Below, piece after piece: positions 1 through 64,000 of a stretch of 64,000 nt of DNA. The number at the start of each line of letters is the position of its first letter. The stretch's first letter is position 1. Source of the stretch: a virus; IMG/VR virus record IMGVR_UViG_3300022562_000124, positions 1-64,000 of that record. One strand, 5' to 3'. The notes below the pieces were generated by a model, which was not told where the DNA came from, ran no database searches, and was given only the letters and a program-made list of their open reading frames with translations. The translations under genes and the position numbers were made by a program.

Positions 1-146
1 GAATGGTCTAGAACAGTAGAACAGCCCATACAGATTTCAAGCTCTAGTGGACCTTCGGCAGTTTCCAGACATAGCTTGCCTGTCTTGTGTTTCTTTTTAA
101 GAACTGTTTTACAGAGAGGACACTTCTTTCTTTTCCACCAACTCAT
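1..146 (-). CDS. Small zinc-ribbon protein, 3' end outside window
   Basis: The start codon overlaps the stop of the clamp-loader gene in an ATGA arrangement, so the two are probably translationally coupled. The visible 48 residues begin MSWWKRKKCPLCK and contain two CxxC pairs (CPLC near residue 9 and CMGC near residue 40), the pattern of a four-cysteine zinc ribbon. The N-terminus is rich in Lys and Trp, which would suit nucleic-acid or protein binding. The C-terminus lies beyond the window edge. In T4 the gene after 44 is 62, but this does not look like gp62. Function is not recognised. Confidence 0.6.
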   Translation of the reverse strand, partial: MSWWKRKKCPLCKTVLKKKHKTGKLCLETAEGPLELEICMGCSTVLDH

Positions 147-1081
147 ACAAACTCACATTCTACCATTAGTTCAGTGACACATGCCATAAGGTTAATTTCT
201 GGATCAGCCACGAAAGCATGTTGGTACTGGTATTTAGATAGGATGAGAACAAGGTTTGGAATAGAATTCTTGGTGACATACATGCTTGCGTTGTCATAAA
301 GATTGCGGTAAAGAGCAGTGCAATCATTATCGACATTTTCAGCAACCCACTTGCGGGCTGATGTAAAGTCACGATCCTTCAGGAATCCGATAAGGTTCTT
401 GATAGTGGTTTCATTAAGGATTGCAATGATACCAGAATCGATCTTACCAGTTGCTGAATAACGCTGGATTTCGTTAATGGTCCTGCGCCAATCAGGATGG
501 AACTTTGTGATTACAGCAGCAATAGCAGCCTTGTCATAGTCCACGTTTTCCTGATCTAGGATTGTGGTGACACGCTTCATCATCTGCTTTGCAAGTGATG
601 GTAGGTCAGACTTCTTAATCTTGAAGTCAACCACAGAACAACGTGAGTCGGCAACAGCACCAATGATACGGTTTTTGAAGTTACATGTTAAAATGAAGCC
701 ACAGTTCTTTGAGAACTCTTCAATGAAGCCACGAAGAGCAGCCTGTGTCTGTTGTGTGAGATAGTCGGCTTCGTCAAGGATGACGTACTTGCGACCACCA
801 TTGAAGGAAATGGTAGAGGCAAACTGTAGGATATCGTCACGCAGAGTGGCGATGTTACCGTTCATAGAGCCGTTGATAAGAATGTAGTCACATCCTAGCT
901 CTTCTAGCATAGCGCGGGCTACAGTAGTCTTGCCACAACCAGCAGGACCAGAAAGTAGGAGGTTAGGGATATTTCCCTGATTTACAAATTCCTGAAAGGT
1001 GTTCTTTAGGTCTTCAGGAAGGATGGTGTCAGCGATAGTCTTTGGGCGATACTTTTCTACCCAGAGAAATTCATTTAGCAT
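143..1081 (-). CDS. 44: Sliding clamp loader large subunit (gp44-like AAA+ ATPase)
   Basis: This protein loads the gp45 ring onto primer-template DNA using ATP. The 312-residue length matches T4 gp44 (319). Visible motifs are Walker A GPAGCGKT at about 45-52, a DEAD-type Walker B at about 103-106, and the clamp-loader SRC motif (Ser-Arg-Cys) at about 146-148 that contributes the arginine finger. The opening WVEKYRPKTIAD is typical of clamp-loader and RFC subunits. It lies downstream of gene 45 in the same direction, as in T4. A gp62-like small subunit is not visible; it may lie beyond the window. Confidence 0.95.
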   Translation of the reverse strand: MLNEFLWVEKYRPKTIADTILPEDLKNTFQEFVNQGNIPNLLLSGPAGCGKTTVARAMLEELGCDYILINGSMNGNIATLRDDILQFASTISFNGGRKYVILDEADYLTQQTQAALRGFIEEFSKNCGFILTCNFKNRIIGAVADSRCSVVDFKIKKSDLPSLAKQMMKRVTTILDQENVDYDKAAIAAVITKFHPDWRRTINEIQRYSATGKIDSGIIAILNETTIKNLIGFLKDRDFTSARKWVAENVDNDCTALYRNLYDNASMYVTKNSIPNLVLILSKYQYQHAFVADPEINLMACVTELMVECEFV

Positions 1082-1103
1082 AATAAAACCTCATCATAAA
1101 GTT

Positions 1104-1128
1104 GGGGACAGAGGGTTACTCTGCCCCC
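1104..1128 (-). terminator. Hairpin between genes 45 and 44
   Basis: GGGGACAGAG and CTCTGCCCCC form a 10-bp stem with one G-U wobble and a 5-base loop, just after the gene 45 stop on the minus strand. The following tail has only a short T run (AACTTTATG), so it may attenuate rather than fully stop transcription into gene 44, or it may stabilise the clamp mRNA end. Confidence 0.6.
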
Positions 1129-1136
1129 TGTGTCAC

Positions 1137-1796
1137 TTAACCATTATAGCTTGAACTGGACTCCATTGCAATCCAATATTCTACGTCACTACCCTTAAAG
1201 TGGCCGATTCCCTTTGAGGTTGCGGACACTTCATAGTCGCCAGCCAGAAGCTTAACGTTTTCTACTGAAAAGATAAAGCGGAAGCTCTTATCAGTCTCGC
1301 CAACCTCAACACGATAGAAAGACTTGCTGCTATCCTTGGAGTTGAAGCCTTCTAGGTAAATCTTACCGTCTTCACCAGTAATAGCGATTTCAGGCACAGA
1401 GATAATACCAATCGCCTTCTGTAGGCGGGCAAATACATCACCCTTCATAGTGAAGTTTACAACCGCATCCTGTACAGCAACTTCCTTGTCAGGAGCAGCC
1501 ATAATGTTATCTGGTGCGGTAAAGAAGTATTCCAGCTTTTCAGCACCAGATTCGATAACGACTGATCTTTCCTTAGTGACAAGATCGGGATTATCAAATA
1601 GAGTGACAGCACTTAGGAACTGACTAAGGTCATAAATTGCAAACTGTGACTCAATATGAGTACTGATAGTTGCACGTGCCATAATAGAGCGAGTAGTAGA
1701 AATTGTACGAACCTCATTACCCGGTCTAAAAAGAATACCCGGATTGATGGAAGTGAAGTTGCGTAGAATTTGGATTGCTCGTGAATCAAACTTCAT
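1137..1796 (-). CDS. 45: DNA polymerase sliding clamp (gp45-like)
   Basis: This is the trimeric processivity clamp for phage DNA polymerase. In T4-like phages it is also the mobile activator of late transcription together with the late sigma factor. The protein is 219 residues (T4 gp45: 228). The start MKFDSRAIQILRNFTSINPGI aligns with the opening of T4 gp45. I chose the ATG at 1796, not a codon six residues upstream, because an AAAGG site precedes it by about 10 bases. Its neighbour 44 loads it, and gp55 for late transcription is encoded in the same block. Confidence 0.93.
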   Translation of the reverse strand: MKFDSRAIQILRNFTSINPGILFRPGNEVRTISTTRSIMARATISTHIESQFAIYDLSQFLSAVTLFDNPDLVTKERSVVIESGAEKLEYFFTAPDNIMAAPDKEVAVQDAVVNFTMKGDVFARLQKAIGIISVPEIAITGEDGKIYLEGFNSKDSSKSFYRVEVGETDKSFRFIFSVENVKLLAGDYEVSATSKGIGHFKGSDVEYWIAMESSSSYNG

Positions 1797-1814
1797 AATA
1801 TAGTTACCTTTCAA

Positions 1815-2669
1815 TTACTTCTTTTTCTTAAGCTGGCTAATGTCTGCCGTAGCAGGAGCACCAATTTGTGCTAGGTCAACCAGTGAACCACCAAACACAT
1901 ACATACCAACGTGCTGTAGCTGCATCCATGGGCAGAACCATACCTTCATACCAGCCTTACGTGACCATTGACAGAACATATAATCTTCTGATAGGTAACG
2001 ATTGGTTTCTGGACAAATTGGGGTATCAAAGAATGCCATAATCTGTCTAGAGCCATCAAACGCTTCGGTACGAATGTGGTCTGGTGTGTACATCTGTTCA
2101 GGATATGCTTCCTGAAACTTAAGGAAGGTTTCACGCTTGATCATCATGAAACCAGTACCAGCTTCAAGAACTTCTACAGGCTGGCCTAGCGGGATAGATG
2201 TAGAACCTTGGACAGGATTGAAAACGTAGTCACCAACATACTTTTCTAGGTTCTGTGGGTTCTCGTCAGCAAAGCCCTTGTCCACGGCTGTCTTGATCTT
2301 CTCCCATGATATACACTTTTTGGGATAAGGTCCAGCGATAATATCATATTCGTTGCTAGAATCTTCATTATCTGCCAGTGCCAGAAGTGCGATAACGTCA
2401 CGAGCATTAAACCCAATGTCAGAGTCGATGAACATCAAATGTGTGTCGCCAGAGCGAAGGAATTCATCGGCACAGTAGTTACGTGCACGTGTGATTAGTG
2501 ATTCGTTGAAAAGGAAGTAAAAACGAACCTGAATTCCGTAATGAGTTGCAAGGGCTGATAGGTCTGCAATAGATCGTGCAAACATACCAGAACACTGGCC
2601 ACCATACATAGGAGCAGCCACAAAAAGCTTACGCTGCTTCAGTTTTTCAATAGGTACCTTGATTTCCAT
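1815..2669 (-). CDS. GT-A fold glycosyltransferase-like protein
   Basis: A 284-residue protein resembling phage GT2-type glycosyltransferases. The N-terminus (LFVAAPMYGGQCSGMF) starts a Rossmann-like core, and LMFIDSDIGF gives a DxD motif near residues 82-84 for metal and nucleotide-sugar binding. A later GTGFMMIKRETF and SEDYMFC segment matches the acceptor-side motif in this group; a similar domain occurs in the third part of the giant glycosyltransferase at 54008-58762. The C-terminus is a lysine tail. Substrate and acceptor are unknown. It sits among replication genes, where such enzymes have been linked to DNA or virion modification; that role is only a guess here. Confidence 0.75.
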   Translation of the reverse strand: MEIKVPIEKLKQRKLFVAAPMYGGQCSGMFARSIADLSALATHYGIQVRFYFLFNESLITRARNYCADEFLRSGDTHLMFIDSDIGFNARDVIALLALADNEDSSNEYDIIAGPYPKKCISWEKIKTAVDKGFADENPQNLEKYVGDYVFNPVQGSTSIPLGQPVEVLEAGTGFMMIKRETFLKFQEAYPEQMYTPDHIRTEAFDGSRQIMAFFDTPICPETNRYLSEDYMFCQWSRKAGMKVWFCPWMQLQHVGMYVFGGSLVDLAQIGAPATADISQLKKKK

Positions 2670-2678
2670 AGTTTATCC

Positions 2679-3032
2679 TTAGTTCTTATCGGCTCTATCT
2701 TGTGCCTTCTGGTCACTATATGTGAGACCGTGATAGCGCACAGATAGCTTGGCGATATTCTGTTCAATTGTTTGTTCTCTTGTAATTCCAAGATTCTGGC
2801 GTACACCTTCCATGTAGAATTCAAGATCGCCAAGCTCTTCGATAACATTTTCGATATCAATGGGCTTGTTGTAGATAACGTGCTTCTTAACAGCGTCAAG
2901 CAGTTCACCGGCTTCACCAGCTACGCCAGTTGCCATGTGCCATAGGTCTGCCTTTTCTGGTGTAACGGTTGAAAGAATATCTTCACCCGGTTTTACCAGT
3001 GCAGCAACCATTTCAGAGTGTGTGATTGTCAT
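2679..3032 (-). CDS. MazG-like nucleotide pyrophosphohydrolase
   Basis: A 117-residue all-helical protein with the MazG signature: an ExxE pair in AGEAGELLDAVKK (about residues 40-43) and a second acidic set in EELGDL (about 65-69) that together bind Mg2+. Family members hydrolyse (d)NTPs to monophosphate and pyrophosphate. In phages they are proposed to clean or rebalance nucleotide pools or lower alarmone levels. The gene overlaps the next upstream gene by 4 bases and so belongs to the same transcript. Substrate choice cannot be told from sequence. Confidence 0.82.
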   Translation of the reverse strand: MTITHSEMVAALVKPGEDILSTVTPEKADLWHMATGVAGEAGELLDAVKKHVIYNKPIDIENVIEELGDLEFYMEGVRQNLGITREQTIEQNIAKLSVRYHGLTYSDQKAQDRADKN

Positions 3033-3322
3033 AGTGTATCCTTGCGTTCAAGATCATGTACATGTAGTGCAATAATGGCGTAATGGATGACCTTCATAAG
3101 GTCCTTGCGCCAATCTTCTGGGGTTCCCTTGTGCCCATAACGCTGTGCGTATTTTAGAATGTTTCCGATTGTGAAACCAATACCATGACCACCATCGATG
3201 ATAAATTCTGTGGCCTGATAGTTATTCTGGGAATAGTGCTCACCGTAAGTCTTGTTTACATAGTCGGTGATTTCTTGAAGGAGTTTTCCTTCGTTGTATT
3301 TATACTCGATTTTCTTGTCCAT
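3029..3322 (-). CDS. DUF3310-like small protein
   Basis: A 97-residue protein starting MDKKIEYKYNEG. I placed the start at 3322 rather than at an upstream codon because the longer version would overlap the deformylase gene heavily. The segment GFTIGNILKYAQRYGHKGTPEDWRKDL resembles the core of DUF3310/SaV-type phage proteins (N-x2-KY-x-RY..K-x-D-L.K). The family's biochemical role is unresolved; it is often annotated as nucleotide kinase-like. Its stop overlaps the MazG-like start by four bases, suggesting coupled expression. Confidence 0.6.
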   Translation of the reverse strand: MDKKIEYKYNEGKLLQEITDYVNKTYGEHYSQNNYQATEFIIDGGHGIGFTIGNILKYAQRYGHKGTPEDWRKDLMKVIHYAIIALHVHDLERKDTL

Positions 3323-3338
3323 AATATATTTGCCTCTT

Positions 3339-3836
3339 TTATTTGTTGCGGCGGCTAGCAATTTTAGCATCTTTACGTGCCTTTTCCAAGTGAATTCTAT
3401 TAGCACGTTGCTGATAGTTAATACCGTCAAGATGGTCTAGTTCATGTTGGAATACTCGTGCAGTGATACCATCAAATACACGTGTAAGTGTTTGTCCATT
3501 TGGTTCTGTATAGCGAACCTTGATTGTGCGTGGACGTTTTACCTTGACAAGAAAGTTAGGATACGATAGGCATCCTTCTTCAAGGTAAATCATATCTGGG
3601 TCCTGATCGACAATGCGAGGATTGAATACAGGAATAAGTTCTGCCCCGTACATGATAAATGCACGATACGGTAGGCCACACTGGTTTGCAGCAAGACCAA
3701 TACCGCCATTATGAATCATGGTTTCGGCAAGGTTCTCCATCAATTCAAGTGGATCAATTGGTGGATTGGTGAAGTCAAATGGCCCCATCTTGGTTTTCAA
3801 GATGGGATCATTACAGTCAACTAAATCATAAATCAT
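3339..3836 (-). CDS. def: Peptide deformylase
   Basis: Removes the N-formyl group from nascent proteins. The 165-residue protein has all three family motifs: GIGLAANQCG (about 45-54), EEGCLSYP with the metal-ligand Cys at about 89, and HELDH at about 131-135 supplying two His ligands and the catalytic Glu. It therefore looks active. Phage deformylases are known in cyanophages and other marine phages, where they are thought to keep up with heavy protein synthesis late in infection. The gene overlaps its upstream neighbour by 11 bases. Confidence 0.93.
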   Translation of the reverse strand: MIYDLVDCNDPILKTKMGPFDFTNPPIDPLELMENLAETMIHNGGIGLAANQCGLPYRAFIMYGAELIPVFNPRIVDQDPDMIYLEEGCLSYPNFLVKVKRPRTIKVRYTEPNGQTLTRVFDGITARVFQHELDHLDGINYQQRANRIHLEKARKDAKIASRRNK

Positions 3837-4350
3837 ATGCGTGTCTCAATAGGTCATAGATAACATAGCGGGCATCTGCATTTGCAGGGATCACGTGATA
3901 GTTGTACCCGCCTTCTTCTAGAAGTTCCTTGATTTGAACATCAAGTTCACGTGCTTCTTCTTCACTCTGATTACGACCAACCTGATGATATGGCTTTTCT
4001 CTTTCAAGAAAAATATTGATATTATCATAGGTATCGTATAGTTCGTAGATCATACTACGAAATGTCTTTGGGAGGTAATCTGGCTTGGAGTATACCATAC
4101 TTAGAAGCAAAGGGCTATCAGTAATTGCCCATTCTACCTGATCTTTTACACGATGAAGCTTACGATTCTGCTTCGCTGTAACGTATAGTTGGTCTTCGAA
4201 AATCTTATAACGCTGTTCCCAAGTAATTTCCTTGGCATATTCGTTAATTAGTTCTACACTCTTATTAGACCACTTCATAAGAGCAAATAGGTCTGCGGCT
4301 GTGGTAGATTTACCAGTACCGGGACCACCAAATAGGTTAATAACCTTCAT
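3826..4350 (-). CDS. P-loop ATPase/kinase-like protein
   Basis: A 174-residue protein beginning with an immediate Walker A motif (GGPGTGKST, residues 8-16). The rest fits a small P-loop nucleoside kinase or NadR-type AAA fold: a TDSPLLLS segment in the middle could be the Walker B/substrate region, and a charged segment FLEREKPYHQVGRNQSEEEAR looks like a lid with Arg residues. It may phosphorylate a nucleotide or NAD-pathway substrate, but none can be assigned. It is packed between the deformylase and a small acidic gene. Confidence 0.7.
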   Translation of the reverse strand: MKVINLFGGPGTGKSTTAADLFALMKWSNKSVELINEYAKEITWEQRYKIFEDQLYVTAKQNRKLHRVKDQVEWAITDSPLLLSMVYSKPDYLPKTFRSMIYELYDTYDNINIFLEREKPYHQVGRNQSEEEARELDVQIKELLEEGGYNYHVIPANADARYVIYDLLRHAYDL

Positions 4351-4351
4351 A

Positions 4352-4579
4352 TCAAATCCTCTTGTTTAGGACAGCCTCAAATAGTTTATTCAGAATCTGA
4401 TCTAGATTAGAATCTTCCATACAACGAGCAACATACAGTTCATGTACGATTGCCTCAACATCTGGTGTATCGATAGGATCATCAGACACAAAATAACAAC
4501 GGGCACGTAGCTCTTCGATCAAGTCACTATCATCAAAATCGTCTAGGTCTACGTCAACATCTACACTGATTGTTGGCAT
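4352..4579 (-). CDS. Small acidic hypothetical protein
   Basis: A 75-residue protein with a strongly acidic N-terminal half (VDVDVDLDDFDDSDLIEEL) and a predicted helical C-terminal half ending in NKLFEAVLNKRI. I recognise no family. It lies one base downstream of the gene before it and overlaps it in start/stop, so it is almost certainly translated as part of the operon. Confidence 0.6.
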   Translation of the reverse strand: MPTISVDVDVDLDDFDDSDLIEELRARCYFVSDDPIDTPDVEAIVHELYVARCMEDSNLDQILNKLFEAVLNKRI

Positions 4580-4767
4580 TACTTTTTCTTCCTATTTTCT
4601 TTTAGCCATTTCTTTTTATATTCTGGAAATGACATAGAAAACTCTGCACCAGAGTCCTTATACTCTTTCCATATTTTGGCGTTTTGGTTAGTAAACTTTG
4701 CTTTTAGTTTGCGTTTCTCGAAAGACAGTTCACGAGAGATATCATTTCCAGATTTTTTACTGACCAC
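4579..4767 (-). CDS. Small basic hypothetical protein
   Basis: A 62-residue lysine-rich protein (MVSKKSGNDISRELSFEKRK... ending KKWLKENRKKK). The composition would fit a nucleic-acid-binding or structural peptide, but no family is recognised. It overlaps the exoribonuclease-like gene by 11 bases upstream and meets the acidic protein gene downstream. The strongly basic and strongly acidic neighbours might interact; that is speculation. Confidence 0.5.
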   Translation of the reverse strand: MVSKKSGNDISRELSFEKRKLKAKFTNQNAKIWKEYKDSGAEFSMSFPEYKKKWLKENRKKK

Positions 4768-5233
4768 TTTTGTCTCCCACTAAAATATGCTTAAGTGCTA
4801 CGGCATCCCACCATGCATTATGCTGTACGGCACCCTTGACTTCTGTAGGATATGCGTCTACACGAACTACATCAAATTGTAGGCGAGGAACATTAATCAT
4901 GAGACCGGGACCAGTGATAACAGCCTGACACATGTAGCGAACATCATCTGGCCAATCGGTAATGATGTAGGGAACGTGGTCATCTTCTGCAAGATATGCC
5001 TGAATTAAACGGGATGCTTCTAGGTCTGAATTGACTGAGTAGAGCATACCGGGTAAAGGCGATGGAACATCATACAGAATAGGCACGACATTCTTTTCTA
5101 CCCACGGATCGTTAATTTGATCCAGATTGTGATTGTAGATGATGTAAAGACTTTCATTGTCTTCACGTACTAGGGCTAGGGATAACAGTCTACCCCCAAA
5201 CCCGTCAAATTCTGTGTCAAGGAAGTACTTCAT
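4757..5233 (-). CDS. DEDD-type 3'-5' exonuclease-like protein
   Basis: A 158-residue protein opening with FLDTEFDG, which supplies the first Asp and Glu (about D6, E8) of a DEDDh nuclease. A second Asp lies in ITDWPDD (about 93), and HNAWWDAVALK gives the His and last Asp (about 138, 143). The set matches the small Rv2179c-type exoribonuclease family. It could trim RNA or DNA ends during phage replication or host RNA turnover. It overlaps the next upstream gene by 17 bases. Confidence 0.75.
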   Translation of the reverse strand: MKYFLDTEFDGFGGRLLSLALVREDNESLYIIYNHNLDQINDPWVEKNVVPILYDVPSPLPGMLYSVNSDLEASRLIQAYLAEDDHVPYIITDWPDDVRYMCQAVITGPGLMINVPRLQFDVVRVDAYPTEVKGAVQHNAWWDAVALKHILVGDKSGQ

Positions 5234-5462
5234 TTCTCACTCCATAACTGTCCATAAGCTCAAATATCTGTTCTTGGCTCATGGACATAAGTTGTTCCAT
5301 TTTCTTCATGTTATGTTCACACATACGAACATAAAGTTCCTTGGCAGTGTTCTTAGTTATAGTTCCCTCAATCATAGCAGAAACTATCAAAGCTTCCTGT
5401 TCCAGTAGGATTGGTCGTTGCATAAACTTATCCAAAAACAAATTAAAGTCTATGTCGCTCAT
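5217..5462 (-). CDS. Hypothetical helical protein
   Basis: An 81-residue protein predicted to be mostly helical, with many Met and Glu residues (EQLMSMSQEQIFELMDSYG). No family is recognised. Its start overlaps the stop of the gene 46 homologue by four bases (ATGA), so it is co-translated with the recombination nuclease. Confidence 0.55.
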   Translation of the reverse strand: MSDIDFNLFLDKFMQRPILLEQEALIVSAMIEGTITKNTAKELYVRMCEHNMKKMEQLMSMSQEQIFELMDSYGVRNEVLP

Positions 5463-7171
5463 GCTGCTATCCTACTGAAATTGCTGTTCTTCTCAAAGCG
5501 AATGACAGTGTGGAACTTGTCGAACAGGGCATCACCCTTATGACTGATTATAAACGTATTCGTTTCCTGTGTCAAGGTTTCGAGAATCTTAAGGAATTCT
5601 TCTGTACCAGCCGCATCCAGAGACGAATCAAAGATTTCGTCCATGATCAATAGGTTGGTGCTGGCACTATTACGCATTTTGGCAATTGCTCTCCACGTAA
5701 ACATAAGAGCAAGGTCAATACGTAGCTTCTCGCCTTCTGAGAAGGAAGCATAGGAGAATTCATCCCTATAGCGAGACTTAATAGTTTCGTTGAACGAATC
5801 GTCTAGCTGGAAATCAACAAAGAAGTCCATGGCGGCAAGATACTTGTTGATAAGCTTGTTCATGATAGGAATGTACTGCTTGACAATCTTGGTCTTAATG
5901 CCAGTATCCTTAAGAAGGACAGCAGCAACATCATGGACAGCCTTTTCCTTGTATAGGCGTTCCTTCTGATCATGATACCCAGACAAGGCGGTCATATACT
6001 TGGTAATGTCTATATCAGAAGTGATTTCAACTTCCTGTTCACGAAGACGCTTGATTTCAGCATTCAAGTCGCTGATGTAACGATTCAAGAAATTGATCTG
6101 TTGGTTGTTTGACTGAATAGCAGTATTGAACTTCTTAATCTGTTCATTAGTGCGATGAATAAACTCTAGACGCTCTTCTGTTTTCAGAATTTGCTTTTCA
6201 ATCTTTGCCATGGCAGTAGTGAATTCATCGATCTTTTGTGTCTTGTTGTCAATCGAAGTTTCACGAAATTCTGGCTGAATACCCTGTAGACAGGTAGGGC
6301 AATTTTCATTGTCCTTATAGAATTGAATCTCTTTCTTCAGCTTACGAATCTTGGATTCCGCCTTGGACTCCATACCAACAAGCTCTGAGTGGCGATCACT
6401 AACAGTCTTGCTATCCGCTATCTGATTTGATAGCTCTTCTACCTGACTCATCATCCCCTCTACATTAATTTCATGTAAAGCGATTGCGTCAGCATGTTCC
6501 TTGATCTTGGCTTCCTTTTCCGCAATCAAAGCATCGTTGTTGGTCTTCATCTTTTCAATATGAGCGTTGTGCATTTCAATGCGCTGCTCAAGTAGTTCAA
6601 TTTCCTTATCAACCGCCTTCAAGGCTTCCTTGTTGTTGGAAACCTTTTCTTTAAGAAGAGAATTCATAACAGAGAAAATCTGAATGTCTAATAGGTCTTC
6701 GATGACCTTGCGGCGATCAGCAGCGTTAAGCTGCATGAAAGGAATATAGTTAGCGGACCCAAGAACAACAATCTGTGAGAAGGTCTTGAAGTTCATCTTA
6801 AGAATGTTGGTTTCAAAGTGTTCCTGAAAATCCTTTGAAGCGGCAGACTGATTAATAGACTGTCCGTTCTGAAAGATTTCGAAGACATTTGGCTTCATAC
6901 CACGGCGAACCATGAATTCCTTACCAGCAACCTCAAACTCCAATTCCACCAGCAAATTTTTATTTGTGATGGTATTGACAAGCTGTGGCTTATTGATATC
7001 ACGGTATGGCTTACCGAATAGAGCAAAGGTAAGAGCTTCGATGATGGTTGACTTACCAGCACCGTTCTCGCCAACAATCAAGGTTGACTTAGCTCTATCT
7101 AGCTGAAGTTCAGTGAATTGATTACCAGTTGACAGAATGTTCTGGTAACGAATTGTCTTAAAGCGAATCAT
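5459..7171 (-). CDS. 46: Recombination endonuclease subunit gp46 (Rad50/SbcC-like ATPase)
   Basis: ATPase partner of gp47 in the complex that resects DNA ends for recombination-dependent replication. The 570-residue protein (T4 gp46: 560) has Walker A GENGAGKST at about 34-42, two long coiled-coil arms, a zinc-hook CPTC near residue 293 between them, an ABC signature FSEGEKLRIDLAL near the C-terminus, and Walker B LLIMDEIFDSSLD. All key motifs are intact. It follows gene 47 by a few bases, as in other T4-like phages. Confidence 0.95.
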   Translation of the reverse strand: MIRFKTIRYQNILSTGNQFTELQLDRAKSTLIVGENGAGKSTIIEALTFALFGKPYRDINKPQLVNTITNKNLLVELEFEVAGKEFMVRRGMKPNVFEIFQNGQSINQSAASKDFQEHFETNILKMNFKTFSQIVVLGSANYIPFMQLNAADRRKVIEDLLDIQIFSVMNSLLKEKVSNNKEALKAVDKEIELLEQRIEMHNAHIEKMKTNNDALIAEKEAKIKEHADAIALHEINVEGMMSQVEELSNQIADSKTVSDRHSELVGMESKAESKIRKLKKEIQFYKDNENCPTCLQGIQPEFRETSIDNKTQKIDEFTTAMAKIEKQILKTEERLEFIHRTNEQIKKFNTAIQSNNQQINFLNRYISDLNAEIKRLREQEVEITSDIDITKYMTALSGYHDQKERLYKEKAVHDVAAVLLKDTGIKTKIVKQYIPIMNKLINKYLAAMDFFVDFQLDDSFNETIKSRYRDEFSYASFSEGEKLRIDLALMFTWRAIAKMRNSASTNLLIMDEIFDSSLDAAGTEEFLKILETLTQETNTFIISHKGDALFDKFHTVIRFEKNSNFSRIAA

Positions 7172-7179
7172 TATATAAT

Positions 7180-8238
7180 TTACTCCACGTAAAGAGCTTC
7201 AGTATACAGGCTTGTGAGAAATTTGTCCAGTTCAATATTTTCTACACCAGCTTCGATGTTGGTGACAGCCTTTCGCAGGATAGTTAGCGTATCCTCTGCC
7301 TCATCGGCTACGTCCTCATCGGTCATATGTAATTCAACATAGTCACCGATTACCTGTATATCGATGGCACCAGCCGCTTCTAGCTTATTGATGAAAAGGT
7401 CAAACCAGTATGGATTTGTTTTGTTCTTGACAATGACCTTGACGTAGTTATCAGCAAACTCATCAAAATAAATGTCTAGAACATCATCCATGTTTTTGTT
7501 CTTATCATCATAATCAATCATCTTGAAAATGGTGAATGGGTTCTTAATGAATTTTAGATCACGTGTGTCAGTATCAAAGATAAAGAAACCACGAGGATCA
7601 TCATAGTCTGCCCATGTTAGCTCATACGGTGTTCCAAGGTAATGAATGTTTCCACGACTTGACTTGTGGTGATAATGACCAGAGCACACGATATCGAACT
7701 TGTCGAATACCGAAGCATCCATACCATGCTCACTATAGACACCACGATCCATTTCAAACCCCTTTAGTTCAAGGTGTCCAAACAGAATCTGTGCATCCGT
7801 TTCCTTGACAAACTTCATAATGTCTGCTTCATTGTCAGAACAAATCCAAGGAATAAGAGCAATCTTGATACCATCAAAAAGAATTTCTTGATGGGTACTG
7901 TACGTCTTAATGTTGTCGTATTCCCCTAGCAGAAGCTGTGGAGAATTGACTTGGTTGGTGTTCTTAAAGAAGGTGTCATGGTTGCCCACGAACACATGCA
8001 CATCAATCCCCTTACGCTTTGCCACTTCAAAGAAAAACTCTCTAGAGCGGTATAGTGTAAGGAAATTGATGTACTTACGGCGATCAAACAAGTCACCAAA
8101 CTGAACAATGGTGTCAATGTTATTCTCTTCAAGATACGGAAATAGTGTTTCGGTATAAAACTTTTCGAAGTGATTGTGAAATGCCGCATGGTCATTTCTC
8201 GCTCCGAAGTGGGTATCACCCAACAAACAAATCTTCAT
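7180..8238 (-). CDS. 47: Recombination endonuclease subunit gp47 (Mre11/SbcD-like)
   Basis: Metallophosphoesterase nuclease that works with gp46. The 352 residues carry the expected motif series: LGDTHFG (about 7-12), QFGDLFDRR (about 47), VGNHDTF (about 84-90), a GHLELKG segment and SGHYHHKS (about 187). These are the Mn2+-binding residues of the Mre11 fold. T4 gp47 is 339 residues. It lies directly upstream of gene 46 in the same operon. Confidence 0.95.
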   Translation of the reverse strand: MKICLLGDTHFGARNDHAAFHNHFEKFYTETLFPYLEENNIDTIVQFGDLFDRRKYINFLTLYRSREFFFEVAKRKGIDVHVFVGNHDTFFKNTNQVNSPQLLLGEYDNIKTYSTHQEILFDGIKIALIPWICSDNEADIMKFVKETDAQILFGHLELKGFEMDRGVYSEHGMDASVFDKFDIVCSGHYHHKSSRGNIHYLGTPYELTWADYDDPRGFFIFDTDTRDLKFIKNPFTIFKMIDYDDKNKNMDDVLDIYFDEFADNYVKVIVKNKTNPYWFDLFINKLEAAGAIDIQVIGDYVELHMTDEDVADEAEDTLTILRKAVTNIEAGVENIELDKFLTSLYTEALYVE

Positions 8239-8244
8239 AATGAA

Positions 8245-8421
8245 TTACCTACGCTTTTTGTTTTGTTCCTTAGTCCAATTTTTAAGTGCGAGGTCACAAA
8301 AGTCTCTAACTGTCTCAAGGACAGTCGCTTGATTATACTTTACATGTTCCGGTGTAGTCTTGGACTGTAAAGATTCAACCATTTGCTGTACTATGACAGG
8401 CACTGAATTAAATCTACTCAT
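8245..8421 (-). CDS. Small hypothetical protein between genes 55 and 47
   Basis: A 58-residue protein starting MSRFNSVPVIVQQM. The start at 8421 overlaps the end of gene 55 and is preceded by GGAG six bases upstream; an adjacent ATG at 8424 is possible. Longer versions reading further into gene 55 are unlikely. It is basic at the C-terminus (KNWTKEQNKKRR) and predicted helical. No family is recognised. Small genes between 55 and 47 are common in T4-like phages. Confidence 0.6.
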   Translation of the reverse strand: MSRFNSVPVIVQQMVESLQSKTTPEHVKYNQATVLETVRDFCDLALKNWTKEQNKKRR

Positions 8422-8959
8422 CATCTTCTCCAATAAATTTGTCGATTCCTTTCTTTCTCTTTTGACGTTTTGCGGCTTGCTTTGCATCGTACTTTTCAGT
8501 AAGGTCAGTAAGCTTGTCCATATCCATCGTAACCATAATAGCGTTAAAATGAGAAAGGTCATCTGGTGATAGCTCTACCAGCGTGTTCATGGTCACGGAG
8601 TTTTCCATGGCCTTGTATTTAATGTACGTCTGCTTTCTTTCCTTGTCGATTCGACGCAGGAACGCATAGTACATGATCTGAGTGAAATATGCAAACGGAT
8701 TCGTAGATTTTTCTGGATCAAAGTTGTGGAGGTATCTCAGGCAGTTTTCCACAGCGTCCCCGATCATTTCCTCACGATAGGTGTAGCCTATGAAGTTACG
8801 ATTGGTCGAAAGTCTATTGGCAATTAGCCAGATACATTCCCCAATATAGTTACTCGGTGTAGGCGTTTCAACTCCCTTTGCCTTGGCACTGTTATATTCG
8901 TTAATAAATTTCACCATTTCGGTGTACAACTTTTTGTTGTCAACGTAATGTTTTGTCAT
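8414..8959 (-). CDS. 55: Late-transcription sigma factor (gp55-like)
   Basis: Directs host RNA polymerase to the TATAAATA late promoters. The protein is 181 residues (T4 gp55: 185). The segment from about 80 to 125 (LHNFDPEKSTNPFAYFTQIMYYAFLRRI) matches the reduced sigma region 2 that recognises the -10-like box, and the C-terminus is charged. It needs the gp45 clamp, also encoded in this window, for full activity. Twelve matching late boxes upstream of structural genes in this window support the assignment. Confidence 0.92.
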   Translation of the reverse strand: MTKHYVDNKKLYTEMVKFINEYNSAKAKGVETPTPSNYIGECIWLIANRLSTNRNFIGYTYREEMIGDAVENCLRYLHNFDPEKSTNPFAYFTQIMYYAFLRRIDKERKQTYIKYKAMENSVTMNTLVELSPDDLSHFNAIMVTMDMDKLTDLTEKYDAKQAAKRQKRKKGIDKFIGEDDE

Positions 8960-8970
8960 AAGTAATTACC

Positions 8971-9381
8971 TTAATGTTTTGTGTTTTTGGAATAAACAGT
9001 ATTCATGAAGTTTTCCCATGGATCGCTCTGTTCATTCATAATAGTTTCAAGTTCTCTGATAGCCCCTGTTATTTGTTTGTGGAGACGAGGCTTAGCATAG
9101 TTCTTGGCATAAACACTAGCTTTGGAATAATAATCGCAAAGCTTTGGAGCAGGTTTATAGTACGTTATAACATCTTTCTGTTTAAAAGTCAAGTATTCAT
9201 CATCAGATAATAGTAATGCATCTTCTAATCTCATGACAGAATGCCCTACTTCATCTTTCTGATCTACAATATACATGGGGTCGAGTAGATTGATTAGTTC
9301 TAGTTGATGTACAGGAACGTCATCATTTTCTACACACCCCACGATTTCTTCACCGTTAGTTAGTTTCAATACTACGATCAT
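8971..9381 (-). CDS. Hypothetical protein with Sm-like N-terminus
   Basis: A 136-residue protein. The opening IVVLKLTNGEEIVGCVE resembles the first strands of an Sm/LSm-type small barrel, a pattern seen in conserved proteins near uvsW in cyanophage-like T4 genomes. The rest is charged and probably helical. The start overlaps the uvsW stop by four bases. No function is known; RNA binding is only a suggestion from the fold-like start. Confidence 0.55.
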   Translation of the reverse strand: MIVVLKLTNGEEIVGCVENDDVPVHQLELINLLDPMYIVDQKDEVGHSVMRLEDALLLSDDEYLTFKQKDVITYYKPAPKLCDYYSKASVYAKNYAKPRLHKQITGAIRELETIMNEQSDPWENFMNTVYSKNTKH

Positions 9382-10865
9382 TTTATCCCCACAGTGTATA
9401 TCTTATAGTCAAACTTTTCGTTATCATAAATCTTGACTCTTTCCGCAAAGTGGTCCAGAGTGAAGTTAGATTTACTTCCGTATGACAGGTTATCTACAAT
9501 ATCGTAGAGGATTGCGTGTTCCTTCTCAGCATGTTGTCTAAGCATACGGCCAATAGACTGTAGGACTTTGATCTTTGACTTTGAAGGAGAACCAGCAATC
9601 ATGTGGTGGAGTCTTTTGATTGAGACTCCTGTTGAAGTTGTTCCCATCGACGCAACGAGTATAGCTTCCTCAAGTTCTTCCATCGCCTTTCGTATCTCTT
9701 CTCGTCTATCGCCACTAACGTCACCGTCAATGTAAAATACATTAGGATGGCCAGATAGTGCAGCATATAGTACGTCTCCATGATCTTTAAGGCGGAAGAA
9801 CACAAGCTTATTACCCTTTAGTGAGAGTGCCAGATTCTTGATGAATTCTGTTCTCTTCTGGTAATTCACTAGGAATTCTACTTCTTCTTGGTAAGTCTTT
9901 CTTCTTTTCTTACCACTCTTCTTATCGGTTACTTGCTTATGAAATTCTTTACACACGTGCTCTGGGTATTGAAGCACGATGCATTTGATTTTAATATCAG
10001 CAGCATGGCCTTCGTCAATCAGTTCACGTGTGGTGACAGTCTGATACGGCGCACCAAACAACCCGTAGATTGTGCGCTTGTTTAATTCTGAGTTGTCAAG
10101 GGTGCCTGTGGTGCCGAATCTGTACGGCGTATTGACCATGTTAGACATGATGTTGATGAGGCTCTTGGCCTTCCAACCATGCGCTTCGTCCCCGAACACG
10201 ACTTTGAATTGTTGGTACCACGCTTTTGCCATTTTGGTCTTGCCATTATCGAGTGACTGCCATGTAGTGATGACAATATCAGATTTGATATCATTTGATC
10301 TATCCAATCCATTGATGCTAGTTGAAATACTTCCTGTGAAACCATAGGAACGAATGTCCTCTTCCATCTGTCTGACAAGACCAATGGTAGGAACGATAAT
10401 CAGGGTCTTCTTACGGTACCATGCCGCAATAAGGTAAATCATGAAGGACTTACCAGAGGATGTAGGGGATAGGAGTGTTCTGCGCTTTGAACGTAAACAC
10501 TTGGCTACAGCGTCTATCTGGTAGTCACGAATTTCTAGCCATTCTGGTAAATCAAGGCTCTTGACGAATTCTTTTACCTGATGTAGGGAAACATCATCAT
10601 AAGCAAACTCATGATCAAAAGAAAATGTGTATGAACGACTATCACAGAAGCGTTTAATCTCTTGAGCCAATCCAGCATAAATCGTTCCGCTAAGTCTGTT
10701 GACAAGCGAAATCTTACCATCCCACATTCTGGATTTGTACTTGGGGTGGAATTTATAGTTTTCGGCATAGTGAGTAAAATGCTCCGATAGTTCCATTAAA
10801 GTACCCGGATCGCATCTTACTCTACAATGCACTTCATTTATGTACTCAAGATGAACATCTGTCAT
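9378..10865 (-). CDS. uvsW: UvsW RNA-DNA and DNA helicase
   Basis: Superfamily 2 helicase that unwinds R-loops and branched DNA, which switches replication from origin-based to recombination-based initiation. The 495-residue protein (T4: 503) has Walker A SPTSSGKS at about 133-140, a DEAH box at about 226-229, TTGTL motif III near 254, and motif VI QSIGRMLRQH near the C-terminus. The first ~110 residues match the UvsW N-terminal DNA-binding domain. It is adjacent to uvsY as in T4-like genomes of this group. Confidence 0.94.
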   Translation of the reverse strand: MTDVHLEYINEVHCRVRCDPGTLMELSEHFTHYAENYKFHPKYKSRMWDGKISLVNRLSGTIYAGLAQEIKRFCDSRSYTFSFDHEFAYDDVSLHQVKEFVKSLDLPEWLEIRDYQIDAVAKCLRSKRRTLLSPTSSGKSFMIYLIAAWYRKKTLIIVPTIGLVRQMEEDIRSYGFTGSISTSINGLDRSNDIKSDIVITTWQSLDNGKTKMAKAWYQQFKVVFGDEAHGWKAKSLINIMSNMVNTPYRFGTTGTLDNSELNKRTIYGLFGAPYQTVTTRELIDEGHAADIKIKCIVLQYPEHVCKEFHKQVTDKKSGKKRRKTYQEEVEFLVNYQKRTEFIKNLALSLKGNKLVFFRLKDHGDVLYAALSGHPNVFYIDGDVSGDRREEIRKAMEELEEAILVASMGTTSTGVSIKRLHHMIAGSPSKSKIKVLQSIGRMLRQHAEKEHAILYDIVDNLSYGSKSNFTLDHFAERVKIYDNEKFDYKIYTVGIK

Positions 10866-11299
10866 TAGAACCCACTTTGGAATTTAGCGAAGTCTATGGC
10901 ATTCTTGATCGCAAATCCACGGTTCATAATGTTTTTGATAATGGACTCTAGTAGTTCGATCTTTTCGTGCTGAATGCCAATCTTCAAGGTTAACTGGATA
11001 ATGTCAGGGTCAGCATCTACGTATGTACCAGCATCGGCTTTCAATACTTTACCGATTGGTGGTAGCTGCCATCCCTTTTCATGTGATTCTTTGGTTGGCC
11101 CCTGAGTATAGAATTCATACTTTTCGAGCCTGAGAGTCTTAAGTTCTGTTTCGAGCTTGCGAAGAACAAGACGCTCATTAGTGTAAATTTTATGGTACTT
11201 GTGGTGTAACGAAGCAGCAGCCAATGATTCCGTATCAAGTTGAGCACGGTCAATCTTGGAGTCCTGTCCCCACATGTCAAAAATATCTTCAAGTTTCAT
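10865..11299 (-). CDS. uvsY: UvsY recombination mediator
   Basis: Loads the UvsX recombinase onto single-stranded DNA coated with gp32. The 144-residue protein (T4: 137) shares the beginning MKLEDI and the C-terminal MNRGFAIKNAIDF with T4 UvsY (whose equivalent is SRGFAIKHIQD). It is the first gene of the minus-strand recombination block and has a sigma70-like promoter just upstream, consistent with early or middle expression. It overlaps uvsW by one base. Confidence 0.88.
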   Translation of the reverse strand: MKLEDIFDMWGQDSKIDRAQLDTESLAAASLHHKYHKIYTNERLVLRKLETELKTLRLEKYEFYTQGPTKESHEKGWQLPPIGKVLKADAGTYVDADPDIIQLTLKIGIQHEKIELLESIIKNIMNRGFAIKNAIDFAKFQSGF

Positions 11300-11328
11300 G
11301 ATAAAATCCCTTATAACAAATAAGCCTT

Positions 11329-11357
11329 ATTATATACTAATTAAGACTTTCAATCAA
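11329..11357 (-). promoter_or_regulatory. Sigma70-like promoter for the uvsY operon
   Basis: On the minus strand, TTGATT and TATAAT are separated by 17 bases, with the -10 about 30 bases upstream of the uvsY start. The -10 is a perfect consensus. It would let host RNA polymerase transcribe uvsY-uvsW-55 and genes beyond before late genes switch on. Confidence 0.6.
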
Positions 11358-11827
11358 GCATTAAATGGTTCAATATACCATCTTAGGAATCTAAATCTCG
11401 CTGTTGCTGTAGCATATTGGACTTCTTGTAGTGTAGAGTCCATGTCGATTCCTGATATTCCTACAGGGAATGCGTCTGTAAATCTTACATTGATATTTGC
11501 TTTTGATGAGCTATTCAGAATGATTACTGAACAGTCTGACAAAATATTCTGGTATTGTCCTAGTCTGTCTGGATAGCCAAGCTTTACCATCCAATCATAA
11601 ATTTCAAGATAATCCTTCATGTTTTCACCTACCATGAAGGTGACAGCAAACTCATCGTATTTGATATTTCCTGAGATAGGCATCTTGACAAACGGAGTTG
11701 GCAAGTCTACTGTTCCTAGCGTCATGCCGGGTAGGGATACCTTTTGAACACGAAATTCAAGCTCTGGCGTTTTGTCCAGTTTGAATTTGAAATTCAGCAA
11801 AGATAGGTTATTTTGGTTGAATGACAT
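11354..11827 (-). CDS. Tail tube-related structural protein
   Basis: A 157-residue protein with features of the T4 gp19 tail-tube fold family, such as VSLPGMTLGTVDLPTPFVKMP followed by a strand-rich middle and YLEIYDWMVKLGYPD. A true gp19 homologue is present at 19292-19873, so this is a paralogue that probably caps, starts or terminates the tube. In related phages the slot between 23 and uvsY is commonly occupied by the gene 3 tail completion protein; sequence alone does not let me choose between gp3-like and gp54-like roles. A late promoter box lies 57 bases upstream. Confidence 0.72.
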   Translation of the reverse strand: MSFNQNNLSLLNFKFKLDKTPELEFRVQKVSLPGMTLGTVDLPTPFVKMPISGNIKYDEFAVTFMVGENMKDYLEIYDWMVKLGYPDRLGQYQNILSDCSVIILNSSSKANINVRFTDAFPVGISGIDMDSTLQEVQYATATARFRFLRWYIEPFNA

Positions 11828-11834
11828 TTTGTGC

Positions 11835-11863
11835 TTGACTCACTTTGTTCGTATGGGTATAAT
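11835..11863 (+). promoter_or_regulatory. Near-consensus sigma70 promoter
   Basis: TTGACT (11835-11840) and TATAAT (11858-11863) are 17 bases apart, one base off perfect consensus. It lies about 42 bases upstream of the first of four small plus-strand genes and marks them as early genes read by unmodified host RNA polymerase. Confidence 0.8.
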
Positions 11864-11884
11864 CCATGTGTGGTGATAATATAG

Positions 11885-11892
11885 TATTTATA
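11885..11892 (-). promoter_or_regulatory. Late promoter box TATAAATA
   Basis: An exact match to the T4 late consensus on the minus strand, 57 bases upstream of the tube-related gene. It overlaps the leader of the divergent plus-strand operon, so late and early transcription cross here. Confidence 0.7.
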
Positions 11893-11905
11893 TAAGGACC
11901 AAATT

Positions 11906-12079
11906 ATGATTACAGATGGAGAATGGGTATGCAAACGATGCTTAGATTATCGTTCAGTGTGCCAACTATGTGAAGGTATGGGTCCAGAACTCATTCCAAC
12001 CCCTCAATGGATAAAAGATGAGGAACAGAGGTTGACAGACTCTATGAAACCGATTAAGATGTTCCCACTATACCACTAA
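11906..12079 (+). CDS. 57-residue two-CxxC zinc-finger protein
   Basis: A small gene with an AAGGA site 7-8 bases upstream of the ATG at 11906. The product (MITDGEWVCKRCLDYRSVCQ...) has CKRC and CQLC pairs near residues 9-12 and 19-22, which could bind one zinc ion, followed by an acidic/proline linker. It is first in a four-gene operon behind a strong sigma70 promoter, so it is probably made early, perhaps as a host-takeover factor; this is inference from position only. Confidence 0.6.
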   Translation: MITDGEWVCKRCLDYRSVCQLCEGMGPELIPTPQWIKDEEQRLTDSMKPIKMFPLYH

Positions 12080-12092
12080 CGGAGTATTTATT

Positions 12093-12428
12093 ATGAGTAA
12101 TTTTGACGATATTGACGAACTTTTCCAACAGGCTCTTGACGAAGCTGGTGTTTCTGATGCAGATATCATGCAGCTTGCTATGATGCTGGATGAAACTCTT
12201 GCCAAGAGCCTTCCCGCATCTATGGGATTTCCTGATTGGACTTACAAGGATTTACCACGAATGATCCCTTCTGTCAAGGACGAATTTATCGCTCTTGTCG
12301 GTGAAGAGAATATTAAGTGGATTACTTTTGCTAATTACGATGATGGTTCTGTTCGTGGACAGGTTCTACTGTCTCCGACTGCCATGGCTATTGTCGAAAA
12401 GACCGCAACTTCACCGAGTATGAACTAA
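12093..12428 (+). CDS. Hypothetical early protein 1
   Basis: A 111-residue acidic protein (MSNFDDIDELFQQALDEAG) with a GGAG site before its start. The N-terminal third looks helical and the rest mixed. No family recognised. Its stop overlaps the next start by one base, and it shares the upstream sigma70 promoter with its neighbours. Confidence 0.6.
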   Translation: MSNFDDIDELFQQALDEAGVSDADIMQLAMMLDETLAKSLPASMGFPDWTYKDLPRMIPSVKDEFIALVGEENIKWITFANYDDGSVRGQVLLSPTAMAIVEKTATSPSMN

Positions 12429-12772
12429 TGGATATTGAATATCGCTACGAAGGCTTTGACGAGCTAGATGAAGCTGGATTCAAGGTAAATTATATGTCCT
12501 TGGATAAAAAGAATGGTGTCATTCGTCCAGCTTTTCCATATGAACAGCTTGTTGAGGATGGTTTTCTTGGTAGGGGAAAGCGTGTGCGTTATCTTAATCG
12601 TAATGGTTATGACGCACATCGTGAATATGCTGCCAAGATGGGTATTACAGAAGGTATGATCCTTACTGTTGATACTTGCACTGTGGAAAGTTGGTCTTCT
12701 GATTACACTTTTTACGAAGTAGGCGGAAGCCACAACACTGTCATGTTTGAGGAAGTTGAAGATGGAGAATAA
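12428..12772 (+). CDS. Hypothetical early protein 2
   Basis: A 114-residue protein starting MDIEYRYEGFDELDEAGFKV. The C-terminal part (GMILTVDTCTVESWSSDYTFYEVGG) suggests a small beta-barrel. No family recognised. It overlaps the following gene by 11 bases. Confidence 0.6.
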   Translation: MDIEYRYEGFDELDEAGFKVNYMSLDKKNGVIRPAFPYEQLVEDGFLGRGKRVRYLNRNGYDAHREYAAKMGITEGMILTVDTCTVESWSSDYTFYEVGGSHNTVMFEEVEDGE

Positions 12773-13115
12773 AATTCGTTTTTCAAAATACGTCTATGAT
12801 GAAATCATGGCGGGTAACTTCCATCACTATGATGCCACAACCCTATCACGTTTCTATGATGGACATGTTGGAACAAAGGTGTTCAACCTGTACTGTGGTT
12901 ACAGGTGGTTTGGTCTAAAGAAGTTTACTACACTTTCAAGAATTGATATGGATACTGATAATTGGCGTACCTACACTAGGATCAATCTTCGTCCTGATGA
13001 AGAAGATATGCTTTGGTCTGTGTGGCCTACGGTAGAAAAGATTATCAATGAACGTAGATCAGAAGAAACAAAAAAGCACCTAGAGTATACAGAAAGAATG
13101 GCTTGGTGGCCATAA
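12762..13115 (+). CDS. Hypothetical early protein 3
   Basis: A 117-residue protein starting MENKIRFSKYVYDEIM at the ATG at 12762, with GAGG about nine bases upstream; a TTG start 15 bases earlier is less likely. It is rich in Trp, Tyr and Arg. No family recognised. It is the last gene of the plus-strand operon and converges on the gene 23 terminator. Confidence 0.6.
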   Translation: MENKIRFSKYVYDEIMAGNFHHYDATTLSRFYDGHVGTKVFNLYCGYRWFGLKKFTTLSRIDMDTDNWRTYTRINLRPDEEDMLWSVWPTVEKIINERRSEETKKHLEYTERMAWWP

Positions 13116-13119
13116 AAAA

Positions 13120-13145
13120 GGTGGGGAACCTTTCGATTCCCCACC
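13120..13145 (-). terminator. Strong terminator downstream of gene 23
   Basis: GGTGGGGAA and TTCCCCACC form a perfect 9-bp GC-rich stem with an 8-base loop. On the minus strand it lies 30 bases after the gene 23 stop and is followed by six T residues (13119-13114), the classic rho-independent layout. It ends the capsid transcript before it runs into the convergent early genes. Confidence 0.85.
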
Positions 13146-13174
13146 CAAGTCTGTAACAACTTTTATCGTTATGA

Positions 13175-14554
13175 TTACATCAAGTTGTTGACGATCACAC
13201 GACGATAGTATACGTTGCTGTCTTCTGCAAGACGACCTTCACCAACGTCACCGCCTTCAGCAAATGGGTTTGCTACCATGCCGTAACGAGTCTTGAAGCC
13301 AATCTTTGGCTGGAAGGTGTTAGGATCGACAGCACGTACCATCTGTAGTGGAACGTATGGGCAGTAGAAGAGACCAGCGTCAAATGCGCTTGAACCCTTG
13401 TAACCAACTACTAGGTAGTTAGCACCTGCATATGGGTCAATGTATACACGTAGGCGACCATTTAGAACACCTGCGAAGGTGTTGCCAGTATCGTCAACCT
13501 GTAGGTTGTTGCTGTTAAGAGCAGGAGCGTAGTCAAGGACACCAGCCATCTGTAGAGCAGACGCAACGTCTGAAGAACAGATAACGATGTTACCCTTACC
13601 GCGTCTGGTTCCCTTAGCGATTGCGTTAGCTTCACGCTCTAGCTGGAACATAAGACCCTTGAACTTTTCAACTGACCAACGACCATTTGAGTCGGTGTCT
13701 AGGTCGAAAATACCTGCATTGGTTGTGCCGGTTTCAGCACCACGCTTAGCAGTGATAACAACTGTACGGACAACTTCACGGTTGATATCAGCTAGAATTT
13801 CTGAAGACAGAATGTTTGAAAGTTCTGTCTCTGCATCAAGACCATGAATTGCCTTTAGGTCCTGTGCAAGTTCTAGTGAGTATTCAGCCTTTAGTGCACG
13901 GCTCTTAGCAGTGACACTAACCTTCTCAATGGAGAAAGCCATTTCTGGGAAGATTGAAGTTGTGGTTGAACCTAGACCTTCAGCAAGTGAAGTCTTGATA
14001 CCACCAGCAAAGTTGTATAGGTCATTTGTTGCGTTTGTGTTAGCAGCAGGATATGTGCCAATGTTATTAGCAGCGCCACCAACAGTGTTTGAAGCTGCGT
14101 AGCCAGCGTCAGTTGCAGATGCGTTTGCACCACCACGAGCAGAACGGCCAGTCTGAACTTCATTGTAGAAGGTTTCTGGACCAGTCTGGTTCTCGTAACG
14201 TGCTCTCATTGCGAAGATAAGTCCGGTTGGACCGGTCATTGGCTGAACGCCGCAGATATCGTAAGCAACGAGGTTTGGCATAGCACGACGAACTAGTGAA
14301 ATCAATACAGGGTCAAATGTATCGATAGCACCGGTTGAAGCGGTTGATGAAGATGCGCCCATTGAGTTGGTTGGAGCAGCTTCACCTAGGAAACCACCAC
14401 CCATTGAAGCACGTGCTTCACGGATAGCATTCTCAGTATTCTCAAGAATCTGAGCGGTAACAGCGCGCTTGTGGCTGTCCTTAATTTCTGGAAGGTCCTC
14501 ATGCTCAAGGATTGGCTTCCACTTGGTTTGAACTGTTTCGTCTAGATATGACAT
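13175..14554 (-). CDS. 23: Major capsid protein (gp23-like)
   Basis: Forms the hexameric shell of the head. The 459 residues are shorter than T4 gp23 (521) but typical of cyanophage-like members. The N-terminal ~65 residues are helical and probably the part removed by the gp21 protease, followed by the HK97-type core beginning around AIDTFDPVLISLVRRAMPNL. It has its own late box 43 bases upstream and a strong terminator downstream, as expected for the most abundant virion protein. Confidence 0.95.
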   Translation of the reverse strand: MSYLDETVQTKWKPILEHEDLPEIKDSHKRAVTAQILENTENAIREARASMGGGFLGEAAPTNSMGASSSTASTGAIDTFDPVLISLVRRAMPNLVAYDICGVQPMTGPTGLIFAMRARYENQTGPETFYNEVQTGRSARGGANASATDAGYAASNTVGGAANNIGTYPAANTNATNDLYNFAGGIKTSLAEGLGSTTTSIFPEMAFSIEKVSVTAKSRALKAEYSLELAQDLKAIHGLDAETELSNILSSEILADINREVVRTVVITAKRGAETGTTNAGIFDLDTDSNGRWSVEKFKGLMFQLEREANAIAKGTRRGKGNIVICSSDVASALQMAGVLDYAPALNSNNLQVDDTGNTFAGVLNGRLRVYIDPYAGANYLVVGYKGSSAFDAGLFYCPYVPLQMVRAVDPNTFQPKIGFKTRYGMVANPFAEGGDVGEGRLAEDSNVYYRRVIVNNLM

Positions 14555-14596
14555 TTTGTTTTCTTCTCCCTTGATAAAAAGCTTTTCAAGCTATTT

Positions 14597-14604
14597 TATT
14601 TATA
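14597..14604 (-). promoter_or_regulatory. Late promoter box TATAAATA upstream of gene 23
   Basis: Exact late consensus on the minus strand, 43 bases before the gene 23 start and just after the gene 22 stop, giving gene 23 a dedicated transcript that ends at 13120. Confidence 0.8.
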
Positions 14605-14610
14605 AAAATC

Positions 14611-15657
14611 TTATTTTACAGACTTCTTAATTGCCTGTAGGTAAAGGTCCATACCCGGAGCAGTGTAACCAGTGGTTCCTGCTTCAGTTGTGTCTTCGCC
14701 ATCAATCTCTTCGCTGATCAAGCCAGTTGAAGCTGTCTTGGTCTTCTTGAAGATATTTTCCTTGACAATCTCTAGCTTCTTGCGGTATGAGTCACCATCG
14801 GTATACTCAAGACCTTCTGCAAGTGTGCGGAGCTTTTCTGCCTGTGTTAGAGCAAGACCTTCGCAAACTTCGTCAATAGCTGCTTGCTTGGTTGCTTCGT
14901 TAATGACGGTTTCTAGTTCGATCTTTTCGTCTAGAGTTTCATTAAGCTTAGACTTAACTTCTTCTAGCTCTGCCTTCATTTCGGCAACAAGATCGATCTT
15001 CTCGTCAGGAACGCGAATATAATGCTCTGCAAATAGATCATGTAGACCCTGAATAAATCCTTCAGCAATGTCTGCACGAAGTGAATTTTCGATTGCAAGC
15101 TTATTCTCTTCCATCCACTGTTCTGCACAGTAGTCAAGATACTGGTCAAGCTTTGTGGTTAGGTCTTCGAAAATAGCAGCAGTTTCTTCTTCAAGACGCT
15201 GATTGAATGACTCTTCTAGTTCTTCAACCTTAGCATCAAATGCTTCCTGAAGACGAGCCTCTTCAATGGTAATACGAGTATTTACAGCAGCTTCGAAAAT
15301 GACACCAGCCTTTTCCTTCATATCTTCTGAAAGTTCTTCACCGAACATTTCATCGATATCTTCCTTGACAGCACCACCAGTTGCAGCACTTGGCTTTGTC
15401 TGGATTGTAGCAAGATTCTGTTGTGAATTGTCTACAGCGCCGGGTGCCTGATTTGGACCAAACTGTGCCTGTACCTGATTAAAGATATTGGACAAGTCTT
15501 CCTTACCAAGCTGTGCTAGAAGCTGTGTAAAAGTGGCAAGCATCAAAGCTTTTGATTCAGTACCACCAGAACCAGCACCGGGATTTAGAGTGTCAACAGC
15601 AGCGGTTTCTTGTAGATCACCGTTGTCAACAATCTCAGGTGTTTCCTTCTCGTTCAT
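14611..15657 (-). CDS. 22: Prohead scaffold core protein (gp22-like)
   Basis: A 348-residue, Glu-rich, largely coiled-coil protein (for example LEEVKSKLNETLDEKIELE) expected to form the internal scaffold of the prohead and to be degraded by gp21. It is longer than T4 gp22 (269). Position between genes 21 and 23 and the composition support the call. An AATAAATA late-like box lies 29 bases upstream. Confidence 0.88.
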   Translation of the reverse strand: MNEKETPEIVDNGDLQETAAVDTLNPGAGSGGTESKALMLATFTQLLAQLGKEDLSNIFNQVQAQFGPNQAPGAVDNSQQNLATIQTKPSAATGGAVKEDIDEMFGEELSEDMKEKAGVIFEAAVNTRITIEEARLQEAFDAKVEELEESFNQRLEEETAAIFEDLTTKLDQYLDYCAEQWMEENKLAIENSLRADIAEGFIQGLHDLFAEHYIRVPDEKIDLVAEMKAELEEVKSKLNETLDEKIELETVINEATKQAAIDEVCEGLALTQAEKLRTLAEGLEYTDGDSYRKKLEIVKENIFKKTKTASTGLISEEIDGEDTTEAGTTGYTAPGMDLYLQAIKKSVK

Positions 15658-15685
15658 TTTTTACTCCTTTTAAGGTAATTTTATG

Positions 15686-15693
15686 TATTTATT
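15686..15693 (-). promoter_or_regulatory. Late promoter variant AATAAATA upstream of gene 22
   Basis: One mismatch to the TATAAATA consensus, placed 29 bases upstream of the gene 22 start and overlapping the gene 21 stop, the same geometry as the exact boxes in this window. Confidence 0.5.
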
Positions 15694-16363
15694 AAAACGT
15701 AATCTTTGAAAGTCGATTGACGTATCTTTCGAAAAGCTTAAGCTTATTCTCTTGTATTTCACGAGAAGAAAGGCTTCTAATATGCTTCTTTGCTTCTTCG
15801 GCAAGTTCAACAGCTTTCCAACCCATTTTCTCATCATAGAACCATTCTACTGATTCCATAATACCATTAACCCAAGCACTAGGTGCAGAAGGATCAGCCA
15901 CAATATCAGCAGCAGTTGCTAGACGGAAGTCGTTCTGGACTTCGTTAACACCTTCTTTGTTAAGCTTAAGTGAACCCATACCACGTGATGAAACACCAAG
16001 TGAACCACCGGATTCAATAAGACCCTTAGCAGTGTTACCCATTGGTGTGTTTGTGATTAATGCCTTACCGATATAATCTGTGCCTTCCTTGCGGAGAGAA
16101 ACAGTGCGGTGTGAGACTAGATTAAGATTAATCTGTGGACCATTTGGATGCCCAAGTTCACCCCACGCACAATTTCTGTCAACGGCTTCCTTGACATATC
16201 GTGCAACTTCGCTATCCATGACTTCTTCTGGATACATACGACCATTGCGGTTTTTAATTGCTGACTGTAGGAAAACGCCTTCGATGTACATGTTCTTTGA
16301 GCCATCTTCCTTGGCTTCGGTCACATATCTAACGTCTTCAATTGTTTCCGTAATAAGTTTCAT
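15692..16363 (-). CDS. 21: Prohead protease (gp21-like)
   Basis: Serine protease that matures the prohead by cutting scaffold and capsid proteins. The 223 residues (T4: 212) include GELGHP (about 92-97) with the catalytic His and GVSSRGMGS (about 150) with the catalytic Ser, the motifs of the herpesvirus-like/U9 prohead protease fold. It lies between the gp68-like region and gene 22, the T4 order. Confidence 0.93.
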   Translation of the reverse strand: MKLITETIEDVRYVTEAKEDGSKNMYIEGVFLQSAIKNRNGRMYPEEVMDSEVARYVKEAVDRNCAWGELGHPNGPQINLNLVSHRTVSLRKEGTDYIGKALITNTPMGNTAKGLIESGGSLGVSSRGMGSLKLNKEGVNEVQNDFRLATAADIVADPSAPSAWVNGIMESVEWFYDEKMGWKAVELAEEAKKHIRSLSSREIQENKLKLFERYVNRLSKITF

Positions 16364-16372
16364 TTTTACCTC

Positions 16373-16756
16373 TTAGACTTGGAAATAAGTTGAGTTAGCG
16401 TTAAGATTTGTGCCAACCTTCTGTAGCTCAAGCATGACATAAGCGTTAGCGGTTCCTACAAAATTGACTACGATATCAGATTCCTGATTTAATGTAAGTG
16501 CCATACCAGCACCGGCATAATCGAAAGAACCTGAGGAATCATATACGCCAACAAGTTCACCACCACGAGTAAGTGTGATGTGACCAGCGTTACCAGTGCC
16601 TTGAAAAATCTGTGCGATATATGCGCCTGTCAGTACTTCATTTCCATAAGCAATATCGCTTACAGAGCTATTACCGGCAACCACGATGGTATTACTACCA
16701 TTAAGGTGTACCACAGCAGATGTACCCGGCTTATTTGAAAGTACCTTCTTAGCCAT
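16373..16756 (-). CDS. Head-module protein of unknown function
   Basis: A 127-residue protein rich in small and beta-branched residues (VVHLNGSNTIVVAGNSSV), probably a beta-sandwich. It sits between gene 21 and the gp68-like gene, where T4 has nothing, so it may be a capsid decoration or other virion protein. No family recognised. It meets its upstream neighbour by a one-base overlap and is co-transcribed with the head genes. Confidence 0.6.
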   Translation of the reverse strand: MAKKVLSNKPGTSAVVHLNGSNTIVVAGNSSVSDIAYGNEVLTGAYIAQIFQGTGNAGHITLTRGGELVGVYDSSGSFDYAGAGMALTLNQESDIVVNFVGTANAYVMLELQKVGTNLNANSTYFQV

Positions 16757-17394
16757 TATTCGCCTCTCATTTCAATCGCAAAGTTAAGGAGTTCGATTAC
16801 GCCTTCACGAGTTTCCGCTTTGTCAAGCATTCTATACTGATTGTCTTCAGAAAGATTGCTGAATACGTCAAGCATAGTGTGGATATGGCTTTCTGAAAAC
16901 CCTTCCATCTTTGCTACAAGACGCTCTTCCAATGTTGGTGGAGTGTAATCAGCAATGTCTGGCATAAACTTCTCAAGGGTACGATTAACGATATCTTCCT
17001 TGGTTAGCTTCTTTTTCTTCTTAGCCATCTTGGTAGCTGTAGCATACATTACTTCATCAGCACGATCACCGTACTGATCTTTCCAGTTACCGCCCTTCAT
17101 CTTTTTGACAAGACTTTCGCGCTTCTTCTTTTGAGCAGCAGTAAGCTTCTTTTCTTCAAGCTCTTCTACTTCCTCATAAACTTTTTCGTCCTGACCCGGA
17201 TCATAGCCATGGCGAGTCTTACTACGGCTACCCATTTTAATATTGGTTGCCTGAAATACGTCATCACCATTTGCCTTACCGTTTACTTCGTTACGGTCAG
17301 CCTTCTTTTCGATTGTGTGCTTGTCAACAAACTTTTGCTCGTCTGGTGACTTTGGTCTATATACCTCGTTAAAGATATCCTTAAGCGTTTTCAT
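16756..17394 (-). CDS. 68: Prohead core protein (gp68-like)
   Basis: A 212-residue, very lysine- and glutamate-rich protein in the gene 68 position (after 67, before 21). The middle segment KGGNWKDQYGDRADEVMYATATKMAKK is a signature of the corresponding proteins in cyanophage-like T4 genomes; the C-terminal ~70 residues look helical. It is longer than T4 gp68 (141). It probably belongs to the scaffold core and may be cut by gp21. The symbol rests on position more than on similarity. Confidence 0.65.
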   Translation of the reverse strand: MKTLKDIFNEVYRPKSPDEQKFVDKHTIEKKADRNEVNGKANGDDVFQATNIKMGSRSKTRHGYDPGQDEKVYEEVEELEEKKLTAAQKKKRESLVKKMKGGNWKDQYGDRADEVMYATATKMAKKKKKLTKEDIVNRTLEKFMPDIADYTPPTLEERLVAKMEGFSESHIHTMLDVFSNLSEDNQYRMLDKAETREGVIELLNFAIEMRGE

Positions 17395-17668
17395 CAGTGA
17401 TGCCCTCGTTGTCTAAATCTTCCAAGTCTTCCAAGTCAAGGTCGATATCGTCTAGGTCAAGATCATCAATGTCAATGTCTTCTAGATCATCTTCGACTTC
17501 ATCACCGATATCATCGTCTTCGCTGCCATAGATTGACTGTGCGTATTCAACACGCTTTGCGTCAAGTGCAGCCATAGCCTTTTCACGCATCAACTTATCG
17601 AATACATCTGTAAAATCTACAGGATTCTTGTCGATTGCTAGTCCAAGTAACTCATTTGTCTCTGGCAT
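17381..17668 (-). CDS. 67: Prohead core acidic protein (gp67-like)
   Basis: A 95-residue protein whose C-terminal half is almost all Asp, Glu, Leu and Ile (for example DLEDIDIDDLDLDDIDL). T4 gp67 is likewise small with a highly acidic tail and is encoded directly after gene 20. In T4 it gives rise to internal peptides and sets head shape. It overlaps the gp68-like gene by 14 bases and has a TATAAATA box 28 bases upstream. Confidence 0.75.
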   Translation of the reverse strand: MPETNELLGLAIDKNPVDFTDVFDKLMREKAMAALDAKRVEYAQSIYGSEDDDIGDEVEDDLEDIDIDDLDLDDIDLDLEDLEDLDNEGITDENA

Positions 17669-17695
17669 AAAATTGTCCTTTAATCCAAGTAATAA

Positions 17696-17703
17696 TATTT
17701 ATA
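17696..17703 (-). promoter_or_regulatory. Late promoter box TATAAATA upstream of gene 67
   Basis: Exact late consensus on the minus strand, 28 bases before the gp67-like start, inside the short gap after gene 20. It can drive 67-68-127aa gene-21. Confidence 0.75.
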
Positions 17704-17706
17704 AAT

Positions 17707-19266
17707 TTATTTTTTGTTCGTTTTTGCCATCTGGCTCACAGGTGCTGGAATTGCCTCACCCTCTGGACCCAACTCTGGTGGGTAATACTGAGGATTCTGC
17801 ATTTCGAATGGAATCTGTTCATCGATTTCTTCCATTTCTTCATCAGATTGGCGAAGAACCTTACGACGAATCCATTCATGTGAATAATACTTACCAGCAA
17901 ACGGATCAATTTCAGATAGCATAGCAATACGGTTACGAAGAATTTCAATTTCTTTTAATTCTGCGTAATAGTTGTCTTGTGAAAACTTGTAGCGAATCTG
18001 TTCTCTAATCTGATCCCATTCTTCAACAGTAATAATTCCCTTAAGGATTAGCTGTCTTTCTAGAATCTTAGTGAAGAGTTGTGCAAACTTATTACGCAAA
18101 CGGCTTACAAACTTAGAGAATTTAACTTCGTCACGAGTAATTTCTGAGGCACGACCAAAATTGAATTGCGCTTCAGGATCAAGTCTGCTAATAGGAACGT
18201 TCAATGACATGTATAGCTTCTTTTGGAAGTACATTACGTCATCCATCTGACCTAGGTTCTGCCCACCCGGTAGAGTTGTGATTTCTGTTCCCTTACCACC
18301 TTCACGGCGAGGAAGCCAGAAGTCTTCTAGCATGGTCATGAACTTACGGTCATCACGAATTTCGCCAGTAGCGGAATCGTAAACAAGTTTGTTCTTGAAC
18401 TTTGTCATAATATCACGTAGGTACTGTTCTGCCTTCATCTTAGGAAGGTTGCCTACGTCAATATAGAAAATACGGCGTTCTGGTGCACGGCTGATACGAT
18501 AGATAACCAGCGAGTCTTCCATAGAACGAAGTTGGTTTAGAGGCTTTATGGCCTTGTGAAGATATGATTGAACCAAGTCACCATTGAGTGAGGTAAGACC
18601 TGATGTGCAATGAATGATAGAGTCTTTAGCAATTTTTAGACCGCCAATTGAATTCGATGGTAGAGCAGAGCTACCAGACGTTTTCGAGAATCCCTTATCA
18701 TTGTAAATGTAGTATTCGCTAGCTGTCTGAGAGAAAGAAACGTTGTTAACAGCTTTCTTCTTACGGACTTCACGTAGCTTACGAATCTTACGTGGATCGA
18801 TGTAGCGAAGCTCAATAATACCATTCGCAGGATTTGCTTCGTCTAGAATAGCGTGATAGTATAAACGTCCATCAACATACCAGCGTCTAAAGATTTCATA
18901 AGAAAGCTGATTAAACTCTAGTAGGTTGATGACGTTTTTAAATTCTTCGATAAAGATTTTCTTTACTTTATCTGGCATTTCAATATCGTCAAGAATTAAT
19001 TCAACGACTTCTTGTTCTGCCTCTTGTGTAATAACTTCGTTTACGATATCATCAATGGCCTGATCGACTTCAGGATGTAGTGCCATTTCACGGTACTTGT
19101 TGACCAATTCTGCTTCTGTACGAATAGAACCATCAAGGTCAACGTAAGTACCGTAAACGCCACCTTCCGCAACGATTGCAGCCCCGTCATCACTCTGCCT
19201 AGGGGCGAATGAGACGGGTTCCGGCTGCTTTCTCTTAATTTCAAATCCAAATAGGTCAAGTGCCAT
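17707..19266 (-). CDS. 20: Portal vertex protein (gp20-like)
   Basis: Forms the dodecameric portal that starts head assembly and through which DNA is packaged. The 519 residues (T4: 524) include the conserved stretches HPEVDQAIDDIVNEVI, WYVDGRLYYHAILDE, IEL-RYIDPRKIRKLREV, GSLEDSLVIYRISRAPERR-type 'MEDSLVIYRISRAPERRIF', and LYMSLNVPISRLDPE. These are hallmarks of T4-like portals. It lies between gene 19 and gene 67 as in T4. Confidence 0.95.
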   Translation of the reverse strand: MALDLFGFEIKRKQPEPVSFAPRQSDDGAAIVAEGGVYGTYVDLDGSIRTEAELVNKYREMALHPEVDQAIDDIVNEVITQEAEQEVVELILDDIEMPDKVKKIFIEEFKNVINLLEFNQLSYEIFRRWYVDGRLYYHAILDEANPANGIIELRYIDPRKIRKLREVRKKKAVNNVSFSQTASEYYIYNDKGFSKTSGSSALPSNSIGGLKIAKDSIIHCTSGLTSLNGDLVQSYLHKAIKPLNQLRSMEDSLVIYRISRAPERRIFYIDVGNLPKMKAEQYLRDIMTKFKNKLVYDSATGEIRDDRKFMTMLEDFWLPRREGGKGTEITTLPGGQNLGQMDDVMYFQKKLYMSLNVPISRLDPEAQFNFGRASEITRDEVKFSKFVSRLRNKFAQLFTKILERQLILKGIITVEEWDQIREQIRYKFSQDNYYAELKEIEILRNRIAMLSEIDPFAGKYYSHEWIRRKVLRQSDEEMEEIDEQIPFEMQNPQYYPPELGPEGEAIPAPVSQMAKTNKK

Positions 19267-19291
19267 ATTATATTATTCCAATCAAACTTTA

Positions 19292-19873
19292 TTACTTAAT
19301 TGTGCCACCGGCAGTAGGACCTTCGACTACATAATAGTCATAGGCAAACTGAACTTGGAACGTTTCAATTTCATCGGTTCTGTTCCAATCTAGATCAATT
19401 GGTGAGATTTCGGTTGGAAATAGACCGACGAATTTATAGGTACGAATAATTGCAGGTGTTGTACCAGATGCGCCACCAGACTTTGCATACTGATAAACAT
19501 ATGCGTCTGTCTTGTAGTTATTTGGTGCTGATGAACCTGTAGTATTTACGTTACCTTCAAGTGAGTTAATCTTGTTGTGCCATGTCTCAAGACCTTGACG
19601 AATTTTAAAGTCTTCGTCATTAAGAATTGATACTGACCATGGTTGGAAGGTTCTATCACCAGCAACACGAATCTTACGACCAAAATATGGAACTTCGATT
19701 GCAGAAATTGTTGAACCGGGGATTGCGCTAGCCTGAATCATAAAGCTAGCGTCTCTTGAAATATCCAGACCATTAGGTACAATTGATGGTAGTGTCAATT
19801 TGACTTGGAAGAGCGTTGGACGCGCCCCTCCAAGCTTCAATGCACCTCTGATATCTTCTATTCTAAAAGCCAT
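19292..19873 (-). CDS. 19: Tail tube protein (gp19-like)
   Basis: Hexameric rings of this protein build the inner tail tube. The 193 residues (T4: 163) start with MAFRIEDIRGALKLGGARPTLF and contain the family pattern IQASAIPGSTISAIEVPYFGRKI and FVGLFPTEISPIDLDW. The extra length seems to lie in a Ser/Gly/Thr-rich loop around residues 105-135. It is flanked by 18 and 20 in T4 order and has an AATAAATA box 21 bases upstream. Confidence 0.93.
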   Translation of the reverse strand: MAFRIEDIRGALKLGGARPTLFQVKLTLPSIVPNGLDISRDASFMIQASAIPGSTISAIEVPYFGRKIRVAGDRTFQPWSVSILNDEDFKIRQGLETWHNKINSLEGNVNTTGSSAPNNYKTDAYVYQYAKSGGASGTTPAIIRTYKFVGLFPTEISPIDLDWNRTDEIETFQVQFAYDYYVVEGPTAGGTIK

Positions 19874-19893
19874 TTAAGTGTTCTCCTTTATTC

Positions 19894-19901
19894 TATTTAT
19901 T
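19894..19901 (-). promoter_or_regulatory. Late promoter variant AATAAATA upstream of gene 19
   Basis: One mismatch to consensus, 21 bases upstream of the tail-tube start in the short gap after gene 18. Confidence 0.5.
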
Positions 19902-19904
19902 CGA

Positions 19905-22136
19905 TTAGCCAACAATCTCAGAGAACTCGACACCGCTTCTAACAGCCACAAAGTTTAGCTGAATGAAGTTGATTGCTCTAGCTGGCTTGATATAGATATC
20001 TCCAACAAATCTGTTAGTATCAACGATCTGTGGTGTGTTATTTGATTCATCGCACACAACACGGAAGTCATAGATACCACGGCGACCCTGTACATCACGT
20101 AGGAAAGGTTCTACGAGGTTGATGAACTGAGCACGTGTGAATTCATCGTTGAATTCAAATAGGAATGACTTAGATGCTTGTGAAATAGTCTTTTCAAGAA
20201 TAATGAATAGTCTACGCACATTGATGCGGTCAAACGCACTTGGCTTAGATAGAAGAGTCTTATCGCCATATAGGATAATGCCCTGACCCGGTTGTGAAAT
20301 TACAGGGTTCACACTATTCTTATATAGAACGTCTCTCTGTGCTCTATTTGGATTAAATGCAAGTTTGATTGCGTTACGAATCTGACCACGTGAATTACCT
20401 GCTGGTGAATACCATGGATCACGAGTATTGTCAGTGCGTACACATAGACCTGCAATGTCACCGTTTAGAGGAATCCAGCGGTAAGTATCATTGTACTTGT
20501 CATACTGGTACTTATAGCCAGAATCCATTACAGCGTAAGAAGATGATCTTACTTCGTTGCGGAAAGCAACAACATTTTCTTCTGCACCAATTGGCTTATT
20601 GACAACAGTGTCAATTGTTGGTGAAACAAACACTACACAATCTCTGCGAACTTCAGCAAGGTTATCGATTAGATAGTTTGCTAGCTGTTCACCAACTGCA
20701 CCATCTTCCTTTCTTGACTTACCAGTAAGAACTAGTGCAATGTCAATGTCTTCTGGTGATACGAATGTGTCGTATGCAGTTGCAAGTGATGCGAATGGTA
20801 GATCAACTTCACTCACATCGCTACCACCAACAAATGATACTGTAAGCGGAGCATTTGCAGTAACTGAAGCAATGTTTACGGCAGTATTGGCTTCTGATCC
20901 AGCACGTTCACCAGCTACCCAGACATATTCTGACTGATCGTTGATGACTGTTCTGTAGTAGTTTCCAGTGCCATCAGGAAGCTTAGCATCGGTTGCTCTT
21001 GAAACGCCCTTGTAAACTTCAAGAACAGCACCCGGAGCACCAGTGAAAGCACCGTCTTCGTCTACGACAACAACATGTACTTCGTCCATCTGTGCGGTTG
21101 GATCGGCAAGCTGTAGAGCAGTGTTGCCGTATGCAGCAACGTATTCAGAACGACCCGGAGCAGCGTCTACCTGTGTGAAGTATTCCCAATAACGACCAAC
21201 AAAATTCTGATTAATATCAGATGATAGCTTTAGTGGCTGATCAAGTGTTAGTGAAATTGTCACAACACCAGTATTGACAAGTCCATTCTGTTCGACTACA
21301 GGTGCACCAACGGTAAGAACCTTTAGCTTCTGTGAAGAATTGCCAACCTTAACTTGGATATAATCGCCTTCATTGATCTTATCGGCAACTGCGGCAGCAT
21401 CGGCAGCAATAGTACCAGAATCTTCTGCTGTGAAGTTGAATGTTGTATTTGCTATTGGATCATAAATTGGAACGTTTACGTTTGAACCATCAAGAGTGAT
21501 AGTAGCAATTGAGGAACCAACAGGCAGAAAGAATCCAGTATTTGGACCACTGAATGCAGCATTTGCAGTAACGGTAACTGCGGTATTTCCTGTTCCATAT
21601 GTGTATGAAACATAGAACTTAGTTTCATCAATAATAACGTTTGATGAAAACTGTTCTGCGCTTTCACAGACAGATACCTTAAGTGAGTTACCAATTTCGC
21701 CGGGGAAACGAGCAACATATGCAAGATCGCTAGCAGCTAGGGTAGCTTCCTTAGTTGCAAAGTCATCTGCATTTAGTACTGTAAGTGTCGCTGAAGCAGA
21801 GCTTGCATTTGCGGTCTCACCACCTACGGCTGCGAACTGTGATGCAGTATTAGCAGCACGAGTTACGTATAGTGCATTTGAGTATGATAGAAAGTTTGCT
21901 GCTGTGAAAAAGGTCTCAGGGTTAAGGTTTGTTGGCTTCCCGAACTGCTTAACAAGATCGTTCTCGGAAGTTACCAAAGCTGGCTTATTAACTGGACCCC
22001 AACGGAATACACCAGCAAATGCGCCAACAGTAGTAGCTACGGCAGGTGTTACCGTAGTAAGATCGATTTCTGAGAAATTTACACCGGCACTTAGTTGATT
22101 ACCACCGCCACCGGTTCCAAAATTCTGAACGGCCAT
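19905..22136 (-). CDS. 18: Tail sheath protein (gp18-like)
   Basis: Contractile sheath subunit. The 743 residues exceed T4 gp18 (659). The N-terminus (SAGVNFSEIDLTTVTPAVATT) and the region VGAFAGVFRWGPVNKP are conserved in T4-like sheaths, as is the C-terminal block with AGLCVRTDNTRDPWYSPAG, GQGIILYGDKTLL and DRINVRRLFIILEKTI that holds the tube-facing domain. The middle (about 100-350) is variable and likely forms the outer surface domains. A late box lies 48 bases upstream. Confidence 0.95.
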   Translation of the reverse strand: MAVQNFGTGGGGNQLSAGVNFSEIDLTTVTPAVATTVGAFAGVFRWGPVNKPALVTSENDLVKQFGKPTNLNPETFFTAANFLSYSNALYVTRAANTASQFAAVGGETANASSASATLTVLNADDFATKEATLAASDLAYVARFPGEIGNSLKVSVCESAEQFSSNVIIDETKFYVSYTYGTGNTAVTVTANAAFSGPNTGFFLPVGSSIATITLDGSNVNVPIYDPIANTTFNFTAEDSGTIAADAAAVADKINEGDYIQVKVGNSSQKLKVLTVGAPVVEQNGLVNTGVVTISLTLDQPLKLSSDINQNFVGRYWEYFTQVDAAPGRSEYVAAYGNTALQLADPTAQMDEVHVVVVDEDGAFTGAPGAVLEVYKGVSRATDAKLPDGTGNYYRTVINDQSEYVWVAGERAGSEANTAVNIASVTANAPLTVSFVGGSDVSEVDLPFASLATAYDTFVSPEDIDIALVLTGKSRKEDGAVGEQLANYLIDNLAEVRRDCVVFVSPTIDTVVNKPIGAEENVVAFRNEVRSSSYAVMDSGYKYQYDKYNDTYRWIPLNGDIAGLCVRTDNTRDPWYSPAGNSRGQIRNAIKLAFNPNRAQRDVLYKNSVNPVISQPGQGIILYGDKTLLSKPSAFDRINVRRLFIILEKTISQASKSFLFEFNDEFTRAQFINLVEPFLRDVQGRRGIYDFRVVCDESNNTPQIVDTNRFVGDIYIKPARAINFIQLNFVAVRSGVEFSEIVG

Positions 22137-22183
22137 TTAGCTCTTCTCCTTTAAAGGGGTTAATTATGTTGTTTTACATGTCA

Positions 22184-22191
22184 TATTTATA
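22184..22191 (-). promoter_or_regulatory. Late promoter box TATAAATA upstream of gene 18
   Basis: Exact late consensus on the minus strand, 48 bases before the sheath start, in the gap after gene 17. Confidence 0.8.
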
Positions 22192-22201
22192 AAAACAGGA
22201 A

Positions 22202-23854
22202 TTAGAAGAACATGAACTCTTTGGATGGATTCTCAGTAAGATCAATCACATCCTGATATTCAGTGAATACTTCCTGACCATCATCCAAGAAAAATGAATC
22301 TAATTGACTTTCCAATTCCTCTTCTGTTTTGTCTCTAAGCTTCATCAGCGTATTAATATCAGTTAGGTCTCTGAAATATTGCTGATCACTCATCCATCCG
22401 AAGAGAACAAGGCCCATAACTAGATCGTCTGTACAACCCGGCTCTGCTTCATATGACACGCCCTTCTTTGAAAAACGAGAAAGTTCAAAGATAGTATCGT
22501 TATCGTTAATAATTAATTGTCTTTGCTCAACAAGTAGTTTGAGCATTGAACAGCCAACAGACTTGACAGTTTTTGTTGTTCTGATACCTCTGTCTGTTCC
22601 ACCAGACTTATTGAATCCTGTGGAAATTCTCTTACCTCTGGCACCAGCATGTTCTGTATATACGATGCCTTCGTATTCATAATCAAAGTGTAATGAGTCG
22701 GCAACCTGTGCACCGATATCATTAATTTCTACTAGCACAGTAGCGTTATTGAAGGCTTTGGCTGTCCTGAATATGACACCAGCATAATCAAGCGGGGTTA
22801 TCATATTGCTACGGAAAGTGCAAACCTGTTGATACGGCATTTTGGTAACATCGATCAATTGGAATGCAGAGTAGTCTAGTCCTTTTCCTCTTGACACATC
22901 GCACACAATAACGTATTGGTGTCCTGCAATCTTATCTTCGTAGATATTTAGACCATCACCAGAATGAATTGGAGTCTTGGCAACCAATGTTTTCAGCACA
23001 GCACCAGAAATAAGGGTACCGGATGAACCAAGCCAAGCACATTCGAATTCCTGTGCAAACTTTTCTAGGTCGAAGTTCATAGCAGATAGGGTTTCGTGTC
23101 TCCACTTTTCATCACGGCCCGGTACACGCTGCCAAGGAACTTCAATGTATTCGTAACCATTGTACTCTTTGCTGTCTCTGTCGGCTTGTGCGCCCATACA
23201 GATACCGTAGAAGTGGTTCAATCCGTTTGGTGTTGAAGTGAATAGAATCTTGGTTGTCTGACCAGAAGAAATGGTAGGGAAAACGGATGCAAAGAATTCT
23301 TCCCATCCTTCAACGAATGCAGCTTCGTCAATGTATAGTAGTGAAATAGAACGACCACGAATAGCAGAAGATGATGTAGCAGCCGCAAGGACTTTACAAC
23401 CGTTCTCTAATTCGATATTACCCTTGTTCCATTCCACAACGCCCTGTTGTAGCCAATCAGGAAGAGATTCGTATGATAGCTTCACACGCTCTAGAATTTC
23501 ACGAGCAGCGTCACCCTTGTTAGCAAGTAGTGCGACTTCCTTGTGGTTATTAAAAAGAATGTAGTGAAGAATAATTGCTGCCGCTGTGGTAGTCTTACCT
23601 GCCTGACGGGAAGTACATACGGCGACTCGTCTTGACGTAGTGATCCTGTTTATGATATCTTTCTGGTAATCATAGAGCCTGATAGGAATTAGACCATGGT
23701 CAACGTGAACAATCTGAATATACTTTTCGGCAAAGTAAATTGGGTCTTGTGCACATTTTAACCATTCTTGTACCTGTTCAGGAGTCCAAGCAATTTTCTT
23801 TCGTGCTTTTTTGAGTAGCGGATTACCGTTGTAACCCTTATCCTGCATTTGCAT
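22202..23854 (-). CDS. 17: Terminase large subunit (gp17-like)
   Basis: The DNA-packaging motor: an N-terminal ATPase and a C-terminal RNase H-fold nuclease. The 550-residue protein (T4: 610) has Walker A TSRQAGKTT at about 81-89, Walker B LLYIDEAAF at about 172, a coupling motif ILFTSTPNG, and nuclease acidic residues in VCDVSRGKGLDYS, LVEINDIGAQ and GCTDDLVMG. It starts close behind gene 16 and no intein or intron interrupts it. Confidence 0.96.
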   Translation of the reverse strand: MQMQDKGYNGNPLLKKARKKIAWTPEQVQEWLKCAQDPIYFAEKYIQIVHVDHGLIPIRLYDYQKDIINRITTSRRVAVCTSRQAGKTTTAAAIILHYILFNNHKEVALLANKGDAAREILERVKLSYESLPDWLQQGVVEWNKGNIELENGCKVLAAATSSSAIRGRSISLLYIDEAAFVEGWEEFFASVFPTISSGQTTKILFTSTPNGLNHFYGICMGAQADRDSKEYNGYEYIEVPWQRVPGRDEKWRHETLSAMNFDLEKFAQEFECAWLGSSGTLISGAVLKTLVAKTPIHSGDGLNIYEDKIAGHQYVIVCDVSRGKGLDYSAFQLIDVTKMPYQQVCTFRSNMITPLDYAGVIFRTAKAFNNATVLVEINDIGAQVADSLHFDYEYEGIVYTEHAGARGKRISTGFNKSGGTDRGIRTTKTVKSVGCSMLKLLVEQRQLIINDNDTIFELSRFSKKGVSYEAEPGCTDDLVMGLVLFGWMSDQQYFRDLTDINTLMKLRDKTEEELESQLDSFFLDDGQEVFTEYQDVIDLTENPSKEFMFF

Positions 23855-23856
23855 GA

Positions 23857-24255
23857 TTATTCGCTCTTGTTTTTCATGTCCTCAAGCATCTGCTGCAATT
23901 CGGCTGTGGAGCCGACGAATAGATTGTTGGTAACATTTTGTTGTTCTTGCGCTGGTTTATTTACAATGCGCTTCTTTTTGATTTGCAATTCAGCCAATCC
24001 CATGCTAATGTCAGCCATGGTTTTGATAGCAGAATTTAATACTTCGTATGCCTTAGGGTGCTGTGATTGCTGTGCGATATTGACCATATCTTGAACAGCT
24101 TGTTTGCTCATTTCTAAAGCATTGTACAAGCCTTCTCGTGCCTGATCTACATCTTCCTCGCCCTGTTCTTCGCCTAGAGCAGGAAGGTTATCTTTCTCTT
24201 CATAAATCGCAGGTACTGTTCTCAGTCCTAATGCGTCATCTATTTGTTTTGTCAT
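23857..24255 (-). CDS. 16: Terminase small subunit (gp16-like)
   Basis: Regulates gp17 and recognises phage DNA as an oligomeric ring. The 132 residues (T4: 164) are mostly helical, with DQAREGLYNALEMSKQAVQDMV resembling the central coiled-coil region. It lies directly upstream of gene 17 and overlaps gene 15 by four bases. Confidence 0.82.
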   Translation of the reverse strand: MTKQIDDALGLRTVPAIYEEKDNLPALGEEQGEEDVDQAREGLYNALEMSKQAVQDMVNIAQQSQHPKAYEVLNSAIKTMADISMGLAELQIKKKRIVNKPAQEQQNVTNNLFVGSTAELQQMLEDMKNKSE

Positions 24256-25307
24256 AGTCCGTCTATAATGTCTATAATGAATCCATAGTCACTGTTTGCG
24301 TAGATTTGGTCTGGTGAGACAGATAGTGGTGGAGCAATGACCGTATCGATGACTGTTCCTGTAGCACCTGTATCCGAACCAATCACGATATCACCGTTTG
24401 CAATTTGACCATGAATGTTTCTCGTAGAGAATGAAGTCGAATTACTTGCGGCAACATATGCATAATTATCAGCGTCAACGTATACTTTTTCTGTAATATC
24501 AAAAGTACCAGTAGTATTTGCTAATGTATATGTATACAAATGAACACTTGCAGAAGTTGCCATGCCATTTGCGAACATACCCGGAACAATGTGAACCACA
24601 CTAGCAGGGTCTGTATTGTTTGGATTAGCATCCCACACAGAAATGTTGGCTGGTGGATATGTAAGATTTAGTGTGATATCCTTAATAATACCATTTGAAG
24701 TGCTGTAGGTAGGACCAAAGAAATATGCCTTCATCGTGAACTTTAGTGTCCAGATGATCGCTCTTCTATTAATGAAGTCACCTTCATAGGTATCCTCTTG
24801 ATCTACCGTTTCAAGTGTGATAGGAATGTCGTGCTTTTGATTAAGATCAGTATTAAGATTTAGTGTCGCCGTCCATGTAGGATTGAAAAACGGAAGGATT
24901 TGCTCGACAATATACGTACCGTCTTCCACGTTTTTCGTCATAATTGACAACGTGAATTCGATGTTGTATGGAACGGGCTGATACTGGTATTTCACACCAT
25001 TTGGATTATTAGGATCAATGACAGTGACTCTATTAAAAGTTGGTAACTTTCTTGTAGGATCGTAATACATGTTGGTCATTTCAAATGTCATTCTTGGTAG
25101 CTGAATGGCAATTGGTCTATTCAAACCGGGGTTGCCTTCAAGACGAGCAAGAAACTTTTCACGAGGACCATAGTTCAATGGCACCTTCATGTTCTGAATC
25201 TGTGTACCAGTATTGTCGTATCTCTTTAACCAAATGTTATTAAAAAGAGTGCCGAAATAAATGACGTACTTACGCAGCGTACCATGTCCAAATGTAGTAC
25301 CGAACAT
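24252..25307 (-). CDS. 15: Tail sheath stabiliser and completion protein (gp15-like)
   Basis: Caps the sheath and tube and joins the tail to the head. The N-terminal ~250 residues match T4 gp15: MFGTTFGHGTLRKYVIYFGT, NYGPREKFLARLE, YNIEFTLSIMTKNVEDGT, EQILPFFNPTW and FINRRAIIWTLKFTMKAYFFGP have clear T4 counterparts. At 351 residues it is about 80 longer than T4 gp15 (272); the extension is a beta-rich C-terminal stretch after about residue 270 (TYTLANTTGTFDITEKVYVD) of unknown role. Confidence 0.92.
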   Translation of the reverse strand: MFGTTFGHGTLRKYVIYFGTLFNNIWLKRYDNTGTQIQNMKVPLNYGPREKFLARLEGNPGLNRPIAIQLPRMTFEMTNMYYDPTRKLPTFNRVTVIDPNNPNGVKYQYQPVPYNIEFTLSIMTKNVEDGTYIVEQILPFFNPTWTATLNLNTDLNQKHDIPITLETVDQEDTYEGDFINRRAIIWTLKFTMKAYFFGPTYSTSNGIIKDITLNLTYPPANISVWDANPNNTDPASVVHIVPGMFANGMATSASVHLYTYTLANTTGTFDITEKVYVDADNYAYVAASNSTSFSTRNIHGQIANGDIVIGSDTGATGTVIDTVIAPPLSVSPDQIYANSDYGFIIDIIDGL

Positions 25308-25972
25308 TAAACGTTTCCTTCACTGAAAGGATCGATGGTAGACCAGTCAACGATATCCTCGCCATCTTCCTGAAATTCTTGGTTTGTAGCAAATACATCA
25401 GACATTGCTTCTTCAAACGCATTATTAGAATACACGTTTGATACAGAAAATCTTTCTTCAATGGCATCGATTTCATCAACACCAGTTTCGAATCTTTCGT
25501 TTGAGTATTCCCACACTTCGCAAACAACATCCCAAACCTGCAAGGAACCCATCTGATAGAAGAATGCAGAGTTGTTTACGTATTTAATGACAAAGATACG
25601 CTTCATCATTGTAGAGTAAACAAGGTCGCCTTCTCTTGGTCTCTGAATATCAGGACGCTGAGCGGCAATCTCATTACCGAATACTCTTCTGGATACGGTA
25701 AAAGTAATCTGGTCGCGGATTTCTAGATTAAATTTGGATAGGAATGTGCCGTCACCTTCGTATGAGTCATAGGACTTGACGTACATGTCAAATTCATATG
25801 CTGAGCGATATGTTGATAGGGTATCTTCGCCGTAGATATCATCCTTCTTCACAAGCTCTCGTGGAAGGTAATATACACTATGACCATAAATGGCAAGCGT
25901 TTCTACCACCAAATCATCGATAAGGCTTTGCTCTGCATAATTGTTGAAGGTGTCAAAATATAAATTTGGCAT
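25307..25972 (-). CDS. 14: Neck protein (gp14-like)
   Basis: Part of the head-completion ring that joins head and tail. The 221 residues (T4: 256) start MPNLYFDTFNNYAEQSLIDDLVV-like and contain YYLPRELVKKDDIYGED and REGDLVYSTMMKRIFVIKYVN, both typical of gp14. It meets gene 15 through a one-base TAATG overlap and lies in T4-type order with 13 and 15. Confidence 0.9.
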   Translation of the reverse strand: MPNLYFDTFNNYAEQSLIDDLVVETLAIYGHSVYYLPRELVKKDDIYGEDTLSTYRSAYEFDMYVKSYDSYEGDGTFLSKFNLEIRDQITFTVSRRVFGNEIAAQRPDIQRPREGDLVYSTMMKRIFVIKYVNNSAFFYQMGSLQVWDVVCEVWEYSNERFETGVDEIDAIEERFSVSNVYSNNAFEEAMSDVFATNQEFQEDGEDIVDWSTIDPFSEGNV

Positions 25973-26319
25973 TATTTCGGTTCTCTATACATTGTTTCTC
26001 TTGTGGAGAAGTCTTTGTTTTTGCCTTTGTTTTCTACGTAACCATGACTCTTGTAAAACTTTACCAATCTAGATTTTGTCCCGCCAAAATCAGATGAAGG
26101 TGTCAATACTACCTTTAATTTATGTTTATCGGCATGAGCATTTATAGCTTTCATTGATTGTGAGCCAATACCCTGATTTCTTTTTTCTTTAGGAACGACA
26201 ATCTTTGAAACAGTTAATGTGTTTTTATTCTGATAAACACTATGATCAACGCCAATATTGTCTAAAGACTTTCTTAGCGATTCTACATTTTCAGATATAA
26301 ATTGCTCAAGTGTTTTCAT
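25972..26319 (-). CDS. GNAT-family acetyltransferase-like protein
   Basis: A 115-residue protein inserted between genes 14 and 13. The core VSKIVVPKEKRNQGIGSQSMKAI contains the acetyl-CoA-binding pattern (Q/R-x2-G-x-G/A: RNQGIG) of GNAT enzymes, and LVKFYKSHGYVENKGK matches the family's final strand with FYxxxGF. The start MKTLEQFISENVESLRKSL resembles the short leader seen on other phage virion and head-associated proteins. It might acetylate a small molecule or a protein; the target is unknown. Such a gene is not part of the T4 neck module. Confidence 0.72.
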   Translation of the reverse strand: MKTLEQFISENVESLRKSLDNIGVDHSVYQNKNTLTVSKIVVPKEKRNQGIGSQSMKAINAHADKHKLKVVLTPSSDFGGTKSRLVKFYKSHGYVENKGKNKDFSTRETMYREPK

Positions 26320-27065
26320 TAGCCTATCATATCCGATACTGGCAAGCTGTAGCTGGAAATCATTTCTGCTTCCATCTTTTCGATTTCATTCATAGCATCG
26401 TTCAAAATCTTTTCACCATTGAACTCGACACCACCCGGTAGTTTCATGCCTGTAAACTTGGTTAGGTTAGTACCCCATTGATATTTGATCTTGGCTGTGG
26501 TATAATTTTGTAGCCAACGGTCACTCCATACGTCTGTCCAGACTTCAGGGTCAACAACTTCGTATGCTTCGACTACAAGGTATTCCAGATCGTTTGTCTT
26601 TGTGGTCCATTCCATATCGACATAGAGACGGTTTCTGTGTCGATTGTAGCGGATTGGCTGTTGACCAACTAGAAGTTCTGAGACAAGAGCAAGGTGTTCC
26701 ATGGTCATGTAATATGGTACCATTGAAACGCTTGTCAGTGTGTAAAGATCGTTAAGAGCAATCTGGTAGCGAATGTTAAATAGGTCATCGGAACGAACAA
26801 TAGGATCGGCAATAGGAAATACTCTCACCGCACCAATTACGTTCTCTGGTAGAGTGATATACTTGTTGATTTTATCTTCTGGCTGAATTGCATGTTTATA
26901 ATAAATTTTATCAGAACCGTCAAAGTGATAATCCCAATAATAGCGCAAAGCTTCATCAATACGATCCTCAACCTGATCGTCATCAACGTTGATTTCGATA
27001 ACAGGTTTGCCTAGCTTACGCAAGCAATATTCTTTGAATTCGTTTCTACTTGTTGGTACTGCCAT
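26319..27065 (-). CDS. 13: Neck protein (gp13-like)
   Basis: Head-completion protein that binds the portal. The 248 residues (T4: 309) have the conserved blocks FKEYCLRKLGKPVIEINVDD, QVEDRIDEALRYYWDYHFDG, KYITLPENVIGAVRVF and EKILNDAMNEIEKMEAEM. It is first in the 13-14-15-16-17 series here, under a TATAAATA box 32 bases upstream. Confidence 0.92.
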   Translation of the reverse strand: MAVPTSRNEFKEYCLRKLGKPVIEINVDDDQVEDRIDEALRYYWDYHFDGSDKIYYKHAIQPEDKINKYITLPENVIGAVRVFPIADPIVRSDDLFNIRYQIALNDLYTLTSVSMVPYYMTMEHLALVSELLVGQQPIRYNRHRNRLYVDMEWTTKTNDLEYLVVEAYEVVDPEVWTDVWSDRWLQNYTTAKIKYQWGTNLTKFTGMKLPGGVEFNGEKILNDAMNEIEKMEAEMISSYSLPVSDMIG

Positions 27066-27083
27066 TATTCCGTCCTATATACT
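27053..27083 (+). promoter_or_regulatory. Weak sigma70-like promoter for the heptose operon
   Basis: TTGGTA is followed after 17 bases by TATATA and after 19 by TATACT, about 32-38 bases upstream of the hldE-like start on the plus strand. The elements are imperfect, so this is a candidate only. Confidence 0.3.
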
Positions 27084-27096
27084 ATAGCGATCTATT

Positions 27097-27104
27097 TATT
27101 TATA
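27097..27104 (-). promoter_or_regulatory. Late promoter box TATAAATA upstream of gene 13
   Basis: Exact late consensus on the minus strand, with a second overlapping AATAAATA immediately beside it (27093-27100). It sits in the 50-base divergent gap between gene 13 and the heptose operon. Confidence 0.75.
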
Positions 27105-27114
27105 AAAGGTGATT

Positions 27115-28254
27115 ATGATGAAAGTTTGTATCATTGGCGATATTATTATTGACAACTACATTTATGGTACCGCAGAAAGGTTGTCGCCAGAGGCACCAAT
27201 CCCCATTGTAAAGTGTCAGTCAGCTACAGAAAAGTTGGGCGGCGCTGGTAATCTATACGAAAATCTATTGTCCCTTGGTGTTGACGTTGACTTGCTTGAT
27301 TTAAGTGAGCCACGATGTGTCAAGACACGTGTATTCTGTGACGGGCATTATGTTACCAGAATTGATGAAGACGAAATGACGGATGGTAGCAAGGTATTGG
27401 ATACCATTCGTGAGCTAGATTTTTCTGACTATGAGTATGTTATTCTCAGCGATTACGGTAAGGGTGTTCTCGAATACTCAGCATCTATTATCGAACACGT
27501 AAATCAATTTGGCTGTAAGGTAATTGTTGATCCTAAGAACCACTATTGGTTCTATGAAGGCGCATGGCTGGTTAAGCCAAACAGCGCAGAATTTACCAAG
27601 TATGAGTTTGACTCTTGGCAGGGCAATATTATCGTAACCGATTCTTCTAATGCTGTCACTGCCGATATCGATGGCAAGTTCTATCAGTCCTTTGTTGATA
27701 AGGTTGAAGTCAGCGATGTTACAGGAGCAGGAGATAGCTTCCTTGCTGCATTCGTATATGGCCTTACCATGGAATATGATTATCAGAAATGTCTTGACAT
27801 TGCAACTAAGGCGGCTACACATTCTGTCAAACATATTGGTACGTATACGCTAAAGCCGACTGATGTAGAGGAAATTGTTGTTTTCACAAATGGCTGCTTT
27901 GATATCCTTCATAGAGGCCATATAGAGTACCTAGAAGCGTCAAAGGCACTAGGGACTAGGCTGGTGATAGGATTGAACTCTGATGCTTCTGTAAAGCGTC
28001 TCAAGGGCGATTCTAGACCCATCCATACACAAGAGGACCGTAAGAAATCTTTGGAAGCTTTGTCCTGTGTCGATGAAGTCATAATTTTTGATGATGATAC
28101 ACCATATGATTTGATCAAGAGTCTCAGACCAAACATCATCACCAAAGGCGGCGACTACACAAAAGATAATGTTGTAGGAAATGATCTTGCACAGGTTGTC
28201 ATTTTGCCGTATAAGGAAGGTTATTCCACTACGGAAATCTTGGAGAAATTATGA
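27115..28254 (+). CDS. hldE: HldE-like bifunctional heptose kinase/adenylyltransferase
   Basis: In bacteria HldE phosphorylates heptose 7-phosphate at O1 and then joins AMP to make ADP-heptose. The N-terminal ~245 residues match the ribokinase-fold kinase: CIIGDIIIDNYIYGTAERLSPEAP near the start, GGAGNLYENL, and DVTGAGDSFLAAF near 203 with the catalytic Asp. The C-terminal ~125 residues match the nucleotidyltransferase: FTNGCFDILHRGHIEYL with the HxGH motif, and IITKGGDYTKDNVVG. At about 379 residues it is roughly 100 shorter than E. coli HldE (477), mostly in the kinase half. An AAGGTG site precedes ATGs at 27115 and 27118. It leads a coupled three-gene operon. Confidence 0.88.
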   Translation: MMKVCIIGDIIIDNYIYGTAERLSPEAPIPIVKCQSATEKLGGAGNLYENLLSLGVDVDLLDLSEPRCVKTRVFCDGHYVTRIDEDEMTDGSKVLDTIRELDFSDYEYVILSDYGKGVLEYSASIIEHVNQFGCKVIVDPKNHYWFYEGAWLVKPNSAEFTKYEFDSWQGNIIVTDSSNAVTADIDGKFYQSFVDKVEVSDVTGAGDSFLAAFVYGLTMEYDYQKCLDIATKAATHSVKHIGTYTLKPTDVEEIVVFTNGCFDILHRGHIEYLEASKALGTRLVIGLNSDASVKRLKGDSRPIHTQEDRKKSLEALSCVDEVIIFDDDTPYDLIKSLRPNIITKGGDYTKDNVVGNDLAQVVILPYKEGYSTTEILEKL

Positions 28255-28610
28255 CTAGACTAACTGGATATGTAGAAAAGGGTTGGGGCCATGAATTGAT
28301 ATGGGCAACCAACGACAAGTATTGTGGTAAGCTGATGCACTTTAAAAAGGGTGCAAAGTTCTCTATGCATTTTCATGCAGAGAAGGATGAGACATGGTAT
28401 GTCCAGAGCGGTGTGTTTATTGTAGAGACAATCGACACCAAGGACGCAAGTGTCCGCAAGATGACTCTGTTTGAAGGGAATGTACATCACAATCCGCCTC
28501 TTGTTCCACACAGACTCATCTGTGTCGAGGAAGGCACCATCATTGAAGTTTCTACACCAGACAGCGTAGAAGACAACTATCGTGTAATGCCGGGAGATTC
28601 ACAGAAATGA
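28251..28610 (+). CDS. Cupin-domain protein
   Basis: A 119-residue single cupin. KGWGHELIW, the metal-binding MHFHAEKDETWYVQSG (two His and a Glu) and PHRLICVEEGTIIEVSTP correspond to the two cupin motifs. The form resembles the isomerase domain of sugar-phosphate isomerases and mannose-1-phosphate guanylyltransferase C-termini. It overlaps hldE and the HldD-like gene by four bases each, so it should act in the same sugar pathway, perhaps as an isomerase or epimerase. No GmhA-type isomerase is visible, but cupins and GmhA are unrelated folds, so replacement is only a hypothesis. Confidence 0.8.
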   Translation: MTRLTGYVEKGWGHELIWATNDKYCGKLMHFKKGAKFSMHFHAEKDETWYVQSGVFIVETIDTKDASVRKMTLFEGNVHHNPPLVPHRLICVEEGTIIEVSTPDSVEDNYRVMPGDSQK

Positions 28611-29392
28611 TCGTGGTTACAGGATGCGAAGGATTCATTGGGAAGAACCTGATGAATTGTTTTGACAACGTGATGGGATTTGATATCACAGATTTTAATA
28701 CTGTGTTTGACATTAATCCTAAGCTTATCGATAGAGTTTATCACATGGGAGCACTGTCTTCCACCACAGAAACCGACTTCAATAAGATACATTATTATAA
28801 TGTGGACTATTCAATTCGCCTGTTTGAATGGTGCATTGAGCACGGCATTCCTGTGTCTTATGCCTCTTCTGCTTCTGTGTATGGAAACACCAACAATCAC
28901 ACAATCAATCCTCTTAACTACTATGCTTTGTCAAAGGCAACCGTAGACATGTGGGTAAAGATTAATAGGGACAGGTTTTCCAACATTCGTGGATATCGTT
29001 TCTATAACGTATATGGTCAGGGCGAAGAGCATAAGGGAAATCAGGCTTCTCCCGTTCAACAATTCACCAAGCAAGCTTTGGAAACTGGTAAGATTAAAAT
29101 TTTCGATAAATCAGGAAACGGTACTCGTGATTTTATCTGGGTTGGTGACGTATGCCGCATCATGATAAATGATGATAGAGAATCTGGTATCTATGATGTT
29201 GGTACAGGGAATCCCATATCGTTCTCAGATGTTGCTAAGCTGGTTGCAGACAAGTATGGCGCAAGCATCGAAGTAATACCATTCCCAGATCATCTTAAGA
29301 ATAAGTATCAGTTCTATACTTGCGCCAAGTATGAGCACGTTGATGAAACTTGTATTAGTGTAGAAGATTACCTATTAAGGCTCAACGATTAA
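28607..29392 (+). CDS. hldD: HldD-like ADP-heptose 6-epimerase (SDR family)
   Basis: Extended short-chain dehydrogenase. The NAD(P)-binding TGCEGFIGKN is at about 5-14 and the catalytic set is S88 with Y106xxxK110 (NYYALSK). Several segments are specific to HldD: MGALSSTTETD (E. coli EGACSSTTEWD), GYRFYNVYGQGEEHKGNQAS ([20 protein letters not shown]) and FPDHLKNKYQFYT (FPDKLKGRYQAFT). It is 261 residues against 310 for E. coli. It would convert ADP-D-glycero-D-manno-heptose to the L-glycero form. Its 3' end overlaps the convergent gene at 29375 by 18 bases. Confidence 0.85.
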   Translation: MIVVTGCEGFIGKNLMNCFDNVMGFDITDFNTVFDINPKLIDRVYHMGALSSTTETDFNKIHYYNVDYSIRLFEWCIEHGIPVSYASSASVYGNTNNHTINPLNYYALSKATVDMWVKINRDRFSNIRGYRFYNVYGQGEEHKGNQASPVQQFTKQALETGKIKIFDKSGNGTRDFIWVGDVCRIMINDDRESGIYDVGTGNPISFSDVAKLVADKYGASIEVIPFPDHLKNKYQFYTCAKYEHVDETCISVEDYLLRLND

Positions 29393-29911
29393 CTTATAGC
29401 AATGAATTAGCTTGTGGTCAAATCGTTTGAATAGCCATGGGCGATAAAAGATAGCATCGTTTTCACGTAGATTGACATGCGTTTCCAGAACCCATTCCTC
29501 TGGATTGTTGTAGTCGAACTCGTCAAGCGGTGCTTCTTTTAGTGTGTTCTTTGCACCAGAAATGTGGCTGAATATTTGGAACGTAGTGTCTTCCAAAGCA
29601 ATTGCAAGTCGCCAATCATAAATGTTATCATAATATTCAAAGTGCACACAATCCCAAGGTCGGCGGAATGTTCCTGAGGCTTCCTTATCAAGCTTGACAT
29701 ACTCACCAATCATTTCACCAAACAACATATCAACGTCTGGCCATATCATATTGAACTTCGGAATTTCAAGACCGTAGTCCATTGGTTCGTATTTTAATTC
29801 ACCGACGATATGTTTATACTTGTGTGCGTCATCCTCATGAAAGAAGTCTCTTGCATGAATGAAATTCAAAACACTTTTATTAACAGTAAAATTACTTTTG
29901 GACTTTCCCAT
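29375..29911 (-). CDS. Hypothetical protein, possible jelly-roll fold
   Basis: A 178-residue protein. The C-terminal ETHVNLRENDAIFYRPWLFKRFDH resembles the last strands of 2-oxoglutarate/Fe(II) oxygenase-like jelly rolls (LxxNDAIxYRxW), and an upstream HFEYYDNIYDW could be the first metal-ligand region. A clear HxD...H triad is not visible, so it may be a non-catalytic relative. It begins with a one-base overlap to the GT9-like gene and is last in the minus-strand glycan cluster. Confidence 0.5.
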   Translation of the reverse strand: MGKSKSNFTVNKSVLNFIHARDFFHEDDAHKYKHIVGELKYEPMDYGLEIPKFNMIWPDVDMLFGEMIGEYVKLDKEASGTFRRPWDCVHFEYYDNIYDWRLAIALEDTTFQIFSHISGAKNTLKEAPLDEFDYNNPEEWVLETHVNLRENDAIFYRPWLFKRFDHKLIHCYKLIVEP

Positions 29912-30785
29912 TACTCGTACAACTTTCTATTGATAATGTTTGATAGCTCACGAATTTGATCATCGGTAAACGTCATGATACCGTCATTACTGCGATCAGC
30001 AAACTCACAATCAATACCAGAAATGCGAATAGGACTGTAGACAGGTGTCTTTCCATTGCGATAAATGGTGAAATAATCTGGGTAAGAAACATTGACTTCA
30101 TCAGTTGAACCCATTATAACCACACCCGGTTTGTTGGTAGCGCGGGCCATATGCTGTCCTACGCTATCACATCCGACGAACAAATCACACTGTTCGATAA
30201 GTGACAGATACATTCTAAGGTCTGCACCCGGAGTGTTGCCGGGATTCTGTGAAATGCTATCCGCAGGATGGAAGAACTGAGAGTCACCGAAATAAATGAT
30301 CATCGCATCTTTATTGGTGCGAGTGATTTCTGTGACTAGCTTACCATAATCATCTACGTCTAGGCTTCTGTGACTCGAATCATATGGTCTGCCATTTAGC
30401 ATTGACATGCCACTACCATATGGTTGAACTACGATAATCTTTGACTTCTTTAGCTCTTGTTTTTTTTGTTCCAACAGCCACTTTGCTGTGTTCTTTTCAA
30501 GAGAAGACGTATACAGAACAGGAGCAGTCAGGTCGCTGTGATCGTGTGTCTTGTTGATTTCAACGTCAAACGCTTCGGCCAAAGACAACTCTTGATTATA
30601 ATAACAATAGAGAAGGTTCTATCCTGAAGAAGTGGGTGGCTCCAAAATAGGCTTTCCCATCCATAAACAAGAACTTTAAAATCATCATCTGGATTGAGGC
30701 GGGCAAACTTTTCCAGCGCAGGAACAGCAGCGATAACACGGCCAGCGCCGCCAGTGATGATGAATGTGGTATTAGATTTCGTCAT
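29911..30785 (-). pseudogene. GT9 heptosyltransferase-like gene split by a -1 frameshift
   Basis: Two overlapping frames encode the halves of one glycosyltransferase. The first (30785 down to about 30600) begins MTKSNTTFIITGGAGRVIAAV, the GT9 N-terminal nucleotide-sugar enzyme start. The second (about 30618 to 29911) carries the C-terminal domain, with QCDLFVGCDSVGQHMARATN and a GVVIMGSTDEV strand typical of GT9 acceptor/donor sites. The frame changes by -1 (or one base lost) somewhere in 30590-30618, a region of mixed A/T with no classic slippery heptamer. The downstream frame cannot start at an ATG; only a TTG at 30588 is available. It could be a real inactivation or a one-base sequencing error. 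Intact, the protein would be about 290 residues. Confidence 0.75.
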
Positions 30786-31155
30786 ATTTTATTCCAACCC
30801 ATACTGTGTTCAATGCTTTCGCACATTTATTTAATTTTTCATATGTTTCATACGGCACGTTAGGCCAAAGCTCAACTACTTTAAGATATTGACTACCGTC
30901 TTCTGCATCGGCCACACTTACCATGATGCCGCACTTGTCAGGACGCATATCTTCGTCTAATATTCCCTGAGACCACGCACATTGATATTTGCGACATACA
31001 TTTGGTCTCTCATTATATATCGTGCATTTATTGTCAACCAAAAAGTAGCATGGTCTTCTGCCTTGTGCGAGATTACCATGGACATTGACAGCAAGGATGC
31101 CTTGACAGCACCCCGTACAGTCTCCACATGGTCTAAATTCAGTTGGCGTATTCAT
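30772..31155 (-). CDS. YkgJ-family cysteine-cluster protein
   Basis: A 127-residue protein starting MNTPTEFRPCGDCTGCCQG; I chose this start because the longer frame runs deep into the preceding gene. It has CxxCxxCC near residues 10-17 and later CYFLVDNKC and NVCRKYQC, the metal (zinc or iron-sulphur) cluster pattern of the YkgJ family. Family members often occur beside sugar-modification genes, and some are proposed to be Fe-S proteins; no reaction is established. It overlaps its upstream gene by 17 bases and its downstream one by 14. Confidence 0.8.
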   Translation of the reverse strand: MNTPTEFRPCGDCTGCCQGILAVNVHGNLAQGRRPCYFLVDNKCTIYNERPNVCRKYQCAWSQGILDEDMRPDKCGIMVSVADAEDGSQYLKVVELWPNVPYETYEKLNKCAKALNTVWVGIKYDEI

Positions 31156-31942
31156 CCCACCACTTTCTCCACTTGATGAAAGGATCAAGCTGACGATCAA
31201 ACTGCATATGCAGTGCTAGGCTAGGAACAGGATTAAAACGAATTGCTCTATTGGCTCTCCAAATATTCCAGATTGTATTGTCTTCCCATACACGAATTTC
31301 ACCCGGCTCTTCCTTGCGGAGATAATTGCCGTCATAATTCTTGGCAAGGGTTTCAAAAAGAATCCAGTTTGCTTTGAACAATTCTGGGGTTGTCATCATG
31401 ACATTTGTGGTGTAAATACCGGACCTCCAATGACGCTCTGTGCCGTGGACAAGCCAGCACATAGCCTCTGGTGGATCATACTCTTCTGGTGTGTCGAATG
31501 GGTATAGAACGATATCGCTTCTATCAAGTTTTTGTTCAAACAGATAAAAACTATCGATCATTTCACGAATAGCAGAAGTCTGATGTAGGTAATCATCTTC
31601 TACTGAATACACTAAATCTGCCTTTGAGTCTCTACACATTTGGAATTGAACAAGTGCAGAATGGCGGTATCCTTTTTCTTCAAGATGAATAAGCTCTGCG
31701 TTCATGTCCTTGATTTCTTCCTTGAGAAAGTTAATCAGGTCATCGGAGCTATGATCATCAAGAATAGTGAGACGAACATTGTGTGCACGTACATCTTTAA
31801 TTGAATTCTTTAGGGACTTGAAGCATCCCTTAATTAATGTATTTTTATCCATATCACAGTAGCGAACACGCCAATCATTATGGACGTTTCCACCATCATG
31901 TGTTCTCAAAATAATGTGGATATCTTTGATAAGGTCGTTCAT
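31139..31942 (-). CDS. GT2-like glycosyltransferase
   Basis: A 267-residue protein starting MNDLIKDIHIILRTHDGG. The ATG at 31942 has GAGG nine bases upstream and follows the carbamoyltransferase stop directly. The fold is GT-A: IHIILRTHDGG, LTILDDHSSDDLI, LVYSVEDDYLHQ (the DxD-type metal site) and a later acceptor region YPFDTPEEYDPPEAM. The sugar and acceptor are unknown. It is transcribed with the carbamoyl- and sulfotransferases, so all three may act on the same glycan. Confidence 0.75.
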   Translation of the reverse strand: MNDLIKDIHIILRTHDGGNVHNDWRVRYCDMDKNTLIKGCFKSLKNSIKDVRAHNVRLTILDDHSSDDLINFLKEEIKDMNAELIHLEEKGYRHSALVQFQMCRDSKADLVYSVEDDYLHQTSAIREMIDSFYLFEQKLDRSDIVLYPFDTPEEYDPPEAMCWLVHGTERHWRSGIYTTNVMMTTPELFKANWILFETLAKNYDGNYLRKEEPGEIRVWEDNTIWNIWRANRAIRFNPVPSLALHMQFDRQLDPFIKWRKWWDEYAN

Positions 31943-31943
31943 A

Positions 31944-33542
31944 TTAAGCCTCAATAATTCTACCATTTAATACCAAAGCATCTACTCTGGCAGTTTCTAA
32001 AAATTTCAATGCGTCTTCTTCAGTTTCCAGAATAGGTTCGCCGTTACCGTTCAAGCTGGTGTTGATCAGAACAGGAACCCCGGTCAAATTATAGAATGCC
32101 TTCACAAGTCTATAATATGGCGGATTGTGTTCTTCATTGATAGTCTGGTGTCTTGCAGTGCCGTCTACGTGTGTTGCGGCTGGTATTTCCTTTGGCTGCA
32201 ATACAGGACACGTATAGAGCATATAGGGACTAGGACCATCAAAGTCAAACCAGTTATGCGCTTCTTCCTCTAAGACCACAGGAGCGAATGGGCGGAACCA
32301 TTCACGGTTCTTAACAACATGGTTAAGCTTTTCTCTGGTGTGATATGAGCGAGGATCAGCAAGGATGCTGCGATTGCCTAGAGCACGTGGTCCATATTCG
32401 CTGGCACCCATGAACCATGCAATCACCTTGCCATCGGCAATCATCTTTGCTATCTTGTCATAGTCTGGTTCAAAGTAATCGTACTTCTTTCCAGTGTAGC
32501 AAATCTCGCTGCTCTTATATGTATAACGTGGCTCATCAAACAAATTGTGTGCGACATAGAGTGCAGCACCAACGGCATTTCCATCATCCCCACAAGCAGG
32601 GAAGTGATGAATGTTTTTGAATGATGTGCTCTTTTTGATTCTGTAGTTCGTATTGCAGTTTAAGAGCGAACCACCAGATAGGCAAAGGTTTGGTGAGATG
32701 TGTTGAATTGCCTTGGTGACTTCTGTGATGCTCATTTCAAGCAGCAACTGAATAGTGGCAGCAAGGTCCGCAGCTTCCTTAAAAGAAAGTTCATGTGGAT
32801 GCTTGTTGCTCAGCTTGCCCCACATGTTACCCCAGAATTGACGATAAGTAAGTTCTGTCTGAATAGGGTCTTCATCGATTGGCATAGGATAGAACATATC
32901 TTGTAGATATTGATTTATGTTCATAATGACTTCTGGTAGCGGTGTGCCATATGCAGCAAGGCCCATGGTTGTACCTGCCTTGGCATACGCTGGAATGAAG
33001 CCAAGGCATTCTGTAAACACGGCATAGCCAATCCCAGAAATAAGTTTAGGACAATCGATAATTTCTAGCTTGGTTCCTTCGCCCTTAAAGATCAGACTAT
33101 TGTCAACTATACCGCCGAATGATGAGTCAACGCTTAGACACACTGCTTCGTCAAAGTTACTAGTATAGTATGCAGAGGCGGCATGACAGACATGATGCGG
33201 CAATACATGAACGTCAAATATTCTGCCTCTGATTCTTCCACGCATGACAAAACGATTGATGCCCATCTTATAGCTGGTAACATCAATCTCATTATCGTCT
33301 GGATCATAGAGACGCAAAGTGTTATGATTATATTCTTCCTTGTAGTCTGTCAAGGCGATGCAATCAATCTCATCAAGTGTGATTCCGGCCTCAGAAAGAA
33401 CGTAATCAATAACTTCGTCTGTCACTCCAAACTGTTTCTTTACACGAGTAATTCTTTCAGAAGAAATTGCAGTGACAAGCTTACCATCTTTCACGATAGC
33501 AGCGGCACCATCATGACTAAAATTCAATCCAAGAACGATCAT
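31944..33542 (-). CDS. NodU/TobZ-type carbamoyltransferase
   Basis: Transfers a carbamoyl group from carbamoyl phosphate, via carbamoyl-AMP, to a sugar hydroxyl. The 532-residue protein has the two expected domains: an N-terminal Kae1-like part (IVLGLNFSHDGAAAIV, HHVCHAASAYYTS with the metal-binding HxxxH, CLSGGSLLNCNTN) and a C-terminal YrdC-like part (GASEYGPRALGNRSILADPR, REWFRPFAP, TSLNGNGEPIL). It starts at the ATG at 33542, overlapping the sulfotransferase stop as ATGA. NodU homologues carbamoylate Nod factors and antibiotics and occur in some phages; here it points to O-carbamoylated sugars. Confidence 0.92.
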   Translation of the reverse strand: MIVLGLNFSHDGAAAIVKDGKLVTAISSERITRVKKQFGVTDEVIDYVLSEAGITLDEIDCIALTDYKEEYNHNTLRLYDPDDNEIDVTSYKMGINRFVMRGRIRGRIFDVHVLPHHVCHAASAYYTSNFDEAVCLSVDSSFGGIVDNSLIFKGEGTKLEIIDCPKLISGIGYAVFTECLGFIPAYAKAGTTMGLAAYGTPLPEVIMNINQYLQDMFYPMPIDEDPIQTELTYRQFWGNMWGKLSNKHPHELSFKEAADLAATIQLLLEMSITEVTKAIQHISPNLCLSGGSLLNCNTNYRIKKSTSFKNIHHFPACGDDGNAVGAALYVAHNLFDEPRYTYKSSEICYTGKKYDYFEPDYDKIAKMIADGKVIAWFMGASEYGPRALGNRSILADPRSYHTREKLNHVVKNREWFRPFAPVVLEEEAHNWFDFDGPSPYMLYTCPVLQPKEIPAATHVDGTARHQTINEEHNPPYYRLVKAFYNLTGVPVLINTSLNGNGEPILETEEDALKFLETARVDALVLNGRIIEA

Positions 33543-34240
33543 TTCCAAACTTCCATATTAGAGTAGGCATTCACCAAGTCAGGCGGCAACACCATATTGT
33601 TTATTTTATATTCTACCATAGATGTGGTAGTGCAGTCAACTTCTTTATCAAGTTCATCCCAATCCATCTTGACATTCTTGAAGTCATGTGTATAATAGGT
33701 ATGTCCTGTAAAATTGTATATTGCTTTCATCATTCCTTCAGGGTTTGCACGAAGAACATCATAGTCCACAAACATAAACATGTCTCTATCAGGACCAGAG
33801 ATAGCTTGCTTGATACCATTGTATGCATGACCTACCATACCGTTCATTAGATCATTGGCACGAGAATATACATCACCAGATGCACCATGATTTCTTCTGT
33901 ATGCTAGCTCAAAACTATTCAGAACATCAGTAATATTTCTTACACAAATGAGCATCTTTGTTTTTGGAAACGTTTCTTTTAACGAATATGTGAGGAATGA
34001 CCAAGATATATTCGTATTGAATACAGTCGGCTTTTTGATATGCTCATAGTGACCATCAAATAAATGACGCAATGTGTTCTGTCTCTGAAATAAAGGCGTA
34101 TCCTGATTCAGGACAAAAGAAGTCATGTTGGCAAGATGATCAGTTTCATTAGCGTGAAACTTTGGATTTTGGTTAAGAATGCTTGATAGCAATGTACTAC
34201 CTGATCTTGGCAGACCAGTAATCAAATGATATTCTTTCAT
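33539..34240 (-). CDS. Sulfotransferase-like protein 1
   Basis: A 233-residue PAPS-dependent sulfotransferase fold. The 5'-phosphosulphate-binding loop is TGLPRSGST at about 8-16, and a 3'-phosphate-binding segment CVRNITDVLNSFELAYRR lies near 100-117. It could add sulphate to a sugar or protein. It overlaps the carbamoyltransferase and the TPR-GT9 gene by four bases each, so these are coupled. Confidence 0.82.
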   Translation of the reverse strand: MKEYHLITGLPRSGSTLLSSILNQNPKFHANETDHLANMTSFVLNQDTPLFQRQNTLRHLFDGHYEHIKKPTVFNTNISWSFLTYSLKETFPKTKMLICVRNITDVLNSFELAYRRNHGASGDVYSRANDLMNGMVGHAYNGIKQAISGPDRDMFMFVDYDVLRANPEGMMKAIYNFTGHTYYTHDFKNVKMDWDELDKEVDCTTTSMVEYKINNMVLPPDLVNAYSNMEVWK

Positions 34241-35568
34241 ATCAAACCTTCAATAATCTTTCTCGCTTCAGCAAGTGGCTCAGCCCATGACCTTACCTTT
34301 GTTTGCTTGCACACATAGAAGTTTTCACCATACCATGGAGTTGAATTGTCTGTTCTTGTGCTATTCCATACGTAGTACTGTAGGATAGGCGGAAGAACGA
34401 TTGTGGTAACGCCCATGGCCCCAGCCGCATGTACGAGTGAAGTACATGAGCTTAGAACAATATCCATTTGACTTAAATAGTCAAGAGTATCGTCCCAACT
34501 ATTTATTTGGTCCTTCAGGCTATTGACACGGTAGTCTTCTTTGTCTATATCAAAGTAATAGATATCCGCATTCAATCCTTGAAGGCATTCGAGCATTTCA
34601 TCCATAGGAATGGAACGATAAACATCTTGACCAAAGTATTTGTTGCCGTTGCATTTGATGCCGATCTTAGGTCTTTTCGATTTTAATTTGTTCTTGCCGA
34701 TAGGTTTAATGTAAGGCCCATACCATAAATCCTTTTCTCTTACGTTAAGATCAATAGGAAGGTCCATGAGGAATGTCCACACTGAGTCATGGTCAATCTC
34801 AAGTGGATTTGTTATGACTTCAAAACCATTTCTTCTGAATACGGCAGCAAGATCATCACGCTCCAATATTGAGAATAGAATTGGAATCATGCCTTCTCTA
34901 CGAAGATGTTCAAAGAATCTAATATTAATGAATTCATCACCAATACCGCCGCCAGCATAGACGTATATTTTCTTGCCCTTTATTGGTACTCTATTCCAGC
35001 GGGGGATGTTAAGAAGGCTAAATGTAGTGACTTTATTATAGTCTGCTTCTTCTTTATAGAGATAGTATTCAATACCAAGACCAACATTACCGACTCGCAT
35101 ATTACGATCAGTGTATGTAATACGAAGCCCTTCACGTTGTTCTGGTGTGATGAAATCGCTATTATGTAATTTATCTATTAATTCTTCTGACTCTTTGACT
35201 TGACCGTTAAGTTTTAGTGCAGCGGCATACTGAACAATCTGATCAAAATCATATGGATTTATTTCCAAATTTAATTCAGTATATGCCAGTGCCTTTTCTG
35301 GATAGTTCATCGCGTAATATGCTTTGGCAAGATTTACCCTTGCCACAAAAAGTTCTTCATTGGTCTTTGCTAATGCGTATGAGTCTTCAGCACACTTGAC
35401 GATAAGGCCAGTGTGGTTTGTCTTTAATGCAAGCATACCAATAACGTCAAAGTCTTCTAGGGTCTTTGCTTTGGTATAATAGAAGTCGAGAATTTTAAAC
35501 GCAATCTCGTGCTGTTCTTTCTTGACAAGATCAAGAACAGTATCTACTATATGATATAGTTCACTCAT
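34237..35568 (-). CDS. TPR-GT9-like glycosyltransferase
   Basis: A 443-residue two-part protein. The first ~170 residues are helical TPR-like repeats (VNLAKAYYAMNYPEKALAY). The C-terminal part starts around KIYVYAGGGIGDEFINIRFF, matching the GT9 N-terminal GGIGD segment, and ends with DIVLSSCTSLVHAAGAMGV, resembling the GT9 donor-site loop with DSGPMHLAAALG. TPR-GT fusions often modify proteins. Together with the split GT9 gene at 29911-30785 it gives two heptosyltransferase-type folds in one cluster. Confidence 0.72.
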   Translation of the reverse strand: MSELYHIVDTVLDLVKKEQHEIAFKILDFYYTKAKTLEDFDVIGMLALKTNHTGLIVKCAEDSYALAKTNEELFVARVNLAKAYYAMNYPEKALAYTELNLEINPYDFDQIVQYAAALKLNGQVKESEELIDKLHNSDFITPEQREGLRITYTDRNMRVGNVGLGIEYYLYKEEADYNKVTTFSLLNIPRWNRVPIKGKKIYVYAGGGIGDEFINIRFFEHLRREGMIPILFSILERDDLAAVFRRNGFEVITNPLEIDHDSVWTFLMDLPIDLNVREKDLWYGPYIKPIGKNKLKSKRPKIGIKCNGNKYFGQDVYRSIPMDEMLECLQGLNADIYYFDIDKEDYRVNSLKDQINSWDDTLDYLSQMDIVLSSCTSLVHAAGAMGVTTIVLPPILQYYVWNSTRTDNSTPWYGENFYVCKQTKVRSWAEPLAEARKIIEGLI

Positions 35569-36109
35569 CCTTAATCACCATTAACTTGATATAGACTTCA
35601 TCGATAATATTGTTGTGTTGTTCGATATACTCTTCAGCTTCTTCCTTTGGAATCTGCTCGAATCTTTCTCTGTATTTTTCTACAGGACGATAGTTATAAC
35701 TAACAACTTCAAAGTCTACTTCAAGGTAATGGGCGAGTCTGGTGCAATGTACGTTTTGACGCTTGGCAAGATCACAGTACTTCATACCAAGCATCTTCAT
35801 ACCGTCAACCGTAATAGGTCTTCTATGTGTAGGATCGCTGAAGAAATCGTCATGTCTGTGATGAGGAACATGTACGTGAACGATTGCCTTGTCACGGCAA
35901 ATACGGTATAACTCCTTTAGACAGTGAAAGTATCCTTCTCCCAAATGCTCAAGCACGTGAGAGGCAATGACAATATCTACACTGCTATCTTCAAATGGGA
36001 ATGTGTCGGTTTCCAGATTGAAAGTATAATCTGGCTTTGTCTTGGGATCATAGTCGCATGTAACAAATCCGTCAATACGCTGATCACCAGCGCCAATAAT
36101 AATTTTCAT
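35561..36109 (-). CDS. Class I SAM-dependent methyltransferase
   Basis: A 182-residue Rossmann methyltransferase starting MKIIIGAGDQRIDGFV; this ATG at 36109 has GGAG six bases upstream. Motif I-like IIIGAGDQ is at the N-terminus, SVDIVIASHVLEHL matches motif IV/post-I of the Methyltransf_11/23 group, and KAIVHVHVPHH follows. It resembles sugar- or lipid-modifying methyltransferases. A late box 30 bases upstream drives it and the cluster behind it. Confidence 0.8.
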   Translation of the reverse strand: MKIIIGAGDQRIDGFVTCDYDPKTKPDYTFNLETDTFPFEDSSVDIVIASHVLEHLGEGYFHCLKELYRICRDKAIVHVHVPHHRHDDFFSDPTHRRPITVDGMKMLGMKYCDLAKRQNVHCTRLAHYLEVDFEVVSYNYRPVEKYRERFEQIPKEEAEEYIEQHNNIIDEVYIKLMVIKDE

Positions 36110-36138
36110 AGGTGACTCCATAATAACTATGTGTCACC

Positions 36139-36146
36139 TATTTATA
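36139..36146 (-). promoter_or_regulatory. Late promoter box TATAAATA upstream of the glycan cluster
   Basis: Exact late consensus on the minus strand, 30 bases before the methyltransferase start, right beside the stop of the last RCC1 gene. It suggests the glycan genes 35-29 kb are expressed with virion proteins. Confidence 0.75.
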
Positions 36147-37511
36147 TCATGAATTGGGGAAACCGTTCAACCCTACAGTGAACAATCCTGTAATCGATGC
36201 TGAAACGTCTGCCCATCTAGTAGAACAACTGATTCTACATGGGCATACAATATTTAGGTTAGTTACTGCACAATTTAGTTGTGTGGAGTTGTTGCCCCAT
36301 CCCCATAGTGAACCATCTTTTTTGATGGCCATTCCATAATTGCTTATGCCTGTTGGCGAGTTTCCACCCGCAGAAACCTTACACCATTCTGTTGATTTTA
36401 GAACTTCTTGTACAGGTGACGAGACTGATGTAATACCGGAATTACCAAGAGCATAACAAACTCCATTGCCCCAGCCCCACATTGTACCGTCTTTTTTCAG
36501 CGCAATTGTAAATGCGGGGGTGGAAGAAACATCACACCAGTTTGTTGATGAGCTAATTTCTCTTACTGGTGAAGATTTTGCAATGACAGAGTTATCACCA
36601 AGTTGTCCACAAGTATTCTGTCCCCATGACCACAATGAACCGTCTGTTTTAATTCCGACTGATGCACTTATTTTGCACCAATTACTGGATAATGAAGCTT
36701 CTCTTACTGGTGAAGACTTTGATAATGCTGTACCATCGCCTAATCTTCCAGTAGTTCCGTTACCCCATGACCATAGTGATCCATCTACCTTTAATGCTGT
36801 TGCGTGTGTTTCTCCTGAAGCTATTGCACACCAGCTATTACCAAAGGTCACTTCACGAGTCGGGGAAGACCTGCTTGAAACAGTACCGTCACCAAGTTGT
36901 CCTGATGAATTTAGTCCCCATCCCCATAGAGAATTGTCTTTTTTTAGAGCAAGTGTAAAGTCTGTTCCCGCAGATACTTGACACCAATTGTTCGAAGAAC
37001 TGGCCTCTCTCACTGGACTATTGTATGCTGCAAGAGCAGTATTTACGCCAAGAGAACCACTTGTGTTGGTGCCCCAACTCCATAAAGTACCATCAGACTT
37101 CACAGCAGTCACATGTGTCACACCAGCAGATATATGCCACCATTTATTATCACACGTTACTTCAGTATCTACTATTAGCTGATTTGTGTTTGTTCCTGTT
37201 CCCAATTGACCAGAAGAGTTAACACCCCACGCATACAGTCTTGCGCCGAGTTTGTCAAGCTTTCTACCGTCGATACCTTCCCAAGAAACACCAGTGTAAA
37301 TTACATAATTTTTAATTTCATCAACATAGTACAAAATGCCTTCAGTGATAAAGGTTGTTTGTGGATTTGGTAATTCTGCAAGAGTATCAACATAGTATGC
37401 TCTGTTTTGTGTAGTTGCTTTAATTTGCGCCGCCAAGACAGGGATAGTACCAGCTTGGTCGCTGTATGCTAGTCGATCTACGCAAACTTGCAATTCATCA
37501 GTAGTTGGCAT
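36147..37511 (-). CDS. RCC1 beta-propeller protein 6 of 6
   Basis: A 454-residue protein with an ~95-residue N-terminal domain (LAELPNPQ...GILYYVDEIKNYVIYTGVSWEGIDG) typical of phage fibre attachment domains, then seven RCC1-type blades of about 47-56 residues, each with the core A-x-K-x-DGSLW-W-G-x-N-x-x-GQLG. The first half-blade (LYAWGVNSSGQLG) and the closing strand at the C-terminus (WADVSASITGLFTVGLNG) would complete one blade together, the usual velcro closure. RCC1 propellers are protein- or sugar-binding rings. A receptor-binding or virion-surface role is likely but inferred from position in the tail-fibre region. Confidence 0.85.
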   Translation of the reverse strand: MPTTDELQVCVDRLAYSDQAGTIPVLAAQIKATTQNRAYYVDTLAELPNPQTTFITEGILYYVDEIKNYVIYTGVSWEGIDGRKLDKLGARLYAWGVNSSGQLGTGTNTNQLIVDTEVTCDNKWWHISAGVTHVTAVKSDGTLWSWGTNTSGSLGVNTALAAYNSPVREASSSNNWCQVSAGTDFTLALKKDNSLWGWGLNSSGQLGDGTVSSRSSPTREVTFGNSWCAIASGETHATALKVDGSLWSWGNGTTGRLGDGTALSKSSPVREASLSSNWCKISASVGIKTDGSLWSWGQNTCGQLGDNSVIAKSSPVREISSSTNWCDVSSTPAFTIALKKDGTMWGWGNGVCYALGNSGITSVSSPVQEVLKSTEWCKVSAGGNSPTGISNYGMAIKKDGSLWGWGNNSTQLNCAVTNLNIVCPCRISCSTRWADVSASITGLFTVGLNGFPNS

Positions 37512-37520
37512 GTCTAATCC

Positions 37521-38876
37521 TTAAAATGTTCTAATTTTTCTAGCAAGAGTGAACGCACAACCAGCAGATACGCTTACCCAATTTGATGCAGAAGTGGACT
37601 CTCTCACTGGTGAGCTTTTGGCGTTAACAGTTCCATCGCCAAGCTGGCCGCAGAAATTATTGCCCCATGTCCATAGTGATCCATCTGTTTTGATTGCGGC
37701 AACAAAACAATTTCCTGTACTGACTTGACACCAGTTGGTTGATGAGCTAATCTCTCTTACAGGAGAAGATTTTGAAATAATAGTATTGATTCCAAGCTGT
37801 CCACAGGCATTGTCTCCCCATGTCCATAGTGATCCATCTGTTTTAAGCGCAGCAACAACCCTACACTTACTAGAAACAGCACACCAATTACTAGAAGAAG
37901 ACGCTTCTCTTACTGGCGACGATTTGTTGACGACTGTATTATCACCAAGCTGTCCACAACCATTCCATCCCCATACCCATAGTGAGCCATCCGTTTTAAT
38001 AGCATATCCTGTGCCTTGTCCAGCAGCCAAGGCACACCAGTTGGTTGACAAACTCGATTCTTGCACAGGAGAAGATTTTGATATAGTTGTATTGTCGCCA
38101 AGATGACCAACACTGTTTGCTCCCCAACTATACAATTTGTTGTCTGTAGTTATACCCATACTATGTTCATAACCAGCAGCTATGTCTTTCCATAATAGAC
38201 CGCCAATGACCTGTACTGGTAATGATCTAACAATAACTGTTCCATCACCCAAAAGACCTGTAGTATTGCAACCCCATGTCCATAAGGTTCCATCATTTTT
38301 TAATGCCATTGTGTGCTGGCATCCGTGGCTGGCTTTTACCCAATTGCAGCTATAAGTTTTTTCTTGGCATGGGCGATCACCAAACCCACCAAGAAAATTT
38401 AATGCCAACTGTCCGCAGATATTATTGCCCCAAGACCACAGTGTTCCGTTTTCTCTAATGAAGGAACCAAACAATTCACCAGCAGCTATGCTCTTTACGT
38501 CTTTATCTCTTGGTGGCTCTTGAATAGGAGTATATGACGTATATGCGCCACCAAGAGCATAACATCTATTGTCGCCCCAAGACCACATCTGTTTTTGTGT
38601 AGTATCGCTGAGAAGAATAATATTTGCCGAATATATCCCACCACCAGTTTCAGTATTGGTTACGTAGTATAATCTGCCCTCCTGAACAACATAATATAGT
38701 CTACCATTAGCGGCAGTAGAAATATCAGTATAGGTATTGACTGTTGTGATCGTGCCCATTCTGAGTTGTTCGATAGCTTTTGCATAATACAATGCTTCTT
38801 TCTGCGAAAAGGCACAGTTTTTCATTTTATATGATAAAACATCGATTATGTTTGCAACATTAATTGTATCTGTCAT
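37521..38876 (-). CDS. RCC1 beta-propeller protein 5 of 6
   Basis: A 451-residue paralogue. An N-terminal domain of about 90 residues (AANGRLYYVVQEGRLYYVTN) precedes seven blades; some read very closely to those of its neighbours (for example [20 protein letters not shown]). The second blade is unusual: ICGQLALNFLGGFGDRPCQEKTYSCN replaces the standard end. The C-terminal closing strand is short (FTLARKIRTF). Its start overlaps the stop of the upstream RCC1 gene by four bases. Confidence 0.85.
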   Translation of the reverse strand: MTDTINVANIIDVLSYKMKNCAFSQKEALYYAKAIEQLRMGTITTVNTYTDISTAANGRLYYVVQEGRLYYVTNTETGGGIYSANIILLSDTTQKQMWSWGDNRCYALGGAYTSYTPIQEPPRDKDVKSIAAGELFGSFIRENGTLWSWGNNICGQLALNFLGGFGDRPCQEKTYSCNWVKASHGCQHTMALKNDGTLWTWGCNTTGLLGDGTVIVRSLPVQVIGGLLWKDIAAGYEHSMGITTDNKLYSWGANSVGHLGDNTTISKSSPVQESSLSTNWCALAAGQGTGYAIKTDGSLWVWGWNGCGQLGDNTVVNKSSPVREASSSSNWCAVSSKCRVVAALKTDGSLWTWGDNACGQLGINTIISKSSPVREISSSTNWCQVSTGNCFVAAIKTDGSLWTWGNNFCGQLGDGTVNAKSSPVRESTSASNWVSVSAGCAFTLARKIRTF

Positions 38877-40255
38877 ACACAGTAACCTTGAACTACTTTC
38901 TTAATAGCATGACCAGCGGTATAATATCCACGACCCATTGCCATAGTTATCCAATTGTTTGATTTGGTATATTCTTGTACAGGGGAAGAATATACAGTAT
39001 AATGCTTTTGTCCTAACATAAGATTACCATACGCATTACATCCCCATCCCCATAGTGTACCATCTTGTTTTAATCCAAAAACACTAGATATACCACCAAC
39101 TACCTTTGCCCAATTGTTAGAACTGGTAATTTCTCTCACTGGCGAACTGCGGTTAATTACATCGCCTGTTCCAAGAGTCCCGGCAGCGTTGCATCCCCAT
39201 GACCATAGCGAACCATCTTTTTTAATAGCGTGTGCTGCGGTGCCATAACTGGATGCAACACTGGTCCAGTTAGTTGACAAACTCACTTCCTGTACAGGTG
39301 AAGATTTACTAACTATCGTATTGTCTCCAAGAAGACCACAAGCAGCAAACCCCCACGACCATAGGGTTCCATTTGTCTTGATAGCGTGAGTTACGATTCC
39401 ACCAGCAGCAACGGCGCACCAGTTGTTTGAACTGGTGATTTCTCTGGTTGGTACGTATTTAATTACAATACTGTTGTCTCCAATTTCACCGCAAGTATTC
39501 TGCCCCCATCCCCATAGTGAACCATCTTTTTTAACTGCCATGACATGGCATCTACCAACGCTCACGGCGCACCAGTTGTTTGAACTGGTAAATTCTCTAG
39601 TGGGGGTACAGAAAGATATTCCACCACCATTATAATTGTTTCCTAAAGTTCCACCGGCTGCGGACCCCCATGTCCATAGAGAACCATCAATTTTGATGGC
39701 AGAACTGACACAACTGCCCGCAGAAATTGTACACCAGTCATTTGATTGTAGTGCTTCTCTACTCGGCCCATATTTTATATTGTTTGAGGTATTATCTCCA
39801 ACTTGACCAGTAGTATTCCATCCCCATCCCCATAACGAACCATCTTTTTTTAGTGCTAACGAGTGATCCGCTCCACTAGAAATTTCTGTCCACTGATCTT
39901 CTGTATTGCCTATTCTTGTAAGTGTATTATGTGAGGTTCCCGGTGTCTGCCCAATGATTCCGCAGAGATTATTAGTGCCATTAACTCCATATAATATATA
40001 TCCTTCTGTCCCTTTAGAATTTGTGTCAGACGACCAAGCAGTGCCTTTACTATAGTAGTATGCTTTAGTCGGACCATCACAATATGCCACAAGACCTGTG
40101 CAATCAGACGGCAAAGCACCGTCAATTTTTTTCACAGGAATATTCATTATGATATTATTTGCATTTTCAAGTTGACATGACTCTAAAGCAGATATGGACG
40201 TATTCGCCAATCTATCATTTATTTCTGATTTTATTGATCCTAAACTAATTGTCAT
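38873..40255 (-). CDS. RCC1 beta-propeller protein 4 of 6
   Basis: A 460-residue paralogue with an N-terminal domain containing GLVAYCDGPTKAYYYSKGTAWSS and seven blades. It is the most divergent in its first blade (YGVNGTNNLCGIIGQTPG). The final strand ends AGHAIKKVVQGYCV, apparently replacing the WxW part of the motif. It overlaps RCC1 protein 5 by four bases, so these two are coupled. Confidence 0.85.
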   Translation of the reverse strand: MTISLGSIKSEINDRLANTSISALESCQLENANNIIMNIPVKKIDGALPSDCTGLVAYCDGPTKAYYYSKGTAWSSDTNSKGTEGYILYGVNGTNNLCGIIGQTPGTSHNTLTRIGNTEDQWTEISSGADHSLALKKDGSLWGWGWNTTGQVGDNTSNNIKYGPSREALQSNDWCTISAGSCVSSAIKIDGSLWTWGSAAGGTLGNNYNGGGISFCTPTREFTSSNNWCAVSVGRCHVMAVKKDGSLWGWGQNTCGEIGDNSIVIKYVPTREITSSNNWCAVAAGGIVTHAIKTNGTLWSWGFAACGLLGDNTIVSKSSPVQEVSLSTNWTSVASSYGTAAHAIKKDGSLWSWGCNAAGTLGTGDVINRSSPVREITSSNNWAKVVGGISSVFGLKQDGTLWGWGCNAYGNLMLGQKHYTVYSSPVQEYTKSNNWITMAMGRGYYTAGHAIKKVVQGYCV

Positions 40256-40259
40256 TTTA

Positions 40260-41681
40260 TTATCTACCCGGAATACACGTTGATGAGTTTATACCAACTA
40301 TATTAATGCTACTGTTTTCATGCTGGGATAGTGATATGGTTTTCCATCCATTAAAATATCTTGTTATCCATAGACGACACGTTGCACTAAGACCACCCGT
40401 TAAAGAACAGAGTCCACCAGAGTTGCCGTAGAGCCACGCATTACTGGTAGTGTCTGTATCAAGTGCTTGAGCATAAAGTATGCCATCACAGGTTATTGCG
40501 TTTGTTGCAGCAAAACCAGCACTAACCATCTTCCATGTATTGAGATTGGTTGCTTCTCTTACGGGTGATGAAGACATAGTAACACTCGAAAAACATGCGT
40601 TTCCCCACATCCACAAAGAACCATCCGATTTAATTGCAACAGAATGGCAATAACCGGCACTTACTTGGCACCATGTATTATCATTTGTGGTCTCTCTTAC
40701 AGGGGTGCATCGATCTATAGCACTGTTGTCTCCAAGCTGACCACAAACATTCCATCCCCATCCCCATAGTGAACCATCTTTTTTAATTGCTAATGTGTGA
40801 AACCCGCCGACAGAAACTTGATACCAGTTAGAGCTTGATGTTGCTTCTCTTACTGGCACTCTTGCTACTATGGTGGTACCAGTACCCAACTTTCCACAAG
40901 CATTCCATCCCCAAGACCACAATGAACCATCGGTTTTGATCGCGGCTGTGCTACAGTTTCCTGCACTAACTTGACACCAGTTTGAGGATATAGTACCTTC
41001 TCTTGTAGGAGTGGTTTTACATACTGTTGTACCATCGCCAAGCTGACCACAAATATTTGATCCCCATGCCCATAGCGAACCATCCGTTTTAATTGCAGCA
41101 GTATGCCATGAACCAGCAGCGATTTGACACCAGTTTGTTGATGATGTTGCTTCTCTTACAGGAGAAGAATAACAAGTAAAATCATTAGTGCCTAATTGTC
41201 CGAAATTATTAATGCCCCATGTCCACAGAGAACCATCAGATTTTAGTCCTACGGTATGTTGATGACCAGCAGACGCCTGTGCCCAATTTGTGGAATTTGT
41301 CGCTTCTCTAGTATTAAATGGAACAATACCAGTGCAATTCACACCAGAAGAGCCACAAATATTACAACCCCAACCATAAAGCGCATCTACTTTACAAAAC
41401 TGCATTTTTCTGCCGTCAAGCCCGATATACTCATTTCCGCTAACGGTAACTGGAATGCCCATATCATTGACATAAATTATTTGGCCATTTGCCAATGGTG
41501 TTGCAGAAAGAATAGGAAGAGTTGTCAATGCTGCGTTGGCAGTAAATTTAGTATTTGCTCTACAAGCACCGTAAGCCAGAACGCTAATGTCCTCATGTGA
41601 TTCAGTCACAGGAGTAACGTTCTGGTCTTCTATAATAGTTTGAAATCTATTATCAATACTTGTCTTACTGACGTTTGACAC
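40260..41681 (-). CDS. RCC1 beta-propeller protein 3 of 6
   Basis: A 473-residue paralogue. The ~105-residue N-terminal domain contains LANGQIIYVNDMGIPVTVSGNEYIG, then seven blades (for example [21 protein letters not shown]). The sixth blade lacks part of its usual loop (MWGNACFSSVTMSSSP). After the last blade there is a longer C-terminal tail of about 70 residues with no RCC1 motif. It is directly downstream of the DUF4376-like gene. Confidence 0.85.
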   Translation of the reverse strand: MSNVSKTSIDNRFQTIIEDQNVTPVTESHEDISVLAYGACRANTKFTANAALTTLPILSATPLANGQIIYVNDMGIPVTVSGNEYIGLDGRKMQFCKVDALYGWGCNICGSSGVNCTGIVPFNTREATNSTNWAQASAGHQHTVGLKSDGSLWTWGINNFGQLGTNDFTCYSSPVREATSSTNWCQIAAGSWHTAAIKTDGSLWAWGSNICGQLGDGTTVCKTTPTREGTISSNWCQVSAGNCSTAAIKTDGSLWSWGWNACGKLGTGTTIVARVPVREATSSSNWYQVSVGGFHTLAIKKDGSLWGWGWNVCGQLGDNSAIDRCTPVRETTNDNTWCQVSAGYCHSVAIKSDGSLWMWGNACFSSVTMSSSPVREATNLNTWKMVSAGFAATNAITCDGILYAQALDTDTTSNAWLYGNSGGLCSLTGGLSATCRLWITRYFNGWKTISLSQHENSSINIVGINSSTCIPGR

Positions 41682-41693
41682 TATCGTATATCC

Positions 41694-42317
41694 TTATTCA
41701 ATAACAATCGCATCAAGTTCTTGAAGTGTAGTTGCAGAATCAATCTCATCAGATTTATCAGATTCCCAATCAAAACAACTTTGTACATATAATGCGCCAG
41801 CATTGACTGCAATGCCTAATTCTGTTTTATTTATAGTCAACCATCCTTCAGGGAATTTCCACTTGACAGTATCGCCATCATTCATTATAGCATACTTTTG
41901 AACAAAAATGTCACGCGATCCTCTATTGGTGTCTACTGTAACTTCGATACCTTGGATTGTTACCTTAGTGCCAGCGATTTCTTTTTCATATCTTTTTGCC
42001 GCTGTGAGTGCTTTAAGGTCTCCCTTGACGAATTCAATCTCTTTATCTTTTACGAGAAATGATGCTACTGCCTTATCGCCTGTCAAATCCCAGAAAGGAC
42101 CATAAGTCATCTGAATCTTAGGATTAAATTCTGGTGGAGCAGATTCATCATATTCACAAATTCTTGTGTTTTCATCAATGACAAAAGGCATAGCACTTGG
42201 AATGCCAGAAGGAACGCTTGCCTGAATATTTTCTTTTGACAAGGCATAAACAAACATACCATAATCCCAATTGATCGGTCCAGTGATCACAGTATTGTTA
42301 TGAATAAGAACGTACAT
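41694..42317 (-). CDS. DUF4376-like fibre-associated protein
   Basis: A 207-residue protein. The C-terminal ~100 residues (KVTIQGIEVTVDTNRGSRDIFVQKY ... WLTINKTELGIAVNAGALYVQSCFDWE) fit DUF4376, a domain found in tail-fibre and fibre-assembly proteins of other phages. The N-terminus (MYVLIHNNTVITGPINWDYGMF) resembles phage tail-fibre assembly proteins. It is inserted between the second and third RCC1 genes, so it may help assemble or attach the propeller proteins. Confidence 0.68.
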   Translation of the reverse strand: MYVLIHNNTVITGPINWDYGMFVYALSKENIQASVPSGIPSAMPFVIDENTRICEYDESAPPEFNPKIQMTYGPFWDLTGDKAVASFLVKDKEIEFVKGDLKALTAAKRYEKEIAGTKVTIQGIEVTVDTNRGSRDIFVQKYAIMNDGDTVKWKFPEGWLTINKTELGIAVNAGALYVQSCFDWESDKSDEIDSATTLQELDAIVIE

Positions 42318-42332
42318 TTAAATTGCTCCTAG

Positions 42333-43673
42333 TTAATCTCTAATTAGTCCGAGTGCGTGGGATGATCCGGCAGATGTTTCGCTCCATCCAAGTGAGCGTC
42401 TTGCTTCTTGACAAGGGGTTAATGTAATGGGAGATACACAATTTGATCCAGTTTGTCCTCTATTATTTTCGCCCCATCCCCACAGTGATTTATCTGTTCT
42501 TATCGCTGTAGTAAAACAATATCCGGCTGATACTGAGCACCAATTTGTGAATGAACATGCTTCTCTTACAGGAGAAGATTTACTTTGGTCTAAACCATAC
42601 GAAAAGGTACCCAATTGCCCACAGCAGTTGTCGCCCCATGCCCACAACGAACCGTCTGTTTTAAGTGCAGCGAAGAACGCATATCCGCCGCTCACTTGAC
42701 ACCAGTTTGTTGATGAGCTAATCTCTCTTACAGGTGTTGACTTACTTACTACAGTTCCATCGCCAAGCTGACCACATCCATTCCATCCCCATGTCCAAAG
42801 TGATCCATCCGATTTAATAGCCGCAGTTGACCATTGTGATGTTCCTACATAGCACCATGCAGAAGAAGTTGATTCACGAACAGGAGAGGATTTATCTACA
42901 ATTGTGTTGTCACCAAGTTGACCACAATTATTCAGACCCCATGTCCACAAAGAACCATCGGTTTTAATCGCGGCAGTATGATAGTACTGACTAACTCGAC
43001 ACCAATTTGTTGATGCAGAAATTTCTTGAACAGGAGAAGAACGATCCACAGTCGTACCATCGCCAAGCTGACCTCTTCCATTACATCCCCATGTCCACAG
43101 TGTGCCATCCGTTTTAATAGCCACAGCCGAATATGATCCAACAGCCACCCTTGACCAGTTGGTTGATGAGCTAATCTCTCTTACAGGAACCTGAGAATCA
43201 TTATTGTTATTTGTTGCTAGAACCCCGCAAGAATTCTGTCCCCATGACCACAGTGTACCATCTGTTTTAATAGCAGCAGATGAATTTAATCCAGCATATA
43301 CTGCATTCCAACGGGTGTTTGCTGTTGATTCTTGTGTTGGATACACTTTTTGTAGTTGACTGTTGTCACCAACTTGTCCATAGTCATTCCATCCCCATCC
43401 GTATATGATGTTTTGTGGAACAGCAGATGACGCAAATGAATTCCACACAGAACCATTAGACCAGTACATAGTCTTTTCTTGTTCTGCAAAATATAGTCTA
43501 CCTTCGTTTGAAGAAGCGGCAGGTAATGATGCAACGTTTGATGATGTAAACACGATATTGGTATTCACATGAGCAATTGCTTTTGCGTCTATCAGAATTT
43601 CGAGACTTGTAGAGTTTGTGTTTGCTGTTTTGTTTCCAACCGCAAGCTCTAAATTGCTAACATTAATTGTCAT
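42333..43673 (-). CDS. RCC1 beta-propeller protein 2 of 6
   Basis: A 446-residue paralogue. The N-terminal domain ([27 protein letters not shown]) has the fibre-type Y-x-G-x-W pattern, then seven blades. Its sixth blade has an insertion in the loop ([12 protein letters not shown]). The last strand SHALGLIRD closes the propeller. It overlaps RCC1 protein 1 by four bases. Confidence 0.85.
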
Positions 43674-45016
43674 GGCTGTCCAAAGAATCCTCTAGTTGTA
43701 ACTGTTTTAAGACCAATCGTAACTGAACCTGCCGAGCTTACGCTAGACCAGTTATTTGACAAAGTAGATTCTCTTACTGGTGATGATCTATTTGTGATAG
43801 TGCCATCTCCAAGTTGACTGCAAGAATTGTCGCCCCATGCCCATAGTGACCCGTCTTTCTTTATGGCTTTGGTTCCTGATACAACACACCACGTAGTAGA
43901 CGATGTTATTTCTTGAACGGGTGATGATCTATTTGCATCACTATTGTTTCCAATCTGCCCTTCCAAACCATATCCCCATGACCATAGGGTTCCATTTGTC
44001 TTAATTGCAGTCATTGTGTTTCCTACACCAGAAACACATTTCCAGTTCGAAGAAGAAGTGACTTCTCTAGTAGGAGTGCATTTATCAACAATAGTATTGT
44101 CGGCAAGCTGCCCATATAAGTTGCGTCCCCATGACCATAGTGAGCCGTCTGTCTTAATTGCAGAAATAGATGATCCACCATAGCTAAGTGCACACCAATT
44201 TGTTGATAGTGTTGATTCTTGTGTTGGTGTACATTTAGCAACTGTAGTTCCATCGCCAAGTTGCCCATATGTATTCTGACCCCACGACCACAATGTTCCG
44301 TCTGATTTTATAGCAGACACTGAGTCGATTGTTGCACCAGCACTAATCCAATTGGTGCTGCCAGTATACTCTTGAACGGGAGTACATTTTGTAGATGCAG
44401 TGCCGTCTCCTAATACACCATTGATACCAAAACCCCATGACCACAAGGTTCCGTCTGATTTAATACCTATGCCAGTAACACCGGTATTATATACTCTACA
44501 CCAATTTGTTGATTGTGAGTATTCTTGTACTGGTGTATATCTGTTTACATAGCTACCATCCCCAAGCTGTCCGAAATCATTTCTTCCCCATCCCCATAGA
44601 GTGCCATCGCCTTTGATAGCATAGGTAGATTCCCCGCTAGTAGTTACAGAATACCAAGTATTGGCACCAGTGAATTCTTGCACAGGAACAGAATAGTAGC
44701 CACCGATATTCCCGTTTGTTCCTATTACACCGCAAACATTTGATCCAAAACCATAGACTTGGTTACTTACGAGTGTAGTATCAAAATTATTGGTCCATGT
44801 CAATCCATCGGAATAACGATAACCGCCGATATCACAGACATAGAACATTCTTCCTTTGTTTAAAGAAGCATCAGGAAGTGAGCTAACGTTTGCCACAGTT
44901 GCAGCACCACCATTATTGATAGCATCATAAACACCCAGAATCTGAGCAGTCTGGATTGGATTTGAAGTGGTAATAGTGGTATTCGCTAAACGAATAATAT
45001 CTGCAACTGGAATCAT
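43670..45016 (-). CDS. RCC1 beta-propeller protein 1 of 6
   Basis: A 448-residue paralogue, first in transcription order. Its N-terminal domain ends with [20 protein letters not shown], and seven blades follow, several with [10 protein letters not shown]-type tails. One blade is short of its second strand ([17 protein letters not shown]). The C-terminus ends [18 protein letters not shown]. It follows the small collagen-like gene by two bases. Confidence 0.85.
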
Positions 45017-45017
45017 C

Positions 45018-45257
45018 TTATAGTCCTAGTAGAGCGATTGTTCTAGCGTACTCGTCTTCGGCAATACCAGTTGAACCGGTGTAGCCAAAGCCAGCAGAAC
45101 CAGTGTAGCCATTAGTACCAGCAGAACCAGTGTAACCGATAAGAGTAGTTGAAGTAATGCGCCATACACCGTATGCGGCATTATATGTCCAAGTGGTAGA
45201 ACCACTGGTATATGTCTGTCCATCTACGGGTGATGGCGGAAAATCTAAAGCAGCCAT
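45018..45257 (-). CDS. Short collagen-like fibre protein
   Basis: A 79-residue protein: a ~38-residue N-terminal part (MAALDFPPSPVDGQTYTSGS TTWTYN) followed by GYTGS repeats. The first part is also present, in a variant form, at the start of the larger protein at 45298-46395, suggesting a common attachment module. It is too short to form a long fibre and may be an adaptor. A late box lies 29 bases upstream. Confidence 0.7.
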   Translation of the reverse strand: MAALDFPPSPVDGQTYTSGSTTWTYNAAYGVWRITSTTLIGYTGSAGTNGYTGSAGFGYTGSTGIAEDEYARTIALLGL

Positions 45258-45285
45258 TAGTTAAACCTCTTGAATAATATTCTTC

Positions 45286-45293
45286 TATTTATA
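45286..45293 (-). promoter_or_regulatory. Late promoter box TATAAATA before the propeller genes
   Basis: Exact late consensus on the minus strand, 29 bases before the 79-residue collagen-like gene. No other exact box lies before 36147, so this one probably serves all six RCC1 genes, about 9 kb of transcript. Confidence 0.75.
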
Positions 45294-45297
45294 ATGA

Positions 45298-46395
45298 TTA
45301 GGAAACATTACCGTCCATAACACACAGCGTTCCGCTAATGAAAAGAACAGTAGTTTTTCCTCTGGTCGCCAGTGTAACAGATGCTTTATCAGAATCGACA
45401 CCTGCAATATATGCTGTTGTGATATTACATGTTATCGTCACATTGCCAGAAGTATTGTTGAAAATTGTGACGATATCACCATCAGTGAATGTGGCGTCTG
45501 GAATTACTATACTACCACCAGCACCTACGGTAATTAACTTACCAACATCGCTAGTTGCCAATTGATATGATGATGTTTTTTCAGAACCAGACAGCGGAAT
45601 CTTTGGAATACCCTGAGAACCAGTATATCCACTAGGACCGGGTGAAGTTTCCTGTACCCACTGTGCTGTAGCATTGTCATCGATATAATAGATGTATCTT
45701 ACACCGTCATCAGAATTATACCATGTGTCGCCATTTTCTGGGCTTGTAGGAGCCGTGTTGCTAATGAACGATCTACTACGAACACCAATAGAACCTGTAT
45801 ATCCCAATGGACCGGGTACTGTTGAAATGGAACCAGTGTATCCTCTTGGCCCCGGAGCAGATTCCTGTACCCACTGTGCCGTGGCATTTGCGTCAATGTA
45901 ATAGATGTATCTTACACCATCGTCTGAATTGTACCATGTATCACCGGGTGAAGGGGTTGACGGCGCTGTATTACTAATGTAAGATGAACCACCAATCGAT
46001 CCTGTATATCCGATAGAACCAGAGTAACCACGAGAACCAGAATATCCTTCAGCGGTAGAAGCGGAACCTGTATATCCTATTGCCCCGGCTGGACCTTCTG
46101 GACCCGGAGCAGATTCCTGTACCCATTGTGAAGAATCAAAGTCAACGTAATAAACATATCGAATACCGTCATCGGTATTGTACCATGTGTCTCCGTTAAC
46201 AGGAAATAACGGTGCGGTATTACTAATGTATGTTAGACCCTTAGAGCCTGTGTAACCTAAAGAACCAGAGTATCCTGTAGGACCTGAGGAAATGACATTC
46301 CACACCCCATAAACGGCATCATACTGCCATTGAATATCATTCTGTGTAAAAATATCACCATCAATTGGAAATGGTGGAAAATTTAGTGTTGCCAT
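45298..46395 (-). CDS. Collagen-like fibre protein with repeated WYN modules
   Basis: A 365-residue virion-type protein. An N-terminal module (LNFPPFPIDGDIFTQNDI) is followed by GYTGS/GYSGS collagen-like runs alternating with three copies of a ~45-residue module of the form ISNTAP...GDTWYNSDDGxRYIYY..QWVQESAPGP. The same module also occurs once in the protein at 47308-50145. The C-terminal ~110 residues are beta-rich (GKLITVGAGGSIVIPDATF). It probably trimerises in a thin fibre. A late box lies 23 bases upstream. Confidence 0.78.
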   Translation of the reverse strand: MATLNFPPFPIDGDIFTQNDIQWQYDAVYGVWNVISSGPTGYSGSLGYTGSKGLTYISNTAPLFPVNGDTWYNTDDGIRYVYYVDFDSSQWVQESAPGPEGPAGAIGYTGSASTAEGYSGSRGYSGSIGYTGSIGGSSYISNTAPSTPSPGDTWYNSDDGVRYIYYIDANATAQWVQESAPGPRGYTGSISTVPGPLGYTGSIGVRSRSFISNTAPTSPENGDTWYNSDDGVRYIYYIDDNATAQWVQETSPGPSGYTGSQGIPKIPLSGSEKTSSYQLATSDVGKLITVGAGGSIVIPDATFTDGDIVTIFNNTSGNVTITCNITTAYIAGVDSDKASVTLATRGKTTVLFISGTLCVMDGNVS

Positions 46396-46417
46396 TTATC
46401 TTCTCTTCAGTTTAATA

Positions 46418-46425
46418 TATTTATA
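46418..46425 (-). promoter_or_regulatory. Late promoter box TATAAATA before the collagen-like fibre
   Basis: Exact late consensus on the minus strand, 23 bases upstream of the collagen-like gene start at 46395 and overlapping the stop of the glycine-rich gene. Confidence 0.7.
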
Positions 46426-47305
46426 GCTTTGTAATGATAACTTGACCAGAGCCAGTTCTTACGCCTGTAGACATAGTTCCACTCGTGACACCGCCAATAT
46501 AACCAGAGCCACCGCCGCCGCCTGAACCAAAGTTAGCGCCAGCAGATTGTGCGCCACCGCTACCACCACCATAGTACCCACCGCCACCACCGCCACCAGC
46601 CCCATAGGTATCAGTAGTAGTTCCACCAACACCTAGCGTACCGGGTTGACCAAAATAGTTACCATAACCAGCAATACCACCAGCAGTTTGTGTACCACCA
46701 CCGCCTGTATACGCCAAGCCACTACCATTGGTACCGGACCAGCCGCCTGTACCAGTTTCACCGCCACCACCACCCGGATAAACGTCATATGATGCGTTAT
46801 AGGCAGATGACCCCCCGCCGCCACCAGCGACAATAATTCGATTGGCTAGCGCAGTCCCCCCAACTCTAACATCTGAGGCACCGCCACCGGGACGGCCAAG
46901 ACCTAAGGCATTACCGCCGCCGCCCCATCCACCAGAAACGTTGGAAAGGTTTTGACCAGCTTGACCAACAATGATATTGATCTTTTGCCCAGCTTCAAGT
47001 AGAATATTTCCTTTTGAATATCCGCCCAAGCCACCAGTATCATTACCTGTGCCACCCTGTGCACCATAGCACTCAATTTGATAAAGACCAGTTAAAGGAC
47101 ATGTCCAAGTTTGAATACCGGTTGTTGTCACATTAAAATAGTCGGTGTTATTTAACCATGGGTTTAATGTGGTATTATATGATGCGAGACATTGCGCTCT
47201 GGTTGGACCCGTTGGCCCGATCAGACCAGCCGAAGTGAACGTAAATGAAGTAAAACTATAAAGAGCGTATGTGAAAAAGAAAGAATTCAATAGACCACCA
47301 GCCAT
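46421..47305 (-). CDS. Glycine-rich adhesin-like protein 1
   Basis: A 294-residue protein. After a hydrophobic N-terminus (FFFTYALYSFTSFTF) and a cysteine-containing domain (QTWTCPLTGLYQIECYGAQGG), about 180 residues are glycine-rich with GGGG blocks spaced at regular intervals (IVAGGGGGSSAY, AGGGGGGGYYGGGS). This matches bacteriophage tip adhesins that pack polyglycine-II helices, such as T4-like gp38 receptor-recognising proteins, and also the glycine-rich fold of some eukaryotic receptors. The spaces between glycine blocks would be the receptor-contact loops. Confidence 0.72.
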   Translation of the reverse strand: MAGGLLNSFFFTYALYSFTSFTFTSAGLIGPTGPTRAQCLASYNTTLNPWLNNTDYFNVTTTGIQTWTCPLTGLYQIECYGAQGGTGNDTGGLGGYSKGNILLEAGQKINIIVGQAGQNLSNVSGGWGGGGNALGLGRPGGGASDVRVGGTALANRIIVAGGGGGSSAYNASYDVYPGGGGGETGTGGWSGTNGSGLAYTGGGGTQTAGGIAGYGNYFGQPGTLGVGGTTTDTYGAGGGGGGGYYGGGSGGAQSAGANFGSGGGGGSGYIGGVTSGTMSTGVRTGSGQVIITKL

Positions 47306-47307
47306 TA

Positions 47308-50145
47308 TTATGCTTTCCTATAATATAGCGTTACCTTAAGACCAGTTGCCCCCGTTCCAGCAGCATCAATATCAAAAGTAATTTCCGCATCATCAGTAAT
47401 AGATGTGGTAGTCAATGTGGTTGGAGTTGTTGCTGTAACTGAAGTCTTTTCTGTAGCATCGATTGATAACTTATCAGTACCAAGAATGCTTGTGCCTTCG
47501 ACATTGATATCAACAGTAACAAGACCACTTGAGCTAGCTGTTTTTAGTGAAGCTCTTGGAATCTGATATAGTTCCATAGCAAATGGTGCTCTAAAGCTTA
47601 CCTTTGAAGCTCCTGTAGTAATTGCTGTACCTTCATCAGAAAGAGCAGTAATAAGGAAAATATCTTGAATACCAGCAGAACCGACATATCCAACACCACC
47701 AATAGGACCCGGAGCAGATTCCTGTACCCATTGTGAAGAGTCGGTGTCTGTGTAATATACGTATCTCTTGCCGTTATCAGAATTATACCAAGTGTCACCC
47801 GGTTGAATTCCTGTTGGTGCTGTGTTACCAACATAGGTCTTGCCAACAGAACCAGTATAACCGATAGAGCCTGTATAACCTACAGAGCCGTCATATCCGC
47901 GAGAACCATCATAACCACGTGAACCATCATAACCCGCACCAGCAGAACCAGTGTAGCCATCCTGACCTTGGAAACCACGTGAACCATCGTAACCACGAGA
48001 ACCAGTGTAGCCCTCAAAACCACGAGAACCAGTATAACCAAATTCACCCTGTGGACCTGTATCACCCTTGGAACCATCATAGCCACGAGAGCCATCATAG
48101 CCTACAGAACCTGTATAGCCTGTTAGACCAACAGAGCCAGAGTAACCAACAGAACCAGTATACCCTAGATCGCCACGATCACCCTTGGAGCCTGTGAAAC
48201 CAACAGAACCAGTATACCCTAGATCGCCACGATCACCAGCAGAACCAGTATAGCCAATGGAACCGTCATATCCACGAGAACCAGTATAACCATCTGTACC
48301 CTGATATCCATCGATACCGCGAGAACCAGTATATCCCGTATCGCCCTGTGGTCCAACAATCTGACCCACATCGTTCCAATTTGTTCCATCATATACCCAA
48401 AGATTTCCGGTAGCAAGATCAATTACAGAGTTACCAGATACGGCAGATGGGTAATAATATTTTAAATATCCGTCTGGATTGTTTGGACCGCCTGTGGGAT
48501 ATACTGCATTAACATCAGGTTCAGAACCAATAATTGTAATTGACGTACCTTGCTCACCCTTGGAACCAGTGTAGCCAATAGAACCATCGTAGCCACGTGA
48601 ACCATCATAGCCTACAGAGCCTGTATAGCCTACAGAACCAGTGTAACCCAGAGAACCGGCATATCCAGTAATACCGGCATCACCCTTGGACCCGGTATAA
48701 CCTAAAGAACCATCGTAGCCAGTATTACCGATTTCACCCTTGGAACCATCGTAACCACGAGAGCCAGTATAACCAGTAATACCTTGTGAACCAGTATAAC
48801 CAATAGAACCAGAGTAACCAAGGTCGCCGCGCTCACCCATAGAGCCAGTATAACCCATCGGCCCTTGAACACCGCGAGAACCAGCATAACCAACAGGAGA
48901 AGGCTTATTAATCCATCTTTGGTTTATACCATCATAACCAAGGTAATCATCATTCTGTGCATCAGTGATTTGTACATCACTTAAGTTACCAAGGTTATAC
49001 CCTGTGCGAAGATTGACAAATACGCTGCCAGATGTAGCTACCCTACTTACTCGTGCAACTTCAATCTTATAATCTGGCGCGGTTGGTTCGGTATCTGTAA
49101 GTTTACCCGGAATGTCGGGATCAAGATATAGTCGTGCACCAGCAAGATAAGCAGTAGTATTTAAATCGTGAACCTTACCATAACTTGTAACATAACCCAA
49201 CTCACCAACATCCATGTCATGGGTAGCGATACCCAAAACGAGATTAGGTCTGAATCCTTCCGAATTCATGTCAGCAGGTTTAAACTGTGTCTGCCCAAGA
49301 TCGTTTACGCCAGCATACATGACAACTTGACCATTATTAATGGCTACGTTAGCAGTACCTTGGGCATGTAATTCCTGACCAAGCTGAAGAACAACTACGT
49401 CATTTAGCTGTAGGTCAACAGTGCCATATCTACTATTCCAAGAAAAGTACTTTGTTGGAGTATTGTTGGCATCATTGGTATTAAGATATAAAACATTCGC
49501 AGTAAGCGAAGTAGCATTGACGCTATTCGCTATAGTTTGACCAATAGCACCCGGAGTTTCCCAAGTCAACCCCTGTAGATAATTTGAATTATTTGCTGTG
49601 TATGAGAATATAGAGTTGACAGCAAAGGTCGCACTGTTTACATTAAGTGTGCTTTCACCTTTACCATATGCATAGTTGGCAACGTTAGCAAAGTAAGCGA
49701 ATTGAGAATTGGTTGCATAAACGGCACTGCGAACATCAAGTTTATCTTCTGTTTTGCCGTATGCATAGACAGAATTATTTGATGTTGCATACTGAAAGAT
49801 ATATGCAAGGTCAAGTGAAATAAACAGATTACCAGAGTTGCCGCCGCCAACAATACCGTCTTGTCCAGTGATAGACAGAATCGGAGTATCCCAGAATACT
49901 CCATTAGAGCCAACGGTCAGTACTTGATTGATGTTACCAATTGTGTTGTTTGCTTCAACATACTTAACGACAAGGTTAGAAGACCAGTATCTTCCCCCTG
50001 AAGTATTGGAGAGCAAAAACTGATTATCTGTTAGAGCAACCCCTAGATTAGGTTCTGCCTGAGAAGGATGTAGGTAAGAATATCTATCAGCAGAAACATC
50101 AGTAGGTAGGGTGACTGATATTCTATCAGATAATAATTTAAACAT
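47308..50145 (-). CDS. Long collagen-like tail fibre protein
   Basis: A 945-residue virion protein. The N-terminal ~450 residues include repeats of the form GKTEDKLDVRSAVYATNSQF, related to those at 58722-59567, and a beta-rich region. Then two long GYTGS/GYDGS collagen-like blocks surround a domain (GSEPDVNAVYPTGGPNNPDG); a WYN module (PGDTWYNSDNGKRYVYY) follows, and the C-terminal ~110 residues form a separate beta-domain. It starts one base into the following gene. A trimeric fibre is likely. Confidence 0.8.
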   Translation of the reverse strand: MFKLLSDRISVTLPTDVSADRYSYLHPSQAEPNLGVALTDNQFLLSNTSGGRYWSSNLVVKYVEANNTIGNINQVLTVGSNGVFWDTPILSITGQDGIVGGGNSGNLFISLDLAYIFQYATSNNSVYAYGKTEDKLDVRSAVYATNSQFAYFANVANYAYGKGESTLNVNSATFAVNSIFSYTANNSNYLQGLTWETPGAIGQTIANSVNATSLTANVLYLNTNDANNTPTKYFSWNSRYGTVDLQLNDVVVLQLGQELHAQGTANVAINNGQVVMYAGVNDLGQTQFKPADMNSEGFRPNLVLGIATHDMDVGELGYVTSYGKVHDLNTTAYLAGARLYLDPDIPGKLTDTEPTAPDYKIEVARVSRVATSGSVFVNLRTGYNLGNLSDVQITDAQNDDYLGYDGINQRWINKPSPVGYAGSRGVQGPMGYTGSMGERGDLGYSGSIGYTGSQGITGYTGSRGYDGSKGEIGNTGYDGSLGYTGSKGDAGITGYAGSLGYTGSVGYTGSVGYDGSRGYDGSIGYTGSKGEQGTSITIIGSEPDVNAVYPTGGPNNPDGYLKYYYPSAVSGNSVIDLATGNLWVYDGTNWNDVGQIVGPQGDTGYTGSRGIDGYQGTDGYTGSRGYDGSIGYTGSAGDRGDLGYTGSVGFTGSKGDRGDLGYTGSVGYSGSVGLTGYTGSVGYDGSRGYDGSKGDTGPQGEFGYTGSRGFEGYTGSRGYDGSRGFQGQDGYTGSAGAGYDGSRGYDGSRGYDGSVGYTGSIGYTGSVGKTYVGNTAPTGIQPGDTWYNSDNGKRYVYYTDTDSSQWVQESAPGPIGGVGYVGSAGIQDIFLITALSDEGTAITTGASKVSFRAPFAMELYQIPRASLKTASSSGLVTVDINVEGTSILGTDKLSIDATEKTSVTATTPTTLTTTSITDDAEITFDIDAAGTGATGLKVTLYYRKA

Positions 50146-50609
50146 TAAATGACCCCGATATGTTCGTTAGATAGTTTCTCTTCGGCAGAAGTCCATACGT
50201 CAAATACGTTATTCGCTTCCGCTCTAACCTGAATAGCATCCCCGTTCAATGAGTCGGGATTTCTCTTAAAAATACTTCTACCCTGAATAGGAATAAAAGC
50301 AGTGTCATATGGAGGCACAGAAATTTTACCAAAGCTAATCGCAACATTCGCTTCAGTATAAAGCTGAACTTCAACCCAATAAGTATTTGCTGTCTTGTTT
50401 CTTGCGGAGATAGGAGTAATGAAGAATACTTCACCCGGTCTTACGGCACGAGTGGTGTCCGTAGGGTCTCTATTGGCAAATGTGTTTGAAGGATCAGGAA
50501 CCGAAAAGTCTGGTGCTTCCGCAATGGTTTCATAATTGGTTGTTACATCAACTTTAGTAACCAAAAGCGGCTTTCCTGTTGATGGTGTCTTACACTTAAT
50601 TCTTGTCAC
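50145..50609 (-). CDS. Virion-associated hypothetical protein
   Basis: A 154-residue, beta-rich protein (MTRIKCKTPSTGKPLLVTKV, VEVQLYTEANVAISFGKISV). The strand pattern resembles a small Ig-like or beta-sandwich domain, probably a structural component between the giant repeat protein and the long fibre. It meets both neighbours directly. Confidence 0.6.
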   Translation of the reverse strand: MTRIKCKTPSTGKPLLVTKVDVTTNYETIAEAPDFSVPDPSNTFANRDPTDTTRAVRPGEVFFITPISARNKTANTYWVEVQLYTEANVAISFGKISVPPYDTAFIPIQGRSIFKRNPDSLNGDAIQVRAEANNVFDVWTSAEEKLSNEHIGVI

Positions 50610-53600
50610 TTAGAAACTCCTTGAAATGGCGGTCTTCGTTGCTATTCTATTTACCGCAGTATCAAATGGTGGACCAGAAAGTTCACCAGTATCAGCATTA
50701 ATTTGCATACCACCAACGAACAGCGCGGAACCCTGATCATCCTGTCCACTTGCAATAACAATACCCTGATCCAGTTCCAAAATACTATCTTGGATAGTAG
50801 CTTGGTTTAATACTGGTGGAATCTTTGTAAGAGCAACACCAGCAAGAACAGCAGTCCAAGTATGACCAATCGCAGTAATGACAGATGGCTGTACAGTAAA
50901 GGACGGGTTTTTCGCAGTATATATCAAAGCAGCAATCAACGAAGAAATAATATCTCTTGTAGTGTTATTTATATTAAGTGCGTTTATATCGTCTCTCATC
51001 GTATTCCATGAGAAGATGAATGCACTAAGCTTATCAGCATCAATAACACTGACACCATTGGTATCAAAGAATCCCTTGGCAAAGTCAAGTGCTGGCTTTT
51101 CATTTGCTGACTGTAGAACCCATGTCAATACTTGAATAAGGTTTCCTGCGTCTCGTCTTGTGTAAGCTTCGTCTTGTGCTGTCCAACCAGTTGTGTATCC
51201 ACCATCAACCAGAGCATTCCACATACTATCAATAATAGCTTGTCTTGCTGCAAAGATTGTGGTAGCATCTGAGGATTGTTGTGACAATAGAGTTGTGACA
51301 AATGAAGGATAACGAAGCGTGAATTCAATTGAGGTTAAGAACTCATCGACCATCGTAGCCGCACTTCTGCTTACACCCGGAATGCTATAAACATAATTTC
51401 TGATATAACGATAGCAGAATAGGAATGCTTCTAGTTCGTTTGAAGGGAATACAGCAGTACCATTTGCATAGTACAGACTCTTTACGAAATTAATAATGTA
51501 TGTTTGATCAGCGTTCTGAAGTGCTCTTGTTATTGCTAGCAATAGTGTTGCGGCATCACGGCGAGTGAATGCTTCTAGCTCATTAGACCATCCGGCAGCA
51601 AGCCCTTCTCTGTAAAGCTGATACCACATACCGTCAATAATATCTTGCTGTGCCGCAGTGATTGCACTAGCAGCATCTGTCTGTGTGGTAAATGCAGTTT
51701 GAAGCAGAACAGGATATTCTACAGTTGCCACAAGAGCATCGAAAATCTTATCGACAACCGTCTTGACAGAATTGTCAATTGATAATAGATTGATGTTTGT
51801 GTTTAGATAATCGTATGCAAATAGGAATGCGGATTTCTTTGATGGCTCAATTACTGAGGTACCATCAAGGTAGAACAATCCTCTAATAAATGTACGCAGG
51901 TAATTTTCATTGCCTGTTTGAAGTGTTCTTGCAATTGTATTAAGAAGATTTGTTGCGTCTCTCTTAGTTAGCTGCTCTTCTTCGGCTGTCCAAAGCTCAA
52001 CATAGTCATTGTCTACAAGAGCAGTCCACATACCATTTACTAGGGTGGTAGATGCTGTAACGATTTCATTACCCGCAAGAACTTGTAGTGCAGGGATAGA
52101 AGTCAATGGTGTTGACGTAATTGCATCAGCAATGATTCCAGAAATTTCCGTAGAAATAGTTGTTTTTGAATTGACAGATATAGCTAATGCATTTAAAGCA
52201 GTGTCAATATAATTGAATCCAAATTCAAATGCGTCTAGCTTGTCTGAGTCGATTACAGTATATCCAAAAACATCAAACAATCCCCATCTGAAGCTATCGA
52301 TGTAGCTCTTGTCTCCTGTATGAAGGTATCCAGCAAGAGCCTGAATTAATAGGCCAGAATCTCTTTTAGTAAATTCTTCATCTTGTGGTGTCCATCCAGC
52401 GGTATATCCGCCATTTACAAGAGCAGTCCACATATCATTAATGATAGTTGTTTTAGCAGCATCTACAACTAGAGCATCTTCAATTCCGGTCACAATATTT
52501 GAAGTGGCAGGTGTTGACACCATGTCACTTACGAGTGTAAAAGATGATGAAACAATTGTCTGTGCGCCTGAAGTCATACCGGGTAAAGTATTGATTTCAG
52601 TTTCAAGATAACCATATGACGCTAGCACGGCATCTACAACAGCAGGAGAAAATACGGAAGTGCCATCATATAGCAACAGACCTCTCGCAAAGTTTTCGAC
52701 ATATTTACTGTCGCCAGTGCGTAGAGTCCCTACGATTGCTTCGATCAAATTTCCAGCATCGCGCTTGGTGAAATCTTCCTGTTCCTGTGTCCATCCTGTG
52801 ACGTAATTGTTGTTGACAAGTTCTGTCCACATGTTATCAATAATAGATTGTTTTACGCCAATGACGATATCGCCAGAAGCAACTTCCAAGGAACCTGATG
52901 CAGTATATGAAACCGCCTGAGGAAGCACAGCATTGGCTGGTGCCTGTGGATCGATTACACTGGTATTTTCGACTTCTGTTGGTGAAACAAGCTGTCTTGT
53001 TCCCTTTGAAATCATGGTGTAGTCACCAAACTGTGTAGAACAGGATGAAAGAATAATTTGACCGCCGCTTAGAGCATAGAAGTGCTTATGTGCCCAGATA
53101 GAAACAGCGTTAACAGCGTTGATAAGAGCACCATTCTTAGCGCAGTACCCAATACCATTCTGTGTGACAGGAGTAGCACCCCATGTCATGATGTTAGGGA
53201 ATATGGAGTATGGTGAGCATACAGCGCCATCAGCAAGAACAACGCCGCCGCCCTTGCCTACTAGAGGGTTTCCGTTATCTCTGTCAAGTGGTGGAGCAAT
53301 ATAATCCCATGATGGAATTCTTCTGATAGCGCACTTGTGGGCATATGGTGTACGAACAATGACTGCACCCGGTCTGAATGAGAAAGCGAATCCTTCTGTA
53401 GGATCGTCAAAGTCATCAACCTCAAACCCTTCAATCATCAAGCCTTCAACAAAGCAACCAGAACCCATTCTGAATACGTTTCTTTGTTCGTATCCAGCTA
53501 CTGGACGGATAAATACAGTACGGTGAACAGAACGAATTGCACAGTTGTCTGGCATGTCAATGTGACCTTGAGTATAGTATGTACCCGGCCCAATGTCAAT

Positions 53601-53912
53601 TAGGGTAGGTATGCCATTTCTCAATGCTACTGCTTCCATCGCCCTTTCAATAGTGGCAAAAGCTCTTTCCCAAGATGTACCTTCGTTGTTTACATCGTCG
53701 CCATTGACTGATACATAGAATGTATTTCCAACGGGAACTTTGCTGACAAACTGTACGATTTCGTCAACAGGATCGCCCTCGACCTCATATCTACGGCGAG
53801 TAAAAATCTTCCCGTCATAAATGTTGAGAGCAATTTCACCTAGCAACAAATCACTGACTGTAGGTGTTACGCCAGTATTGGAGCTACGCTTAAATAAGAT
53901 TTTATCCGCCAT
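50610..53912 (-). CDS. Large baseplate/fibre protein with five helical repeats
   Basis: An 1,100-residue protein. I placed the start at the ATG at 53912 (MADKILFKRSSNTGVTPTVS), preceded by AGGG; 11 further residues upstream are unlikely. Residues 1-60 are a fibre-attachment motif (LLLGEIALNIYDGKIFTRR); about 70-330 resemble a pectate-lyase-like beta-helix (GTYYTQGHIDMPDNCAIRSV, FVEGLMIEGFEVD). Then five repeats of ~134 residues follow, each with a core such as IIDxMWxxLVxxxYxxGWT..E..TRRDA..L and a GTSV-type turn, at about 359, 491, 626, 759 and 894. The C-terminus (IVIASGQDDQGSALFVGGM) is conserved in marine T4-like virion proteins. A late box lies 55 bases upstream. Confidence 0.78.
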   Translation of the reverse strand: MADKILFKRSSNTGVTPTVSDLLLGEIALNIYDGKIFTRRRYEVEGDPVDEIVQFVSKVPVGNTFYVSVNGDDVNNEGTSWERAFATIERAMEAVALRNGIPTLIDIGPGTYYTQGHIDMPDNCAIRSVHRTVFIRPVAGYEQRNVFRMGSGCFVEGLMIEGFEVDDFDDPTEGFAFSFRPGAVIVRTPYAHKCAIRRIPSWDYIAPPLDRDNGNPLVGKGGGVVLADGAVCSPYSIFPNIMTWGATPVTQNGIGYCAKNGALINAVNAVSIWAHKHFYALSGGQIILSSCSTQFGDYTMISKGTRQLVSPTEVENTSVIDPQAPANAVLPQAVSYTASGSLEVASGDIVIGVKQSIIDNMWTELVNNNYVTGWTQEQEDFTKRDAGNLIEAIVGTLRTGDSKYVENFARGLLLYDGTSVFSPAVVDAVLASYGYLETEINTLPGMTSGAQTIVSSSFTLVSDMVSTPATSNIVTGIEDALVVDAAKTTIINDMWTALVNGGYTAGWTPQDEEFTKRDSGLLIQALAGYLHTGDKSYIDSFRWGLFDVFGYTVIDSDKLDAFEFGFNYIDTALNALAISVNSKTTISTEISGIIADAITSTPLTSIPALQVLAGNEIVTASTTLVNGMWTALVDNDYVELWTAEEEQLTKRDATNLLNTIARTLQTGNENYLRTFIRGLFYLDGTSVIEPSKKSAFLFAYDYLNTNINLLSIDNSVKTVVDKIFDALVATVEYPVLLQTAFTTQTDAASAITAAQQDIIDGMWYQLYREGLAAGWSNELEAFTRRDAATLLLAITRALQNADQTYIINFVKSLYYANGTAVFPSNELEAFLFCYRYIRNYVYSIPGVSRSAATMVDEFLTSIEFTLRYPSFVTTLLSQQSSDATTIFAARQAIIDSMWNALVDGGYTTGWTAQDEAYTRRDAGNLIQVLTWVLQSANEKPALDFAKGFFDTNGVSVIDADKLSAFIFSWNTMRDDINALNINNTTRDIISSLIAALIYTAKNPSFTVQPSVITAIGHTWTAVLAGVALTKIPPVLNQATIQDSILELDQGIVIASGQDDQGSALFVGGMQINADTGELSGPPFDTAVNRIATKTAISRSF

Positions 53913-53947
53913 GGTATCCCTTAATAAATAGATGTGTGCGAACACGG

Positions 53948-53976
53948 TTCGTAGTAATCTGTCATTTATTTATAAT
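53948..53976 (+). promoter_or_regulatory. Sigma70-like promoter for the giant glycosyltransferase
   Basis: A perfect TATAAT -10 (53971-53976) lies 17 bases from a poor TTCGTA -35, about 31 bases upstream of the plus-strand start at 54008. It overlaps the divergent minus-strand late box. Confidence 0.45.
53967..53974 (-). promoter_or_regulatory. Late promoter box TATAAATA for the baseplate/fibre block
   Basis: Exact late consensus on the minus strand, 55 bases upstream of the large repeat protein, in the divergent gap that also holds a plus-strand TATAAT. Confidence 0.75.
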
Positions 53977-54007
53977 AGATACTTTTTGTTGAAGAAGTGA
54001 GAACGAA

Positions 54008-57000
54008 ATGAAAATTTGTTTTATTGATACCCTAGGTCTTTGCTATGACGGCACTACGCTAAGCAAGCGTGGCTTAGGTGGCTCAGAATCAGCCGTCATC
54101 CTCATGTCAAAAGAACTTGCCAAGATTGGGTTTTCTGTCACAGTTTATAATGACTGTACTTCGGATGATACTAAACCCGGAGTATATGATGGTGTAACCT
54201 ATCGTCCTTTAAAGTCTGTTGAAACGGATGCACCAGACTATGACGTAATGATTGGTTCCCGCTCTGTAGCTGCATTTGCACCCGCATACATGAAAGAGCG
54301 TTTTAAAACATTCTCATACGTTCCAGACTTTACCAGATTCCAGCAGAATATCAAGCACAAGATTTTGTGGATGCATGATACTTTCTGCGATGGTGACGAT
54401 TTAATTGAGCCGTTCCTACTTGACGGTTTAATCAATGAAGTTTTCGTTCTCTCTGACTTCCATCTTGACTATGTGACAAACTGTGATCATGGTAAGAAGC
54501 GCATGTTCGAAGTCCTGAAGCGTTATATGTTCCAGACTCGCAACGGCATTGGTGCGATGAATCCCGGCTGGATCGATATCAAGGACAAGGACCCCAATCT
54601 ATTTGTCTACAATTCATCCCTCACAAAGGGCATGGTCCCGCTTGTAAACGATATCTGGCCTAAAGTCAAGGAACAAGCACCAGACGCTAAGCTCATTGTG
54701 ATTGGCGGTTTCTATCGTTTTCGTGAAGGACATACACCCGATCAGCAGGAACTAGATTGGCGCGAAATGGTCAAGCGCAATGAAAACGCAGGGCTTGACA
54801 TTACATTCACTGGTGTTATACCACAGCAAGAAATTTCTGATATCCTTCGCAAGGCATCGTACATGATTTATCCATGTGCATTCCCTGAGACGTTTGGTAT
54901 CTCCACACTAGAAGCATTGGCGCACAACGTTCCTATCATTACCTGTAACTTTGGTGCAGAAGAAGAAACCGCTATTGACTCTGCGTCATATAAGATTCCG
55001 TTCCCTGTTGAACCTAATGGTCTATTCCCATGGGTAAACAAGGAAGATCAGGTTAACCGCTTCGTTGACATGACACTTCGCGCTTATTATGACAAGTATC
55101 TACATCAGCAAAAGATGTACGCATGTAATGCCGTCAAAGACATTTGTGGATGGAATTCTGTTGCCAAGCAGTGGAAGCAGCACCTATTCCATAAACTAGG
55201 CGAATTCTTGCCAGTTGACGAGTATCGTGAAGTTCAAAAGATTAATCATGATGTTCGTAAGACATTTGGTCGCCGCTTCACAAATCTTGAAGAGCTACAG
55301 GAACCAAGACAAAGACAAAAAGAAATTGCGATTCTGACAGCCGTGTATAATGCAGAAGATTATGTTGGTAAGTGTATTCGCTCTGTTGCTGCACAGGACT
55401 ATTACGATTATACAATGTACATCGTAAATGATGCATCTACGGATAACACCCTAAATGCAATTAAACAGACAATTAATTCTTTACCAGAAAAGATTCGTCA
55501 TAAGTTTGTTGTCATTAACAACGAAGAAAATATCGGTGCTGTAGCTAATCACTACAAGATCATCGATGAATATCTTGGTGAAGAGCAGTTCATCATGATC
55601 CTAGATGGTGATGATTGGCTTGTCAATGATCCAAACATTTTCCATAAGTACAACAATCTCTATCATGATGGTGCAGAGTTTACCTATGGGTCATGTTGGT
55701 CTCTTGCTGACAACATTCCTCTCATCGCTCAGCCATATCCGCCAGAGGTAAAGGAAGCACGTTCTTATCGTGACTACAAGTTTAATTGGAACATGCCATA
55801 TACTCACCTTCGCACTTTCCATGCTAAGCTTCTAAGAGGGCTTGACAGCAGTGATCTAATGGTGAATGGAGAATGGCCAAAGGCTGGTGGTGATACCGCA
55901 CTATTCTATCACTTGATCGAAAAGGCTGATCCCGATAAGATCGTATGTGTGCCAGATGTTGTTTATGTTTATAACGACAAGAATCCATTGAACGACTATA
56001 AGATCAATGGCGATGAGCAGACCAAGACAGCGAATGCTATTATGGGCAAGGGCAAGGCCGTGGAGAAGTTTTCTGTCATTGTGCCTACCATGTGGCGCTG
56101 TAAGGACGTATTCTCTAAGGCACTACAGAGCTATATCGATCATGACTTGGTAGATGAAATCATCATCATTAATAATGACAAGAAAGAAACACCAAACTGG
56201 CTAGGACTTGATCATCCTAAAATCAAGATGCTAACTCAGGAGCAAAACATTTACTGTAACCCTGCATGGAATCTTGGTGCGGAAGTTGCCGTAAACAATA
56301 AGCTATGTTTTGTCAACGATGATATTGAATTTGACACCAAGCTATTCGATAAGATTCATTCTCGTGTCATTCCAGAACTTGGTGTTCATGGTATGGTGAC
56401 AGGGGAAGAAAAGTTTGGCCATCCACAGTCAACGGACTTTTCCATCGACTTTACAAAGTGGTATTGGGGTGATAATATTCATGGATTTGGGCAGTTATTC
56501 TTTGTCCACAAGCACAATTGGATTCCAGTACCAGAAGGTCTAGACCTTTATTATGGTGACGATATGATATTCCATCAGCATCTTCATCGCGGTCTAGATA
56601 ATTACCTAATCTACAATCTTCGTTTCTATTCACCAATGGCACAGACAACTTCCGATCCTGCTATTCGTGGAAACAAGATTGAAACAGAACGTCCTATTTT
56701 TGACAAGTGGATGAGCGAAAACCAACTAATGAGTATTACTCAATGGTTGCGCCCAGAACCAACACCAGAGGAAGCAGTAGTACCAGTTATGGACCAAAGA
56801 GTAAAGCGCATTCTAATCGCAATTCCATGTAAGAATGATATCGAAGCTGATACATTTAAATCGATTTATGACCAGATCATTCCAGATGGTTATGAGACCG
56901 ATTTCCAGTACTTCTATGGTTATGCCGTAGATCAGGTTCGCAACTTGATTGCAGATTGGACAGTCAATGGTTATGATTACCTATTCGCTGTTGACCATGA

Positions 57001-58762
57001 CATTACCTTTGCCCCTGACACATTAGCAAAGCTTCTATCACATGACAAGCCTGTGGTTGGCGGTATCTATCGTCAAAGACTAGAACCACAGCGCCTTGAA
57101 GTTTACGATCATAACTTTAGAACCCTTGCTTATGAAGAACTACATGGTAAAGGATTAGTTGAGATTGGTGGTCTAGGGTTTGGCTGCGTTCTTGTCAAGA
57201 GAGAAGTATTTGCTGATATCGGATATCCACAATTTGTATATCATCAGGCACTTCGTCACGAACACACGTTCAGCGAGGATTTGGATTTCTGTTGCAAGGC
57301 ACGTGACAAAGGATACACCATCTGGTGCGATACGTCAATAGTATGTGGTCATATTGGCCGTCACACCTATCAGATTTCGTTACCCGCAAATTTTAATCAG
57401 CAGGTAGATGTAGTAGAAGAAAAACTACTTAAGATCGCGTCTGAAAAGCATCTACCTGAGGGTCTTGTAGAGTACACCAACAACCTTGACATTGACGCGC
57501 CCAAGGTTATCTATGATATCGGAGCGAATGCTTTAGAGTGGACCAGACTTGCCAAGAACAAGTGGCCAGAAGCTAAGGTGATTGCCTTCGAAGCCATGGA
57601 CGATTTCAATAAGCTTTATAAGCATTTTGATTTTGATAATTATGTTGGTGTTCTATCTGATCAGGACGGAAAGAAAGTCAAGTTCTATGAGAATCCTTTC
57701 CTTCCATGGGGTAACTCATACTACATGGAAAATGAAAACGAATCTCCACCCGGTTGTGAATTTAATGAAGGACATGCTAAGGTAAAGACTGCCCGTACAC
57801 TTGACGCTATTGTGGCTGAAAGAAACTGGCCTCTTCCTGACATGATCAAGATTGACGTTCAAGGTGCTGAGAAGGATATTTTGAAGGGCGCTGAGAACTG
57901 CCTAAAGAACTGCAACGATATCATCATTGAAATTCAGCATAAGGAATACAATAAAGGTGCTCCTATGCTAGATGAAATGTTTGATTATCTTGCTTCAATT
58001 GGATTCTATCTTGTGACCAATATTCATAAGAAAGAATGTGACGGAGATTACCATTTCAAAAAGATGGATAAGGTTCCTACAAAGGCATTCATTCTACACA
58101 CATCAAATTCAAAGTCAATGGAATATTCGCATACTGCTATTATGTCTTGTGAAAGAGTGGGGATTCAGCCCATATTGTTCAATGGTTTTGAAAATGAAAC
58201 ACCAGAAGAACTATCAAGGATATTTGGGTTTGAATTTGGTTCTGATATGAACCACGGCGCTGCTAGAGCTACCGCAGGGCATTTCAAGATGTGGAATATC
58301 ATTGCTGAGCTTGATGAACCGATCATCGTATTGGAGCATGATGCAATCATGTTACAGCGTATCATGCTGCCAATTCCAGATGGCAAGATCGTTGCTCTAG
58401 GATATAAGCTTCATGATCCTTTTGCCTACGATCATGTCATGGCAGGAGAACCCAAAGAGATAGTTGACATTAAGCGCCATTCTGGTGCACATGCATATGT
58501 CATTACACCAAAGACGGCAAGAATGCTTCTAGATGAGCTAAAGCGTGTAGGTGCACCTAGAGCCATTGACAACTATTACTTTATGAGAATAAACAATCCA
58601 GAGGACACTGAGTCAGAAGTTCCCCTTGCAATTATGGACCCGACACCAGCAATCGGATGGCTTCGTGAATCCACCATCTGGGAAGGATCGTGTGATATCA
58701 ATTATGACTTCTTGGATTCTTTTAAAAGAAACCACCATCCAAAACAGGAAGTCTCTCGTTAG
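54008..58762 (+). CDS. Giant multidomain glycosyltransferase/FkbM methyltransferase
   Basis: A 1,584-residue single reading frame containing five or six enzyme domains. About 1-410: GT4-type GT-B (LGGSESAVILMSKELA; CAFPETFGISTLEALA near 290). About 435-680: GT2 (AILTAVYNAEDYVG, LDGDDW near 533). About 690-910: second GT2-like domain (FSVIVPTMWRC, FVNDDIEF near 768). About 930-1130: third GT-A domain similar to the gene at 1815-2669 (VDHDITF near 995, EDLDFC near 1090). About 1165-1350: FkbM methyltransferase (VIYDIGANALEW, MIKIDVQGAEKDILK). About 1358-1560: GT25-like domain (KAFILHTSN, VLEHDAIML near 1441). It may assemble or decorate a whole glycan in one polypeptide. Its 3' end overlaps the convergent gene by 41 bases. 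Confidence 0.85.
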   Translation: MKICFIDTLGLCYDGTTLSKRGLGGSESAVILMSKELAKIGFSVTVYNDCTSDDTKPGVYDGVTYRPLKSVETDAPDYDVMIGSRSVAAFAPAYMKERFKTFSYVPDFTRFQQNIKHKILWMHDTFCDGDDLIEPFLLDGLINEVFVLSDFHLDYVTNCDHGKKRMFEVLKRYMFQTRNGIGAMNPGWIDIKDKDPNLFVYNSSLTKGMVPLVNDIWPKVKEQAPDAKLIVIGGFYRFREGHTPDQQELDWREMVKRNENAGLDITFTGVIPQQEISDILRKASYMIYPCAFPETFGISTLEALAHNVPIITCNFGAEEETAIDSASYKIPFPVEPNGLFPWVNKEDQVNRFVDMTLRAYYDKYLHQQKMYACNAVKDICGWNSVAKQWKQHLFHKLGEFLPVDEYREVQKINHDVRKTFGRRFTNLEELQEPRQRQKEIAILTAVYNAEDYVGKCIRSVAAQDYYDYTMYIVNDASTDNTLNAIKQTINSLPEKIRHKFVVINNEENIGAVANHYKIIDEYLGEEQFIMILDGDDWLVNDPNIFHKYNNLYHDGAEFTYGSCWSLADNIPLIAQPYPPEVKEARSYRDYKFNWNMPYTHLRTFHAKLLRGLDSSDLMVNGEWPKAGGDTALFYHLIEKADPDKIVCVPDVVYVYNDKNPLNDYKINGDEQTKTANAIMGKGKAVEKFSVIVPTMWRCKDVFSKALQSYIDHDLVDEIIIINNDKKETPNWLGLDHPKIKMLTQEQNIYCNPAWNLGAEVAVNNKLCFVNDDIEFDTKLFDKIHSRVIPELGVHGMVTGEEKFGHPQSTDFSIDFTKWYWGDNIHGFGQLFFVHKHNWIPVPEGLDLYYGDDMIFHQHLHRGLDNYLIYNLRFYSPMAQTTSDPAIRGNKIETERPIFDKWMSENQLMSITQWLRPEPTPEEAVVPVMDQRVKRILIAIPCKNDIEADTFKSIYDQIIPDGYETDFQYFYGYAVDQVRNLIADWTVNGYDYLFAVDHDITFAPDTLAKLLSHDKPVVGGIYRQRLEPQRLEVYDHNFRTLAYEELHGKGLVEIGGLGFGCVLVKREVFADIGYPQFVYHQALRHEHTFSEDLDFCCKARDKGYTIWCDTSIVCGHIGRHTYQISLPANFNQQVDVVEEKLLKIASEKHLPEGLVEYTNNLDIDAPKVIYDIGANALEWTRLAKNKWPEAKVIAFEAMDDFNKLYKHFDFDNYVGVLSDQDGKKVKFYENPFLPWGNSYYMENENESPPGCEFNEGHAKVKTARTLDAIVAERNWPLPDMIKIDVQGAEKDILKGAENCLKNCNDIIIEIQHKEYNKGAPMLDEMFDYLASIGFYLVTNIHKKECDGDYHFKKMDKVPTKAFILHTSNSKSMEYSHTAIMSCERVGIQPILFNGFENETPEELSRIFGFEFGSDMNHGAARATAGHFKMWNIIAELDEPIIVLEHDAIMLQRIMLPIPDGKIVALGYKLHDPFAYDHVMAGEPKEIVDIKRHSGAHAYVITPKTARMLLDELKRVGAPRAIDNYYFMRINNPEDTESEVPLAIMDPTPAIGWLRESTIWEGSCDINYDFLDSFKRNHHPKQEVSR

Positions 58763-59567
58763 GAAGAGTACCGCTACTCATATTTGACGCATTGGTGAAG
58801 AAGACTGCTTGCTGACCTTGTAGCTGACCGGCATTATCTGCCCATGATGCAGAGTTGACATTCAAGTCTCCTTCGCCTTTGCCAAACGCATAATTGGCTA
58901 CGTTAGCAGTATATGCAAAGTTTGAAACGTATGAGAAGTTTGCATTAACAGCAAGAACCGCTGTCTGTACTTCTAGGGTATCTTCTGTTTTACCATTAAG
59001 GTAAGTAGAATTATTAGAGGTATACGCAAAGTTTGCATTAACAGCAAATACAGCAGACTCTACGCTAAGTCTATCTTCCGTTTTACCAAATGCATGAATT
59101 GCATTGTTGACAGTAACAAATTCTTCCATGTATGCAGCATTGACGTACAATACCACATTAGCAGCGCCTTGTCCACCACCAGAAAGACCATTACCAGAAT
59201 AAACGGTAGTGATTGTATCTTTCCAATAGGTATGTGTGCCGTTTGAGGCAAGAACCTGATCATTCGCACCAGAACTAGGGCCAGTAGTATTACCAGCCCA
59301 AATAGTAGAAATGTAAAGATTACCTACGGTAAGATTTGGTAGGTTATCAAGTAGTTTTACGTCATATTCAAAAGTATTTGCATTATAGACGAGTGTTGCC
59401 CCGTCTACTCTCTGTGTTTTATTAACACCCGGAAGGTCATCAATAGTTCTGATTTCACGAATCTGATTCTTTACGGTGATTGGATCATTAGCAAGAATCT
59501 TACCGCCCTTTTTATTGACGGTAATCGTGAAGTCTGATTTTTGAACTAAGACATTTGTATTAGACAT
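58722..59567 (-). CDS. Fibre protein with FGKTEDxL repeats
   Basis: A 281-residue structural protein. The first ~125 residues are beta-rich (TVNKKGGKILANDPITV); the rest has repeats such as FGKTEDRLSVESAVFAVNAN and NGKTEDTLEVQTAVLAVNAN, shared with the long fibre at 47308-50145. It has no collagen-like block. It overlaps the next upstream gene by 8 bases and the convergent giant glycosyltransferase by 41. Confidence 0.72.
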   Translation of the reverse strand: MSNTNVLVQKSDFTITVNKKGGKILANDPITVKNQIREIRTIDDLPGVNKTQRVDGATLVYNANTFEYDVKLLDNLPNLTVGNLYISTIWAGNTTGPSSGANDQVLASNGTHTYWKDTITTVYSGNGLSGGGQGAANVVLYVNAAYMEEFVTVNNAIHAFGKTEDRLSVESAVFAVNANFAYTSNNSTYLNGKTEDTLEVQTAVLAVNANFSYVSNFAYTANVANYAFGKGEGDLNVNSASWADNAGQLQGQQAVFFTNASNMSSGTLPNERLPVLDGGFF

Positions 59568-59895
59568 TACGTGTTACCTGTGGTGTGATTGTTACGATAC
59601 CTTCAAGTACACGAGATACTACATTATCTGTTGAATATAAAACACAGTCATAAACATATCTACCGGGAGAGATTACGCTTGTGGTAGCAGAGTTCATTGC
59701 CAGCGTAACAGTACCAGCTTCAGGAGCAATCAAGACCTGAAAGTCTACCGCAGTGGATGATGTGAAGTATTTACGAAGCTGTGCTTTACCAGTATATCCT
59801 GTTAAGTCAATAGGAGAGGTATTAGCGTCTCTCATATTAATAGTGACTTCGTAATCTACACCCTGATCAATGATTATATTGCTTTTAATTGCCAT
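59560..59895 (-). CDS. Small beta-sandwich structural protein
   Basis: A 111-residue protein with a start similar to BppU-type baseplate domains (IIIDQGVDYEVTINMRDANTSP) and regularly spaced strands ending RVLEGIVTITPQVTRNV. Small proteins of this kind occur in T4-like virions. A late box lies 32 bases upstream. Confidence 0.65.
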   Translation of the reverse strand: MAIKSNIIIDQGVDYEVTINMRDANTSPIDLTGYTGKAQLRKYFTSSTAVDFQVLIAPEAGTVTLAMNSATTSVISPGRYVYDCVLYSTDNVVSRVLEGIVTITPQVTRNV

Positions 59896-59926
59896 GTGTC
59901 TCTTCCAAGAAAATTGTTATTCTGTG

Positions 59927-59934
59927 TATTTATA
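59927..59934 (-). promoter_or_regulatory. Late promoter box TATAAATA before the small structural genes
   Basis: Exact late consensus on the minus strand, 32 bases before the 111-residue gene; it serves that gene and the following FGKTEDxL fibre gene. Confidence 0.75.
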
Positions 59935-59963
59935 ACTTGACAGGGAAAAGCATTCTGATATAA

Positions 59964-60497
59964 TCACTGTGTGGGTTTATGATACATTCCTTCTGGATGA
60001 CGATCTTGAATCTCATCCATGATATCCAGTAGTGCTTGGAAACATGCTCTAGCTTCATCGGTGATATCGTCTCTAGTACGGAATGTCTGAAGGAATGCAA
60101 GAGAAGATTTACGATCTTCCCATTCAAGATGTTCTGTAGGGAATCCTTCAAGTCTTCTTCTCATGATTTCACCACCCATTAAATGGGCACCAGTAAGAAC
60201 ATAGATTGCACCAGCAAGTGCCTTTTCATTATCTAGGGTCTTGACATATTCACTAGCAGCGGTAAAAGGTTCAATACCAAGATTCATGGCAACCATGTCT
60301 GATTCGAGTCTTTCTACTCGTCTTACATTATCTGGTACATCTTTGTCAATAACTAAATGAATTTGATGAAGAGCCTGAAGCCAAGCAGCATACCATACTC
60401 TTGGTGGGTTTCCTGTTGACATTGCTCCACCAACAGCATGTTGTTCACAGGCATGATGTAGATCACGTGTTTCTTCCCAAAGTGGTTTCTTTGCCAT
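59964..60497 (-). CDS. Heme oxygenase-like protein
   Basis: A 177-residue, all-helical protein. LHHACEQHAVGGAM near 13-26 supplies candidate proximal His residues, and AIYVLTGAHLMGGEIMRRRL near 97-116 resembles the heme oxygenase distal helix with its conserved Gly-Gly. The whole length is shorter than typical heme oxygenases (about 220-240). It might cleave heme to biliverdin or be a non-enzymatic relative. It sits among fibre genes, an unusual place for such an enzyme. Confidence 0.65.
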   Translation of the reverse strand: MAKKPLWEETRDLHHACEQHAVGGAMSTGNPPRVWYAAWLQALHQIHLVIDKDVPDNVRRVERLESDMVAMNLGIEPFTAASEYVKTLDNEKALAGAIYVLTGAHLMGGEIMRRRLEGFPTEHLEWEDRKSSLAFLQTFRTRDDITDEARACFQALLDIMDEIQDRHPEGMYHKPTQ

Positions 60498-60512
60498 TGT
60501 AATTTACCTCAT

Positions 60513-61154
60513 TTAAAATGTTGTTATATCTGTAACAGGTACGTCAAATTTGAATGTAACGTTCTTTTTAATATTTGTGGGACCATCAAAATCATAACCA
60601 AATGCATCCATATCTATTTGGAATATCGGAGTTACGATATCGATTAATTCTTGGGTGTAGTGTGATCTATAATCGCCACTTGCTTTTGTACTAAAATTGC
60701 CGCGCTGTGGCATCGCTTTGTAATGAAGCATTTGTTCAAATGGAAATCCAAGATTTGAAGAAATTTCGTCTATTGATCTTTCACGATCTTCAAATTTAAA
60801 TATGTGAGCTTTTAACTGCCCGTTTACATCACAAAAATACCCATACTGAGGTCCAGTATATTGTGTAATCTCTTTGGTTACATAACGTTTATTCACCCAT
60901 TCTTCAAAAGAATAATCAATAGACGTAACGTGCTTATGTAGATAATATAGGCTTACTTCACGACTGAATGGATTTCTAACAAATCCAAACGTATAAAAAT
61001 TTGATGGATCAATATCACTTATCATAGCATAAATGGAATGCTTTTGAAGAAAATATTTCCCACCTCGCCATATCAAATATGCTTCTAATGAGGTACCACT
61101 TGTTCTTGGATTGTGAATGAAAATGTATGGTATTTTATTTTCTCTATAAATCAT
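60513..61154 (-). CDS. Sulfotransferase-like protein 2
   Basis: A 213-residue protein of the sulfotransferase family 2 type. The PAPS-binding loop is IFIHNPRTSGTSLEAYL at about 11-27, and GFVRNPFSREVSLYYL near 56-72 matches the 3'-phosphate motif. It is only distantly similar to the sulfotransferase at 33539-34240, so two different enzymes may sulphate different targets. Its start overlaps the next gene by four bases. Confidence 0.8.
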   Translation of the reverse strand: MIYRENKIPYIFIHNPRTSGTSLEAYLIWRGGKYFLQKHSIYAMISDIDPSNFYTFGFVRNPFSREVSLYYLHKHVTSIDYSFEEWVNKRYVTKEITQYTGPQYGYFCDVNGQLKAHIFKFEDRERSIDEISSNLGFPFEQMLHYKAMPQRGNFSTKASGDYRSHYTQELIDIVTPIFQIDMDAFGYDFDGPTNIKKNVTFKFDVPVTDITTF

Positions 61155-61762
61155 GATCTTTCCTTATATGGAACCCAAGCTGTATCACCGTCAGGATTTT
61201 GTATCTTTTGGTAAATAGGAACACCAAAAGTCATATTTTTATAATATTGTTCTTTGACTTCTGATGAAAATTTCTTCGCTTCATCTAAAGACAATGGTTC
61301 TGAGTACTGGCCGCTCAATGGATTGAATACGAAAATATTTTCTGTTATATCGGTATTATTTAAGTCTACCTTTATAGTAGTCTCAAATCCATATTCATCT
61401 AAAATAAATGTGCGGCAATTAAAAAGACCGGGATTATGAAGATGAAGAACATTTTTATATTCTTCGTAAAGGTTCAAAGCATCTTGATATGATGATGCGA
61501 AGTCAAATCCACCAGCAAGATCATTGACACGATATTCCTCAAGATATGTATGGTCATTGTAAAACGAAACTGCTATGGGATTTGATGGTAAAGATTTATA
61601 CCATAAAATCCAATCTTGTGGAACATTATTTTGTAATAAAAATTCCATACCCTCTTCATAGGTAATTTCGTCTTTATTTAAGCTTGCCTTTATGTCAAGA
61701 GTCCATCTGTATGCATCGGCGCATGGCAAGCATTTTTTCAAAAGTTCCTGTGTTATTTTCAT
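61151..61762 (-). CDS. Hypothetical protein between adhesin and sulfotransferase
   Basis: A 203-residue protein (MKITQELLKKCLPCADAYRW) with a helical start and a mixed second half (CRTFILDEYGFETTIKVDLN). It has one CLPC pair near the N-terminus. No family recognised. It connects the glycine-rich adhesin-like gene to the sulfotransferase through one- and four-base overlaps. Confidence 0.6.
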   Translation of the reverse strand: MKITQELLKKCLPCADAYRWTLDIKASLNKDEITYEEGMEFLLQNNVPQDWILWYKSLPSNPIAVSFYNDHTYLEEYRVNDLAGGFDFASSYQDALNLYEEYKNVLHLHNPGLFNCRTFILDEYGFETTIKVDLNNTDITENIFVFNPLSGQYSEPLSLDEAKKFSSEVKEQYYKNMTFGVPIYQKIQNPDGDTAWVPYKERS

Positions 61763-62958
61763 TATAGAATAGCTCCAAATACACGGCTAGGATTAAAACC
61801 ACCTATCCAAGATAAAGTCCATGTCCCCCCTGATGGGGGCACATATGTTCCCGGCCAATACCAGCTACCACCATAATAGCCACCGGGAAAGTAATCGCTA
61901 GTGTCAATTGCAGCACCACCAGCGGCACCCGGTTGATCGCCACCTGTAGTATTTAGGGCATTACCACCACCAGCAGCGCCCCAACCGCCGCCGCCCCCGC
62001 CAGCTTGCCCGAAGCCATTGTTACCGTTCCATGTTGGATTACCACCGGTATTATTACTACCGCCACCAGAACCACCAGTTACCAGAACAATAGGATCGGA
62101 AGCGTTGGTTTTTGCCGCAGTGGCCGCGCCGGAACCGCCACCAGAACCACCATTTCCTCCAACACCAGTTTTTGTAGTCGAATTGTTAGTACCAGCGGTT
62201 GGTCCAACTGTTGTGGACCCCGGTATAATACGACCACCACCGCCACCAGCACCAAGCCCACCACTAGCCGCACCGGTTGAGCCTACCTGTCCCGGACCAC
62301 CACCGGGTGTCCATGCTGATGTAGCAGGATCGAATGTGCGACCACCTCGACCACCACCCGCACCGCCGCCCCCGCCAGCCCAACCGCCGCCAGTTGCAGA
62401 GCCAGCAGGACCGGCAGCGCCACCACCGCCGCCACCGCCACCAATATAACCGTTGGTGTTATCGATTGTGGTGTTACAATTTAATTGTAGTGCGACCATA
62501 CCTGCGCTAGCAGGACCAGAGGTCGCCTGATTATTATAATTGGTGTATGAATATCCACCATCACCACCTTGTCCAATAATGAATCCTTTATTAATGATAA
62601 AAAGCATTCCCGGAAAGGTGCCTGTTGAATTATATCCGTTGCTGCCATAAATGAATACTCCGGGAGCAATGATAATTTGTGCATCGCCTGATCCGGGATA
62701 ACCATTAGCAACAGCCCAATTATAAAAATTAAAGTTGGCCTGATTTGTGGTTACAGTTGCCGTCCATATTGCACTAATACCAGCAAACTGTGAAAGTTTT
62801 AATGGGCTTGATGGTGTGCCATAACCAATTTGTGTAAATGATTCTGGCACAATACCACCGCCTCTTCTGTACGCATAGAGGTTGGAAGCAAGTCCCATTC
62901 CTTTACTTGAAAACTCATTTCTCACAGAAGAGAATGATGGGGGATTTGAAACTGCCAT
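61762..62958 (-). CDS. Glycine-rich adhesin-like protein 2
   Basis: A 398-residue protein. The N-terminal ~65 residues (NPPSFSSVRNEFSSKGMGL) and a ~90-residue beta-domain (WTATVTTNQANFNFYNW, IIIAPGVFIYGSNGYNS) precede a long region of glycine blocks (YIGGGGGGGGAAG, WAGGGGGAGGG, AGGGGGGWGAAGGG). This is the arrangement of T4-like gp38 tip adhesins such as that of phage S16, in which stacked polyglycine strands display variable loops. It and the protein at 46421-47305 probably act at the fibre tip. The DNA is exceptionally GC-rich for this genome because of GGN codons. Confidence 0.78.
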   Translation of the reverse strand: MAVSNPPSFSSVRNEFSSKGMGLASNLYAYRRGGGIVPESFTQIGYGTPSSPLKLSQFAGISAIWTATVTTNQANFNFYNWAVANGYPGSGDAQIIIAPGVFIYGSNGYNSTGTFPGMLFIINKGFIIGQGGDGGYSYTNYNNQATSGPASAGMVALQLNCNTTIDNTNGYIGGGGGGGGAAGPAGSATGGGWAGGGGGAGGGRGGRTFDPATSAWTPGGGPGQVGSTGAASGGLGAGGGGGRIIPGSTTVGPTAGTNNSTTKTGVGGNGGSGGGSGAATAAKTNASDPIVLVTGGSGGGSNNTGGNPTWNGNNGFGQAGGGGGGWGAAGGGNALNTTGGDQPGAAGGAAIDTSDYFPGGYYGGSWYWPGTYVPPSGGTWTLSWIGGFNPSRVFGAIL

Positions 62959-64000
62959 TATCTATTCTCCAAATCATCAACTTTCTTAGAAAGTTCCTTG
63001 ACGGCTTCGATCAGTAGTGCTACAAGTCGGTTGTATGTTACAGACTTATAACCAGTTGATTCGTCAAAGTAAACTACTTCAGGAATAAATTGTTCAATTT
63101 GTTGAGCAAGAATGCCTACTTCCACCTTATCGCCATCAAATCCTAGTTTCTGTGCGTTTTCATTCCATGTGTACTTGACACCATCAATGTTCTTGACAAT
63201 ATCAAGTGCATTGTCTATGTAGCCAACAACAGTCTTAAGATTTTGGTCAGAAGCAACGATGAAGTCGCCAGCATAGATTGAAGCTCCGCCAGTAGCCGCA
63301 CTTAGTGTTGTGCTGCCTGTGTAGTATGCTGCATAGTTAATAGTGCCAGCATTTACGATGCCAGTTCCCGGAGGTCCCGCAGGACCGGTTGGACCAGTTG
63401 GCCCCGGACTACCGCTTGGACCAGTTGGCCCCGGAGGACCCGCAGGACCGGCAGGGCCGGTTGCACCAGAGGGACCGGCAGGACCCGCAGGACCGGCAGG
63501 ACCCGCAGGACCGGCAGGGCCAGATGGACCCGCAGGACCGGCAATACCTTGTGATCCAACATAACCGGTTGGTCCGGTTGGTCCACTTGGTCCAGTTGCA
63601 CCAGTTGGTCCAGTTGCACCAGTTGGTCCGGTTGGACCCGCCGCGCCTTGTAGTCCACGAGAACCGGTATACCCTATTGGACCGGGACCGCCCACAGGGC
63701 CAGTAGGACCGGTTGGACCGGCAGGGCCGGTTGGTCCCGGAGGACCCGCAGGACCGGCAGGACCTATTGGACCAGCAGGACCGGTAGAACCCGCAGTGCC
63801 AGATGGACCGGTTGGACCGGCAGGACCGGTTGGGCCAATAGGACCGGTTGCACCAGTTGGACCAGCAGGACCGGTAGGACCAGCAGGACCAGTTAAACCA
63901 ATCGAACCAGTATAACCAACGGTTCCAGAAGGACCAGCCGCACCAGATGGACCGATAGGACCCGGAGCACCAATATCACCTTTAGAACCAGTATAACCCG
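62958..64000 (-). CDS. Collagen-like fibre with S74 chaperone, 5' end outside window
   Basis: An open frame of at least 347 codons continuing past the window end. The visible N-terminal part is GPxGP/GPAGP and GYTGS collagen-like repeats through about 63350. The C-terminal ~130 residues (from about 63350 to 62958) are a peptidase S74-type intramolecular chaperone: SDQNLKTVV contains the conserved Ser/Asp/Lys region, then [19 protein letters not shown] and [16 protein letters not shown], with a C-terminal [13 protein letters not shown] coiled coil. Such domains trimerise a fibre and then cut themselves off. It is the only protein in the window with this domain. Confidence 0.85.

Follow-up and report, generated by a model that had tools for sequence, protein, structure and literature searches.

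Why do four small genes with a promoter of host type lie on the plus strand of a T4-like phage, between two genes that are both read from the minus strand? The window, i.e., the whole stretch of 64,000 nucleotides analyzed here, belongs to a virus record of 79.7 kb (IMGVR_UViG_3300022562_000124) from a T4-like phage known only from metagenome contigs; a twin contig (IMGVR_UViG_3300015263_000107) was 100% identical to the window over the stretches compared. A sequence-only reading had described the four genes as an operon shielded by the gene 23 terminator and had taken them for early host-takeover factors. The genes, their host-type promoter, their opposite orientation, and the terminator shield were borne out, while the takeover function was not; that reading also held nothing on a gp3 late promoter facing the operon, on the shuffling of its genes between relatives, or on the slot being usually empty. 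We consider it probable that the genes form a modular accessory early cassette in a plastic gp23-gp3 junction, running opposite to its neighbors, transcribed from a host-type promoter before the late genes, and interlocked with the late promoter of gp3.

Genes and neighbors of the cassette

The minus-strand genes of the window follow the order gp21, gp22, gp23, gp3, uvsY, and uvsW, with gp21 and gp22 assigned by position against Sinorhizobium phage phiM12. The operon had been placed between gene 23 and a tube-like gene, both on the minus strand, and this agreed with our analysis, in which the latter could be named by synteny: it encodes a tail-tube family protein between gp23 and uvsY, the position held by gp3 in phiM12 and DLP6 (PMC5349666). 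The synteny with these two phages ruled out gp19 as its identity, and a separate gp19-sized gene is present at 19292-19873.

The four plus-strand genes (Table 1) were supported by codon usage for ORFs 2 to 4 and by conservation for ORFs 1 and 4. Codon usage was gene-like in the correct frame only (+0.25, +0.30, and +0.13 for ORFs 2, 3, and 4, respectively), with all remaining frames negative; ORF 1 is below the scorable length. Among homologues of the products of genes 1 and 4 (P1 and P4), dN was well below dS in most pairs, suggesting that these proteins are mostly under purifying selection. Shine-Dalgarno-like stretches are found upstream of genes 1, 2, and 4, and gene 3 overlaps the stop of gene 2. 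For gene 4, we chose the ATG at 12762, which corresponds to the starts of the homologues, instead of the mechanical TTG at 12747.

Table 1. Features in and around the cassette, in window coordinates
Feature	Position	Strand	Basis or remark
gp55, late sigma factor	8414-8959		near cassette
gp3, head-proximal tail-tube tip / tail completion	11354-11827	-	phrog_45, E=1.7e-34
sigma70-type promoter TTGACT-N17-TATAAT	11835-11863	+	predicted start ~11870; conserved in L006, L007, L008, L094, L100
gp3 late promoter TATAAATA	11885-11892	-	predicted start ~11879; faces early promoter; invariant in relatives
Gene 1 (P1), 57 aa, CxxC-x6-CxxC	11906-12079	+	homologues at same slot in L006, L007, L008, L094
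Gene 2 (P2), 111 aa, acidic, pI 4.1	12093-12428	+	codon usage
Gene 3 (P3), 114 aa, acidic	12428-12772	+	phrog_8472 match
Gene 4 (P4), 117 aa	12762-13115	+	conserved in L006, L007, L100
Gene 23 intrinsic terminator	13119-13146	-	4 nt past the last stop of the cassette
Gene 23, major capsid protein	13175-14554	-	phrog_138, E=3e-170
Gene 23 late promoter TATAAATA	14597-14604	-	motif scan

Gene exchange at the gp23-gp3 junction

The junctions compared comprised 80 gp23 loci among the viral-contig matches listed, together with phiM12, DLP6, and the loci that carry a homologue of gene 1. Among the matches listed, gp3 was located in 71 junctions. The spacer was empty in 49 of these 71 (84 to 276 bp), generally reading gp23 stop, intrinsic terminator, NATAAATA, and gp3, and it was larger in 22, which mostly held same-strand genes, e.g., the DLP6 exonuclease. 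The core order gp23-gp3-uvsY-uvsW was kept although the inserts varied. Extra ORFs were also seen around gp3-uvsY in L008 (1323-2003 and 81-755); by eye they are homing-endonuclease-like, and they suggest a second insertion spot at gp3-uvsY.

Opposite-strand cassettes of the window type were present in five further contigs among the matches listed (L006, L007, L008, L094, and L100). Their genes run F-P4-P1 in L006 and L007, F-X-P4 in L100, and Y-dNT-P1 in L008 and L094, compared to P1-P2-P3-P4 in the window; dNT, a 5'-3' deoxyribonucleotidase in the L008 cassette, was the sole recognizable cassette gene in a relative. The cassette genes are, in other words, shuffled inside a fixed promoter/terminator frame, as observed at one place of the genome. 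All relatives with cassettes of this type belong to one clade, with gp23 approximately 81 to 83% identical to that of the window, and, since L008 and L094 are near-identical, the nested cases amount to about five independent ones, all within this clade. In one branch of T4-like phages, accessory genes have a defined landing site in this junction, and, with the interlocked promoter fixed and the genes exchangeable, reading the gp23-gp3 gap is a simple way to collect such genes from uncultured relatives.

In T4, the rnlB-24.2-24.3-hoc-inh block lies on the opposite strand between gene 24 and uvsW. Like the cassette, it consists of opposite-strand accessory genes in the matching stretch, from the capsid genes to uvsW/uvsY, and its upstream edge bears a TATAAATA that serves the rightward genes (L011 6522). 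Unlike the cassette, it holds unrelated and mostly larger genes, including hoc and inh, is not a takeover module, and had no strong TTGACA/TATAAT at its upstream edge in a simple scan. In phiM12, opposite-strand small unknown genes (SmphiM12_056 to _064) likewise lie between gp3 and gp23, but no recognizable genes are shared with the window and the cassette is independent. The phiM12 signals also differ, with the late promoter CATAAATA standing 24 nt from gp3 and TTGAC-N17-CTAT further out, i.e., back-to-back and not nested.

In T4-like phages, novel ORFs are usually early, and they "almost invariably" run with their neighbors (PMC1524935), a tendency rather than a strict definition, from which the cassette departs by lying on the plus strand with gp23 and gp3 on the minus strand. 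As summarized in PMC4177764, Arbiol et al. 2010 described plastic (hyperplastic) regions and mobile regulatory cassettes in T4-type phages, the latter being an early promoter and a stem-loop that move as a unit to different genome places. By that summary, plastic regions resemble our cassette in that small ORFs, lineage-specific and served by early promoters of a host-like kind, are inserted between conserved modules, at regulatory signals that are conserved too. In the window, lineage-specific ORFs do lie between core genes of kept order, with a host-like promoter upstream. Unlike the plastic regions as summarized there, the cassette is opposite to the flanking late genes and its promoter interlocks with that of a late gene. 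Placing early accessory genes in plastic junctions is a known T4-type habit; what is unusual is this orientation, together with an early/late promoter pair that is kept while the genes are exchanged.

The facing early and late promoters

The proposed promoter TTGACT-N17-TATAAT matched the sigma70 consensus at 11 of 12 positions and was the top site within 9-17 kb. Sites with at least 11/12 matches numbered 8 in the 64-kb window, compared to 2.4 ± 1.4 in a Markov simulation. The match by itself is only moderately significant above chance across the window, and the real evidence for the promoter is, therefore, its conservation in relatives, where the -35 box of L008 and L094 differs (TTTACA, spacer 16). 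Exact copies of the T4-type late octamer TATAAATA numbered 13 in the window, compared to an expectation of 1.6 for each strand; every copy is on the minus strand, and nearly all are immediately upstream of minus-strand genes; no late motif reading toward the cassette was present on the plus strand of the window. The gp3 copy separates the early promoter from gene 1.

This promoter pair was found in all six cassettes of the window type, i.e., in the window and in the five contigs named above. In each, a TTGACT or TTTACA box lies 16 to 17 nt upstream of TATAAT, and TATTTATA, the late octamer reversed, lies 21 to 29 nt downstream. In a DNA alignment of five rows (window, L006, L007, L008, and L100), TATAAT and TATTTATA were the only long invariant blocks; the L006 row begins below its -35 box, which is present and was seen outside the alignment. 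The late octamer lies 57 to 72 nt from the gp3 ATG in the window, L006, L007, L008, and L094, compared to a median of 16.5 nt (4 to 37) in the 42 empty junctions where it was found and 24 nt in phiM12, which places the early promoter within the gp3 leader. With late starts numbered as in T4 (octamer at -13 to -6; PMC2988020), the predicted early and late starts overlap by 10 to 18 nt across the cassettes, and by approximately 10 nt in the window. No similar pair appeared in 60 simulated windows.

We propose that host RNA polymerase would read the cassette from TTGACT-N17-TATAAT ahead of the late genes. Since the predicted starts overlap, the early and late promoters should not be occupiable simultaneously; gp55-polymerase at the gp3 late promoter would compete with the early promoter for the shared DNA, and late gp3 transcription, crossing the early promoter, should help to silence the cassette. 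The firing of gp3 by late RNA polymerase across the cassette promoter is then the probable shut-off of the cassette, an occlusion we infer from motif spacing only. The promoter pair and the terminator stay fixed while the gene content is exchanged between relatives, and the products would be small accessory early proteins.

At the other end, the gene 23 terminator lies where the sequence-only reading had it guarding the cassette, and a terminator after gene 23 was present in 6/6 genomes described in PMC1524935. It would block late gp23 transcription from entering the cassette, which sits exactly between this terminator and gp3, so that gp23 late transcription would not run antisense through it. 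Read on the plus strand of the window, the gene 23 hairpin has no U-tract; a terminator of the cassette itself is, therefore, not obvious, and early transcripts may extend into gp23 as antisense RNA. The hairpin as a terminator for the cassette too was for this reason unsupported in the window, and such a role is possible in L006 and L007, where a T-run comes a few bases later.

The most serious alternative, falling just short of an even chance in our estimation, is that the interlocking has no regulatory meaning: a single insertion by gp3 would have left the promoter in the leader by happenstance, and other mechanisms would end cassette transcription. The nested cases all belong to one clade, the signals of the phiM12 cassette are separate and back-to-back, and the interlock could be mere compact packing. 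This account fits less well with the finding that both motifs and their near-constant spacing (21 to 29 nt) are kept across divergent members while the surrounding bases and genes change. The strongest form of our own reading, in which the late switch-on of gp3 physically turns off a swappable cassette and selection keeps this hard-wired early/late toggle as genes are exchanged, is put forward tentatively, and we lean slightly against it. If promoter interference is true, the arrangement would be a minimal temporal switch needing no dedicated repressor.

Late octamers also lie close to other plus-strand features of the window. Three plus-strand sugar-nucleotide-type genes at 27109-29392 (HldE-like, cysteine dioxygenase-like, and a nucleotide-sugar epimerase), opposite to the late genes, begin 5 bp from a minus-strand TATAAATA (27104-27097), making this a second opposite-strand block by a late promoter. 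At 59927-59964, a perfect TTGACA-N16-TATAAT on the plus strand starts 3 bp away from the TATAAATA on the minus strand at 59934-59927 and points antisense into a minus-strand ORF (59964-60497); it could give an antisense RNA or belong to an unrecognized plus-strand unit.

Products and timing of the cassette

The first gene had been described as encoding a 57-residue protein with two CxxC motifs, and this was accurate: C9, C12, C19, and C22 were invariant across six sequences, including that of Rhizobium phage RHph_I1_18, where the distant homologue is an unannotated small ORF (L095 3995-4195). The product is probably a small zinc-binding protein. PHD-finger hits to the CxxC motif were weak cysteine-motif matches under the cut-off and were rejected. 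In a first search against annotated phage genes, genes 1, 2, and 4 had no match; profiles of genes 1 and 4 gave no trustworthy match in PDB, Pfam, PHROGs, NCBIfam, or PADLOC, and P1, P2, and P4 fell into no known family of these databases. Gene 2 had no relatives in viral contigs besides the 100% identical twin contig. The C-terminal half of the gene 3 product (residues 47-111) matched positions 25-89 of the 89-position profile of phrog_8472, which is uncharacterized (E=5.6e-12), and phages infecting several unrelated hosts carry this domain as well; the single-sequence structure prediction had a pLDDT of 44. For gene 4, the predicted structure (pLDDT 82) comprises a helix, a five-stranded sheet, and two C-terminal helices, and a fold search with it returned no significant match.

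A host-takeover operon, in which the small proteins would bind and inhibit host machinery right after infection and the two-CxxC protein would be a zinc-dependent inhibitor, seems to us somewhat unlikely. Small size, the conserved host-type promoter, lineage specificity, and the conserved zinc-type motif are in line with it, and it has been suggested that some novel ORFs of T4-like phages harm the host and may help to commandeer it (PMC1524935). However, no protein of known function was recognized, and none of the four had a takeover, defense, or counter-defense match in PHROGs, Pfam, NCBIfam, PADLOC, or PDB. The same slot carries a deoxyribonucleotidase in a relative, and the T4 block carries hoc, inh, and rnlB. 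The turnover of cassette gene content argues that no single takeover function is maintained, and a strong host-type promoter with small genes does not by itself establish one.

Early timing of the accessory cassette is plausible, given the lack of a plus-strand late motif in the window, the conserved host-type promoter, and the usual earliness of novel T4-like ORFs. We regard a middle or constitutive operon as quite unlikely. A host-type early promoter and a constitutive one look alike in sequence, and telling early from middle timing would depend on the sigma70 preference of the host and on whether the phage has MotA/AsiA; in RB49-type phages that lack MotA, middle timing has been attributed to an overlap of early with late promoters (PMC2984593). 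RB49 and S-PM2 share with the cassette a physical overlap of early with late promoter motifs, but in those phages the two motifs point the same way and drive one gene (PMC2984593), whereas those of the window face each other and serve different genes, and none of its late motifs is directed at the cassette. A literature search found no precedent for face-to-face promoter overlap. In four contigs (L030, L029, L033, and L084), a sigma70-like promoter on the same strand encloses the late octamer of gp3 (in L030, for example, TTGACATTATAAATAGATATGGTATAAT), giving gp3 a composite early/late promoter.

That the region is non-coding, with chance ORFs and a fortuitous promoter, as the unmatched genes 1, 2, and 4 of the first search might have suggested, is refuted by codon usage, the Shine-Dalgarno-like sites, dN mostly below dS, the PHROG match of gene 3, and the conserved promoter.

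Two further regions by the tail genes were noted. A plus-strand ORF of 1584 aa (54008-58762), opposite to tail genes and with no plus-strand late motif, fuses glycosyltransferase, methyltransferase, and other domains. Another stretch beside tail genes (L096, 64.1-66.5 kb of the record) has no long ORFs and repetitive low-complexity frames, and is possibly a collagen-like fiber gene with frame problems.
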